DNA of 38,176 bases from a virus. The stretch is from IMG/VR virus record IMGVR_UViG_3300025736_000076, positions 1 through 38,176 of that record. One strand, given 5' to 3'. Positions 1-38,176 of the stretch are shown piece by piece. Position 1 is the stretch's first letter; each line of letters opens with the position of its first letter. A program made the translations under genes and the position numbers. Below the pieces are notes generated by a model, which saw only the letters and a program-made list of their open reading frames with translations, was not told where the DNA came from and did no database searches.

Positions 1-52
1 TAGAACATGGCTGGATAGAGAAATCAAGAGAATTGATAACCACCTTGAGTAA
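1..52 (+). pseudogene. 3' fragment of the DUF3102-like gene (duplicate of 13133-13184)
   Basis: Reading from position 2, the sequence encodes the last 16 residues (RTWLDREIKRIDNHLE) of the protein encoded at 12666-13184, then TAA. It is identical in DNA to the full gene's end and exists only because the window begins with a copied segment. It has no start and is not an independent gene. Confidence 0.9.
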
Positions 53-57
53 TCAAG

Positions 58-78
58 AATACCGTAAAGTGGTATTAT
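58..78 (+). promoter_or_regulatory. Extended -10 promoter inside a dyad (copy of 13190-13210)
   Basis: TG-G-TATTAT has its -10 hexamer at 73-78. The arms AATACC (58-63) and GGTATT (71-76) form a dyad with a 7-base spacer, so the right arm overlaps the -10 box. The sequence is identical to the copy at 13190. It would transcribe the small gene at 93. Confidence 0.45.
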
Positions 79-92
79 GATGATGGGTAACG

Positions 93-221
93 ATGAACGA
101 TAGAGAATGGGTGGACTTCTTCACAGAAGATGGTCATGTGTGGGTATGGTTAGGTGAATTCGATAAGCGGAACAGAAGGGAACACCGCTGTTATGATTGT
201 AAAGATTGCGAGGAAGAGTGA
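93..221 (+). CDS. Chimeric 42-residue small protein
   Basis: The ATG at 93 opens MNDREWVDFF and ends at TGA 219-221. The first residues come from the small gene at 13225 (MNDREWEDFF). From VDFFTEDGHVW on, it is the C-terminal two-thirds of the gene at 37975-38145, including a terminal CYDCKDC cysteine cluster and acidic tail. The join keeps the frame open, which is worth noting if the junction is real. No family is recognised. It is followed by a TGATG overlap with the next gene. In the main genome form this gene would simply be the one at 37975. Confidence 0.5.
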   Translation: MNDREWVDFFTEDGHVWVWLGEFDKRNRREHRCYDCKDCEEE

Positions 222-412
222 TGAATGACTGGAATAAATATCCGAAAATCAAACCTTATTTGAGGGTGAAGTATTGGGTTAGGCATACGCCACCAATTGA
301 ATACAAATTGTCCGAAAACCAAACAGAGGTTTCTCTTGCTGAATGGAATGGAGATCATTTTGAATATCCTCTTATGCGGATAACAATAGTTCTTGAATGG
401 AGGGAACGATGA
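221..412 (+). CDS. DUF551-like small protein
   Basis: A 63-residue protein starting MNDWNKYPKIKP and ending WREER-like residues. The ATG at 221 overlaps the preceding TGA and follows GAGGAAGAG, so an upstream in-frame TTG at 206 is not needed. The W..YP..KP opening, the central strand-rich segment and the W near the end resemble DUF551-type phage proteins and the next gene. Function is unknown. The same start is repeated at 38145, where the window closes on itself. It begins a run of tiny, tightly overlapping early genes. Confidence 0.7.
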   Translation: MNDWNKYPKIKPYLRVKYWVRHTPPIEYKLSENQTEVSLAEWNGDHFEYPLMRITIVLEWRER

Positions 413-651
413 ATGACCAGGTAGAGAAGATCGTATGGCATAAGTATCCAGAGGTGAAACCGAAAGACACGCCGGATTTTTATGATGGCAAGAGGTACTT
501 ATTTTCTTGTCATCATGCACCCGTAAAGAAAGGATACTATCTGAGTGATGGTGAAATATGGGATGCGGAATCAAGTTGTTCACAGAAGATAGAGGATTAT
601 TGGACTATTCTCGCATGGGCTGAACTACCGAAAGGATACCAGGATGAATGA
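409..651 (+). CDS. DUF551-like small protein
   Basis: An 80-residue protein, MNDQVEKIVWHKYPEVKP through a C-terminal DYWTILAWAELPKG. The pattern W-KYPEVKP, then YLF, then I-W-ELP is that of DUF551-like proteins. I chose ATG 409 because GGAGGG ends 5 bases upstream and the start overlaps the previous stop as ATGA. An in-frame ATG at 397 lacks this. It is a likely paralogue of the gene at 221. The role is unknown. Confidence 0.72.
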   Translation: MNDQVEKIVWHKYPEVKPKDTPDFYDGKRYLFSCHHAPVKKGYYLSDGEIWDAESSCSQKIEDYWTILAWAELPKGYQDE

Positions 652-757
652 CCAACTCGAAAGGTATAAGCGTCTGCGTGATATGTACTACCTCCTTGGA
701 TATTGGCCAGAGTACGCTAAATATAAGAAGCTGGTCGATGAAATGGAGAAGGAATGA
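644..757 (+). CDS. 37-residue hypothetical protein
   Basis: MNDQLERYKRLRDMYYLLGY followed by WPEYAKYKKLVDEMEKE. It is a charged, helical, coiled-coil-like peptide. The ATG at 644 overlaps the upstream gene by 8 bases. A longer overlapping frame from 648 gives low-quality protein and was rejected. It shares the MNDQ start with its upstream neighbour. No function is recognised. Confidence 0.6.
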   Translation: MNDQLERYKRLRDMYYLLGYWPEYAKYKKLVDEMEKE

Positions 758-758
758 C

Positions 759-786
759 TTGCAATTCTCGCGGGATGTGGTATCAT
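759..786 (+). promoter_or_regulatory. Promoter of the HNH endonuclease module
   Basis: There is a weak -35 TTGCAA (759-764), a 16-base spacer, and an extended -10 TG-G-TATCAT (hexamer 781-786). The predicted start, 7 bases after the -10, falls at about 793, exactly where the first stem of the structured leader begins. The same layout precedes the GIY-YIG gene at 3489. Confidence 0.5.
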
Positions 787-792
787 TAGGCA

Positions 793-896
793 TGTCGAGA
801 AAACCATGTTTTTATTTTACCGGAAATAGATCAGCCTACCAGACGCATGGTGTTCTCGACAAACAACAAACGGTAAACTGGCGGGCTGATTTATTT
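793..896 (+). ncRNA. Pseudoknotted structured leader of the HNH endonuclease gene
   Basis: Stem P1 pairs 793-808 with 846-861: 16 positions with one A/G mismatch. Inside its loop, 824-836 pairs with downstream 884-896, giving 13 consecutive pairs including one G-U, so the two helices form an H-type pseudoknot. A third match, 816-822 with 871-877, crosses both and may be an alternative. Loop 1 begins UUUUUAU and the spacer after P1 is A-rich (AACAACAAA). P2 ends one base before the AGAGG ribosome site of the gene at 907, so folding could control translation. Pairing was found by eye and not by energy calculation. Confidence 0.6.
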
Positions 897-906
897 AAGA
901 GGATAA

Positions 907-1308
907 ATGAACAAACAAAAGCGAATTGATATATGGGTGAAAACGAAAGGTCATTGTGCATATTGTGGTAAATATTTTGGTATAGATGAAAAGTGGGAAA
1001 TCGAACATATTATTCCTAAGAGCAGGGGGGGAGGAAACAATATAGACAACTATTTCTTATCATGCAAAAAGTGTAATGCAAAGAAAAAAGATATGACACC
1101 TGATGAATATAAACGCCATATAGCGCAGAAAATATACAGTAAATTCTGGGAAGGATTTGATTTTTATGGTGGCGAGTATTTTTTCGATAAGTATTTTAGG
1201 CAGGAAGATGGACTAAATGCAATATTGGAAATGTCAAAAACATTAAATAGATTATTTGGTGAAGATATGTTTCACTTCTATTTTGAAAATATGAACAAGG
1301 AGTTTTGA
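907..1308 (+). CDS. HNH homing-type endonuclease
   Basis: A 133-residue protein. The HNH fold shows as CAYC (17-20), EHIIPKSRGG (33-42; E33, H34 metal/catalytic), N44/N45, then LSC..CN (C53, C56), which is a zinc-knuckle HNH of the McrA/phage type. The region after residue 60 is helical and matches no domain I know. It was probably acquired as a free-standing mobile endonuclease: it sits alone behind its own promoter and structured leader, between tiny genes and the replication initiator. The SD AGAGG (898-902) precedes the ATG. A packaging nuclease is less likely because it is far from terminase. Confidence 0.85.
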   Translation: MNKQKRIDIWVKTKGHCAYCGKYFGIDEKWEIEHIIPKSRGGGNNIDNYFLSCKKCNAKKKDMTPDEYKRHIAQKIYSKFWEGFDFYGGEYFFDKYFRQEDGLNAILEMSKTLNRLFGEDMFHFYFENMNKEF

Positions 1309-1309
1309 A

Positions 1310-2071
1310 ATGAAGAAAACTTGGATAACAGTCAAGCGAGGATTACTTGATCCAAAACACGTAGACCGTCTTGGTATTAGATTCTATCTATACTTGTATT
1401 GTCTTGATCAGGCAAATTGGGAACAGGGCAAAGTATTATTTTATCGTGATAGAGATGCTTCTGATGAACTCGGTATATCAATATCTACAATTCGCAAGCA
1501 AAGAGTGAAATTAGAAGAGGATGGATATATTTCATGTTTACAGAAAAGCAATCATCAGACAATAACAATTCATAATTGGACTAATCCGAGAGAATATTCT
1601 GGTGCTGTTTATAACAAGAGTACCCAAAAATGTGCACTCTTGAACGAAGAGAAAAATAAGGGTAACCATAAGGGTAACCATAAGGGTAACCATAAGGGTA
1701 ATACTACAATGGGTACTCTCTCATCTAATTCAAAAATCAAAAATCATACATCAGACGAGCAGGGTAAAATATATAATGATATGTTTGAGTATTTCATTAA
1801 TGAATGTAAATTTAGAGAACCAAAAATACCGTCTGGAAAATTCGACATTGCTTGGGACGAGCCAATTAAAGACGTTTTGCATTTAGTTGATTGGAACTTT
1901 GAAAAAGCAGTATTACTTATAAAAACTGCGGTTGAGCGAGCAGACAAAAGCCACTTATCAATTACTACACCAAAGAGTCTATTAAATATTATTCATGGGG
2001 TTGCAGGAGAGGAAGCGCGGAGTAAGTCCGTAAGTGTTGGAAAAGAATTCAATCCATCGGAGGTATTATGA
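1310..2071 (+). CDS. Replication initiator / helicase-loader-like protein (lambda O type)
   Basis: A 253-residue protein. Residues about 1-100 look like a winged helix (FYRDRDASDELGISISTIRKQRVKLEEDGYI). A hydrophilic hinge at about 105-145 carries four KGNH-type repeats. The C-terminal part is a compact helical domain like those that contact helicase. It overlaps the DnaB-type helicase gene by ATGA, the usual initiator-helicase order. The hinge is encoded by 12-bp direct repeats followed by AT-rich DNA, as in lambda gene O where the origin lies inside the gene. A DnaD-like loader is the alternative. Start: ATG 1310 after AAGGAGTTTTGAA. Confidence 0.7.
   Translation: MKKTWITVKRGLLDPKHVDRLGIRFYLYLYCLDQANWEQGKVLFYRDRDASDELGISISTIRKQRVKLEEDGYISCLQKSNHQTITIHNWTNPREYSGAVYNKSTQKCALLNEEKNKGNHKGNHKGNHKGNTTMGTLSSNSKIKNHTSDEQGKIYNDMFEYFINECKFREPKIPSGKFDIAWDEPIKDVLHLVDWNFEKAVLLIKTAVERADKSHLSITTPKSLLNIIHGVAGEEARSKSVSVGKEFNPSEVL
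1657..1702 (+). repeat. Direct 12-bp repeats inside the initiator gene: candidate origin iterons
   Basis: TAAGGGTAACCA occurs exactly at 1657-1668, 1669-1680 and 1681-1692, then a partial TAAGGGTAAT at 1693-1702. Further GGGTA words follow at about 1711 and 1762. The DNA after the array (about 1720-1800) is strongly AT-rich with runs of AAAATCAAAAATCAT, a plausible unwinding region. The repeats encode KGNH units. Confidence 0.6.
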
Positions 2072-3363
2072 AAGATCAGACTGAAATTAAGCCGATTTAT
2101 AGTGATGAGGCTGAGCAAGCAGTTCTGGGCGCGGTCTTAATAAACCAAGATGTATTCAAAACGCTTGACTTAGATGCTGATGATTTTTATGTCATTAGAC
2201 ATAGAGAAATCTGGCGGGCGTTCCAGGAGTTGGCGTTATCTGGTTCGCTGATTGACGTTCTTACGGTAGGTGAGAAACTGGGAGAAGAAAATGCAGGCTT
2301 ACTAAAATTTGTTACACACGTTCCGTCCAGTATGCACGCTGAATACTACGCTGATATTGTCCGCGAGAAATCACGCCGGCGGGACATTGTCAATTTAGCA
2401 AGTGAGATGGTCAAGTCTGCATATAAACAAGAAAGCAATTTAGATGATGATATTCCAGAATACATGACACGGTTGGTATCAAGTGCGAGAATGGACGCTG
2501 GCGCAGGTCATATTAGTGTTGCGCTAAGTGAATTATACGAAGAGATACAGGTGCGAATGAAAGACCCACTTGAGGTTTGGGGAATACCAACTGGATTTAT
2601 TGAGTATGATCTTATGACGGGAGGTCATCACCCAGGCGAAGTAACATTATTATCTGGCAAGCCTGGATTAGGCAAAAGTATTATCGCTATGCAGATGGCT
2701 GTAGGTATGGCAAGCCATTCGCCAGGCGCAATTTACGAAATGGAAATGGGGCAAACGCAGACGGTCCGGCGGTCAGTATCAAATAAAAGCAGAATAGAAA
2801 CACGTAAAATGCGAAATGGGAAAGTCAAAGATAATGAACTAGATAAGATATTAGGTGCAATAGGTGAGATGGAAAATCTTCCCATATTTATCAGCGATTT
2901 TACAGGATGGACAACCGCTTCAATGCGCGCTGATTTAGCAAGGTTGAAAGCGCAGCATAATATTCAATGGTTTATCGTGGATTATCTTTACCTATTACAA
3001 GATCGTTATGGTGGCGATGATCACGAACGTCTTGCATATATTAGTAAGGCATTGAAAATTATATGTAAGGACTTAGATTTAGCGGGTTTAGTTATTCATT
3101 CAATGACAAAGTCTGAAATGAATAGTGATAATCCTTCTCTTGCTGGCATGAGAGGATCTGGACAAATAGCTTATGATGCTGATGTAGCAATTTATTTATT
3201 AGAAGACCCACTAGATAAAGACGGCGTAAAATTATACTTTGTAAAATTCAGAGAAGATATACCGGATAGATATGTGAGATTGAAAAAAGATACAGGTTTT
3301 CCCGCGTTCAAGAACATAATTCGTGATGATAAGCCTACATACAGATTGCCATATCGTGATTAA
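2068..3363 (+). CDS. Replicative DNA helicase, DnaB family
   Basis: A 431-residue protein close to the usual DnaB length. The N-terminal domain has the family opening EAEQAVLGAVLINQD. The RecA-like domain has Walker A SGKPGLGKS (about 195-203), Walker B FIVDYLYLL (about 301-309) and a RGSGQIAYDADV motif near 365. It unwinds the replication fork as a hexamer, presumably loaded by the overlapping upstream initiator. No separate primase gene is visible, so host DnaG is probably used. The stop is followed at once by the promoter and leader of the GIY-YIG gene. Confidence 0.93.
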   Translation: MKDQTEIKPIYSDEAEQAVLGAVLINQDVFKTLDLDADDFYVIRHREIWRAFQELALSGSLIDVLTVGEKLGEENAGLLKFVTHVPSSMHAEYYADIVREKSRRRDIVNLASEMVKSAYKQESNLDDDIPEYMTRLVSSARMDAGAGHISVALSELYEEIQVRMKDPLEVWGIPTGFIEYDLMTGGHHPGEVTLLSGKPGLGKSIIAMQMAVGMASHSPGAIYEMEMGQTQTVRRSVSNKSRIETRKMRNGKVKDNELDKILGAIGEMENLPIFISDFTGWTTASMRADLARLKAQHNIQWFIVDYLYLLQDRYGGDDHERLAYISKALKIICKDLDLAGLVIHSMTKSEMNSDNPSLAGMRGSGQIAYDADVAIYLLEDPLDKDGVKLYFVKFREDIPDRYVRLKKDTGFPAFKNIIRDDKPTYRLPYRD

Positions 3364-3376
3364 AATGTGGTATACT
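3346..3376 (+). promoter_or_regulatory. Promoter of the GIY-YIG endonuclease module
   Basis: -35 TTGCCA (3346-3351, inside the helicase gene end), a 19-base spacer, and an extended -10 TG-G-TATACT (hexamer 3371-3376). The predicted start near 3383 coincides with the first base pair of the downstream leader stem at 3384, as at the HNH module. Confidence 0.5.
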
Positions 3377-3383
3377 TTCAGAT

Positions 3384-3472
3384 GATGAGAAGTAACAGTT
3401 GTTTTTATATTAGTAATTACCCGTTATCAGGCAACTGTGCTTCTCATCAAGAACACATTGATAACGGGTTTT
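3384..3472 (+). ncRNA. Pseudoknotted structured leader of the GIY-YIG gene
   Basis: P1 pairs 3384-3392 with 3440-3448 and 3395-3401 with 3432-3438 (16 perfect pairs around a TA/G internal loop). The loop segment 3420-3429 (CCCGTTATCA) pairs perfectly with 3459-3468, crossing P1, and is followed by TTTT 3469-3472. Loop 1 begins UUUUUAU and the loop after P1 is AAGAACACAT. These features match the HNH leader although the stem sequences are unrelated. The P2 hairpin plus T-run alone would look like an intrinsic terminator, so P1 and P2 may also act as a switch. The endonuclease SD AAAGG (3480-3484) lies 12 bases beyond. Confidence 0.65.
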
Positions 3473-3488
3473 ACACATTAAAGGCAAT

Positions 3489-3914
3489 ATGAAAAATTTA
3501 AGCGGAGTTTATGAAATAAAAAATATTGTAAATAATAGTTTTTATATTGGTAGTGCTGTCAATTTTAAGAATAGGTGGAAAAATCATCATAGTAGGTTAA
3601 ATAGAAACGTTCACTATAATTCTCATTTACAAAATGCCTGGAATAAGTATGGAAAAGATATGTTTGAGTTCAAAATTTTACTTGTATGTGATAAGAAAAA
3701 CAATATTATGTATGAACAAACTCTGATTGAAAAGTTAGATCGCGGAGAATCCATGAAGATATTGCCGAATAGTAGTTGTGAAAGTAACCGTATATATTAC
3801 GGAATTAGAAAGATGTTTAGAGAGGAGTTTGATATTGGCGAAATAGTAATTAGACGAAAGCGGCACTTTAGGAATGAGATTGCATATCCAACGGTAACAG
3901 TAACGAGATATTAG
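3489..3914 (+). CDS. GIY-YIG homing-type endonuclease with unrelated C-terminal tail
   Basis: A 141-residue protein. The catalytic domain has GVY (6-8), YIG (19-21), R29 and the Glu-bearing helix MYEQTLIEKLD (E76). GIY-YIG proteins usually continue here with a YNI..-type segment and a DNA-binding domain. Instead the sequence changes to RGESMKILPNSS and about 55 basic residues of no known family. The tail contains an internal ATG (MKILPNSS) and may be a remnant of another gene to which the nuclease was fused, or a diverged DNA-binding tail. It sits alone between helicase and the repeat-protein gene and is preceded by its own promoter and structured leader. Confidence 0.85.
   Translation: MKNLSGVYEIKNIVNNSFYIGSAVNFKNRWKNHHSRLNRNVHYNSHLQNAWNKYGKDMFEFKILLVCDKKNNIMYEQTLIEKLDRGESMKILPNSSCESNRIYYGIRKMFREEFDIGEIVIRRKRHFRNEIAYPTVTVTRY
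3898..3913 (+). repeat. 16-bp direct repeat, left copy
   Basis: CAGTAACGAGATATTA is identical to 4651-4666. The two copies bracket the repeat-protein gene 3931-4656: the left copy is the end of the GIY-YIG gene and the right copy spans the end of the repeat-protein gene. Such a pair is what insertion or tandem duplication of a one-gene cassette would leave. Confidence 0.85.
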
Positions 3915-3930
3915 TTTATGAGGAGGAACA

Positions 3931-4656
3931 ATGTGTGAATTTTTCAGTTTTGTAACAGAACCAGAAGGACGAGGCAATGAACGATTCTACTTTAATTGGG
4001 ATCAGCGCAAGGAAGATTTAACAGGTGAGTATGATAGTCATTCAACGATTTGCAAATACTTTAAACTGAAGGAGGATAATTGTAATAAGTATGAATACAA
4101 TCCGCTAACAAAGGAATTACAAATAGATCAAATTAATTCTGATGTTGATGATAGTGTGCAAGTTGAAGCGTGGGTTGAGAAGTTGAATTGGAAGAAGATT
4201 ATAAAACCGTTGATCATCAAGCCGATTATTCACCCATTCAGAGATATACCAGAAGTGGAGCAAGTTACAGAAGAACATATTGAATGGCTGAAAGATTTTA
4301 TTAGGGTCTGGGCTTCGGTCGGGGCTTCGGTCTGGGATTCGGTCAGGGATTCGGTCGGGGATTCGGTCAGGGATTCGGTCAGGGATTCGGTCTGGGATTC
4401 GGTCTGGGCTTCGGTCAGGGATTCGGTCGGGGATTCGGTCTGGGCTTCGGTCAGGGATTCGGTCGGGGCTTCGGTCTGGGATTCGGTCTGGGCTTCGGTC
4501 AGGGTATATGTTTCAGGATTTTTCAACATCAAGTGTGACCATGATTTTTCAAGTGGTGTGAAACTGTGGGAAGCTGGACTTATACCATCGTTTGACGGTA
4601 CGACCTGGCGGTTACACACCGGCAAAGACGCGAAAATAATTTATGAAATGCAGTAA
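3931..4656 (+). CDS. Tetrapeptide-repeat protein with conserved MCEFFSF N-terminal domain
   Basis: A 241-residue protein. The N-terminal ~115 residues (MCEFFSFVTEPEG, DSHSTICKYFKLKEDNCNKYEYNP, IKPIIHPF) look like a recurrent phage/plasmid domain of unknown function. Residues about 127-190 are sixteen tetrapeptides of form [WRG]-[AD]-S-V, followed by RVYVSGF and a C-terminal domain ending in LHTGKDAKIIYEMQ. The repeat DNA is nearly invariant, with only two variable bases per unit, so expansion or homogenisation is recent. SD GAGGAGG precedes the ATG. The gene lies between 16-bp direct repeats and may be a cassette. The biochemical role is unknown. Confidence 0.8.
   Translation: MCEFFSFVTEPEGRGNERFYFNWDQRKEDLTGEYDSHSTICKYFKLKEDNCNKYEYNPLTKELQIDQINSDVDDSVQVEAWVEKLNWKKIIKPLIIKPIIHPFRDIPEVEQVTEEHIEWLKDFIRVWASVGASVWDSVRDSVGDSVRDSVRDSVWDSVWASVRDSVGDSVWASVRDSVGASVWDSVWASVRVYVSGFFNIKCDHDFSSGVKLWEAGLIPSFDGTTWRLHTGKDAKIIYEMQ
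4309..4500 (+). repeat. 16-unit, 12-bp coding tandem repeat with two variable sites
   Basis: Every unit reads [T/A/G]GGG[C/A]TTCGGTC. Ten of 12 positions are the same in all 16 copies, including synonymous sites. Base 1 gives Trp, Arg or Gly and base 5 gives Ala or Asp. Residue order: WA GA WD RD GD RD RD WD WA RD GD WA RD GA WD WA. The combination RA never appears and base 1 is never C. Confidence 0.97.
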
Positions 4657-4666
4657 CGAGATATTA
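4651..4666 (+). repeat. 16-bp direct repeat, right copy
   Basis: Exact second copy of CAGTAACGAGATATTA (first at 3898-3913), starting at the last codons of the repeat-protein gene and followed directly by the AAAGGAG ribosome site of the next gene. Confidence 0.85.
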
Positions 4667-4678
4667 AAGGAGATAGCG

Positions 4679-4948
4679 ATGAAAAAGAAAACAGTTTATG
4701 ATTTAGCGATTGACGATGCACCACAAAATATTTACATAAACATTAATGAAGATTGTCAGGGTAATGTTGGAACGGTAAAGGAAATTGGCAAAGAAAAAGC
4801 AAAGAAGCTATTGGGTTGCAATGAGTCAATGATCGCCACTTTGGAAATGATCCATTACGACATTGACGAGGTGGTAGCACTTGCGAGGAAAGACTTGGTT
4901 TCCCTTTACGAGAAAATCGAACGGCTAGAAGAAAAGGTAGGTAAATAA
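4679..4948 (+). CDS. Hypothetical protein with C-terminal coiled coil
   Basis: 89 residues from ATG 4679, chosen for the SD AAAGGAG seven bases upstream. An in-frame ATG at 4643 lies inside the previous gene and lacks one. The C-terminal third (IDEVVALARKDLVSLYEKIERLEEKVGK) is a heptad-like helix. The N-terminal half carries no motif I recognise. It is coupled to SSB by TAATG, so it is part of the replication operon. Confidence 0.7.
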   Translation: MKKKTVYDLAIDDAPQNIYININEDCQGNVGTVKEIGKEKAKKLLGCNESMIATLEMIHYDIDEVVALARKDLVSLYEKIERLEEKVGK

Positions 4949-5310
4949 TGCAGCAGATAATATTAGTAGGCAGGGTAGTAAAAGACGCGGAATTGCGTTA
5001 TACATCATCTGGTAAGACAGTCAGTAATTTCAACTTTGCGGTTGATGATGGATACGGAGATAATAAGAAAACCATCTGGTTCAAGTGTTCAATGTGGGAA
5101 AAGAAGGCGGAGGCATTGAATGATCACGTAACCAAAGGCACGCCACTAACGGTAATAGGTCGGCTATCTCATACAGAAGGCAACCCGCGAACCTGGACCG
5201 GAAACGATGGCGTAACTCATGCCTCTTTTGAGGTATTTGTAATAGACCTTGAATTCCAGGGTAAAGGTGGACAGAAGCAACTATCAGATGAAGTAGAAAT
5301 TCCGTTTTAG
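4948..5310 (+). CDS. ssb: Single-stranded DNA-binding protein
   Basis: A 120-residue OB-fold SSB. The family opening (IILVGRVVKDAELRYTSSGKTVSNFNFAVDD) is followed by the WFKCSMWEKKAEALNDHVTKGTPLTVIGRL core and a short linker ending in the acidic tip DEVEIPF, which recruits replication and repair partners. The conserved terminal Phe just before TAG shows that TAG is read as stop here. It binds ssDNA at the fork with the initiator and helicase upstream. Confidence 0.95.
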   Translation: MQQIILVGRVVKDAELRYTSSGKTVSNFNFAVDDGYGDNKKTIWFKCSMWEKKAEALNDHVTKGTPLTVIGRLSHTEGNPRTWTGNDGVTHASFEVFVIDLEFQGKGGQKQLSDEVEIPF

Positions 5311-5319
5311 GAGGCAGTG

Positions 5320-5598
5320 ATGAATAATGAACAACATCAGCCGATGATGTTAGATAGTGATTTATTACAGACGATTGATCGGCTTCGCAAAGAGAACGCT
5401 GAATTGAATAGCATGGTGCATGGAACAATGAAGGCAGAAATAATAAGAGCTAATATGATGATTGGCAAATTAGTTGAGGATAGTGAGAGGTTGGCGGAAT
5501 GGATAAAGTCAATGATTCAGTTTGTGCCAAGAGATAAGGATATTGAAGCACAAGTATATTTAGGACAACACGCCAAACTCATAGCAAAAGTGAAATGA
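5320..5598 (+). CDS. Coiled-coil hypothetical protein
   Basis: 92 residues from ATG 5320. A GTG at 5317 is also in frame; the SD GAGG lies about 5 bases upstream. Residues 10-75 (LLQTIDRLRKENAELNSMVHG onwards) form a long heptad-patterned helix, suggesting oligomerisation. No domain is recognised. It lies six bases after ssb. Confidence 0.65.
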   Translation: MNNEQHQPMMLDSDLLQTIDRLRKENAELNSMVHGTMKAEIIRANMMIGKLVEDSERLAEWIKSMIQFVPRDKDIEAQVYLGQHAKLIAKVK

Positions 5599-5623
5599 CA
5601 ACTAAGAAGTATAAGGAGGAGTG

Positions 5624-5971
5624 ATGAAAACCTGGAAAGAAACGGTTACGCGCAGACAAGGCGAAAATATGGGAAAAATTGATATGAGTTATGACTGGAA
5701 TCAATATAATACATATCCGAATCATCCTGAAAGATCTGTTGAAAAAGGTAAGTTATTACAAGAAATTGAAAAACTATTCCATGATGGCAAAAAACTACGG
5801 GTATTTTATTCCGGTAATTTTGCTGGTGAAGTTGTTGACGTTGGTATGTGGGACGGTTGGCCATTTTGGAAACCTACACCATCAGTTCGGTTACGACATT
5901 GGCACGGTTGCGAATGGCATTTCTGGTATGACGTAAATAGTTATAAAGTCATTAAGACTGATGACAACTGA
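5624..5971 (+). CDS. Hypothetical protein, Trp-rich
   Basis: 115 residues. The second half has many aromatic residues (GMWDGWPFWKPTPSVRLRHWHGCEWHFWYD), suggesting a compact beta barrel in which DGWPFW and W..C.WHFW form the core. ATG 5624 follows a strong AAGGAGG. An internal ATG at 5669 would remove the basic N-terminus and cannot be excluded. It overlaps the next gene by 11 bases. Function unknown. Confidence 0.65.
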   Translation: MKTWKETVTRRQGENMGKIDMSYDWNQYNTYPNHPERSVEKGKLLQEIEKLFHDGKKLRVFYSGNFAGEVVDVGMWDGWPFWKPTPSVRLRHWHGCEWHFWYDVNSYKVIKTDDN

Positions 5972-6305
5972 GAAGCGATGGCGTGAGATAAAGGAAACCG
6001 TTTATCAGGATCAGGGCGGAGTGTGTCAAGTGTGTAAACATCCATACGGGATAGACTATTTAGCCAGACATCACGCCATTTATTCCAGGGATAAGAGGTT
6101 TAGCAAGTTCCTTAATAGCGAGGAGAATATTGTCCTGCTATGTGTCAAGTGTCATGGTGGCGCGAAACACGGAAGATTGCTGCATTGGATGAGGCGCAAC
6201 ATGTTCTGGATAGACAAAATCGATCAAGGGTATGATATGATTACCTGGCACGATAGCATACCGATGTTAGAGAAAGACCACTTTATTTATACTAAGGAGG
6301 AGTAA
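5961..6305 (+). CDS. HNH-family nuclease
   Basis: A 114-residue protein with CQVC (about 22-25), RHHAIYSRD (the double His at the HNH core), N and LLCVKCHGGAKHG at about 55-68, that is C-x2-C...H-H...N...C-x2-C-H. It resembles HNH nucleases found in early phage operons. Unlike the endonuclease at 907, it has no promoter or leader of its own: it starts inside the preceding gene, so it is co-transcribed and more likely a resident replication or repair protein. Confidence 0.75.
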   Translation: MTTEKRWREIKETVYQDQGGVCQVCKHPYGIDYLARHHAIYSRDKRFSKFLNSEENIVLLCVKCHGGAKHGRLLHWMRRNMFWIDKIDQGYDMITWHDSIPMLEKDHFIYTKEE

Positions 6306-6713
6306 ATGAATGAACTGAAAGCGTGTCCGTTTTGTAAGTGTGAAGTAGAGGTATTTAATCCTACATTAATAAGGCATCCAGAAAATAAATGTGCGTTGTC
6401 TGGCGATTTCTTTTCTTATGATCAATGGAACACTCGCACCCCAGACCCACGCATGAAAGAAGCAGTGAGAATGATACGCGGAAGAATGAATGAACTAAAA
6501 TGTCCTGATTGTGGTGCGAATGAAATACACCGTCGTTGTGCAGTATGTGGTTGTCAATGGGAGCGCACCCCAGACCCACGCCTGAAAGAATTTTTGCAGA
6601 GCGTTGAAGATACTCTTGTTAACAAGAGTTGGCATATTGAAGCGTTGAAATTCCGTAAATTGTTTTATGAAAAGTTCGCTGAACACTTCCCAGAACTAAA
6701 TGATGTATCATAG
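6306..6713 (+). CDS. Lar-like double zinc-ribbon protein
   Basis: 135 residues with two zinc-ribbon modules. Module 1 is LKACPFCKCEVEV...SYDQWNTRTPDPR, the CPFC...WNTR pattern of Lar/restriction-alleviation-like phage proteins. Module 2 is LKCPDCGANEIHRRCAVCGCQWERTPDPR. Both end in TPDPR-x-KE, encoded by an 18-bp exact DNA repeat, so the protein grew by internal duplication. The C-terminal 45 residues are helical. Lar-like proteins modulate host restriction, but many homologues have no tested role. Confidence 0.65.
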   Translation: MNELKACPFCKCEVEVFNPTLIRHPENKCALSGDFFSYDQWNTRTPDPRMKEAVRMIRGRMNELKCPDCGANEIHRRCAVCGCQWERTPDPRLKEFLQSVEDTLVNKSWHIEALKFRKLFYEKFAEHFPELNDVS

Positions 6714-6963
6714 GCAAAAGTCAGACTTGAACCAGGCCGGAATTGTTACCGAGTTGCGCCAGATAGGGTGCAGCGTCCTGGTAGTATCGCACCTGCTTAA
6801 ATTTGACATCATTGTAGGATGGAAAGGTAGGAGTTATCTATTCGAGATTAAGGGTATTGGTAAGCCATTGCGCCCAAGTCAAAAGGTATTTCACGACCTA
6901 TGGAACGGACAGATCGATCGTATTGAATGTACGGAAGACGCTATTGAAATAATGGAGGAGTGA
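6700..6963 (+). CDS. VRR-NUC / PD-(D/E)XK-like nuclease
   Basis: An 87-residue protein: N-terminal SDLNQAGIVTELRQIGCSV, then DIIVGWKGRSYLFEIKG (D, E-x-K of the nuclease core), then PSQKVFHDLWNGQIDRIECTEDAIEIM. This is the compact G...EL..G...D.IVG....YLFEIK...Q..F...W..G plan of small phage VRR-NUC or Holliday-junction-resolvase-like enzymes. It overlaps the preceding gene by 14 bases. A role in recombination or junction resolution is inferred. Confidence 0.72.
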   Translation: MMYHRQKSDLNQAGIVTELRQIGCSVLVVSHLLKFDIIVGWKGRSYLFEIKGIGKPLRPSQKVFHDLWNGQIDRIECTEDAIEIMEE

Positions 6964-7127
6964 TGACACCAACTATCACAATCACTAAATTAAAGTATCG
7001 GCTGGCGTGGATATGTCAAGGTAAATTACACGATCTATGCGGAAAGAGATGTCCGTATTCTTACAGGCAACTGATATTGAATAGCAGCCCTAATATTATC
7101 TGGGATTATTTGCAGGACGATAACTAA
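6963..7127 (+). CDS. Small hypothetical protein
   Basis: 54 residues, MTPTITITKLKYRLAWICQG through WDYLQDDN, with three Cys (WICQG, LCGKRC). The ATG overlaps the nuclease stop by one base (TGATG) after GGAGG, so it is translationally coupled. The KRCPYSYRQL stretch resembles small Cys-containing phage peptides. No function assigned. Confidence 0.6.
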   Translation: MTPTITITKLKYRLAWICQGKLHDLCGKRCPYSYRQLILNSSPNIIWDYLQDDN

Positions 7128-7138
7128 TGGAGGAAGAG

Positions 7139-7375
7139 ATGAGTAGAGAACCAACAACAAGCGCAGCACCACCGTTGGGCGCACGGGAAGTGGATTATGT
7201 AAAGTACGCAGAAGAAGCAGGCGCAGCATGTGAGGAAATGAAGCATGGAATTGAGGAAGTGATAAAGGAAGTAGATCATGTTCTGATGAACTGCGAGATG
7301 TGGCAACAGGAAAGAAGTGTAGAAGAGGTGCAGAACATTATCAATAAGCATCTATCTAAATACTTAGATGAATAA
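7139..7375 (+). CDS. Hypothetical acidic helical protein
   Basis: 78 residues from ATG 7139, preferred over ATG 7127 because GGAGG lies six bases before it. The protein is helical and acidic (HGIEEVIKEVDHVLMNCEMW). It is probably the last gene of the early unit: a short hairpin, ATCTAA-ATAC-TTAGAT (7354-7369), is at its 3' end and a new promoter follows. Confidence 0.6.
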   Translation: MSREPTTSAAPPLGAREVDYVKYAEEAGAACEEMKHGIEEVIKEVDHVLMNCEMWQQERSVEEVQNIINKHLSKYLDE

Positions 7376-7377
7376 GG

Positions 7378-7383
7378 TATAAT
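7378..7383 (+). promoter_or_regulatory. -10 box (GG-TATAAT) before the packaging block
   Basis: Consensus TATAAT preceded by AAGG, close to the TGG-TATAAT form seen elsewhere. The start predicted 7 bases downstream is 7390, the A of the next ATG, so the transcript may have little or no leader. No good -35 is visible. Confidence 0.45.
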
Positions 7384-7389
7384 AGAGAT

Positions 7390-7545
7390 ATGACAACTGA
7401 CCGCTCCCGCTTATGGTCTTATGAACGTATTATGAAATTGGATGCTTACTGTGAATGGGGTCAGGGTATGGAATCTGGCGAATGGCGATGGTATATGAGT
7501 GATTATGCTGTTGCGGATATGGAGTATTTCTTATGTCTGAATTGA
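7390..7545 (+). CDS. Small hypothetical protein, possibly leaderless
   Basis: 51 residues, MTTDRSRLWSYERIMKLDAY through MEYFLCLN, rich in Trp and Tyr. Only AGAG lies two bases before the ATG, and the promoter start prediction coincides with it, so leaderless translation is possible. It overlaps the next gene by 13 bases. No family recognised. Confidence 0.55.
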   Translation: MTTDRSRLWSYERIMKLDAYCEWGQGMESGEWRWYMSDYAVADMEYFLCLN

Positions 7546-7739
7546 AACCGCTATGTGATTTTCCTGCTGGCGTTGCTAACGTGAAGACAATGGCTGATGG
7601 ATCTCCCAGGATAACATTAGACTGTGAAGAAGATGTCAATCAATACTTATCCTTATTAGCACAATGTCAGGCTGATCATCGATACCTTCATGTTATAATC
7701 TATGATGCGGATGAGTTTGATAGAGAAACAAGAAAGTAA
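7533..7739 (+). CDS. Small hypothetical protein
   Basis: 68 residues, MSELKPLCDFPAGVANVKTM..., alternating strands and helices. The SD GGAG lies eight bases upstream of ATG 7533. It overlaps the preceding gene, suggesting coupling, and immediately precedes the small terminase candidate. No motif recognised. Confidence 0.6.
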   Translation: MSELKPLCDFPAGVANVKTMADGSPRITLDCEEDVNQYLSLLAQCQADHRYLHVIIYDADEFDRETRK

Positions 7740-7766
7740 ACGATATTATACGAAACTATACAATAA

Positions 7767-8192
7767 ATGGATGATTTAAGCACTAAATTAGACAAAATAG
7801 ACGATAGTAAGAAACTTGATTATGTTCTTGAAAGAGCTGAAGTGCATACTCCTACCGAGGCATGTAAGAATGCGGAGATAAGCAGAGGCACTTATTATAA
7901 TTGGGGAAAGGTAGAAAGAGAATATCTGAACAATCTTGCTGATGCGCTCAGATTGGAAACAGCACTAAAGGCAAGGTTGATACTAAGGGGCGCGACTAAA
8001 GATGCAGCGTTAGTAAAAGTAAAAGGTATGACTTCAAAGAATGAACACGTAAAACAATCCGCAGCAACAGAGATACTTGACCGGATGTTAGGCAAGCCGA
8101 CACAGAAGAATGAGGTCGATCTGGAAGTAAAGAAGCCGGTAACAGTAAAGCATATATTTGTACATGAGGAGGAAGAAGATGAAAATGTTTGA
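7767..8192 (+). CDS. terS: Probable terminase small subunit
   Basis: 141 residues. The N-terminal half has a helix-turn-helix (HTPTEACKNAEISRGTYYNWGKVE), and the centre is helical with DAALVKVKGMTSKNEHVKQSAATEILDRMLGKP, the usual ending of phage small-terminase oligomerisation domains. The tail is acidic (HEEEEDENV). It lies just before the large terminase, where it would recognise packaging DNA. No clear SD precedes the ATG, but TATACA at 7757-7762 could make a near-leaderless mRNA. The call rests on position and HTH, not on a diagnostic motif. Confidence 0.65.
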   Translation: MDDLSTKLDKIDDSKKLDYVLERAEVHTPTEACKNAEISRGTYYNWGKVEREYLNNLADALRLETALKARLILRGATKDAALVKVKGMTSKNEHVKQSAATEILDRMLGKPTQKNEVDLEVKKPVTVKHIFVHEEEEDENV

Positions 8193-8334
8193 TAAGGGTT
8201 TTTACATTTCTATATTAATTGGAGCAAGTATATGGTTGGGATATGCCTTTAGTTTAATTGGGTTTCATTGGGCAAACATTATGCTTTTTGTAGTAATAAT
8301 ACTTGGCGCGGTTTTATTAGAAAATGCAGACTGA
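8179..8334 (+). CDS. 51-residue two-TM membrane protein
   Basis: MKMFDKGFYISILIGASIWL GYAFSLIGFHWANIM then LFVVIILGAVLLENAD: two hydrophobic helices with a short turn. The SD GAGGAGGAAG lies inside the end of the small terminase gene, and the stop overlaps the large terminase start, so it is translated between the two terminase genes. A holin-like or packaging-site membrane role is possible but unsupported. Confidence 0.6.
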   Translation: MKMFDKGFYISILIGASIWLGYAFSLIGFHWANIMLFVVIILGAVLLENAD

Positions 8335-9577
8335 GTTCATAACTCCGATTGAAACAGCGGACGCTATTGAATATGAAATAAGGTATCATCCTGGACAGAC
8401 ACGCGCCCTTGAAAGTAAGGCGCGATTCCCTTTTATTATCGCTGGGACACAATCAGGCAAGACTTGTTTCGGTCCGTGGTGGTTGAGTAAAGAGATTGAA
8501 CGCTGCGGGCCAGGGGATTACCTGGCGGTTACAGCAACGTATGACTTATTCAAGATGAAAATGCTGCCTGAGCTTCAAAGGGTATTCGGTGTTTATTTGC
8601 CAGGATGGGAATATAAAGCGTCTGATAGGGTGTTAAGTAGAATAGTAGACAATGAAGAAACAAGGATAGTATTACGATCTGCAACATCTGATGAGGGGCT
8701 TGAATCAGCAACGGCAAAGGCAGCATGGTTAGATGAGTGCGGTCAGGATAAATTCAAACTTAGCGCATGGGAAGCGATACAAAGGCGGCTATCGCTCCAT
8801 GAGGGTAGAGCACTTGGCACTACCACACCGTATAACCTGGGCTGGTTGAAACAAGAAATATATGACCGTTGGAATGCTGGCGATTCTGACTATGAGATCA
8901 TCAACTTCAAATCAACCATGAACCCGCAATTCCCGATGAAAGAATATAACCGGATGAAGCGGATACTTCCTTCCTGGAAATTCAATATGTTCTATAACGG
9001 TACATTTGAACGTCCGGCAGGCCTGATCTATTCAGACTTCGATACTAACACGCAGCAGATAAAGCCTTTCGATATTCCTAATGAGTGGCCGCGATATGTA
9101 GGGATTGACTTCGGCGCTGTGCATACTGCGTTAGTTTGGATAGTTGAGGATCCGAATACCAATTGTTATTATATCTATCGTTGTACTATGATGGGCGGAA
9201 AGACGACCAAAGAGAAAGCGCTGATGGCGTTATCATATAAGCATGAGAACACGGTCAGGTGGATTGGCGGTAGTAAGTCTGAAACGCAGGAGAGAATGGA
9301 TTGGAATGCTGAAGGTGTACCGGTGCAGGAAAGCCCTATCATCAGCGTAGAGGCTGGTATCGATCGGGTGATTGAATTATTCAAGACTAAGCGGTTATTC
9401 GTATTCAATACATGCAAAGGATTACTGGATGAGCTTGGTACTTATTCCAGGGTATTAGATGCGCGAGGTCAGCCGACAGAGAAGATCAAGGACAAGGCCG
9501 ACTATCACAGACTGGACGGGTTAAGGTATAATGTAAGCGGGTTAAGCTATTCCCTTTATGGAGGTATAAATGTCTGA
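8324..9577 (+). CDS. terL: Terminase large subunit
   Basis: 417 residues. ATPase: Walker A GTQSGKT (41-47) and Walker B AAWLDECGQ (D136/E137 region). A coupling-type motif is seen in GTTTPYN. The RNase-H-like nuclease has YVGIDFGAVH (about 260-268) and a C-terminal RLDGLRY with the last acidic residue. It pumps DNA through the portal and cuts concatemers. The deduced circular map fits headful packaging, but the cleavage type cannot be decided from sequence alone. It overlaps its neighbours on both sides. Confidence 0.95.
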   Translation: MQTEFITPIETADAIEYEIRYHPGQTRALESKARFPFIIAGTQSGKTCFGPWWLSKEIERCGPGDYLAVTATYDLFKMKMLPELQRVFGVYLPGWEYKASDRVLSRIVDNEETRIVLRSATSDEGLESATAKAAWLDECGQDKFKLSAWEAIQRRLSLHEGRALGTTTPYNLGWLKQEIYDRWNAGDSDYEIINFKSTMNPQFPMKEYNRMKRILPSWKFNMFYNGTFERPAGLIYSDFDTNTQQIKPFDIPNEWPRYVGIDFGAVHTALVWIVEDPNTNCYYIYRCTMMGGKTTKEKALMALSYKHENTVRWIGGSKSETQERMDWNAEGVPVQESPIISVEAGIDRVIELFKTKRLFVFNTCKGLLDELGTYSRVLDARGQPTEKIKDKADYHRLDGLRYNVSGLSYSLYGGINV

Positions 9578-9851
9578 AATGGAATTTAGATATGATGAAG
9601 ACAGAATCATAACAAAGGACATGATTTTGTTATTGGATAAAGATAACATTCATAATAAGATGACTGGTAGCATACAGATGATGGCTTCTATTGCATGGGA
9701 AAACGGAGAATACTTGGACAAAGAAGAATCTCTACAAAGGATAATGAATATGCCGGTTAATAAATTAGAATCTTTGGTCTGTAAATTCATAGAAGTAACC
9801 AAAGAATACACTTTGTTAGAGGGTTTGTTTTTCAATAAGGAGAAAGGATGA
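9570..9851 (+). CDS. Hypothetical protein between terminase and portal
   Basis: 93 residues, helical and acidic at the N-terminus (MSEMEFRYDEDRIITKDMIL), with the C-terminal CKFIEVTKEYTLLEGLFFNKE. It overlaps terL by 8 bases and the portal gene by ATGA, so it is fixed in the packaging operon. No recognised domain. Confidence 0.65.
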   Translation: MSEMEFRYDEDRIITKDMILLLDKDNIHNKMTGSIQMMASIAWENGEYLDKEESLQRIMNMPVNKLESLVCKFIEVTKEYTLLEGLFFNKEKG

Positions 9852-11227
9852 ACATATTTGATAGGATCAGATTTGGGATTGATGTACTATTCGGCGGCGA
9901 AAAGGTATTACAAGCGACAAGGTTGACCACCTGGGAAGAGGGCAAGCCTGCATATAACGGGGTTAGCTTTGAAACAATGGCAACACAGGGATACCGTAAG
10001 AATGAACTTATATTCTCATGTATATCAAAGACGGCCAATTCAGCATCACAGGTTGCATTACGTGTGTACGATAAGAAATCACAACAAGAGATACCTGATC
10101 ATCCACTAAGACAATTGATTGAATCGCCTAATAGCGAGATGGGCGAGTATGACTTCTGGACAGCTAATGTCCTTTATGAGAAGTTAGGCGGCGCTGCTTA
10201 TTGGGAGAAGGAACGCAGCGCAGCTGGTAGAGTTGTTGGATTGTGGCCATTACGCCCTGATTGGATCAAGCCGATAAAATCATCTACTGAGTTTATCTCT
10301 TATTATGTTTATGAGATACCAGGTGGAACTAAACTCCCGATACCGAAAGAAGATGTACTAACCTTCAAGAACTTCGATCCGCTGAATATGTATCAGGGTT
10401 GGCCTCCTGCAGCAGTAGCAGCGAGAATAGGCGATGTGGATAATTCGTCAACTGACTTTATAAAGATGTTCTTTGAACGTGGCGGAATGCCTGCTGGGAT
10501 ATTGACGACAACTCAACACCTACAGGATGCACAGGTAACAGCAATCAGGCGAAGATGGCGTTCCCGTTATGGCGGAAGTAAGAACTGGATCGATCCGGCA
10601 ATATTAGATGCTGATGCTAAGTATCAGAAGACCGGATCAACATTCAATGAGATGGGATTTGAAACGTTAGACGAAAGGAACGAGGCGCGTATCTGTATGG
10701 TGCTTGATGTACCTCCGATATTAGTAGGTGCAGCAGTAGGATTGAAACGATCAACCTATTCTAACTATGCTGAGGCTCGCAAGTCGTGGTGGCAGGATTC
10801 GCTTTCGCCTATGTATCAGCATTACGATGATGTGATCAATTCAAGACTGGTGCCAGAGTTCGGCGATAACATATATGTCAAGTGGGACTTCTCTCATGTT
10901 GCTGCATATCAGGAAGAAGCGCAGAAGTTATGGACCAGATACCTTGACGCGTTAGGTCGTGGTGGTATCACAGTCAATGAGTTTAGAGAAGGCATCAACC
11001 TACCGCGCTTGCGGAATGGTGATGTGCTTGTTAGAACATTGAACCAATTTGAGATACCAGTAGCAGAGGAAGGCGCAACAAAGGCCGTGATTGATGCAAT
11101 TGAGAAGAAGTTGTTAGAAGATGGCGATAGGGTAAGCGATGAGAACGAGTTTACTAAGAAGATGGTTACACATTTGAGGAAACAAAAGAATCGAGTTATA
11201 GATGAGGCAGAAAGCGAGAAGTTATGA
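9848..11227 (+). CDS. Portal protein (HK97 family)
   Basis: 459 residues, usual for HK97-type portals. Typical features: an N-terminal wing with ELIFSCISKTANSASQVALRVYDK, HPLRQLIESPNSEMGEYDFW, the LLGGAAYWEK-like strand, a DVLTFKNFDPLNMYQGWPP loop, and the helical stem MVLDVPPILVGAAVGLKRSTYSNYAEARKSWW. It forms the dodecameric ring for DNA entry and tail joining. It follows terL and precedes the minor head protein, the canonical order. Confidence 0.93.
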   Translation: MNIFDRIRFGIDVLFGGEKVLQATRLTTWEEGKPAYNGVSFETMATQGYRKNELIFSCISKTANSASQVALRVYDKKSQQEIPDHPLRQLIESPNSEMGEYDFWTANVLYEKLGGAAYWEKERSAAGRVVGLWPLRPDWIKPIKSSTEFISYYVYEIPGGTKLPIPKEDVLTFKNFDPLNMYQGWPPAAVAARIGDVDNSSTDFIKMFFERGGMPAGILTTTQHLQDAQVTAIRRRWRSRYGGSKNWIDPAILDADAKYQKTGSTFNEMGFETLDERNEARICMVLDVPPILVGAAVGLKRSTYSNYAEARKSWWQDSLSPMYQHYDDVINSRLVPEFGDNIYVKWDFSHVAAYQEEAQKLWTRYLDALGRGGITVNEFREGINLPRLRNGDVLVRTLNQFEIPVAEEGATKAVIDAIEKKLLEDGDRVSDENEFTKKMVTHLRKQKNRVIDEAESEKL

Positions 11228-11424
11228 CAGATGAAATCGAACTGACGTTATGCCCTAAGTGTGGGCGAATGCGTGTACTTGACGGCTTTTGCCAGCGGTG
11301 CGGTTGCGAGGTGGATAAATTTGAAAGGGTGATAGTACACAATAAGCCGAACAGACATGAGCGCAGGCGGATGAAGAAACTCCGTAACATGGTATATAAC
11401 GGTGAGAAAAATAAGACGGTATGA
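11224..11424 (+). CDS. Small zinc-ribbon protein
   Basis: 66 residues. LCPKCGRMRVLDGFCQRCGCE is a CPxC...CxRCG zinc ribbon, followed by a basic tail (NRHERRRMKKLRN). It overlaps the portal gene by ATGA and the minor head gene by ATGA. Probably nucleic-acid or protein binding; the role in head assembly is unknown. Confidence 0.65.
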   Translation: MTDEIELTLCPKCGRMRVLDGFCQRCGCEVDKFERVIVHNKPNRHERRRMKKLRNMVYNGEKNKTV

Positions 11425-12005
11425 TAGATAAGCCTGAACTAAAGTCAGTATTTGACGGCTTCTTCTGGATGGATGAAGCGGATATATTGTATTGGATACT
11501 ATTACCGTTGATAACTAATCTAGCGGTGAAGATGGGCAAGGATGCTGCTATCGGTATTGGTATAAATTGGGCGCTGGTCAATAACGAGGTTTTGAATTGG
11601 GCGCGTAATTGGGCTGCTGAAGAAGTAACTAAGATCACAACCACGACCAGGAAGATGGTACAGGATAAAGTTACTGAATGGATTGGATCAGGCGAACCAT
11701 TGAAATCATTGGAGAATGAACTGTTGCCTACGTTTGGCAAAGTCAGGGCAAAGAGGATCGCAGTAACAGAAGTTACTAACGCTTATGCTGGTGGCAATCT
11801 TGAAACATGGAAGGCAAGTGGACTGGTAGAGAAGAAGAGATGGAATACCGCTGGAACTGATGTATGCCCGATATGCTTAGACTTAGATCAGCAGATAGTA
11901 CCATTGGATGCTATGTTTAGAGATAGTACAGGAATGGAATATGACAGACCACCAGCACACGTAAACTGCAAGTGTAATATTACCCCTGTTGTGGAGTTAC
12001 CATGA
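11421..12005 (+). CDS. Minor head / head morphogenesis protein (Mu F / SPP1 gp7-like)
   Basis: 194 residues. The C-terminal family signature is clear: KRIAVTEVTNAYAGGNLETWKASG, KRWNTAGTDVCPICLDLDQQIVP, RPPAHVNCKCNITPV. The N-terminus is a shortened helical region, so this is a compact member. Such proteins are few per capsid and are ejected or associated with the portal. The position after portal fits. Confidence 0.88.
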   Translation: MIDKPELKSVFDGFFWMDEADILYWILLPLITNLAVKMGKDAAIGIGINWALVNNEVLNWARNWAAEEVTKITTTTRKMVQDKVTEWIGSGEPLKSLENELLPTFGKVRAKRIAVTEVTNAYAGGNLETWKASGLVEKKRWNTAGTDVCPICLDLDQQIVPLDAMFRDSTGMEYDRPPAHVNCKCNITPVVELP

Positions 12006-12415
12006 ATTTCAAAATATTCGGACTTGATAAACTAACCGAGAAGCTAAAGAAACTTAGCGCACCTCAACTTACAAGCAAATTGAAAGAGACAACCTGGAAG
12101 GCAACGTTATATGTTCACGGAAAACTACCATCTGAAAGCAGCATCCCGACAAGAGGCACGTACGATAGAACTGGGGTAATGGTCGCTAGTATTACTACTG
12201 ATGTTGAATCAATGGGTAGTGGGTTTGTTGGATTGATTGGAACCAAGATGAGTTATGCACCGTGGGTGATTAGTAGTGAGGAAGCAGCAAATGGCGATGG
12301 TCCTCAAGCCTGGATGCACGTTGGTAGATGGTATACTTTACAAGGACATCTCAAGAAATACCAAAAGGATGTAAACAAGTTCTTCGAGGATTTGATTAAG
12401 AGGCTGACTAGATGA
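12002..12415 (+). CDS. HK97 gp10-like neck/tail-completion protein
   Basis: 137 residues. The family pattern is GLDKLTEKLKKL, an amphipathic helix, then PSESSIPTRGTYDRTGVMVASITTDV, IGTKMSYAPWVISSE (the Y-A-x-x-x-E/H signature) and a final FFEDLIKRLTR. These proteins join the head to the tail. It is more upstream than usual, before the protease and capsid genes. Confidence 0.75.
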   Translation: MNFKIFGLDKLTEKLKKLSAPQLTSKLKETTWKATLYVHGKLPSESSIPTRGTYDRTGVMVASITTDVESMGSGFVGLIGTKMSYAPWVISSEEAANGDGPQAWMHVGRWYTLQGHLKKYQKDVNKFFEDLIKRLTR

Positions 12416-12666
12416 ACGAGCGAATAAACAAGTTATTGATTGATGGCCGTCTTTACGGATTAACGAACACAAAGGAATTTGTTGGCGCGTTTTACAAGTT
12501 GAGGCTTTACAAAAAGAAACTAAGAGACAAGAAGGAATTATTTGAGCCTGAAGTCGGGTATGTAGAAAGCATTGAAAAGCACATTGAGAATATTTACGGT
12601 CATTTTCATAAAGTGACTGTAAATGGTGTATTGCGAGACGTATGGTTTGATACGAAAGGAGAATAA
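12412..12666 (+). CDS. Hypothetical protein
   Basis: 84 residues, charged helical N-terminus (FVGAFYKLRLYKKKLRDKKE) and a short strand-rich C-terminus (HFHKVTVNGVLRDVWFDTKGE). ATGA overlap upstream, TAATG overlap downstream. No recognised domain. Confidence 0.65.
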   Translation: MNERINKLLIDGRLYGLTNTKEFVGAFYKLRLYKKKLRDKKELFEPEVGYVESIEKHIENIYGHFHKVTVNGVLRDVWFDTKGE

Positions 12667-13184
12667 TGTTAGAAGTAATTGACACAAGGGCAACAGCTAT
12701 TAATCAAGAACACGAGTTATTCCAGCAATCAATGCGTACGGGATTAGAACACGCTATCAGGTGTGGCGAACTGTTGGTAGAGGCAAAGGGGTTTACTGGC
12801 TGGGGCGATTGGATGGATTGGGTAAAAAGCAACTGCGCATTTGGTCAAAGTATGGCTGAAAAGTATATGAAGCTCGCTACAAATTCGGAACGCGTTACGA
12901 ATTTACCACAAGGCACTTCAATCCGTGAAGCGTTGAGGATACTATCAACTCCAAAAGAAAAGCGAATACAGCCACAAGAACCAGAAGTAGAAAAGGTAAC
13001 CGCCTTCTCTTGGATACGAGACGAGGGTATTGTCGCTATGGATGAGGCAAAGACGATAATTAGAAATGGCGTATCAAGGTTATTGGGTACTACTGTTGAC
13101 GTTGGTGTGGCTGATTATTTATTGGGCAACTTTAGAACATGGCTGGATAGAGAAATCAAGAGAATTGATAACCACCTTGAGTAA
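12666..13184 (+). CDS. DUF3102-like protein
   Basis: 172 residues. The N-terminal 65 residues match the DUF3102 plan: helix with H.E....M...LEHAI..GELL.EAK, then WGDWMDWVKSNCAFGQSMAEKYMKLA. DUF3102 proteins are common on mobile elements; their molecular role is poorly known but resembles DNA-associated regulators. The C-terminal half is unfamiliar. The last 52 bases are repeated at the window start, so the gene's end borders a recombination or assembly junction. It is out of place in a head-gene block. Confidence 0.7.
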   Translation: MLEVIDTRATAINQEHELFQQSMRTGLEHAIRCGELLVEAKGFTGWGDWMDWVKSNCAFGQSMAEKYMKLATNSERVTNLPQGTSIREALRILSTPKEKRIQPQEPEVEKVTAFSWIRDEGIVAMDEAKTIIRNGVSRLLGTTVDVGVADYLLGNFRTWLDREIKRIDNHLE

Positions 13185-13189
13185 TCAAG

Positions 13190-13210
13190 AATACCGTAAA
13201 GTGGTATTAT
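13190..13210 (+). promoter_or_regulatory. Extended -10 promoter inside a dyad
   Basis: TG-G-TATTAT with hexamer 13205-13210. AATACC (13190-13195) and GGTATT (13203-13208) are inverted around 7 bases. A very similar dyad, ATAATACC-N8-GGTATTAT, lies at 35534-35557. The right arm overlaps the -10, so the dyad could be an operator. It would serve the genes at 13225 onwards. Confidence 0.5.
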
Positions 13211-13224
13211 GATGATGGGTAACG

Positions 13225-13317
13225 ATGAACGATAGAGAATGGGAGGACTTCTTCAAGATGTTACGCGCAGCACTATTGCGGATTGTCAGATGGATCGAGA
13301 AAAAATACGGATGGTAG
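13225..13317 (+). CDS. 30-residue hypothetical peptide
   Basis: MNDREWEDFFKMLRAALLRI VRWIEKKYGW: amphipathic helix rich in Arg/Lys and Trp. Its first codons are shared with the chimeric gene at 93 and its DFF segment with the gene at 37975. A membrane-active or short regulatory peptide is possible. Too short for a confident call. Confidence 0.4.
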   Translation: MNDREWEDFFKMLRAALLRIVRWIEKKYGW

Positions 13318-13323
13318 TATAAT
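13318..13323 (+). promoter_or_regulatory. -10 box TATAAT
   Basis: Consensus TATAAT just after the preceding stop, about 19 bases before the gene at 13342. There is no strong -35 and no TG extension. Confidence 0.35.
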
Positions 13324-13341
13324 TGATGATAGGAGGTAGTG

Positions 13342-13449
13342 ATGATTATATTAAAAGGATTGGTTATATTTACCGCTATCATAACTGTTGTGTGTATTAT
13401 TCAATTTGTGCGAGTAATGATTGCGGGTGTACCAGACGAATTGTTATGA
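13342..13449 (+). CDS. 35-residue single-TM peptide
   Basis: MIILKGLVIFTAIITVVCII then QFVRVMIAGVPDELL: one hydrophobic helix and a short polar tail. Strong SD AGGAGG eight bases upstream, and its own TATAAT. A small membrane peptide of unknown role. Confidence 0.55.
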   Translation: MIILKGLVIFTAIITVVCIIQFVRVMIAGVPDELL

Positions 13450-13460
13450 AGATATGAGAG

Positions 13461-13652
13461 ATGATACCACTAACACATGATACAGTAGACAAGGAATTGA
13501 GGGCAGTTATGAATGATGTCCAAAGGTATGGGGTATTGATTCAGGCGCTTGATGATATGGATGTGTATAATGGCTATGCGTATAATAATAGGATAGACTT
13601 TCGCGGGTTTTGGCATGAGGTATCTAACTGGAATGGTGAATTAATGGTATAA
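13461..13652 (+). CDS. Hypothetical protein
   Basis: 63 residues, MIPLTHDTVDKELRAVMNDV..., helical first half, aromatic second half (FRGFWHEVSNWNGE). Weak SD (GAGAG). The gene's end carries the late promoter. No family recognised. Confidence 0.5.
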   Translation: MIPLTHDTVDKELRAVMNDVQRYGVLIQALDDMDVYNGYAYNNRIDFRGFWHEVSNWNGELMV

Positions 13653-13653
13653 T
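13645..13653 (+). promoter_or_regulatory. Late structural promoter, perfect extended -10 (TGGTATAAT)
   Basis: The best promoter in the window: TG-G-TATAAT with hexamer 13648-13653 at the end of the previous gene. The predicted start is about 13660. The short leader carries a GNRA-capped hairpin and then an intrinsic terminator before the head/tail genes. Confidence 0.65.
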
Positions 13654-13663
13654 ATTTGAAACA

Positions 13664-13681
13664 GCAATCCGCGAGGCTTGC
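13664..13681 (+). promoter_or_regulatory. Leader hairpin with GCGA tetraloop
   Basis: GCAATCC (13664-13670) and GGCTTGC (13675-13681) pair with one T/C mismatch around a GCGA (GNRA) loop, starting four bases after the predicted transcription start. A promoter-proximal hairpin followed by a terminator suggests an antitermination-type leader; that is inference. Confidence 0.4.
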
Positions 13682-13704
13682 ATTAATCAAGAGTAGTCAA
13701 ACTG

Positions 13705-13740
13705 CCCACTCCTTTAACAGGAGTGGGTATTTATTTATTA
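13705..13740 (+). terminator. Intrinsic terminator in the late leader
   Basis: CCCACTCCT (13705-13713), loop TTAAC, AGGAGTGGG (13719-13727): a perfect 9-bp stem followed by TATTTATTTATTA. It lies downstream of the promoter at 13648 and upstream of the structural genes, so it either ends early transcripts or must be read through for late expression. Confidence 0.75.
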
Positions 13741-13752
13741 AGGAGAGTAATT

Positions 13753-14052
13753 ATGGGATTCAATCCTCCATCGTAGAGAACAGGGCATAACATAATAGCA
13801 ACAGCAGGAACAGCAGAACAATGTACGGCTGCCGCAGTATTGCAGGGAGCAATAGCGGTATTCAGAGCAAGGTCAACCAATACAGGCATTTTGTTTATTG
13901 GTTATGACAAAGACGATGCAGAAACTAATAACTTCTCAATCATTCCTGCTGGGAGCATTGGGCTTCAGGTGGATAATATCAGTGATGTTTGGGTAGATGC
14001 CGCTGAAGACGGGGATATTATTGAATGGATGTATGAAGTAGCGACTGAATAA
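13753..14052 (+). pseudogene. Structural-type gene interrupted by an in-frame amber at codon 8
   Basis: From ATG 13753 (SD AAGGAGAG) the frame reads MGFNPPS-TAG-RTGHNIIATAGTAEQ... and stays open to TAA 14050-14052, 99 residues plus the stop. The post-stop part (IAVFRARSTNTGILFIGYDK, SIGLQVDNISDVWVDAAEDG) reads as an ordinary folded small phage protein and has no good start of its own. A CAG-to-TAG change is the simplest cause. Readthrough, host suppression or an internal non-ATG start (TTG 13840) are alternatives. The following gene overlaps it by TAATG-type coupling. Confidence 0.65.
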
Positions 14053-14648
14053 TGGCAGTACATGAGCCTGGAGATCCATTTGTAACGCTTGCTTGGAAAT
14101 GGGGCATGATAATTGCTGGTGATAGTTTTTATGACTACTACCGCAGGGCAGGGACAAACCTTGTTCAATGTCGGGTTGTTGAGAGCCAATCCCACCCAGC
14201 AGGCTCGTATTCAGAAGAGTTTGCAACGGTAACAGGTACGATAGAAGTATTAAGGTTCTGGTCATTCTTCTACAATGTGGATGATGTAACAGGCGCACCA
14301 ACTAAAGTACATTTTGACCTGTATGATCGGACGAACATTGTGGACATAACACTGGATGGAGTAGATTGCACAGGAGTTACAGTTCAATCTTTGTTAGGAA
14401 GGATCGATAAAAGTAATGCAGTGGCACACTTAATGGATACTGACCAGGTAAGGATAGTGGATGGAGCAGTAGGTTTAGAGTTGAGCGCACCGTTAATAGT
14501 GTCAGCTAAATATGGAGCAGATACAAGAATGAGATTTAACTATACAACGGATGGAACTGCAATGGATTTTCAAATCTGCTGGCAGATCGTATGGAGACCA
14601 TTGATTGAAAGTTATGGAAGGTTGCGCCCTTATTGGCCGCCAACATAG
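14052..14648 (+). CDS. Structural-type beta protein, paralogue 1
   Basis: 198 residues, MAVHEPGDPF... with mostly beta pattern. It shares VRIVDGAVGLELSAPLIV, AKYG, RFNYTTDG and VWRPLIESYG with the next protein, so the two arose by duplication. No domain is recognised. The location between neck and protease genes suggests a virion accessory such as a decoration protein or lectin-like spike. The start overlaps the previous stop. Confidence 0.7.
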   Translation: MAVHEPGDPFVTLAWKWGMIIAGDSFYDYYRRAGTNLVQCRVVESQSHPAGSYSEEFATVTGTIEVLRFWSFFYNVDDVTGAPTKVHFDLYDRTNIVDITLDGVDCTGVTVQSLLGRIDKSNAVAHLMDTDQVRIVDGAVGLELSAPLIVSAKYGADTRMRFNYTTDGTAMDFQICWQIVWRPLIESYGRLRPYWPPT

Positions 14649-14657
14649 GAGAATTGA

Positions 14658-15236
14658 ATGACAGTACATAAACCAGGAAGTATATTAGGATTAGCAGGCC
14701 CGGAAATCGCGGATATGGTTGTCAATTCCGCTTATTGCTATATTTCACAGTTGGGGTCGGTGGCAAGTAAACGGCTTTCTGTTGATGGAACGCCCACTGG
14801 TGCGCAAGACGAGAACTTATTTACTATATCAGGTGGGGTTGAGATACTAAGACTGTCCGGCATATTTACTAATGTTGACGATGTTTCAGCGGTTACGGCG
14901 GCAGGGTTTGACTTGGTTGATGGTGACGCTAATATAGTACAGATCACATCCGCAGCAGGAACCGACCTATCAGCAAGCACGTTGCAAACATCTATTTTGA
15001 GAGTGGCGCAGGCCGGAGTAGCGGTAACTGCTTTGAAGTCTGATCAAGTGCGAATTATTGACGGTGCGGTTGGGTTGGATTTACACGCTCCATTCATTGT
15101 CAATGCAAAATATGGGGGGACCACTTATTTGAGATTCAATTACACATCTGATGGTGGAGGAGCAGAATTCATAATGATATTTGAAGCGGTATGGCGTCCG
15201 TTGATTAGGGAATATGGAGTGGTGGGAATAGCATGA
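14658..15236 (+). CDS. Structural-type beta protein, paralogue 2
   Basis: 192 residues, MTVHKPGSILGLAG... It aligns along most of its length with the upstream protein (VRIIDGAVGLDLHAPFIVNA, YLRFNYTSDGGG, AVWRPLIREYG). SD AGGAG. The stop overlaps the start of a third, gutted copy at 15233. Function unknown; probably virion-associated. Confidence 0.7.
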   Translation: MTVHKPGSILGLAGPEIADMVVNSAYCYISQLGSVASKRLSVDGTPTGAQDENLFTISGGVEILRLSGIFTNVDDVSAVTAAGFDLVDGDANIVQITSAAGTDLSASTLQTSILRVAQAGVAVTALKSDQVRIIDGAVGLDLHAPFIVNAKYGGTTYLRFNYTSDGGGAEFIMIFEAVWRPLIREYGVVGIA

Positions 15237-15325
15237 GCGTACATAATCCAGGCTTTAGAATTAATAACCATTTTCACGTTAGCTGGCGACCACTAACAGA
15301 CAAGGGTTTTTTACGGGCAGTATAA
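15233..15325 (+). pseudogene. Internally deleted third paralogue
   Basis: MSVHNPGFRINNHFHVSWRP LTDKGFLRAV, 30 residues. It keeps the M-x-VH-x-PG start and the C-terminal WRPL of paralogues 1 and 2 (about 195 residues each) but lacks everything between. An in-frame internal deletion of a third tandem copy explains it. Confidence 0.6.
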
Positions 15326-15381
15326 ACGGACATGGATTAGATATGACAATTTGTTTGAAGGATTAGAAAAGGAGTTTAGAT

Positions 15382-15788
15382 ATGGCAGCATACGTAAAAT
15401 TTCAACCGTTCGTAGATTATCTCTGTGATGGGATATGAACCTCAGTTCAGATACACTGCAGGTCGCGCTAACAACTCATGGCAACACACCCGCAGTGGCA
15501 AATGGATTACTGGGGGATTTAACCGAGATCGCTTACACCAATCTTAGCACGCAGGAGATTGTGACGATCAGTTCCACTCAGACAGCAGGCGTTTATAGTC
15601 TGGTCTTGACCGACTTGGTACTCACTGCTTCTGGTGATGTGGCAACCTTCAGGCATGTGGTTGTATTCGATCAGACAGCAACATCAGATCCTTTGATCGC
15701 TTGGTTCGATTACGGATCCGACGTTACCCTGGCCGACGGTGAAACATTCACGATCGATTTCGGCGCTAGTCTATTCTCGTTAGAATAA
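15382..15788 (+). pseudogene. Small structural-type protein split by a one-base frameshift
   Basis: From ATG 15382 (SD AAAGGAG): MAAYVKFQPFVDYLCDGI then TGA at 15436. The adjacent frame continues NLSSDTLQVALTTHGNTPAV... to TAA 15788, with the LADGETFTIDFGASLF ending typical of a common phage structural family that starts M-A-x-Y-x-KFxxFV. One missing base near GATGGGATATGAAC (15427-15440) restores a single protein of about 135 residues. Mutation, sequencing error or programmed shift are all possible. The second half could start at ATG 15435 but has no SD. Confidence 0.65.
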
Positions 15789-15800
15789 AACGAGGTCGTT

Positions 15801-15881
15801 ATGAACGCGACAAACGAATATTTATTTATACCTACCGTGCAGTGCAGGGAATGTGTGCTGTGCGGTAGCAAGGCGTTTTAA
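15801..15881 (+). CDS. 26-residue Cys-rich peptide
   Basis: MNATNEYLFIPTVQCRECVL CGSKAF. It has CRECVLC, a possible metal or disulfide site. The stop overlaps the next start. Weak SD (GAGGTCG). Short, so the call is tentative. Confidence 0.35.
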   Translation: MNATNEYLFIPTVQCRECVLCGSKAF

Positions 15882-17543
15882 ATGGCAGCAGTAAATCCTG
15901 GACTAGCTGGATTAGAGGCATGGTGGCAGTTAGATGAAGCAAACGGTAATGCTATTGACAGTCATTCAAAGGAGCATGATTTAGTCGAAACTGGTGGAAC
16001 GATTGCAAGTACTGAAGGTGGGCGTGATTTTGAGTTAACAGAAACCGAATACTTTACGAGAGCCGACCATGCCGATTTGTCTTTCGCAGACGAGGCATTT
16101 ACGTTGGGGGCGTGGGTAAAATTAGAATCACAGGCTATCCCAGACCAGTATTTCATCGGAAAATGGGATTACGGAAATAATGATAGAGAGTACGCTCTTT
16201 TGTACGACCAAGGCGAAGATAGATATAGGTTCCGGATAAGTAGTAATGGTACGTTAGTAGAACAAGTGCTTGCCAATACTTACGGTGCCGTTCCTGCTAC
16301 GACACAAGCATTTGTTATGGGGTGGCATGACCCTGTTGCAAATAAAATTTACATATCAGTAAATAACGGTGTTGCAGATGAGGTAGCGTGGACAACTGGA
16401 TGCAATGATAATATTTCTGCGTTTGTATTAGGTGCACTTATTACTTCTGCAACGCCGGCTACCTATTTAGATGGTATTATGTGGTCTGCCTTTGTTGCCA
16501 GAAAGATATTTACAGCAGACGAGAGAACGTGGCTTTATAATAGTGGGGTACCGAGAACCTACGCAGAAATAGAGAATATTGGGACGCTTGATGCTGCAGT
16601 TGGTGATTTTGATGTGACTGGTATTGCTGCAAATCCTGAATATGGAAGAAAAATATTCCCAGCTGTTGGCGATTTTGATGTCTCTGAAGTTTCAGCAGAT
16701 TTATTATTCAAACATAAAATGCCTGTAGCAGTTGGCGATTTTGATGTTAGTGGAGTTACCACGAATCTTGAGTACGGTAGAAAATTAGCGACTATAATTG
16801 GAGGTTTTGCAATCGCTGGCACTGAAGCATCATTGCGTGAGTCCGCAATTATTATGCAAGCAGCGATTGGTTCTTATGCACTAACTGGAACCGCTGCCGA
16901 TTTATTACAAGGATATAGTTTTGACGCTGAAGTTGGAGCGTTCACGTTCAGCGGAGTAAATGCTGATCTTTTACAGGGATACGGGTTTGATGCAGAGGTA
17001 GGTGCGTTCACGTTCAGCGGACTTGATGCAAACCTTGAATTTGGCAGGAAATTAGCGGCAGACATAGGATCATACGCATTAACTGGAACTGCCGCAAATT
17101 TACGGGAATCTGATATTGTCATGTCGGCAGCAGTTGGTGAATATCTTTTGACTGGTACAGTAACAGGACTATATCAGGGTTATGGAATGCTTGTAGACGT
17201 TGGTAGTTATGCGATGTCTGGGGTTGAGCCTGACCTACTTTTCAAGCGAATATTTCATGTTGATGTGGGTAGTTATCTTATGACTGGAACTGCGGCCGAT
17301 TTACTATTCAGCCGGAGATTAGCAGCAGAAATCGGTGCATACATACTCACAGGAACAGATGCCTCATTACGAGAATCTGCAATTATTATGTCCGGCGATG
17401 TTGGTTCTTATATAATGACTGGCACTGCGGCATTTATAGCAGTAGTAATGGAGATAGGAAACTTGGCAACTTCAAACGCAGGCGTAGATGGGTTGGTTGC
17501 TTCTAATAGTTATGTGGGAAATGTGGAGATAAGTAATGAGTAA
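15882..17543 (+). CDS. LamG-domain protein with about 13 repeats of 22 residues
   Basis: 553 residues. Residues 1-230 are a concanavalin-like LamG lectin domain (GLEAWWQLDEANGNAIDSHS, LSFADEAFTLGAWVKLES, YISVNNG, YLDGIMWSAFVARKIFTADE). From about 240, a ~22-residue beta unit, consensus x-VGsYxLtGTaAdLlxxrxl, repeats about 13 times before a short tail. This is a likely carbohydrate-binding virion protein in which the repeats form a shaft or bind the capsid. It lies upstream of the protease and capsid, unlike normal tail fibres, so a capsid-borne host- or mucus-binding appendage is plausible but inferred. Confidence 0.8.
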   Translation: MAAVNPGLAGLEAWWQLDEANGNAIDSHSKEHDLVETGGTIASTEGGRDFELTETEYFTRADHADLSFADEAFTLGAWVKLESQAIPDQYFIGKWDYGNNDREYALLYDQGEDRYRFRISSNGTLVEQVLANTYGAVPATTQAFVMGWHDPVANKIYISVNNGVADEVAWTTGCNDNISAFVLGALITSATPATYLDGIMWSAFVARKIFTADERTWLYNSGVPRTYAEIENIGTLDAAVGDFDVTGIAANPEYGRKIFPAVGDFDVSEVSADLLFKHKMPVAVGDFDVSGVTTNLEYGRKLATIIGGFAIAGTEASLRESAIIMQAAIGSYALTGTAADLLQGYSFDAEVGAFTFSGVNADLLQGYGFDAEVGAFTFSGLDANLEFGRKLAADIGSYALTGTAANLRESDIVMSAAVGEYLLTGTVTGLYQGYGMLVDVGSYAMSGVEPDLLFKRIFHVDVGSYLMTGTAADLLFSRRLAAEIGAYILTGTDASLRESAIIMSGDVGSYIMTGTAAFIAVVMEIGNLATSNAGVDGLVASNSYVGNVEISNE

Positions 17544-17829
17544 TACATACGACACTGGCGATTTGGTTAGATTCTCAGCTACTTTCACGGATACTGCTGG
17601 AACTTCAACTAATCCAACAACAACAATATTCAAATATAAAATCAACGAAGAAACAACGGTGGCATTAACTTATGGGGTTGATGCTGAAGTAGTCAGAGAC
17701 GATACCGGAGATTATCATGTTGATCTATTAATAGATACCGAGGGCGAATATAAAGTGCGCTGGGAAGGAACAGGCTTTGTCACAGCCGCAGAAGAAGAGA
17801 AAGTTTATATCATGCAGTCAATCGTATAG
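17536..17829 (+). CDS. Ig-like beta-sandwich protein
   Basis: 97 residues, MSNTYDTGDLVRFSATFTDT AGTSTN..., ending with GDYHVDLLIDTEGEYKVRWEGTG. The spacing of strands and the terminal E-G-x-Y-x-V-R-W-E-G resemble Ig-like/BIG domains in phage virion proteins. It overlaps the LamG gene by 8 bases, so they may act together. Confidence 0.6.
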   Translation: MSNTYDTGDLVRFSATFTDTAGTSTNPTTTIFKYKINEETTVALTYGVDAEVVRDDTGDYHVDLLIDTEGEYKVRWEGTGFVTAAEEEKVYIMQSIV

Positions 17830-17837
17830 GAGATATT

Positions 17838-18908
17838 ATGGAATACAAGTCAATAATTAGTACAAAAGAGGTAGAGGGTAGAAGGGTCACTGGATTTGCT
17901 GCCATCTTCGGCAACATTGATCTGGGCGCAGATCGGATCCATAAGGGTGCGTTTAAGAAAACCATCAAAGAGGGGATGGATCACATCCGCCATCTATGGC
18001 AGCATGAATCCGGTGATCCTCCTATTGCAACGATTATTGACCTGCAAGAAGTGTCACAAAGCAAACTACCAGACACTATCAAAGACAAATTCCCTGAAGC
18101 TACGGGCGGGTTGCTTGTAGAACGGGAATACTTAGACACTCCAAGAGGAGAAGAAGTGCTACAAGGCATCGTAAAAGGTGCAATCAACGAAATGTCATTT
18201 GCCTATGACCCCATAAAATATGATTTTGAGGAAATCAAAGGTCAAGGCCAATTAGTTAGAAATTTACGTGAACTGAGGTTGTTTGATATTTCAGACGTAA
18301 ATTGGGGAATGAATCCAGCCACAGTTGCATCTAAGTCAGCCGTTCAATATAAGGACACTGGAAAAGATGATGGTGAGTGGGTTCCAATAGAGCTTGATGA
18401 TTTTACTAAGGAAAGTTGGGAAGTATTATCAGAAGCTGAAAAGAGCAGAGTAAGAGAACACTATGCTTATGCTGGACAAGACGCTTTTGATGGGTTGAAG
18501 TTTGCTCATCATAGAGTAACAGACAGCGGGGTAGGGCCAGTAGTTTGGAAAGGCGTGGCGATTGCCATGACAGAACTAATGAAACCAGGTTGTGATATTC
18601 CAGACACAGATAGAAAGGGAATATATGACCACCTGGCAGAACATTATAAACAATTCGACAAAGCACCACCCGATTTTAATTTTATTGAAGCCATTAGTAA
18701 GACACTTGCATTGACAGATGTTGAAATTGCAAGCGGTCTGGCTGGATACTTCAACAGTCGGGTAGATGAAATCGGATCACTATTTGCTAATCTAAAAGAA
18801 CTGTTAATAAAAGCCGAGCCGTGGGAAGCTGACAAAGCAAATCCTGCACTCACTAGGATAACACTACAGAGATTAGAGATCATAACAAATCAAATCAAGA
18901 CTATATAA
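17838..18908 (+). CDS. Prohead maturation protease (HK97 type, U35)
   Basis: 356 residues. The N-terminal domain has VTGFAAIFGNIDLGADRIHKGAF, the catalytic-type His in HIRHLWQHE (about 48-56), Ser in GAINEMSFAYDP (about 116-127), and LFDISDVNWGMNPAT. It cleaves the capsid delta domain before expansion. The C-terminal ~190 residues extend beyond the protease and contain a helical GLKFAHHRVTDSGVGPVVWKG/HLAEHYKQF segment often appended to such proteases. SD GGAGAT. Directly followed by its substrate. Confidence 0.9.
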   Translation: MEYKSIISTKEVEGRRVTGFAAIFGNIDLGADRIHKGAFKKTIKEGMDHIRHLWQHESGDPPIATIIDLQEVSQSKLPDTIKDKFPEATGGLLVEREYLDTPRGEEVLQGIVKGAINEMSFAYDPIKYDFEEIKGQGQLVRNLRELRLFDISDVNWGMNPATVASKSAVQYKDTGKDDGEWVPIELDDFTKESWEVLSEAEKSRVREHYAYAGQDAFDGLKFAHHRVTDSGVGPVVWKGVAIAMTELMKPGCDIPDTDRKGIYDHLAEHYKQFDKAPPDFNFIEAISKTLALTDVEIASGLAGYFNSRVDEIGSLFANLKELLIKAEPWEADKANPALTRITLQRLEIITNQIKTI

Positions 18909-18919
18909 AGGATAACAAA

Positions 18920-20218
18920 ATGGATATTAATAAATTAAGAGATCAACTGGAAGCAGTTGTAGCAAAGGCGCAAGTTATAAGCAATGAGTGGGAAGGCAAA
19001 GAAGATGAAATGCCGGAAGATGTTACTGCTGAAATCAGCCGCCTTGTTACTGAAGCTGAAGAGTTGACAAAGAAATTCCAGATGGCGCAGAAACTGGAAG
19101 TAGCAAACGAATTCCTAACTAAAGGGTTGGGATCACGCGTTGCTGTACCAGGAATGGCTGCTGGAGAACAAGCACCAGTACCGACTATGGGATTCAAATC
19201 ATTCGGCGAACAACTTACCAGTATTGCAAAATCAGCCGGTGGGATTATGGATCCGCGATTGATGGAAATTAAGCAGACCGGAATGAGTGAAGGTGTCCCC
19301 GCTGATGGTGGATTCTTAGTTCAGGAAGATTTTGCTTCTGAATTACTCAAACTGACATTTTCTCAGGGTGAGATTCTCAGCCGTGTAAGACGTTTCCCGA
19401 TCAGCGCAAACTCAAACAGCTTGCGTGCTAATTATCTTGATGAGGGCAATCGTGCTGATGGCTCCCGTTGGGGTGGAGTATTAGCTTATTGGAAAGCAGA
19501 AGGCGCACTAAAAGTAGCAAGCAACCCGACTTTCGGCCAGTTGCTACTCGAACTAAACAAGTTGATTGGTCTGTGTTATGCAACCGATGAATTGTTACAG
19601 GATGCTGTAGCATTAGAAGCGATCATCAATTACGCGTTCCAGATGGAATTCACTTACCAATTGGAAGATGCGGTTATCAATGGCACAGGCGCAGGACAGC
19701 CGCTTGGGATTCTAAATGCCCCAGCACTGGTTACTGTTGCTGAAGAAGCAGGACAACCGGCGGACACGCTTGTTAGCGAGAACATCGTTAATATGTGGAG
19801 CCGTATGTATGCACCAAGCCGCAAGAACGCGGTATGGTTCATCAATCAGGACTGCGAACCACAACTGCATAGTATGTATGTGGCAGTTGGCGCAACTGGC
19901 GTTCCCGTATATCTGCCGGCAGGTGGGTTAGCTGGATCACCATTTGCAACGCTTTATGGTCGCCCTGTAATCCCTGTTGAGTATTGTCAGACTGTTGGAA
20001 CACTCGGAGATATTATCTTCGCAGACCTCTCGCAGTATTGGATGATCGACAAGGGCGGTATGCAGCAAGCACAAAGCATTCACGTCAATTTCTTATATGA
20101 CGAAACATGCTTCCGCTTTGTATATCGAGCTGATGGACAACCCGCATGGCCAGGAACATTAACACCAGCAAACAGCGCGGTAACTCTTAGCCCGTTTGTT
20201 GCACTAGAAACAAGATAA
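18920..20218 (+). CDS. Major capsid protein (HK97 fold)
   Basis: 432 residues. The N-terminal ~100 residues are a charged coiled coil (LRDQLEAVVAKAQVISNEWE, EITRLVTEAEEL-like), the scaffold-like delta domain removed by the protease. The capsid domain shows GVPADGGFLVQEDFASELLKL, SRVRRFPISANS, a GKQPxG-like INGTGAGQPLGILNAPAL, AVWFINQDCEPQL and the P-domain FADLSQYWMIDKGG. No separate scaffold gene is present, as expected. Confidence 0.95.
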   Translation: MDINKLRDQLEAVVAKAQVISNEWEGKEDEMPEDVTAEISRLVTEAEELTKKFQMAQKLEVANEFLTKGLGSRVAVPGMAAGEQAPVPTMGFKSFGEQLTSIAKSAGGIMDPRLMEIKQTGMSEGVPADGGFLVQEDFASELLKLTFSQGEILSRVRRFPISANSNSLRANYLDEGNRADGSRWGGVLAYWKAEGALKVASNPTFGQLLLELNKLIGLCYATDELLQDAVALEAIINYAFQMEFTYQLEDAVINGTGAGQPLGILNAPALVTVAEEAGQPADTLVSENIVNMWSRMYAPSRKNAVWFINQDCEPQLHSMYVAVGATGVPVYLPAGGLAGSPFATLYGRPVIPVEYCQTVGTLGDIIFADLSQYWMIDKGGMQQAQSIHVNFLYDETCFRFVYRADGQPAWPGTLTPANSAVTLSPFVALETR

Positions 20219-20232
20219 GGAGATAAATAATT

Positions 20233-20703
20233 ATGTCTAATTTACAACTTCCACAAGGCGGAGCCTTGATTAACGGATTCAAGCCGCAAGTAAATACTGC
20301 GGCCATTGAAGGTGATTGGATCAGTTGCAAAACTGTTCACAAAGCGTTTGTGGTTTTTCACATGGCGCAAGGTGAAGCAACTCAAGCAGTTTTAAGCATC
20401 TATAAAGCAACGGATGTTGCTGCAACAGGTGCGGTGCAAGTAGCCGCAACTATGCCAATTTGGTACAACCTGGATTGTGATACTGACCAGTTTACACGGG
20501 CAACAGACGCGGCAACTTATACGCTGGACGTTGCTTTGAAAACAAAGATCGTGATCTTCCAGGTAGATCCTTCAATTCTTGGAGCATTTGACTGCATAAA
20601 AGGTTATGCGGCAGCTTCAAATATATTGAACATTGTCGGATGTACTTACATCTTAGAGAATCGCTATAAGGGTGATGGTCCTCCTTCGGTGATTATTGAC
20701 TAA
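20233..20703 (+). CDS. Probable capsid decoration / virion protein
   Basis: 156 residues, beta-rich, MSNLQLPQGGALINGFKPQV... It follows the major capsid gene by 14 bases with SD AAGGAGAT and is followed by a very strong hairpin, so it is expressed with the capsid. It has no diagnostic motif. Position and composition suggest an abundant head accessory protein. Confidence 0.6.
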   Translation: MSNLQLPQGGALINGFKPQVNTAAIEGDWISCKTVHKAFVVFHMAQGEATQAVLSIYKATDVAATGAVQVAATMPIWYNLDCDTDQFTRATDAATYTLDVALKTKIVIFQVDPSILGAFDCIKGYAAASNILNIVGCTYILENRYKGDGPPSVIID

Positions 20704-20709
20704 CAAAAC

Positions 20710-20727
20710 GGGGGGAGCAATCCCCCC
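20710..20727 (+). terminator. GC-only hairpin with GCAA tetraloop after the capsid genes
   Basis: GGGGGGA (20710-20716), GCAA, TCCCCCC (20721-20727): a perfect 7-bp stem with a GNRA loop, right after the stop at 20703. No T-run follows (ATATAC), so it may be an mRNA processing or 3'-stability element for the capsid transcript rather than a full terminator. Confidence 0.6.
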
Positions 20728-20745
20728 ATATACAAGGAGTTTAAT

Positions 20746-21798
20746 ATGGGTAAAATAATGCACTCTAAATGGTTCAAAGGTAATATGTCCATTTATGGAG
20801 GCAGCTCGATAGAGCCGACTACGTACGGCGGAGTTGGGGCTGAGGTTGAGTTATATGTCAGCGAACAACGCGGAAACGATACATGGGATGGTCTTTCATA
20901 CGAAAGAGCAAAAGCAACTATCCAGGGCGCGGTAGATGTGGCCAATACAGCGGAATATGCTTTGATTGATGTAAATATTCACGTTGAAGGCGGATACTAT
21001 CTTGAAGATGTATGGTTCTCACGAGTTGGAACAGGACTTGATTACACAGCTATGTTATGGGATGCTGGTGGTATCAACATTGGCGAAATAGGAACTATCC
21101 GCTTAATAGCAGATTCAAATGTTTTCTTGCATGGAACAGCAGCGGCAACAGCACCGACAATTTCAGTTGGTCGGCCAAATGTTGAGATTTATAACTTTGC
21201 AACGATTAAGGCACAGAACGGAGATCCAAAGCCGTGGACAACTCCAGATGGCGCAAACTGTAACCAGTTTGGAATGCCAGCGGTTTTGTTTGAGGATGAC
21301 TTCAATAACGCAGACATTCTGCATGGAGCGGGCAATAACTGTAAGATCGTAAACTGCCGTATTAATGGTGGCGGAAGTGCTGATGGTGGTTGTGTGATGA
21401 ATCTGGGTTCAAAATGGATTCACATTATAGATTGTGTAATCGAATATGGTGATGATTATGGAATCGGTATCGGTGGCAGTTCCAAAGGCAATCCTTCTGA
21501 AAATATCATCAAGGGATGCACATTCCACCAATGCACAGATGCAGACATTCTACATGGAGATGCAGTTGTATTGCATATAAATGATTGCTACTTCGCAAGC
21601 GCAACTGTAACAAAACACTTTGTTCGATTGGCAGCAGGTGGAGCGAGTATATTGGTTACGCTAACAAATTGCAGCACCGCACAAACTACACTTGCCGGAT
21701 TCATTGACGCAAATAACAGTGGTTGTATCGCAAGCGGTATGCACACAGCCGGAGCAGCCGGAGCAAGTGAAATCGGTGATGCTGACTTAACAGGCTAA
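20746..21798 (+). CDS. Right-handed beta-helix protein
   Basis: 350 residues. After AEVELYVSEQRGNDTWDGLSYERAKATIQGAV, the typical pectate-lyase-like opening with a Dxxx(W)DGxSxxxAxxTIQ motif, come parallel beta-helix coils with repeated IVNCRI, IIDCVIEYGDDYGIGIGG, IIKGCTFHQC, HINDCYF. Such proteins are tailspikes or depolymerases. Here it sits between capsid and connector genes, so a capsid-mounted spike is one possibility. No catalytic residues can be assigned. Confidence 0.75.
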   Translation: MGKIMHSKWFKGNMSIYGGSSIEPTTYGGVGAEVELYVSEQRGNDTWDGLSYERAKATIQGAVDVANTAEYALIDVNIHVEGGYYLEDVWFSRVGTGLDYTAMLWDAGGINIGEIGTIRLIADSNVFLHGTAAATAPTISVGRPNVEIYNFATIKAQNGDPKPWTTPDGANCNQFGMPAVLFEDDFNNADILHGAGNNCKIVNCRINGGGSADGGCVMNLGSKWIHIIDCVIEYGDDYGIGIGGSSKGNPSENIIKGCTFHQCTDADILHGDAVVLHINDCYFASATVTKHFVRLAAGGASILVTLTNCSTAQTTLAGFIDANNSGCIASGMHTAGAAGASEIGDADLTG

Positions 21799-21808
21799 AG
21801 GAGATTTG

Positions 21809-21955
21809 ATGGAAAAAGATAAAAAGGGACGAGTAGTATTGAACGAAAAAGAAAAGGCAGCGATCATAAAACAGTATGGAGCGTTGCCATTTACTTCTGA
21901 TGAAATGAACCAACACTTCATACCGAAAAAAGAGGAAAAGAAAGAAGGTAAATAA
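21809..21955 (+). CDS. 48-residue charged peptide
   Basis: MEKDKKGRVVLNEKEKAAII KQYGALPFTSDEMNQHFIPK..., highly charged with a Lys/Glu-rich tail. SD AAAGGAG. TAATG overlap with the next gene. No family recognised. Confidence 0.55.
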   Translation: MEKDKKGRVVLNEKEKAAIIKQYGALPFTSDEMNQHFIPKKEEKKEGK

Positions 21956-22203
21956 TGGCTAAAGCAGCAACGAAAAAGACTGCTAAAACAGTAGTCAAAA
22001 AGACTGCCAAACCACGTAAGAGGATCGAGGTTAAAGAGGTTGATCCTAAGATTAGAAAGGCGTTACAACGCCGGTATGGGAGAAAATCAGGGAATAAACG
22101 GGGTGGCAGATACGCCACCCCTGCCGAAATAGCCGAGAAGCCCGCAGCGTGGGTTGGTGATGCTTCTGATTTGCTCGAAGATGATGTAGACGATGGCGAA
22201 TGA
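21955..22203 (+). CDS. Lys-rich basic protein
   Basis: 82 residues. The N-terminal ~50 are histone-H1-like (MAKAATKKTAKTVVKKTAKP RKR), then KALQRRYGRKSGNKRGGRY, then an acidic C-terminus (LLEDDVDDGE). Probably binds nucleic acid or acidic capsid surfaces. It overlaps the connector gene by 11 bases. Confidence 0.6.
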   Translation: MAKAATKKTAKTVVKKTAKPRKRIEVKEVDPKIRKALQRRYGRKSGNKRGGRYATPAEIAEKPAAWVGDASDLLEDDVDDGE

Positions 22204-22807
22204 TTATTGTACTTCCGCAGAAGTAAAAGCGGCTATGCCTGACGGGAATTGGGGCGCCACTTATGACGCCCTGATCGCCCTACTTGCTACGAGGGCATCA
22301 AGGAATATTGACCGTTATACGAAGCGAGAGCCAGGCGCTTATTATGTTGACACGGATACTACTAGATATTTTACTGCTGGCGGTAATGTGGATTTATACA
22401 TTGGCGAACTTGCGGCATCACCAACGACTGTTTCAATAGCTGAAGCGGGCGACTTGACAGACCTGACAGCATTAGCGGCAACTGATTACTTTATGAATCC
22501 GCCAAATGCTTTACTGGAAGTAATGCCATATAACTTCATCGAACTTGATACGATTAACGGTGATTGGTATTACTGGCCAAAGTTCAAGAAATCGGTTGTC
22601 ATAGTTGGTAAGTTCGGCTATTCTGCAACTGTACCTGATGATGTGAAGCAAGTCGCTATTGTTCAATGTGCGCGCTGGTTCAAACGAGGGCAGCAGGGAT
22701 TCCAGGACACCGGAGCGATTGTTGAATTAGGGCAATTGAAATATACAAGAAGGATGGACCCTGAAGTAGAAGAAACAATCAGCTATTTGCGAAGGGTTAC
22801 TGTATGA
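22193..22807 (+). CDS. Head-tail connector (gp6-like)
   Basis: 204 residues. The all-helical adaptor pattern begins YCTSAEVKAAMP, LLATRASRNIDRYTKREPG; then a beta insert (YFTAGGNVDLYIGELAASPTTVSI), and the ending VPDDVKQVAIVQCARWFKRGQQG with EVEETISYLRRVTV, typical of HK97 gp6/SPP1 gp15-type connectors. It forms the first ring below the portal. Confidence 0.78.
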   Translation: MANDYCTSAEVKAAMPDGNWGATYDALIALLATRASRNIDRYTKREPGAYYVDTDTTRYFTAGGNVDLYIGELAASPTTVSIAEAGDLTDLTALAATDYFMNPPNALLEVMPYNFIELDTINGDWYYWPKFKKSVVIVGKFGYSATVPDDVKQVAIVQCARWFKRGQQGFQDTGAIVELGQLKYTRRMDPEVEETISYLRRVTV

Positions 22808-23217
22808 CTTACAACCTCACGACAGCCGTGACTAACATTCAAACGATGGTACAGACTATCGCGGCCAGTATTAAGGCCGCTCCCCCATCGCCGCCTGAAG
22901 GTATCCATCAGTTTCCGTTCTCTTTAGTTTATATCAAGAGTTTTGAAACATTGGGCGGCACTTATCACTGGGATGAGGTGATTGACACAATAACAATTGA
23001 GATACATCTAACAAGGCAGAACCTACCAACCGCTTATGCGGCAGCGTTGCCTTATAGGATACAGATACTTGAAAAATTGATTAACGATCCGACTATTGGC
23101 GATTCTGTGGATACGTTCACAGACCTTAGAGGCACGTTTGGTTATATGGAATACGCCGGAGTAGGCACGCTAGGTTGGCAAATGGAGCTTGATGTTAAAG
23201 GAAAAGTTACTATATAA
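22804..23217 (+). CDS. Probable tail terminator / head-tail joining protein
   Basis: 137 residues, starting at ATGA overlap with the connector. A helix, then strands PFSLVYIKSFETL, DTITIEIHLTRQNL, LPYRIQILEKLINDPTIGDS and MELDVKGKVTI. This alternation and place fit tail-terminator (gpU/gp17-like) proteins. No invariant motif, so moderate confidence. Confidence 0.62.
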   Translation: MTYNLTTAVTNIQTMVQTIAASIKAAPPSPPEGIHQFPFSLVYIKSFETLGGTYHWDEVIDTITIEIHLTRQNLPTAYAAALPYRIQILEKLINDPTIGDSVDTFTDLRGTFGYMEYAGVGTLGWQMELDVKGKVTI

Positions 23218-23227
23218 AGAGGTGAGC

Positions 23228-23419
23228 ATGGTGAAAATAGGATTGATTCACGTTAGAGGTTCTCTTCGTGGGATACCAGCAAGAAATCTATCTGTTGATG
23301 AAGTTGAGAAGTATGGCGGAGTAGATTACTTGATTATGAATGGCGTATATAAAAAGCCTGCGCCTAAAGCTAATAAAGTTAAATTAGGCGGAAAGGAAAA
23401 CAAAAGAGGTGATGAATGA
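23228..23419 (+). CDS. Hypothetical protein
   Basis: 63 residues from ATG 23228, chosen for the SD AGAGGTGA; an upstream ATG at 23189 lies inside the previous gene. MVKIGLIHVRGSLRGIPARN..., with a Lys-rich tail. The EVEKYGGVDYLIMNGVYKKP segment resembles small head-tail accessory proteins (FI-like peptides). No clear family. Confidence 0.55.
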   Translation: MVKIGLIHVRGSLRGIPARNLSVDEVEKYGGVDYLIMNGVYKKPAPKANKVKLGGKENKRGDE

Positions 23420-24660
23420 GCGGTATTAAAAGATTACGAAGGATACAGTTATTCCAGGAAGCGACAGCGACTAAAGGAACTATCGGGCTGGCAACGTCCG
23501 TGCAGCGTGTTACTGGTACGGTTGACGATCAGCGGGTGATGCACTTTCCAGACGAGGATATTGGTTATCTAGTAGACGTTGAAAGGGTAAGCAATCCTTA
23601 TAAGTCAGCAATATTAGAGATCGAGGAAAACCCTGCCACATTTGAGCAATTAGGTTATTACTTATCCGCTGGTATAAAACTTCTCAACACAGGAGTTGCG
23701 GATGGTGCTGGCACTGGTGATATTTACGCTTATCCATTCTCATACATCGAACCGGTAAATGACTTCCAGACCTACTCTATTGAGGCAGGCGATAATGAGG
23801 AAATGGAAATATTGCCTTATGCTTTCTGTAGCAACTTCAAACTATCTGGCAAACCGAAAATGCCATTGATGGTTAGTGCTACTTTTGAGGCAAGGCAAGC
23901 AGAACGAAACAAGGTTGCTTTGGCTGATGCAGCATTCGCAGCTGGTCCTCCAGGTATTATTACCCCTACTGTTGCTGGGCAACTTCCGGTCTTTCCTGCT
24001 GGCTGTAATGTCAGGATCGAGGACGCTACTATTGCTAATAACAACGGTCTTAAAACAGTAACAGTTACTACGGCTGATGCACTTACCGTTAGTGATACTC
24101 TATCTGTTCAAGCAGCAGAAGCCGCAACTATCCAACAGGACTTTACCGATAGCGCTGTGCTTCCAAACGTAGAAGATATTTTATTCTCAAAAGCCGCATT
24201 GACTATTGACCCAGACACCGGAGCTTTTGGCGATGGTGCTATGACTGCTTTACTGATGGGATTTGATCTTGATGTTGAAACAGGCATCCAGGCACGCCCA
24301 GCAGCAAGCGGAGAGTTATATTTCCCAAGGGCTGCATTAGTCAATCCGGTCATTAGACTTGGAATGACGCTTGAGTGGAACGGCGATTCATCTGATGAAA
24401 AGCAGTTATGGAAAGATGGTGGCCATGCAGGGCGGTTGATCAGAATAAAGATTGAAGGATCAGCACTTGTAACCGCAGGAGCTTATACCTATAAGACACT
24501 AATCATTGACTTAGCTGGTCAGTACGAGAAGTTTGAAAAGATAGGCGAAGATAACGGCAACGATATTGTAGATGTAATGTTCAGAGGACAATACAATACA
24601 ACCGAAGCCGCATTTTCAACGATCACATTAGTAGCAGATAGTCTAAACGTATTACCTTAA
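23416..24660 (+). CDS. Major tail tube protein
   Basis: 414 residues, beginning MSGIKRLRRIQLFQEATATK G. EATPGT-like entry strand, EENPATFEQLGYYLSAGI, YPFSYIEPVNDFQTYSIEAG, FKLSGKPKMPLMVSATFEAR and a C-terminal IRIKIEG...YKTLIIDLAGQYEKF follow the tail-tube fold. A region of about 60 residues in the middle (VRIEDATIANNNGLKTVTVT) looks inserted and may be a surface domain. It lies before the tail chaperones and tape measure, as expected. Confidence 0.78.
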   Translation: MSGIKRLRRIQLFQEATATKGTIGLATSVQRVTGTVDDQRVMHFPDEDIGYLVDVERVSNPYKSAILEIEENPATFEQLGYYLSAGIKLLNTGVADGAGTGDIYAYPFSYIEPVNDFQTYSIEAGDNEEMEILPYAFCSNFKLSGKPKMPLMVSATFEARQAERNKVALADAAFAAGPPGIITPTVAGQLPVFPAGCNVRIEDATIANNNGLKTVTVTTADALTVSDTLSVQAAEAATIQQDFTDSAVLPNVEDILFSKAALTIDPDTGAFGDGAMTALLMGFDLDVETGIQARPAASGELYFPRAALVNPVIRLGMTLEWNGDSSDEKQLWKDGGHAGRLIRIKIEGSALVTAGAYTYKTLIIDLAGQYEKFEKIGEDNGNDIVDVMFRGQYNTTEAAFSTITLVADSLNVLP

Positions 24661-24674
24661 TAGAAAGGAACGAA

Positions 24675-25025
24675 ATGAGCAAGCTGATATTTGAAGCACC
24701 AACACCACAAACTCCGGGGTATCTTAAACGCCTCAAAAAGAGTTTAGAATTTAGAGCGAAGCTAAAAGATTTTGATGTATCTGATTCTGCATGGATTGAC
24801 AAAATGGTTGATTTTCTTGTGAACTTTATTACTGAGCCAGAAGATAAGGAAGAAGCCAAAGAATCCTTATGGGATGCAACCGAAGAACAATATAACAATA
24901 TGATTGATGCGATAATTGGTAAACAAGAAGAGGACGGAGATGGTGAAGAAGGCGATGGAAACCCTACTGTAGATGGGAAACCATCAACGAAATCAGAGCC
25001 CTTGGAAAAGGACAAAAAGCAGTAG
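24675..25025 (+). CDS. Tail assembly chaperone, short form (gpG-like)
   Basis: 116 residues: LKRLKKSLEFRAKLKDFDVS DSAWIDKMVDFLVNFITEPE..., helical with an acidic, Gly-rich linker (KQEEDGDGEEGDGN) and a Lys-rich end. Position between the tail tube and tape measure is diagnostic for this class. The frame ends with TAG, while a conserved-looking second frame runs on (next entry). SD AAAGGAAC. Confidence 0.78.
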   Translation: MSKLIFEAPTPQTPGYLKRLKKSLEFRAKLKDFDVSDSAWIDKMVDFLVNFITEPEDKEEAKESLWDATEEQYNNMIDAIIGKQEEDGDGEEGDGNPTVDGKPSTKSEPLEKDKKQ

Positions 25026-25153
25026 TGCCATTATGGGTTATTACTAAAATGATGGCAGACGAATGCAATATGTCCCCATGGCAGTTTGAGAAAGAATGTA
25101 CTGAGGAATGGTATCACAGACTAAGAGGATGGCTAAAAGCACATGGCAAGTAA
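24947..25153 (+). CDS. Frameshift extension of the tail chaperone (gpT-like part)
   Basis: The -1 frame is open from 24947 to TAA 25151-25153. Beyond the short-form stop it encodes VPLWVITKMMADECNMSPWQ FEKECTEEWYHRLRGWLKAHGK, with the W...F......EW pattern of T domains and no start or SD. Slippery candidates before the stop, in the right phase: G-GAA-AAG (25004-25010) and C-AAA-AAG (25013-25019). A -1 shift at either gives the GT fusion. The end overlaps the tape measure start by 11 bases. Confidence 0.7.
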   Translation, partial: RRRWKPYCRWETINEIRALGKGQKAVVPLWVITKMMADECNMSPWQFEKECTEEWYHRLRGWLKAHGK

Positions 25154-26492
25154 AAACGTTGTAGAAATCATTATTAAGGCAACCGATAAAGCCTCTAAAG
25201 AAATGAAGGGTCTTACTTCCATTATGGGGAAGCTTGGCAAGGGTGCTGCTATTGCTGGTGCTGCCGTTGTAGCTGCCGGCGTTGTTATTGGAAAGATCGG
25301 ATATGATTTAGCTAAAGAATCCGCTAATGTTGAAAGGTTGAGAAACACATTTGATTCTCTTGCTGATAGCATTGGCGAAAATGCAGACGTAATGATAAAA
25401 GACCTTCGGGTTGCTTCTCGCGGTATGCTGAATGACGCCGACTTAATGCAAGCATCAAACAAACTTGTGGCTATGGGACTTGCTGACACCACAGAAGAAT
25501 CATCCAAATTGGTTGAGATGTCTACACAGTTAGGTTCTGCTATGGGCATGGATGCAACAGATTCCGCAGAAGCATTTGCTTTGATGTTGGCTAATCAGTC
25601 AATTCCAAGACTTGATAACTTTGGTATTTCTTCTGACGTAGTAAGAGACCGCATTGAAGAACTAATGAAAGCCGAAGAGGGTATGACTCGTGAAACCGCA
25701 TTTATGCAAGCTGTTATGGAAGAGGGCGGAAAGACAATGGAGAAGGTCGGCGAGCAAGGGGAAGGTGCAGCTGCAAACATGGCAAGGCTGGAAGCTAATG
25801 TGGATAACCTAAAAGTAGAGATTGGAAACAGGCTCCGCCCAGTATTAGAAACTATAACAGATAAGCTACTTGTAATGTGGGATGATCCACAGATACAGCA
25901 AGGACTTGATAATCTTTTTGCATGGCTTGAAAATGTAATTGGTGACAATGAAAGTGGTTTAGTCGGAATTATGACCCTTCTTGTAGAAGGTAACTGGGCA
26001 GGTGCTTTTGATATGGCTTTTGGAGAAGGGTCTTACTCTAAAATAAGCAAGATGGTAGGGTATGTTGATTGGTTGATTGGGAAATTGAAAGATGTATACA
26101 GTGACATAACCAGACTTATTGCAATATGGGATGTGTACCAAAGGCTATCTGCTCCAGGTGGTTTAGGGTACAATGTTGCAAAATATGCTTATCAAAGCGG
26201 GGCATCATCTGGCAATAGTAGCTATGTAAATCCTAACTATGGAGCGAAAATAGGACATGCGCGCGGTGGCGCAACATCAGCAGGCAGGACTTATATTGTC
26301 GGTGAAGAAGGTCCAGAAGTGTTGCAGATGGGAAGCGGATCAGGCAATGTAATTCCAAATAATAAACTTATGGGTAGTGTTACCGTAAACCTGCATATTC
26401 ATTCAGCCGTATCATTAGCAAATACTGAAGAAGCAAAGCGGACACTATTGCCATTTATTGAGAGCGGGCTAAGAACGGTAATGGCAAGATGA
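25143..26492 (+). CDS. Tape measure protein
   Basis: 449 residues, short for a tape measure, implying a short tail of very roughly 65-70 nm at 0.15 nm per residue. The N-terminus has VVEIIIKATDKASKEMKGL, a hydrophobic membrane-insertable segment (GAAIAGAAVVAAGVVIGKIG), long helical region with repeated ANxxR.., and a C-terminal YIVGEEGPEVLQMGSGSGNV IPN, the usual tape-measure tail signature. It overlaps the GT frame. Confidence 0.92.
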   Translation: MASKNVVEIIIKATDKASKEMKGLTSIMGKLGKGAAIAGAAVVAAGVVIGKIGYDLAKESANVERLRNTFDSLADSIGENADVMIKDLRVASRGMLNDADLMQASNKLVAMGLADTTEESSKLVEMSTQLGSAMGMDATDSAEAFALMLANQSIPRLDNFGISSDVVRDRIEELMKAEEGMTRETAFMQAVMEEGGKTMEKVGEQGEGAAANMARLEANVDNLKVEIGNRLRPVLETITDKLLVMWDDPQIQQGLDNLFAWLENVIGDNESGLVGIMTLLVEGNWAGAFDMAFGEGSYSKISKMVGYVDWLIGKLKDVYSDITRLIAIWDVYQRLSAPGGLGYNVAKYAYQSGASSGNSSYVNPNYGAKIGHARGGATSAGRTYIVGEEGPEVLQMGSGSGNVIPNNKLMGSVTVNLHIHSAVSLANTEEAKRTLLPFIESGLRTVMAR

Positions 26493-28015
26493 CAAAATAC
26501 GGATGGGTATCACCTGAGAAATATTCAGAATTCAAATATGGAGTAACTACTACCACTAATTTATTATGGTCAATGGAAGTTGATTGGGATGATGACGACT
26601 TATTTGACGGGCAGAATGAAGCGGCTTATGCTTATGATTTCCAGTCATCAAGAGGAAGAGATTATTACATCAGACCTAAAGCAGACGGATTTGAGAGAAT
26701 GCCAATCGGAGAGGCGGTGATCAGACTCTATAATGACACTGGGCGGTATGACCCTTTTAATGCTGCCGGTGCATTATATGGAAACTTGGAATCAGGAAAG
26801 AAAGTACAGATAAAAGTAAAGAATGGAACTGCTGGCGTAAATTACCCTGTATTTACTGGAATCCTTGATGAGTTAATTCCTTACGGACGCAGGGGAACTG
26901 TGGATCTTATTATTAAGGGATGTTGGAATTTCTTACAGGAAGCAGACGTTAGAGCAGCTATTCAAGAAGACATAACCGCCGATACTGCCATTGGTGCAAT
27001 ACTTGATTATGTAAACTGGCCTGCTATTTGGGGAAGAGATTTAGATATTGGGCCGGACGTTATTAATTACTGGTGGGAGCCGAAACTAAAAGCAAAAGGG
27101 GAAATTGAAAGTCTTTCAGAATCAGGGATGGGTTATGTCTTTGTTGCAAGAGATGGAAAGCTAACATATTACAGCCGCCATAATGACGCTGCCGCAGTTA
27201 CCATACTAACAGAAGATGAACTATTAAAAGATATTAGCATACCGCAGCCAGGAAAGTTCACACGCAATATTGTTGGCATTCAGGCATATCCTAAAGTAGA
27301 GCAGGCGTTACAAGTTATATGGACGCTGAACGAAATACCATCTATTAGCGGAAGTGGAGACGATTACGAAGTTTGGGCATATCATACTTACGATGGAAAT
27401 AATGTTCCTGCTATTGATATAGTTACACCATTATTAAATACTGACTGGAGCATGAATACTCAAGAAGATGGCGGTGGTGTAGATATTGGTGCAGACTGTA
27501 CTATTTCATTTAGTGATTTTGGCCAGACATCAAAGACGGTTATCACAAATAACAATGCTAATACAGGATATTTAACTCTTCTGCAAGTAAGAGGGAAGCC
27601 GGTAGAATCTCCTGATGTGGCTGAAAAGGTCGGCGAAGGGGCTGAATATGACACTCGCCCAAAGGCGTTCAATCTTGACCTTGCATGGCTTCAGGATACA
27701 AATGTGGCGCAGGATATGGCTACGTTCCTTGCTGGGTTTATGTTAGCTAATCCAATATTTCCTAAAGGATTTGTAGAGGATAGACCGACAATTCAATTTG
27801 ATTTAGAGCTATTTGACAAGGTTACATTAACATTAGCAACCTGGGGAATTGACACAGACTTTCAGCTTAGTAAAATAAAACATAAATGGCTGAATAAGTC
27901 AGGCCAGTTAGTGAGAACGGAGTTTCAATTCGAGCCGACTTATAATGTGGGCGGTGGAGACTTCTGGCGATTGGGTGTAGACTTATTAGGAACTGGCACA
28001 ATATTGGCATGGTGA
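26489..28015 (+). CDS. Tail/baseplate protein (distal tail or hub-like)
   Basis: 508 residues, starting with ATGA overlap after the tape measure, where distal-tail and hub proteins lie. It opens WSMEVDWDDDDLFDGQNEAA, then a beta domain (AVIRLYNDTGRYDPFNAAG...LESGKKVQIKVK, FTGILDEL), a middle domain and a C-terminal FDKVTLTLATWGIDTDFQLS KIKH segment like phage hub proteins. No enzymatic motif seen. Confidence 0.75.
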   Translation: MTKYGWVSPEKYSEFKYGVTTTTNLLWSMEVDWDDDDLFDGQNEAAYAYDFQSSRGRDYYIRPKADGFERMPIGEAVIRLYNDTGRYDPFNAAGALYGNLESGKKVQIKVKNGTAGVNYPVFTGILDELIPYGRRGTVDLIIKGCWNFLQEADVRAAIQEDITADTAIGAILDYVNWPAIWGRDLDIGPDVINYWWEPKLKAKGEIESLSESGMGYVFVARDGKLTYYSRHNDAAAVTILTEDELLKDISIPQPGKFTRNIVGIQAYPKVEQALQVIWTLNEIPSISGSGDDYEVWAYHTYDGNNVPAIDIVTPLLNTDWSMNTQEDGGGVDIGADCTISFSDFGQTSKTVITNNNANTGYLTLLQVRGKPVESPDVAEKVGEGAEYDTRPKAFNLDLAWLQDTNVAQDMATFLAGFMLANPIFPKGFVEDRPTIQFDLELFDKVTLTLATWGIDTDFQLSKIKHKWLNKSGQLVRTEFQFEPTYNVGGGDFWRLGVDLLGTGTILAW

Positions 28016-28521
28016 AAATGAATACAAAAATGAAAATTATAAATGCTAAAGATTACATGAAACGAGAACGCGTTAATTCTATGAAAGAACGGATTAATAA
28101 AATCTGCGCAAGAATGGGAGGAACGCTTGATACTCCATTTGTAGATTGTGAACCTATTGGGAAGCCTGTTTATGCGGAAGTTAATTTTGGTCAATGGGTT
28201 GCAAAGTGCCAATGTGGTGGAGCTGAGACGGTTGATCCAGACGAGCCAATATTCTATTGTTTCTCATGTGGAAATTTTGAGAATCATGGAAAGCCACGCA
28301 AAGTAATATTCCCTTCTAAGAAGGAAATTAAAGACATTGAAACAGTATTATTGAAGAGACCTGTTATTATCAAGGGAGGCACGCACGTGATTGAAAGAAC
28401 AGTAAATGCTGAACCTGTTATAATAGATGATAAGGGAGTGTTATCAAGATCATGGCTCCCAGGAGAAACAGTAAAGCATTTGAGAAAAGAAAATAAAGAA
28501 TCCATTAAGGCGGTGAAGTAA
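28009..28521 (+). CDS. Cys-containing hypothetical protein
   Basis: 170 residues. A basic N-terminus precedes CQCGGAETVDPDEPIFYCFSCGN, a zinc-ribbon-like C-x-C...C-x2-C, which resembles small zinc proteins inserted among tail genes. It overlaps the baseplate gene by 7 bases; internal starts at 28012 (GTG) and 28018 (ATG) are possible. Role unknown. Confidence 0.6.
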   Translation: MVKMNTKMKIINAKDYMKRERVNSMKERINKICARMGGTLDTPFVDCEPIGKPVYAEVNFGQWVAKCQCGGAETVDPDEPIFYCFSCGNFENHGKPRKVIFPSKKEIKDIETVLLKRPVIIKGGTHVIERTVNAEPVIIDDKGVLSRSWLPGETVKHLRKENKESIKAVK

Positions 28522-29267
28522 TGGCAAGGTCTGCAATCCCCCTGTACGTAACCAACCAAGTTATCACAGCCGCACACATGAATACATACGTAAGGGATAA
28601 TGAGGCCGCTGCTTGGGTTGGAACATTAGCCGGAGATATAGATTATTATACTGGCGCAACAACTAAAAGTAGACTTGGGATTGGAACGGCTGGTGAATCG
28701 CTTATTGTAAATGTCGGTGAAACTGCTCCTGAGTGGGGAAGTGGTGGAGCATTTCATTTGATTGAAGAAAAATTAGCTGGCGGCGCAGTAGCAAGTTTTG
28801 ACTTCACGGCAATACCTGCTACATATACAAACTTGAAGATAATATGCAATCTCAGGGGCGACTCTGTCGCTACATCAGCTACACTAGAAGTTACTGTAAA
28901 TGGAGATGGTGGCGCGAATTACGATTTGCGTGATTTAGCAACAGTTAGCGGAGGAACAATAACAAGTGTTTCTACGCTTGGTGATACCGACTGGGCTGTT
29001 ATACAAATGACCGCCTCAACTGGTACAGCTAGCCACACAGGTTCTGCTGATATGTTGTTTATAGATTATGCAAACACAACTTTCAAAAAAAATATGATAT
29101 GTCATGGATTTGTAAAATATGCACAAGCCACAGCAAATACTGATATGATGTTTAAGACAACCGGCGGAACATGGCGGAGTACAGCAGCAATTAATCAGAT
29201 AACATTAACATTAAGAGCTGGGAATATAATAGCTGGCTCAAAGGCATCTTTGTACGGAATAAAATAA
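28521..29267 (+). CDS. Tail fibre-like protein
   Basis: 248 residues. MARSAIPLYVTNQVITAAHM NTYVRDNEAA is a common virion-anchoring opening in phage fibres. Next comes a Gly/Thr-rich linker (TKSRLGIGTAGESLIVN) and a beta-sandwich C-terminal domain ending KASLYGIK. Receptor binding is inferred from position and composition. TAATG coupling to the next gene. Confidence 0.68.
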   Translation: MARSAIPLYVTNQVITAAHMNTYVRDNEAAAWVGTLAGDIDYYTGATTKSRLGIGTAGESLIVNVGETAPEWGSGGAFHLIEEKLAGGAVASFDFTAIPATYTNLKIICNLRGDSVATSATLEVTVNGDGGANYDLRDLATVSGGTITSVSTLGDTDWAVIQMTASTGTASHTGSADMLFIDYANTTFKKNMICHGFVKYAQATANTDMMFKTTGGTWRSTAAINQITLTLRAGNIIAGSKASLYGIK

Positions 29268-29599
29268 TGAATATACTATACTTTATAATCACGGTTTTGT
29301 TATCGTTTATTGGTAAAAGCGGCGTGTATTTTGCCGACTTTGATTATATTGTTTGTAATGATACAGCTACTTGTATACATGAAGAGGGGCACAGATTAGA
29401 TTATGCGCTCAATCTTCCTTCACAGACAGATGAATTTAAGGAAGCAATAAGTGTGTTTCCTTCTGTATTAGAAAACAACTCGTGCTATATAAAAACGGAA
29501 GAATGTATTTACAAAGAAGCGTATGCGAAATTATGGGAAGCGGTTGAAGGAAATATAAACAACTTACCGCCTGATTTTATAGAGTTTTACAAGGAGTAA
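29267..29599 (+). CDS. Small putative zinc metalloprotease with signal-like N-terminus
   Basis: 110 residues. Residues 1-20 are hydrophobic (MNILYFIITVLLSFIGKSGV), a signal peptide or membrane anchor. HEEGHRLD (38-45) fits HExxH-x2-D zincins, and KEAYAKLWE (about 83-91) supplies a Glu in an E-x-Y-A pattern like the third ligand of ATLF-type gluzincins. Four Cys may form disulfides. Full-length ATLF-type domains are larger, so this is a minimal or remnant form. It lies between fibre and endonuclease VII genes. Confidence 0.55.
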   Translation: MNILYFIITVLLSFIGKSGVYFADFDYIVCNDTATCIHEEGHRLDYALNLPSQTDEFKEAISVFPSVLENNSCYIKTEECIYKEAYAKLWEAVEGNINNLPPDFIEFYKE

Positions 29600-29602
29600 T
29601 AT

Positions 29603-30241
29603 ATGGCACGATCAACATTAAGTTATGTGGCAATAAAGACTTGCCAGAGATGTGGACTTGATAAGCCAATAGGTGAGTTCCATAAAGACAAAAACCAAAA
29701 AGACGGGCACGCAAATTGGTGTAAAGGTTGTGTTGCAGAATATGGAAAAGAATATCACAAGCGGCCAGACGTTAAGAAGAGAATAGCTAAGTCTAAACAC
29801 GAGTATCAAATAAAAAATAAAGACAGGTTGGCTGCAAAGAAAAGAGAATACTATTTAGCAAACAAAGAGATTATATCTGAGCGTGGAAAGATATACAGCC
29901 AAAGCCCAAGCGCTAAAAAGAAGAGAAGGGCATATTGCAAACGAAACAAAGAAAGAATAGCTGAACGACATAAGGAATATATATTAGTTAAGAATTACGG
30001 GATTACTATTGAAGAACGAAACAAAATTATAGACGAGCAAAACGGTAGGTGCGCTATTTGCGGAAACGAATTAGATATGGCAACAAATACACACGTTGAT
30101 CACGACCACGATACAGGAATGGTTAGGGGAATATTATGTTATCACTGCAACATGGCGATAGGGTTGCTTATGGATGATCCAGATATCGCTAAAAAAGCAA
30201 CTGAATATTTAACTAAATATAAAGAGGTACAGAATGGCTAG
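29603..30241 (+). CDS. Recombination endonuclease VII homologue
   Basis: 212 residues. The N-terminal zinc ribbon is CQRC (14-17)...CKGC (40-43), with a KxIxEFHKDKNQKDGHANWC motif. A long basic coiled region follows. The C-terminal His-Me finger is RCAICGNELD..THVDHDHDTGMVRGILCYHCNMAIGLLMDDP, the endo VII signature with HVDHDH catalytic loop. Usually resolves junctions before packaging. Here it is inserted between two tail-fibre genes, suggesting a mobile insertion. SD AAGGAG. Confidence 0.9.
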   Translation: MARSTLSYVAIKTCQRCGLDKPIGEFHKDKNQKDGHANWCKGCVAEYGKEYHKRPDVKKRIAKSKHEYQIKNKDRLAAKKREYYLANKEIISERGKIYSQSPSAKKKRRAYCKRNKERIAERHKEYILVKNYGITIEERNKIIDEQNGRCAICGNELDMATNTHVDHDHDTGMVRGILCYHCNMAIGLLMDDPDIAKKATEYLTKYKEVQNG

Positions 30242-31109
30242 AGCAATATTAGCGCTAACACCGAAGGTAGATAATGTGGACGACGTTATGGCTAGCCACG
30301 TCAATACGCTACAAACTAACCAGGAAAAGATCTGGAATACGCTCGCTTTCGTTGAGGCAACTGAACTAACAATAGCTGCTGGAGTAATCACGGTAACATC
30401 AAATTACCACACAGTTGACACCGCAGGAGATATCGCTTCTGACGACCTAGACACCGTCACAATTAGCGGTAACATTGGAGAGGGGTCTATTCTAATACTC
30501 CGGCCAGATCATACAGATAGAACTATTGTCATCAAGCACGGAACCGGCAATATCTTATGTAATGGAAACGCAGACATTACACTTGACGATTCTCACGACT
30601 TTGCCTTTCTTGTTTATGATGAAACTCTTGTTTCATGGATGGCGTTTGGCGGTGGTGGTGCGCCGACATCTAACCTCATATTAAATGGTAATAGCATCGA
30701 AGCCACGATTGAACCTACTGCCGATGAAACGCCCCAGGGAATTATTGCAGACGTTACGGTGGATTCTAATACTACCGGAATTGGTTGCCCTCTATTCATA
30801 GCTGCAGATGGACATTGGGACGAGGCTGACGCTGATGATATTGCAACAGCCCCAGCATTCGCTTTGGCGTTAGAAGCAGGCACAGGAACAAAAAGCGTTC
30901 TATTTCATGGATTAATGCGATTAGATTCTTGGAACTGGACAACTGGTCCGGGTGAACTTTCACTAATCTACTTATCAGAAACAGTAGGAACGCTGACGCA
31001 AACAATCCCAACAACTGAGGATTCAGTTATGCAATCTGTGGCTTATGCAATATCTGACGATATGCTGTATTGGAATCCTTCGCTAATATTTACGGAGCAC
31101 GCGGCATAA
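30234..31109 (+). CDS. Tail fibre-like protein
   Basis: 291 residues. MARAILALTPKVDNVDDVMA SHVNTLQTNQEKIW is a virion-binding opening shared in style with the fibre at 28521. A beta-prism-like region (DLDTVTISGNIGEGSILILRPD) follows and the C-terminal domain is beta-rich. It overlaps the endonuclease gene by 8 bases. Receptor-binding role inferred. Confidence 0.68.
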   Translation: MARAILALTPKVDNVDDVMASHVNTLQTNQEKIWNTLAFVEATELTIAAGVITVTSNYHTVDTAGDIASDDLDTVTISGNIGEGSILILRPDHTDRTIVIKHGTGNILCNGNADITLDDSHDFAFLVYDETLVSWMAFGGGGAPTSNLILNGNSIEATIEPTADETPQGIIADVTVDSNTTGIGCPLFIAADGHWDEADADDIATAPAFALALEAGTGTKSVLFHGLMRLDSWNWTTGPGELSLIYLSETVGTLTQTIPTTEDSVMQSVAYAISDDMLYWNPSLIFTEHAA

Positions 31110-31771
31110 TGACGACAACAACATTATTTTCAACGCAAAACTGCCATTTGAGAGCACTTGGACCTACTAAAAACTATCACAATTTTTTGATTATTGGTGG
31201 AGCAAACTCGGCAACAGCTAACTATTTTCACGGATTGCTTCAATTTGATGTTTCTTCTTTGGCAGGAGAAACGGTTTCAGAGGCAAAATTAAGGTTGTCC
31301 GTTCAAACAGATTACGCGTTTAACGCTGGTCAGATTGATGTTTATAGGTCTTTGGTTGCTTGGATAGACACACAAGCAACGTGGAACATAAGAATAACTG
31401 GCACGAACTGGTCAACTGCCGGCGCAGACGGTTCGGGAACTGACAGAGAAGCGACAACGATTGGAACGAAAGCAACAACCGCCGCTGATGCAATTGGTTC
31501 TTGGGTAGAAATTACACTTTCTAATGCCGGCATACAAGGGTGGATTGATGGCGGTTTGACTAACAACGGCATAGTTCTTCGCCAAAATGCAACCCCTGAA
31601 TTAAACGATGGCTATCAGTACGATGCGGCAACAGACCCAGACCCGCCCGAATTAGTTTTGATACATACTGCTGGAATCCCTGGAATAAAATCAATAAACG
31701 GAATCACAGATTACAAGTCAATTAATGGAATAACGGTTGCAGACATAAAGGCATTACAAGGACAGACATAA
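31109..31771 (+). CDS. DNRLRE-like carbohydrate-binding fibre protein
   Basis: 220 residues from ATG 31109 (TAATG with the upstream stop; an ATG at 31070 lies within the previous gene). LLQFDVSSLAGETVSEAKLRLSV, VYRSLVAWIDTQATWN, WVEITLSNAGIQGWIDGGLT NNGIVLR is the DNRLRE/CBM96 beta-sandwich pattern. The tail has three IKSINGIT-type short repeats common in phage virion proteins. Binding to surface sugars is inferred. Confidence 0.75.
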   Translation: MTTTTLFSTQNCHLRALGPTKNYHNFLIIGGANSATANYFHGLLQFDVSSLAGETVSEAKLRLSVQTDYAFNAGQIDVYRSLVAWIDTQATWNIRITGTNWSTAGADGSGTDREATTIGTKATTAADAIGSWVEITLSNAGIQGWIDGGLTNNGIVLRQNATPELNDGYQYDAATDPDPPELVLIHTAGIPGIKSINGITDYKSINGITVADIKALQGQT

Positions 31772-32617
31772 ATGAGGAAATTGGGAACTGATCTTTCACA
31801 TCATCAAGGCACGCCTTCTTTCGATAAGATGGTAGGACATGGTATCGAGTTCGTCTTTGCTAAAGCCGGTGAAATATATAACGGGAATAAATGGTACGAT
31901 CCTGAGTACAATCGGAACCGCGATGAATGTTTACGATTAGATATTCCATTCGGCGCATATTATTATTTCCATCCTAACGTGGGCGCGTCTGAACAAGCGC
32001 GGCATTTCCTTGAAATAGTTGATGCGAATGATGCGCCTGATTTCCCTCTAGCAATTGACTGTGAAGTAATTGATGGTCAGTCGCCTGCCGTTTGTGCCGA
32101 GGTTCTATATTCCTTTGTATGCTATCTTGAAAAGAGGGGTTGGCGAGTTATGATTTATACCCGCAACGGATTCTGGGTTAACAAGTTCGGACATCCGGCG
32201 TGGGGTATTGATTATCCATTCTGGATAGCACAATATCCACTTACAAATATAGTTACCGATCCGACAAAGTATTATGGTAAACCGTCTGGGTTGAGTGATG
32301 GGATTGATGGGGTAATATGGCAATTTACAGAGAAGATGCAATTGCCTGGACTTCCTAATATGGACGGTGATTTCTGGATGGGATCAGATGAATTGTTCAA
32401 TGAACTTGCCGGTCTGAATGTAGAGCTGGAACCTATACCAGAACCTGAACCTTTGCCTGAACCAGAACCTTTACCCGAACCAGAACCTGATCCCATTCCC
32501 GATCCAATACCTGACCCTATCCCGCAACCTGAGTCGACAGGTTGGGAGAAGTTTATATTATTCATCGGAAATATCCTAAAGATAATTTTTGAAGCCATCA
32601 GAGGGGTGAATAAATGA
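31772..32617 (+). CDS. Endolysin, GH25 lysozyme
   Basis: 281 residues. GH25 barrel with GTDLSHHQG (catalytic-face D7), [23 protein letters not shown] (about 93-99, acidic catalytic pair), YTRNGFW and [10 protein letters not shown] proline-glutamate linker ([11 protein letters not shown]...) follows, then an amphipathic C-terminal helix [20 protein letters not shown], possibly membrane-binding. It cuts peptidoglycan between N-acetylmuramic acid and N-acetylglucosamine. It is followed by lysis-related genes. Confidence 0.93.
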
Positions 32618-32639
32618 CCAGTTATCAACGCGAGGATAT

Positions 32640-32963
32640 ATGGAATCATCACTAAAGAAAAGAATCTACGTCAAAGATGTTCTTGATATAGCAAATAAGA
32701 ATACTAAGCGCATTGATGGAATAGACGGCAAAATTGACGACTTTGAAAGTCATTGTCAACACACTAACGATGTTATCAATCCTGCGGTGATGGAACATAA
32801 ACGGTTACTATCCGGTGAAGATGGAATAGTAACTCAAATGGCGGTCATCAGTTCAAAGGTAAAAAAGCTGGATTCAATTGATAACAAAATGAGTGGCTTA
32901 TTCTGGGGATCTATCGCAACTGGTCTTGGACTTCTTATCAAAACATTCTTCTTCGGCTCATAA
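32640..32963 (+). CDS. XhlA-like membrane protein (lysis)
   Basis: 107 residues: coiled-coil N-terminus, IDGIDGKIDDFESHC and VKKLDSIDNKMSG, then a single C-terminal TM segment (LFWGSIATGLGLLIKTFFFG S). This is the haemolysin XhlA layout, which pairs with holin in lysis. SD GAGGA. The position right after the endolysin supports the call. Confidence 0.75.
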   Translation: MESSLKKRIYVKDVLDIANKNTKRIDGIDGKIDDFESHCQHTNDVINPAVMEHKRLLSGEDGIVTQMAVISSKVKKLDSIDNKMSGLFWGSIATGLGLLIKTFFFGS

Positions 32964-32971
32964 TCTGATAC

Positions 32972-33001
32972 TTGTATTTCCGTATATTTATGGTATATAA
33001 T
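32972..33001 (+). promoter_or_regulatory. Promoter with palindromic -10 region
   Basis: TTGTAT (32972-32977) and TATAAT (32996-33001), with TGG two bases before the alternative TATATA. The word GTATATAATATAC is palindromic around its centre, so it could also be an operator. It serves the gene at 33027. Confidence 0.5.
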
Positions 33002-33026
33002 ATACTATACGTAATATTGGAGGAAT

Positions 33027-34385
33027 ATGAGCAAGTATAATGAAGCGCAGAAAGCGGAAGCCGTACAATTATTAATGGCTGATGTACCGCTAAAGGAAGT
33101 TGCGAAAAAGACGGGAATCAAAATTAACACATTGAAAACCCTGAAACGTAATAACAGAATATCTAATCAAACAATCAATGGGGCGGATACAGAAGAAAAG
33201 TTAGAAGATACCATAACAGATAATGAGAGGGTGATTGACTGTAAATCTGTTAGGATCACTACGCTTGATGAGCTGATAAAACAATGTGATATTGATCTTG
33301 ATATATGGAAGATCGATAGGCATGTAATAAATAAGTGGGAAGTGTTCGGGGCAAAGTTTGGATTAAAGAATCTTATCCAGGTAAAAGCGTGGCTAACAAA
33401 GCTGGAACCTGAGGCAATCAGACCTGTAATATCCCCTATAAATATTAGCGTTGGAAGTATGCGCAAGGTCAACGCGCAGAAGTCAGAATATAAAAAAGGA
33501 TTGCTGTTATTCGATCCTCATATTGGCTTTACGCAAAACATGCGCTCAAATAAACTAACTCCGTTTCACGATAGGTTAGCGATTGATATTGCCTTCCAGT
33601 TCTGCCGAGAGTTCGTGTTTGATTGGGTAGGTCTTGGCGGTGATTGGGGAGATAACGCCATGTGGTCTGATAAATTCCAAAAGAAAATAAGTTACTACTT
33701 CAACACGCAAGCTGCATTATGCGAGAACTCTTGGACGTGTGGCATGTTGCGCAAATTACAGCCAACATCAGAGATGGAATACTTTGAGGGCAATCACGAA
33801 ATAAGAATTGAGAACATGATCATCAATCATTTGCTGCCTGCTTATGGAATAAGGAAGGCGAATAATATTGACGGGTTAGCAGTAATGAGTGTTCCATATC
33901 TATTAGGACTTCCTGAGCTGAATATCAATTACATCGGCAACTATCCAGAATCAGAACATTGGATAAACGATAAGGTTGTTATCAGACATGGGAACGTGGT
34001 GCGTAAAGGATCGGGATCGACAGCATCAGCAATTTCTAAAGAAGCTACATACACAGAGATATTTGGACACATTCACCGTTTTGAGTGGGCGGTCAGAACA
34101 GAACACAGAAACGGAAAGACTAACTATATTCAAGCGTTCTCGCCCGGTTGTCTATGCAAAATTGATGGAACTGTACCAGCTAAAACAGCACGCCCGAATT
34201 GGCAGCAGGGGTTTGCGATTCTTCATTACAACGATGAAGATTGTTTCATTGATCCGGTGATGATAAAAGACGGTAAGGCGTTTTATCAAGGCAGGGTTTA
34301 CGAGGGGCAAGATTACACAGAGCAGCTTATAAAAGATACGGTCCACCACGACAAGGAAGGTAATGTTGTTAAGTGGAATTATTAA
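33027..34385 (+). CDS. HTH-fused calcineurin-like metallophosphoesterase
   Basis: 452 residues. The N-terminus (LKEVAKKTGIKINTLKTLKR) is a helix-turn-helix as in transposases and terminases. From about residue 155 are the metallophosphoesterase motifs: FDPHIGF (D-x-H, about 162-164), GLGGDWGDN (about 201-209), EGNHEIR (about 253-259), VIRHGNV (about 321-327), FGHIHRF (about 343-349). The family includes nucleases and phosphatases; with a DNA-binding module, DNA processing is the best guess. It lies within the lysis block behind its own promoter. The 160-residue middle is unassigned. Confidence 0.83.
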   Translation: MSKYNEAQKAEAVQLLMADVPLKEVAKKTGIKINTLKTLKRNNRISNQTINGADTEEKLEDTITDNERVIDCKSVRITTLDELIKQCDIDLDIWKIDRHVINKWEVFGAKFGLKNLIQVKAWLTKLEPEAIRPVISPINISVGSMRKVNAQKSEYKKGLLLFDPHIGFTQNMRSNKLTPFHDRLAIDIAFQFCREFVFDWVGLGGDWGDNAMWSDKFQKKISYYFNTQAALCENSWTCGMLRKLQPTSEMEYFEGNHEIRIENMIINHLLPAYGIRKANNIDGLAVMSVPYLLGLPELNINYIGNYPESEHWINDKVVIRHGNVVRKGSGSTASAISKEATYTEIFGHIHRFEWAVRTEHRNGKTNYIQAFSPGCLCKIDGTVPAKTARPNWQQGFAILHYNDEDCFIDPVMIKDGKAFYQGRVYEGQDYTEQLIKDTVHHDKEGNVVKWNY

Positions 34386-34394
34386 TGTTATAAT
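34386..34394 (+). promoter_or_regulatory. Extended -10 promoter (TGT-TATAAT)
   Basis: TG-T-TATAAT (hexamer 34389-34394) immediately after the preceding stop. The predicted start at about 34401 leaves a very short leader to the SD AAAGGAGG and the ATG at 34419. Confidence 0.55.
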
Positions 34395-34418
34395 TAGGAA
34401 AACGAAAGGAGGTAGAAA

Positions 34419-34607
34419 ATGGCAGGTTTATTGAGTTTATTGAAATCGCGTAAGTTCTGGTTGGCGGTATTCGGATGTGTTCAGGCGATCGTTCTGAATT
34501 ATCTTAACGTACCGGAAGCGATCTGGCAATCAATTGTTATATTAGTTGGCGTGCTTATTGGCGCAATTGCAGTTGAAGATGCTGGAGAAAAATCAGCAAG
34601 TAAATAG
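34419..34607 (+). CDS. Probable holin
   Basis: 62 residues: MAGLLSLLKSRKFWLAVFGCVQAIVLNY is a TM segment with short basic face; LNVPEAIWQSIVILVGVLIGAIAV is the second, followed by an acidic tail. Two-TM, 60-80-residue proteins of this kind with an SRKFW start are class II holin candidates. A promoter and SD AAAGGAGG of its own suggest tight timing. It would form membrane pores for the GH25 enzyme. Confidence 0.72.
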   Translation: MAGLLSLLKSRKFWLAVFGCVQAIVLNYLNVPEAIWQSIVILVGVLIGAIAVEDAGEKSASK

Positions 34608-34615
34608 TGTCAAAA

Positions 34616-34637
34616 TGCAGGCTCGAAAGGGCCTGCA
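34616..34637 (+). terminator. Hairpin after the holin gene
   Basis: TGCAGGC (34616-34622), loop TCGAAAGG, GCCTGCA (34631-34637): a 7-bp perfect stem with no downstream T-run (ATAAGG). Probably an mRNA end-protection or weak termination site between the holin and the gene at 34654. Confidence 0.45.
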
Positions 34638-34653
34638 ATAAGGAAGGAATGAT

Positions 34654-35211
34654 ATGATATTAGGCACGTATGATAACAAGACAGGGGTTTATACTTTCAA
34701 CGGCAGACCGTACATTCCAAAATGGTCAGCTAACACGACAACAGAACCGGATGTATTGAAGATATATAACACTTGCATTGAGGGCTATGATTCACTCCCT
34801 ATGTGTGGTTGGCCGAAGGCGGTCATTCTGACTTATAACCTACCTGGCCGACTAAAGTGGAATGAGATCAAGGCACATTATCCTGGACTTTACGCACAAT
34901 CACAATTGCATTGTTATCATCCTGCACCAGTCGGCGTTATTCCTGATTGGGCTATTCCCTGGAAACAGGAAGCACACTTACTCATTCACGAATATGAGGA
35001 TGGTAAAGTGGCGTGGATGCGTGATGATGATAAGTTTGATAATGACATCTATATATTTATGGATGATTATGAATTACCACAAAGCGGAAGTACAACAATT
35101 ACTACTGACGATGAAACGCAATATTGGCAAGTGTTACCGAAGACGACACACATTACCGGCAAGTTCAATATCTGGAATGGCGAATTTAATATTACTAAGG
35201 TAGAGGAATGA
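34654..35211 (+). CDS. Hypothetical protein
   Basis: 185 residues, MILGTYDNKTGVYTFNGRPYIPKW..., with many Trp/Tyr and beta-like pattern (WQVLPKTTHITGKFNIWNGEFNITKVEE). SD AAGGAAG. It overlaps the next gene by 4 bases. No recognised domain; the compact aromatic sequence resembles virion-associated proteins, but the location after lysis genes argues against that. Confidence 0.6.
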   Translation: MILGTYDNKTGVYTFNGRPYIPKWSANTTTEPDVLKIYNTCIEGYDSLPMCGWPKAVILTYNLPGRLKWNEIKAHYPGLYAQSQLHCYHPAPVGVIPDWAIPWKQEAHLLIHEYEDGKVAWMRDDDKFDNDIYIFMDDYELPQSGSTTITTDDETQYWQVLPKTTHITGKFNIWNGEFNITKVEE

Positions 35212-35393
35212 AATGTCCCATCTGCAACGGTAGCGGAATAATGGTATCTGAGAAAGTCAGACCGCAGGGTGCGCCGACTGAACGTGAGTGTGTGGGTTGT
35301 GGTGGAACGGGAATTGTTGAAGTTGAACAAGGCAGCAAGCAAATCATCACGATTATCAAACCGCATGGCGTGTATATGAGTGATGTAGTATAA
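35208..35393 (+). CDS. DnaJ-like zinc-finger peptide
   Basis: 61 residues: CPICNGSGIM...CVGCGGTGIVEVE, two C-x2-C-x-G-x-G modules of the DnaJ zinc finger, without a J domain. Free-standing versions are common in phages and may bind unfolded proteins. It overlaps the preceding gene. Its last codons carry the -10 box of the following structured region. Confidence 0.8.
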   Translation: MKCPICNGSGIMVSEKVRPQGAPTERECVGCGGTGIVEVEQGSKQIITIIKPHGVYMSDVV

Positions 35394-35394
35394 T
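35389..35394 (+). promoter_or_regulatory. -10 box before the 35.4-kb structured region
   Basis: Consensus TATAAT overlapping the stop at 35391-35393. The predicted start near 35401 is just upstream of a run of stem-loops. There is no TG extension and no clear -35. Confidence 0.45.
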
Positions 35395-35402
35395 GTAACC
35401 AA

Positions 35403-35532
35403 TTCCTTTATGGAAGGGAGATCGTGGGTTCACGATCGACAGACACCGCTAAGACGGAGTGTGATACAAAACGGAAATTCCATCCGATGCACACTTGCAG
35501 GAACTTCTTGGCGGTGTTTTGTTTTGTGTATC
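35403..35532 (+). ncRNA. Candidate structured RNA with pseudoknot
   Basis: In order: TTCC/GGAA (35403-35406/35412-35415); a perfect 7-bp hairpin GATCGTG-GGTT-CACGATC (35420-35437); a 12-bp stem 35443-35454 with 35506-35517 (one G-U) that encloses AGTGTG/CACACT (35458-35463/35490-35495). Within that loop, 35464-35472 (ATACAAAAC) pairs with 35521-35529 downstream of the stem: nine pairs with one G-U, giving a crossing helix. No credible gene covers it. A short frame at 35410-35652 gives protein of poor quality. Confidence 0.55.
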
Positions 35533-35533
35533 A

Positions 35534-35557
35534 ATAATACCTTCTACGTGGTATTAT
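35534..35557 (+). promoter_or_regulatory. Dyad with embedded extended -10
   Basis: ATAATACC (35534-35541), 8-base spacer, GGTATTAT (35550-35557): a perfect 8-bp inverted repeat whose right arm contains TG-G-TATTAT. It is closely related to AATACC-N7-GGTATT at 13190-13208 and at 58-76. It could be an operator-promoter or a simple hairpin. Confidence 0.45.
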
Positions 35558-35575
35558 CTGCTCATAAAAAGAAAC

Positions 35576-35605
35576 TTGACTATACAAGGATACTTGAAAA
35601 TAATT
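35576..35605 (+). promoter_or_regulatory. Possible promoter TTGACT...AATAAT
   Basis: TTGACT (35576-35581), 17 bases, then AATAAT-like sequence. The -35 is one base from consensus; the -10 is weak and lies inside the next hairpin. Confidence 0.35.
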
Positions 35606-35610
35606 TCAAG
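35593..35610. repeat. Inverted repeat CTTGAAA/TTTCAAG
   Basis: A 7-bp perfect stem with loop ATAA, AT-rich. First of four successive inverted repeats between 35593 and 35752 in a gap without genes. Confidence 0.7.
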
Positions 35611-35637
35611 CACGATCATTCCCCATTAATAATAGTA

Positions 35638-35666
35638 GAGGCGAGTGAATGAAAAACACTCGCCTC
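35638..35666. repeat. Inverted repeat GAGGCGAGTG/CACTCGCCTC
   Basis: A perfect 10-bp GC-rich stem (35638-35647 with 35657-35666), loop AATGAAAAA. It is followed at once by AAGGAGGAATG, a perfect ribosome site before an ATG that opens only five codons (MSGIC). Without a T-run it is not a classical terminator. Confidence 0.8.
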
Positions 35667-35677
35667 AAGGAGGAATG

Positions 35678-35698
35678 TCCGGTATTTGTTGAACCGGA
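35678..35698. repeat. Inverted repeat TCCGGT/ACCGGA
   Basis: A 6-bp perfect stem with loop ATTTGTTGA, spanning the five-codon mini-frame that starts at 35674. Confidence 0.6.
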
Positions 35699-35731
35699 AT
35701 CTTCTATATTCTACCACACAACGATGCTTAG

Positions 35732-35752
35732 ATACAGGTTGCCAACCTGTAT
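35732..35752. repeat. Inverted repeat ATACAGGTT/AACCTGTAT
   Basis: A perfect 9-bp dyad with a 3-base centre GCC, eight bases upstream of the -35 of the next promoter. The short centre and symmetry fit a repressor operator better than a terminator. Confidence 0.65.
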
Positions 35753-35759
35753 TAATTAC

Positions 35760-35788
35760 TTGTATTATCCCTTATTATATGATATTAT
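35760..35788 (+). promoter_or_regulatory. Promoter of the early operon
   Basis: TTGTAT (35760-35765), 17 bases, TATTAT (35783-35788) in very AT-rich DNA. It is followed by SD AAGGAG and the gene at 35813. The adjacent dyad at 35732-35752 could regulate it. Confidence 0.55.
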
Positions 35789-35812
35789 ATTATTACATCA
35801 AGGAGAAATGAA

Positions 35813-36001
35813 ATGAAAACAATACTGACAGTCAAGCACGCTAACGGTGAGCAAGAGGTAGTATGTCCTAAGTGTAAAAAGGTAATGACCTTTCGCCCAG
35901 GTGGATACGTGGATTGCACAGACATCCTCGGTGAATATGACCAGCAGGAGATACCTGATTGCTGGCATTGTAAATCATGCGGCGAGATCATAGGCGCATA
36001 G
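35813..36001 (+). CDS. Small zinc-ribbon protein
   Basis: 62 residues. VVCPKCKKVMTFRPGGYVDC...CWHCKSCGEIIGA has CPKC and CWHC..CG cysteine pairs, a zinc ribbon. First gene of the operon that passes through the genome junction. ATG 35813 is used; an ATG at 35808 meets a stop after two codons. Regulatory or nucleic-acid binding role possible. Confidence 0.68.
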   Translation: MKTILTVKHANGEQEVVCPKCKKVMTFRPGGYVDCTDILGEYDQQEIPDCWHCKSCGEIIGA

Positions 36002-36193
36002 ATGATTACCGGAACTTACAACGGAATACCCGTAAAGGTATCCCAGACTGGCACCAGAGGTTTATTATCGATCATGGCATTAGATAGTACCATGTTTGAC
36101 GGCTCGACTTCTTTCGGCGGTGCGTGCATGACATCCTGGCGGTTGGCTTATCGCGGATCGGTCAAGAATTTGAGAAGAATTGAGGAGAAATGA
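36002..36193 (+). CDS. Hypothetical protein
   Basis: 63 residues, MITGTYNGIPVKVSQTGTRG LLSIMALDSTMFDGSTSFGG..., beta-rich and Gly/Ser-rich. It starts directly after the preceding stop and overlaps the next gene by ATGA. No family recognised. Confidence 0.55.
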   Translation: MITGTYNGIPVKVSQTGTRGLLSIMALDSTMFDGSTSFGGACMTSWRLAYRGSVKNLRRIEEK

Positions 36194-36468
36194 TACCAGA
36201 AAAGAGTTTGCATGAGTTGATCGAGATTACAGAGTGGGATCTTATAGAGGGCGCAAATGGATATTACAACCGAGTTAGATGTGCTATTCAAGAACTCCTT
36301 ACCATCCGCGAACAGAAGCGGTTGCTGATTGAGGATAGCGAGAAGCTGGTGCAAATATTATCAGATGGTGCTATGCCTGCTGACGCGTTATGTATTTGTG
36401 ATTTTTATAATGCGAGAGATGCGGCTTACGAACACGCTCGCCTCATGCGCCAGATGAAAGATGAATGA
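36190..36468 (+). CDS. Helical hypothetical protein
   Basis: 92 residues, mainly alpha (ELIEITEWDLIEGANGYYNR..., IREQKRLLIEDSEKLVQILS D), with two Cys in LCICDFYNARDAAYEHARLM. It overlaps both neighbours. No known domain. Confidence 0.6.
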   Translation: MIPEKSLHELIEITEWDLIEGANGYYNRVRCAIQELLTIREQKRLLIEDSEKLVQILSDGAMPADALCICDFYNARDAAYEHARLMRQMKDE

Positions 36469-36619
36469 TTCATATAAAGAATGTCCTTATTGCGGTATCA
36501 TGCTGCACTACGAATATGAGCCGACCAAAGGCATAGTTCATTATTGGTGTGAGCGTTGCGGTAGATTCAATCGAACATATAAACTAAAGGAGAAACATGC
36601 CCCCAAAGAAAAGGTTTGA
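36461..36619 (+). CDS. Small zinc-ribbon protein
   Basis: 52 residues, MNDSYKECPYCGIMLHYEYE ...WCERCGRFNRTYK, a two-knuckle CPYCG/CERCG zinc ribbon. It overlaps the previous gene by 8 bases and the next by 23. Probable nucleic-acid or protein binder. Confidence 0.7.
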   Translation: MNDSYKECPYCGIMLHYEYEPTKGIVHYWCERCGRFNRTYKLKEKHAPKEKV

Positions 36620-36773
36620 ACGACCAATGACAGTAGTATTCACGCAAGCACAGATTGAGTATATTGAAAAGTGGGCTGATGACCACGGTCAATACAAGTC
36701 TGACGTGGTAAGGTTAGCACTTGACGAGTATATTCAACGGATGGAGGAAGCGAATGAACGACAGGGAAATTAA
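36597..36773 (+). CDS. Ribbon-helix-helix DNA-binding protein
   Basis: 58 residues: MPPKKRFERPMTVVFTQAQI EYIEKWADDHGQYKSDVVRL ALDEYIQRM... The layout is a basic arm, a beta strand MTVVFT, helix 1 QAQIEYIEKWADDHG, then helix 2 YKSDVVRLALDEYIQRM, the Arc/CopG family plan. Dimers of such proteins bind short inverted repeats, and nearby dyads (35732-35752, 35534-35557) are possible targets. SD AAAGGAG. It is the only clear small DNA-binding regulator in the window. Confidence 0.75.
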   Translation: MPPKKRFERPMTVVFTQAQIEYIEKWADDHGQYKSDVVRLALDEYIQRMEEANERQGN

Positions 36774-36948
36774 ACAATATCATTGGAATAAGTTACGCCC
36801 CCTCATTAATAATTATTTGGGGAATGAAATTGAGAAAGAGAACCTGAACAACCCGATATTCACCGTTGCTGAACTTGCGGAAGTAACCGGACATCTGATT
36901 GCGGTTGACGAGTTGATCCAGAATAAATTATACGGAGGAAGCAAATGA
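36754..36948 (+). CDS. Hypothetical protein
   Basis: 64 residues from ATG 36754 (SD GGAGG; an upstream TTG at 36721 is not needed). MNDREIKQYHWNKLRPLINN..., then PIFTVAELAEVTGHLIAVDELIQNKL, mostly helical. It overlaps the regulator gene by 20 bases. Function unknown. Confidence 0.6.
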   Translation: MNDREIKQYHWNKLRPLINNYLGNEIEKENLNNPIFTVAELAEVTGHLIAVDELIQNKLYGGSK

Positions 36949-37655
36949 CAAACGAAGTAATAGTTAGTGAAGTTGTGCAATTAGGAACGGTACAGGCATC
37001 AAACCCGCAGGACGTGATTGCGAAAGCGAAGCCAGTAGCAAAGGCACTTGCAGGGATTATCAATGAACAGAAACTTTTTTCAGTTATTAGTGGCCGTAAA
37101 TATGTACGGGTTGAGGGATGGTCTACATTAGGCGCAATGCTTGGCGTATTACCGATAGAGGTATCCAGCGAGAAATTAGAGAACGGATACGAGGCGTATG
37201 TTAAATTAGTGCGCACGTCTGATATGGCGACTATTGGCGGTGCTTCAGCGATATGCACCAGGGACGAAAAGAACTGGTCTAAGCGTGATGAATACGCACT
37301 CAAATCAATGGCTGCAACACGGGCAACAGGCAAGGCGTATCGGTTAGCGTTCTCATGGATCATCAACCTGGCTGGCTATGAAACCACACCAGCGGAAGAA
37401 ATGATCACGGCAGAGTTCAAAGAGAAGCCAGCACAGAAAAAGGAACCTGCAACCGTTACCCTGGAAGATGCGGAGAATGAGGTAGGCAAATCTGACAAGA
37501 AGCGTTACGGTGATTGTACGGATGAAGAACTCTCAAATAAGACAATTGGCATTAGAATATGGCTGAAAAATCCTAATAACGCCAACTCACCACTCATGGA
37601 CAGATATTTATGGAAACAAGAAGCGATTGAGATGATCCAGAAGTCAAGGAAATAA
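36945..37655 (+). CDS. Putative single-strand annealing/recombination-type phage protein
   Basis: 236 residues. The core is GRKYVRVEGWSTLGAMLGVL..., then VKLVRTSDMATIGGASAICTRDEKNWSKRDEYALKSMAATRATGKAYRLAF and GYETTPAEEM, a recurring phage domain near early genes. The SMA-TRA-KAYR helix and RYEGW-type strand recall annealing proteins, but I cannot confirm a Rad52/ERF fold. The C-terminal part (EDAENEVGKSDKKRYGDCTD...) is a separate helical tail. Recombination is plausible since the other early genes handle DNA. Confidence 0.5.
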   Translation: MTNEVIVSEVVQLGTVQASNPQDVIAKAKPVAKALAGIINEQKLFSVISGRKYVRVEGWSTLGAMLGVLPIEVSSEKLENGYEAYVKLVRTSDMATIGGASAICTRDEKNWSKRDEYALKSMAATRATGKAYRLAFSWIINLAGYETTPAEEMITAEFKEKPAQKKEPATVTLEDAENEVGKSDKKRYGDCTDEELSNKTIGIRIWLKNPNNANSPLMDRYLWKQEAIEMIQKSRK

Positions 37656-37783
37656 CTATCAAAACCTATCAATAGTAAATTGACCTGTACCCTTGAATGT
37701 GATTCAGTTCACAGAAACTCGGATTAGTTCAGCAGGTTAGATGGAAATAAAAGGGTAGGAATACCATCAGATCAAGAGGAGAA
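37656..37783 (+). ncRNA. Candidate folded leader before the 37784 gene
   Basis: The 128-base gap contains two crossing helices by eye: 37680-37688 with 37732-37740 (9 pairs, several G-U) and 37688/37689-37694 (ACCCTT) with AAGGGT 37751-37756. Within the loop are TGTGA/TCACA and AACT/AGTT hairpins. There is no strong promoter and no covering gene. Weaker than the two endonuclease leaders. Confidence 0.35.
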
Positions 37784-37978
37784 ATGATGCACGCATACAA
37801 GGACAAGATAGACCGAATGACACCTGAACAATTAGCGGAGTTTATCCTGAAAGAGCGTATCTGCAAGAATTGTAAACATTATTATGGGTTTATGGATGAC
37901 TTAGAATGTAAGAATCCAAATATTATTGTATTGGATCCACACAGCAGATTCGGCTGTAACCAATGGGAGAAGAAATGA
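37784..37978 (+). CDS. Cys-rich small protein
   Basis: 64 residues: MTPEQLAEFILKERICKNCKHYYGFMDDLECKNPN...FGCNQWEKK, a helix followed by CKNC...C...C, a treble-clef-like zinc site. SD GAGGAG. ATGA overlap with the next gene. The same kind of small zinc protein recurs through this phage. Confidence 0.65.
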   Translation: MMHAYKDKIDRMTPEQLAEFILKERICKNCKHYYGFMDDLECKNPNIIVLDPHSRFGCNQWEKK

Positions 37979-38145
37979 TTGATCCAACTAATAAAGAATG
38001 GCGATACATTATCACCCCCGATGGCAGGGCGGAGGTGGACTTCTTCACAGAAGATGGTCATGTGTGGGTATGGTTAGGTGAATTCGATAAGCGGAACAGA
38101 AGGGAACACCGCTGTTATGATTGTAAAGATTGCGAGGAAGAGTGA
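37975..38145 (+). CDS. Small protein with CYDCKDC tail
   Basis: 56 residues from ATG 37975: MIDPTNKEWRYIITPDGRAE VDFFTEDGHVWVWLGEFDK..., ending HRCYDCKDCEEE. It is the intact parent of the chimeric gene at 93. Its end plus the next gene's start match positions 110-252, which gives the circular closure. Unknown function. Confidence 0.65.
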   Translation: MIDPTNKEWRYIITPDGRAEVDFFTEDGHVWVWLGEFDKRNRREHRCYDCKDCEEE

Positions 38146-38176
38146 TGAATGACCGGAATAAATATCCGAAAATCAA
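38145..38176 (+). CDS. Start of the DUF551-like gene (cut by the window end)
   Basis: First codons MNDRNKYPKI of the protein complete at 221-412, with one base change (T230 versus C38154) that makes Trp4 into Arg. Confidence 0.85.
   Translation, partial: MNDRNKYPKI

Follow-up and report, generated by a model that had tools for sequence, protein, structure and literature searches.

Promoter-proximal, pseudoknot-capable leaders precede a GIY-YIG and an HNH endonuclease gene in a tailed-phage genome

Phage homing endonucleases are an established case of translation controlled through the structure of the leader (PMC2988022). In T4 and its relatives, hairpins confined to the long transcripts mask the ribosome-binding sites (RBS) of I-TevI, I-TevII, I-TevIII, segB and mobE (PMC2988022). 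The leader of T4 gene 32 was called in 2010 perhaps the sole viral pseudoknot in translational autoregulation (PMC3014915), and no homing endonuclease with a pseudoknot leader was found in the literature searched. Expression of a homing endonuclease must suffice for its spread and yet spare the phage from harm, and the known solution of T4 is a hairpin plus the position of the promoter.

The window analysed here, IMG/VR record IMGVR_UViG_3300025736_000076, is a 38,176-base stretch from a tailed phage whose two ends overlap. Its terminase and helicase share about 22-31% identity with phage records, so that the deposited relatives are only distant, and searches of viral contigs yielded no helpful close relatives of the GIY-YIG, HNH or helicase proteins. 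Positions 1-123 match 13133-13255 and positions 110-252 match 38034-38176, the ends overlapping like those of a circular genome; the first ~109 bases, which duplicate 13133-13241, are probably an assembly tip.

The replication module runs in the order HNH endonuclease (907-1308), DnaD-like loader (1310-2071), DnaB-like helicase (2068-3363) and GIY-YIG endonuclease (3489-3914), and both endonuclease cassettes adjoin replication genes. The GIY-YIG gene (+ strand) encodes 141 aa matching PF01541 (E=1e-9) and the homing endonuclease family phrog_7168 (E=7e-21), with Y8, Y19, R29 and E76 invariant across relatives. The HNH gene, also on the + strand, encodes 133 aa matching PF14279 (E=1.1e-14). The leaders lie in the gaps at 3364-3488 (GIY-YIG) and 758-906 (HNH). 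The other two HNH-type genes (5961-6305 and 29603-30241) have no such leader and no gap after the preceding gene. The GIY-YIG gene behind DnaB has a parallel in the crAss-like Kolpuevirus 'frurule', where two annotated pieces of a DnaB helicase enclose a GIY-YIG gene (L122:930-2769). Downstream of the GIY-YIG gene of the window, ORF 3931-4656 contains short near-identical repeats (4305-4504; protein DSVxDSVx) and has no Pfam or PHROG match. A single-strand-binding-like protein is encoded at 4948-5310. The stretch GTTTTTATATT of the GIY-YIG leader reappears at 3538-3548, inside the gene at its YIG motif (NNSFYIGS); the leader copy would translate as NSCFYIS.

Both leaders begin with promoter-like boxes on the + strand. 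In the GIY-YIG leader the -35 TTGCCA (3346-3351) falls within the final codons of the gene for the DnaB-like helicase, and the extended -10 TGTGGTATACT (TGG-TATACT, 3366-3376) follows after a long spacer of 19 nt; this promoter is absent from the list produced by the promoter scan, which allowed spacers of 16-18. The HNH leader promoter (759-786) was found by that scan, with TTGCAA, a 16 nt spacer and TATCAT preceded by TGG. The string TGTGGTATNNT occurs twice in the window, only at the two leaders, where 0.42 occurrences are expected; two were reached by 6 of 100 shuffles. The +1 of the GIY-YIG transcript, which we infer from its spacing, is the A at 3382, 6 nt past the -10 as in the HNH leader. 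P1 begins 7 nt past the last -10 base in both leaders, which is the expected +1 or one base off.

In the GIY-YIG leader, P1 pairs 3383-3401 with 3432-3449 (duplex energy -24.3 kcal/mol). The outer part has 10 bp (UGAUGAGAAG at 3383-3392 with CUUCUCAUCA at 3440-3449) and the inner part 7 bp (ACAGUUG at 3395-3401 with CAACUGU at 3432-3438), making a stem of 17-18 bp with 17 Watson-Crick pairs, the wobble U3393.G3439 and one bulged A. The first-pass annotation had put +1 at the base of a 16-bp stem (3384-3401/3432-3448); the boxes and the position of P1 at the predicted +1 bear this out, while the stem is longer and starts at 3383. L1 (3402-3419, 18 nt) starts with UUUUUAU, common to the HNH leader, and is followed by the P2 5' strand CCCGUUAUCA (3420-3429). 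As that annotation had described, this strand pairs perfectly over 10 bp with UGAUAACGGG (3459-3468; -14.4 kcal/mol), directly before TTTT, and P2 can be extended by A3419-U3469. L2 has 2 nt, and L3 (3450-3458, 9 nt) is A-rich, reading AAGAACA with A3449. Beyond P2' come the U-run UUUU (3469-3472), a weak terminator tail that continues into ACAC, the Shine-Dalgarno sequence (SD) AAAGG (3480-3484) and the ATG at 3489.

In the HNH leader, P1 pairs 793-808 with 846-861 in 15 bp and one mismatch (calculated duplex energy -21.2 kcal/mol), and P2 pairs 824-836 with 884-896 in 13 bp, one of them G-U (-15.9 kcal/mol). The order P1, UUUUUAU, P2, P1', AAxAACA, P2' is therefore found in both leaders, as first proposed. 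The trailing U-run that was proposed as a further common element is not shared: HNH P2 extends beyond its 7-bp core, the supposed U-run falls inside P2', and the SD AAGAGG (897-902) follows directly. The HNH L1 (807-823) is also complementary to 28505-28526, around the start of the gene at 28521 (-15.6 kcal/mol including G-U pairs), a value equalled by 8 of 400 shuffled L1s tested against 40 genes.

The window was scanned blind, on both strands, with a scorer for H-type pseudoknots that combines P1, with small internal loops permitted, and a perfect crossing P2. The GIY-YIG leader takes the top rank (65.5), followed by the HNH leader (63.0), in agreement with the original proposal of a pseudoknot-capable, promoter-proximal leader before both genes; the next unrelated match on the + strand scores 50, and the reverse-complement images of both leaders score too. 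Across 300 dinucleotide shuffles per 205-base leader region, means are 35.1 (GIY-YIG) and 33.6 (HNH) and maxima 50.5 and 51.5, giving z of about 7 for each leader. The comparison DNA, made up of 118 pattern-picked phage loci plus the initial 50 kb of the T4 genome (2.2 million strand-bases), reaches a maximum of 62.0, in sequence of 55% GC, and holds nothing at 60 or above where GC is <=48%; no pseudoknot of comparable score was found in the T4 portion. The leader pseudoknots are far past chance expectation, and both helices have very probably been selected as RNA.

Strong 5' stems stabilise bacterial mRNAs, and P1 of each leader starts from the predicted +1; a blunt 5'-terminal stem might shield the phage mRNA against 5'-end-dependent decay without any switching. 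This explanation is unlikely, since it does not account for the second interlocking helix kept in both leaders. The predicted +1 is also the A of an ATG equally distant from the -10 in both leaders, so that the transcript could start with AUG (3382; 792) as a leaderless upstream ORF, read through the structure and coupled to the endonuclease. The candidate ORFs are 3382-3492 (36 aa), whose stop overlaps the GIY-YIG start (ATGA), and 792-929 (45 codons). That frame alone is open in both leaders (0.094 and 0.060 of shuffles), and the common UGUUUUUAU translates as Cys-Phe-Tyr in both, but the peptides diverge past CFY and homologue searches with both found none. The start codon would moreover be buried by P1, and the HNH frame stays open far upstream too, which makes translation of such an ORF a very improbable account of the leaders.

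The two leaders are probably of common descent, judging from their alignment. The alignment that spans the -35 region through the start codon scores 37, matched by 1 of 3000 shuffle pairs; from +1, with the promoter left out, it scores 27, matched by 65 of 3000. A score of 37 is reached by chance once elsewhere in the genome, through a gapped coding alignment at 13241-13440, and this apparent third leader was rejected as a small coding sequence lacking the structure. Matched pair by pair, P1 has 11 of 16 pairs identical, four two-sided changes with pairing kept (A-U to U-A, U-A to C-G, A-U to C-G, G-C to A-U) and one change to an A.G mismatch. P2 is changed nearly throughout with its pairing retained, while UUUUUAU in L1, AAxAACA in L3 and the -10 are kept. 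The first-pass annotation had taken the stem sequences to differ, which is true of P2 and untrue of most of P1. It had also read the shared architecture as evidence of function rather than copying, and the two are not exclusive: ancestry is probably shared, and if the leaders are homologous, the compensating changes in P1 and the re-paired P2 make a stronger argument for RNA function. With two copies only, this covariation argument depends on the probable homology.

There are two further explanations. Interlocked inverted repeats could act at the DNA level, as an operator or a homing site, and T4 I-TevI does bind an operator over its own promoter (PMC2988022). The repeat sequences differ between the copies and yet still pair, P1 stands in phase with the promoter and the U-rich and A-rich loops are orientation-specific, all of which render a DNA element extremely unlikely. 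A second possibility is that the pseudoknot is bound by a protein, either the endonuclease or a phage replication protein, that represses translation in the manner of gp32 on the T4 gene 32 leader, which is a phage precedent (PMC3014915). Both cassettes flank replication genes, but an architecture common to two unrelated endonucleases makes self-recognition by both unlikely, and the stem sequences differ between the leaders. Binding is a candidate role only, and repression by a bound protein appears improbable.

Folding predictions suggest two competing states. Folded at increasing transcript lengths, each leader has the P1 hairpin as its predicted minimum up to the point at which P2' and the ribosome-binding region emerge. 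The later minimum in both is a nested fold in which P2 is extended and L1 is paired to the ribosome-binding region. For the GIY-YIG SD the predicted unpaired fraction is 0.26 when the full nested ensemble is considered, and forcing P1 raises it to 0.89. The HNH AUG is unpaired at 0.09 in the nested ensemble, and once both helices are formed the HNH SD and AUG come out 91-96% unpaired. The GIY-YIG AUG is unpaired at only 0.06 with P1 and P2 formed and L1 free; in a real pseudoknot L1 would be confined. Rough pseudoknot energies are -31.5 (GIY-YIG) and -26.5 (HNH) before downstream structure, and the nested minima are -31.4 and -35.1, so that by these estimates the two folds appear close in energy. 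A steric point against the pseudoknot is that the 9-nt L3 must cross the 17-18-bp P1, which is tight.

Complementarity of L1 to the RBS is not beyond composition (shuffle fractions 0.04-0.19), so the masking partner may be incidental and the open/masked mechanism is drawn from the energies. In the HNH leader the 3' part of P2' (AUUUAUUU) can form a local pairing with GGAUAAAU that spans the RBS if P1 is the only helix formed, and P2 in the pseudoknot would thereby free the RBS. In longer GIY-YIG transcripts that include the -10 sequence, pairing of UACUUUCA to the 5' arm of P1 lowers the predicted accessibility of the SD further, to 0.01-0.05; the folding prediction gave no such effect for the HNH leader.

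In the nested folds P1 and the extended P2 fold are mutually exclusive, and in the GIY-YIG leader UUUU comes after the GGG base of P2. These features would fit a transcription attenuator, with P2 and the U-run as intrinsic terminator and P1 as anti-terminator. A switch between termination and readthrough had been suggested as an alternative to a stable pseudoknot; as a common property of the leaders it is not supported. The GIY-YIG leader fits it weakly, having only four U's and a 29-nt loop, and was not called by the terminator scan. The HNH leader does not fit at all, with nothing U-rich after P2', and it likewise yielded no call in that scan. The GC-rich, short-loop hairpin with a direct U-tract that marks an intrinsic terminator is present in neither leader, and attenuation is quite unlikely.

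The reading preferred here is that each leader is the 5' part of an endonuclease cassette that is self-contained, with its own promoter, a structured leader and the gene, and that the leader gates translation, with the pseudoknot open and the nested fold masked; confidence in this is evenly balanced. Action of the leader in cis on endonuclease expression, of whatever kind, is somewhat better favoured, while the specific open/masked switch is tentative and rather doubtful. In the proposed sequence of events, the cassette sits directly behind a replication gene, and RNA polymerase would start at or beside the base of P1, so that P1 would fold first as a blunt 5'-terminal hairpin. As P2' emerges it would pair with the P1 loop and close an H-type pseudoknot, the form presumed in solution. 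In the alternative nested fold, of near-equal predicted energy, P2 would be kept, P1 opened and the U-rich leader segment brought into pairing with the region of the ribosome-binding site. The P1/P2 pseudoknot would correspond to an open ribosome site (ON) and the nested fold to a masked one (OFF), whatever trigger may favour either. The leader would in this way probably set the timing or level of endonuclease translation.

Leaders of this kind were sought in other phages. The leader DNA gave chance matches only against 50,697 phage records. Scans of 2.9 million viral contigs with the pattern GTTTTTATNTT..TTCTC..AANAACA found no leader with the structure, and those with TGGTAT..GAGAA..GTTTTTAT found none among the matches listed; within that scope, no further UUUUUAU...AANAACA leaders, which the first-pass annotation had proposed to look for, turned up. 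In Rfam (riboswitches, group I intron, HEARO, ribozymes) nothing in the window passes the gathering threshold, and lax thresholds give chance-level matches only. Relatives of the capsid protein in genome assemblies (L298-L300) were set aside, since at 59-66% GC their matches are driven by composition only. Upstream of HNH relatives (80 loci), 3 of 79 stretches have z>3 with a weak P2, and they are not counted as pseudoknot leaders.

Strong pseudoknots (z>3) occur upstream of the GIY-YIG genes of other viruses in 3 of 87 stretches (L173, L203, L164) versus 1 of 166 control stretches, a difference that is not significant alone and that establishes neither an enrichment nor a general rule for GIY-YIG genes. 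One leader family comprises L173 (L294:788-905), L164 (L295:4303-4427, minus strand), L297 and L296 (3254-3378, minus strand). Its leaders precede GIY-YIG genes in the first two, whereas that of L296 precedes a different ORF without a Pfam match. Within this family P1 and P2 vary with pairing kept, and a U-run follows P1; L296 and L297 have terminase-like genes downstream of the cassette. The leader before the GIY-YIG gene of L203 (563-664) is unrelated in sequence and offers the same choice to its P2 arm. The P2 5' arm pairs about equally with P2' or the RBS in all of these (shuffled-arm fractions 0.018 for L294/L173, 0.018 for L295/L164, 0.024 for L203 and 0.003 for L296), a pairing with the RBS that is absent from the two leaders of the window. 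The family and L203 are independent pseudoknot leaders, analogues and not relatives of those in the window, and the RBS switch is clearer there.

A wider reading is that an extended -10 promoter and a +1-phased pseudoknot leader form a portable expression module that accompanies homing endonuclease genes from more than one nuclease family. It further supposes that different phage lineages came independently to pseudoknot leaders with an arm that can take either a decoy or the ribosome-binding site as its partner, and such leaders would be a new class of cis-regulatory RNA belonging to selfish genes. This combined proposal is speculative and, on balance, somewhat unlikely. If the GIY-YIG and HNH genes do have a promoter-plus-pseudoknot cassette in common, nuclease families would be seen to share or exchange a regulatory leader, and the gene 32 case would be joined by another kind of leader pseudoknot in phages.

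Several known systems share single features with these leaders. HEARO and IscB-omegaRNA also place a structured RNA beside an HNH gene, but the 133-aa HNH protein of the window matches HNH domains only and there is no Rfam match. Type III toxin-antitoxin systems (ToxIN), with tandem pseudoknot repeats before a ToxN-fold RNase, are ruled out, the element here being single-copy and its product GIY-YIG or HNH. The seg43(25) hairpin of Aeromonas phage 25 (PMC2988022) is, as here, a very stable structure upstream of a homing endonuclease RBS in which sequestration is not clear; it is a hairpin without a second copy before another family, whereas the window has a pseudoknot.

The closest systems are the sequestering leaders of the T4 type (I-TevI/II/III, segB and Aeh1 mobE; PMC2988022) and the gene 32 leader of T4, T2 and RB69 (PMC3014915, PMC535899). 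Like the former, the leaders of the window are structured, adjoin a GIY-YIG or HNH endonuclease gene and have a predicted nested fold that may mask the ribosome-binding region. The predicted nested minimum buries the SD (GIY-YIG) or the AUG (HNH) and the competing pseudoknot would free the site, with L1:RBS pairing not beyond composition. The T4-type leader is a simple hairpin whose short transcript lacks the 5' arm, whereas the window has an H-type pseudoknot with its promoter upstream of the whole structure. The -10 ends at 3376 or 786, before P1, and even a short transcript keeps both arms. Like the gene 32 leader, the two leaders have an H-type pseudoknot upstream of the RBS of a phage gene, with two interlocked stems in the sequence before the SD. 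They differ in the gene that follows, in their larger stems and in lacking a UUAA repeat tract between pseudoknot and start, and they are a candidate operator without a known binding protein. The leaders of the window mix traits of the T4 hairpins and the gene 32 pseudoknot without fully matching either definition, and, in a further difference from the T4 type, one architecture serves two endonuclease families within one genome.
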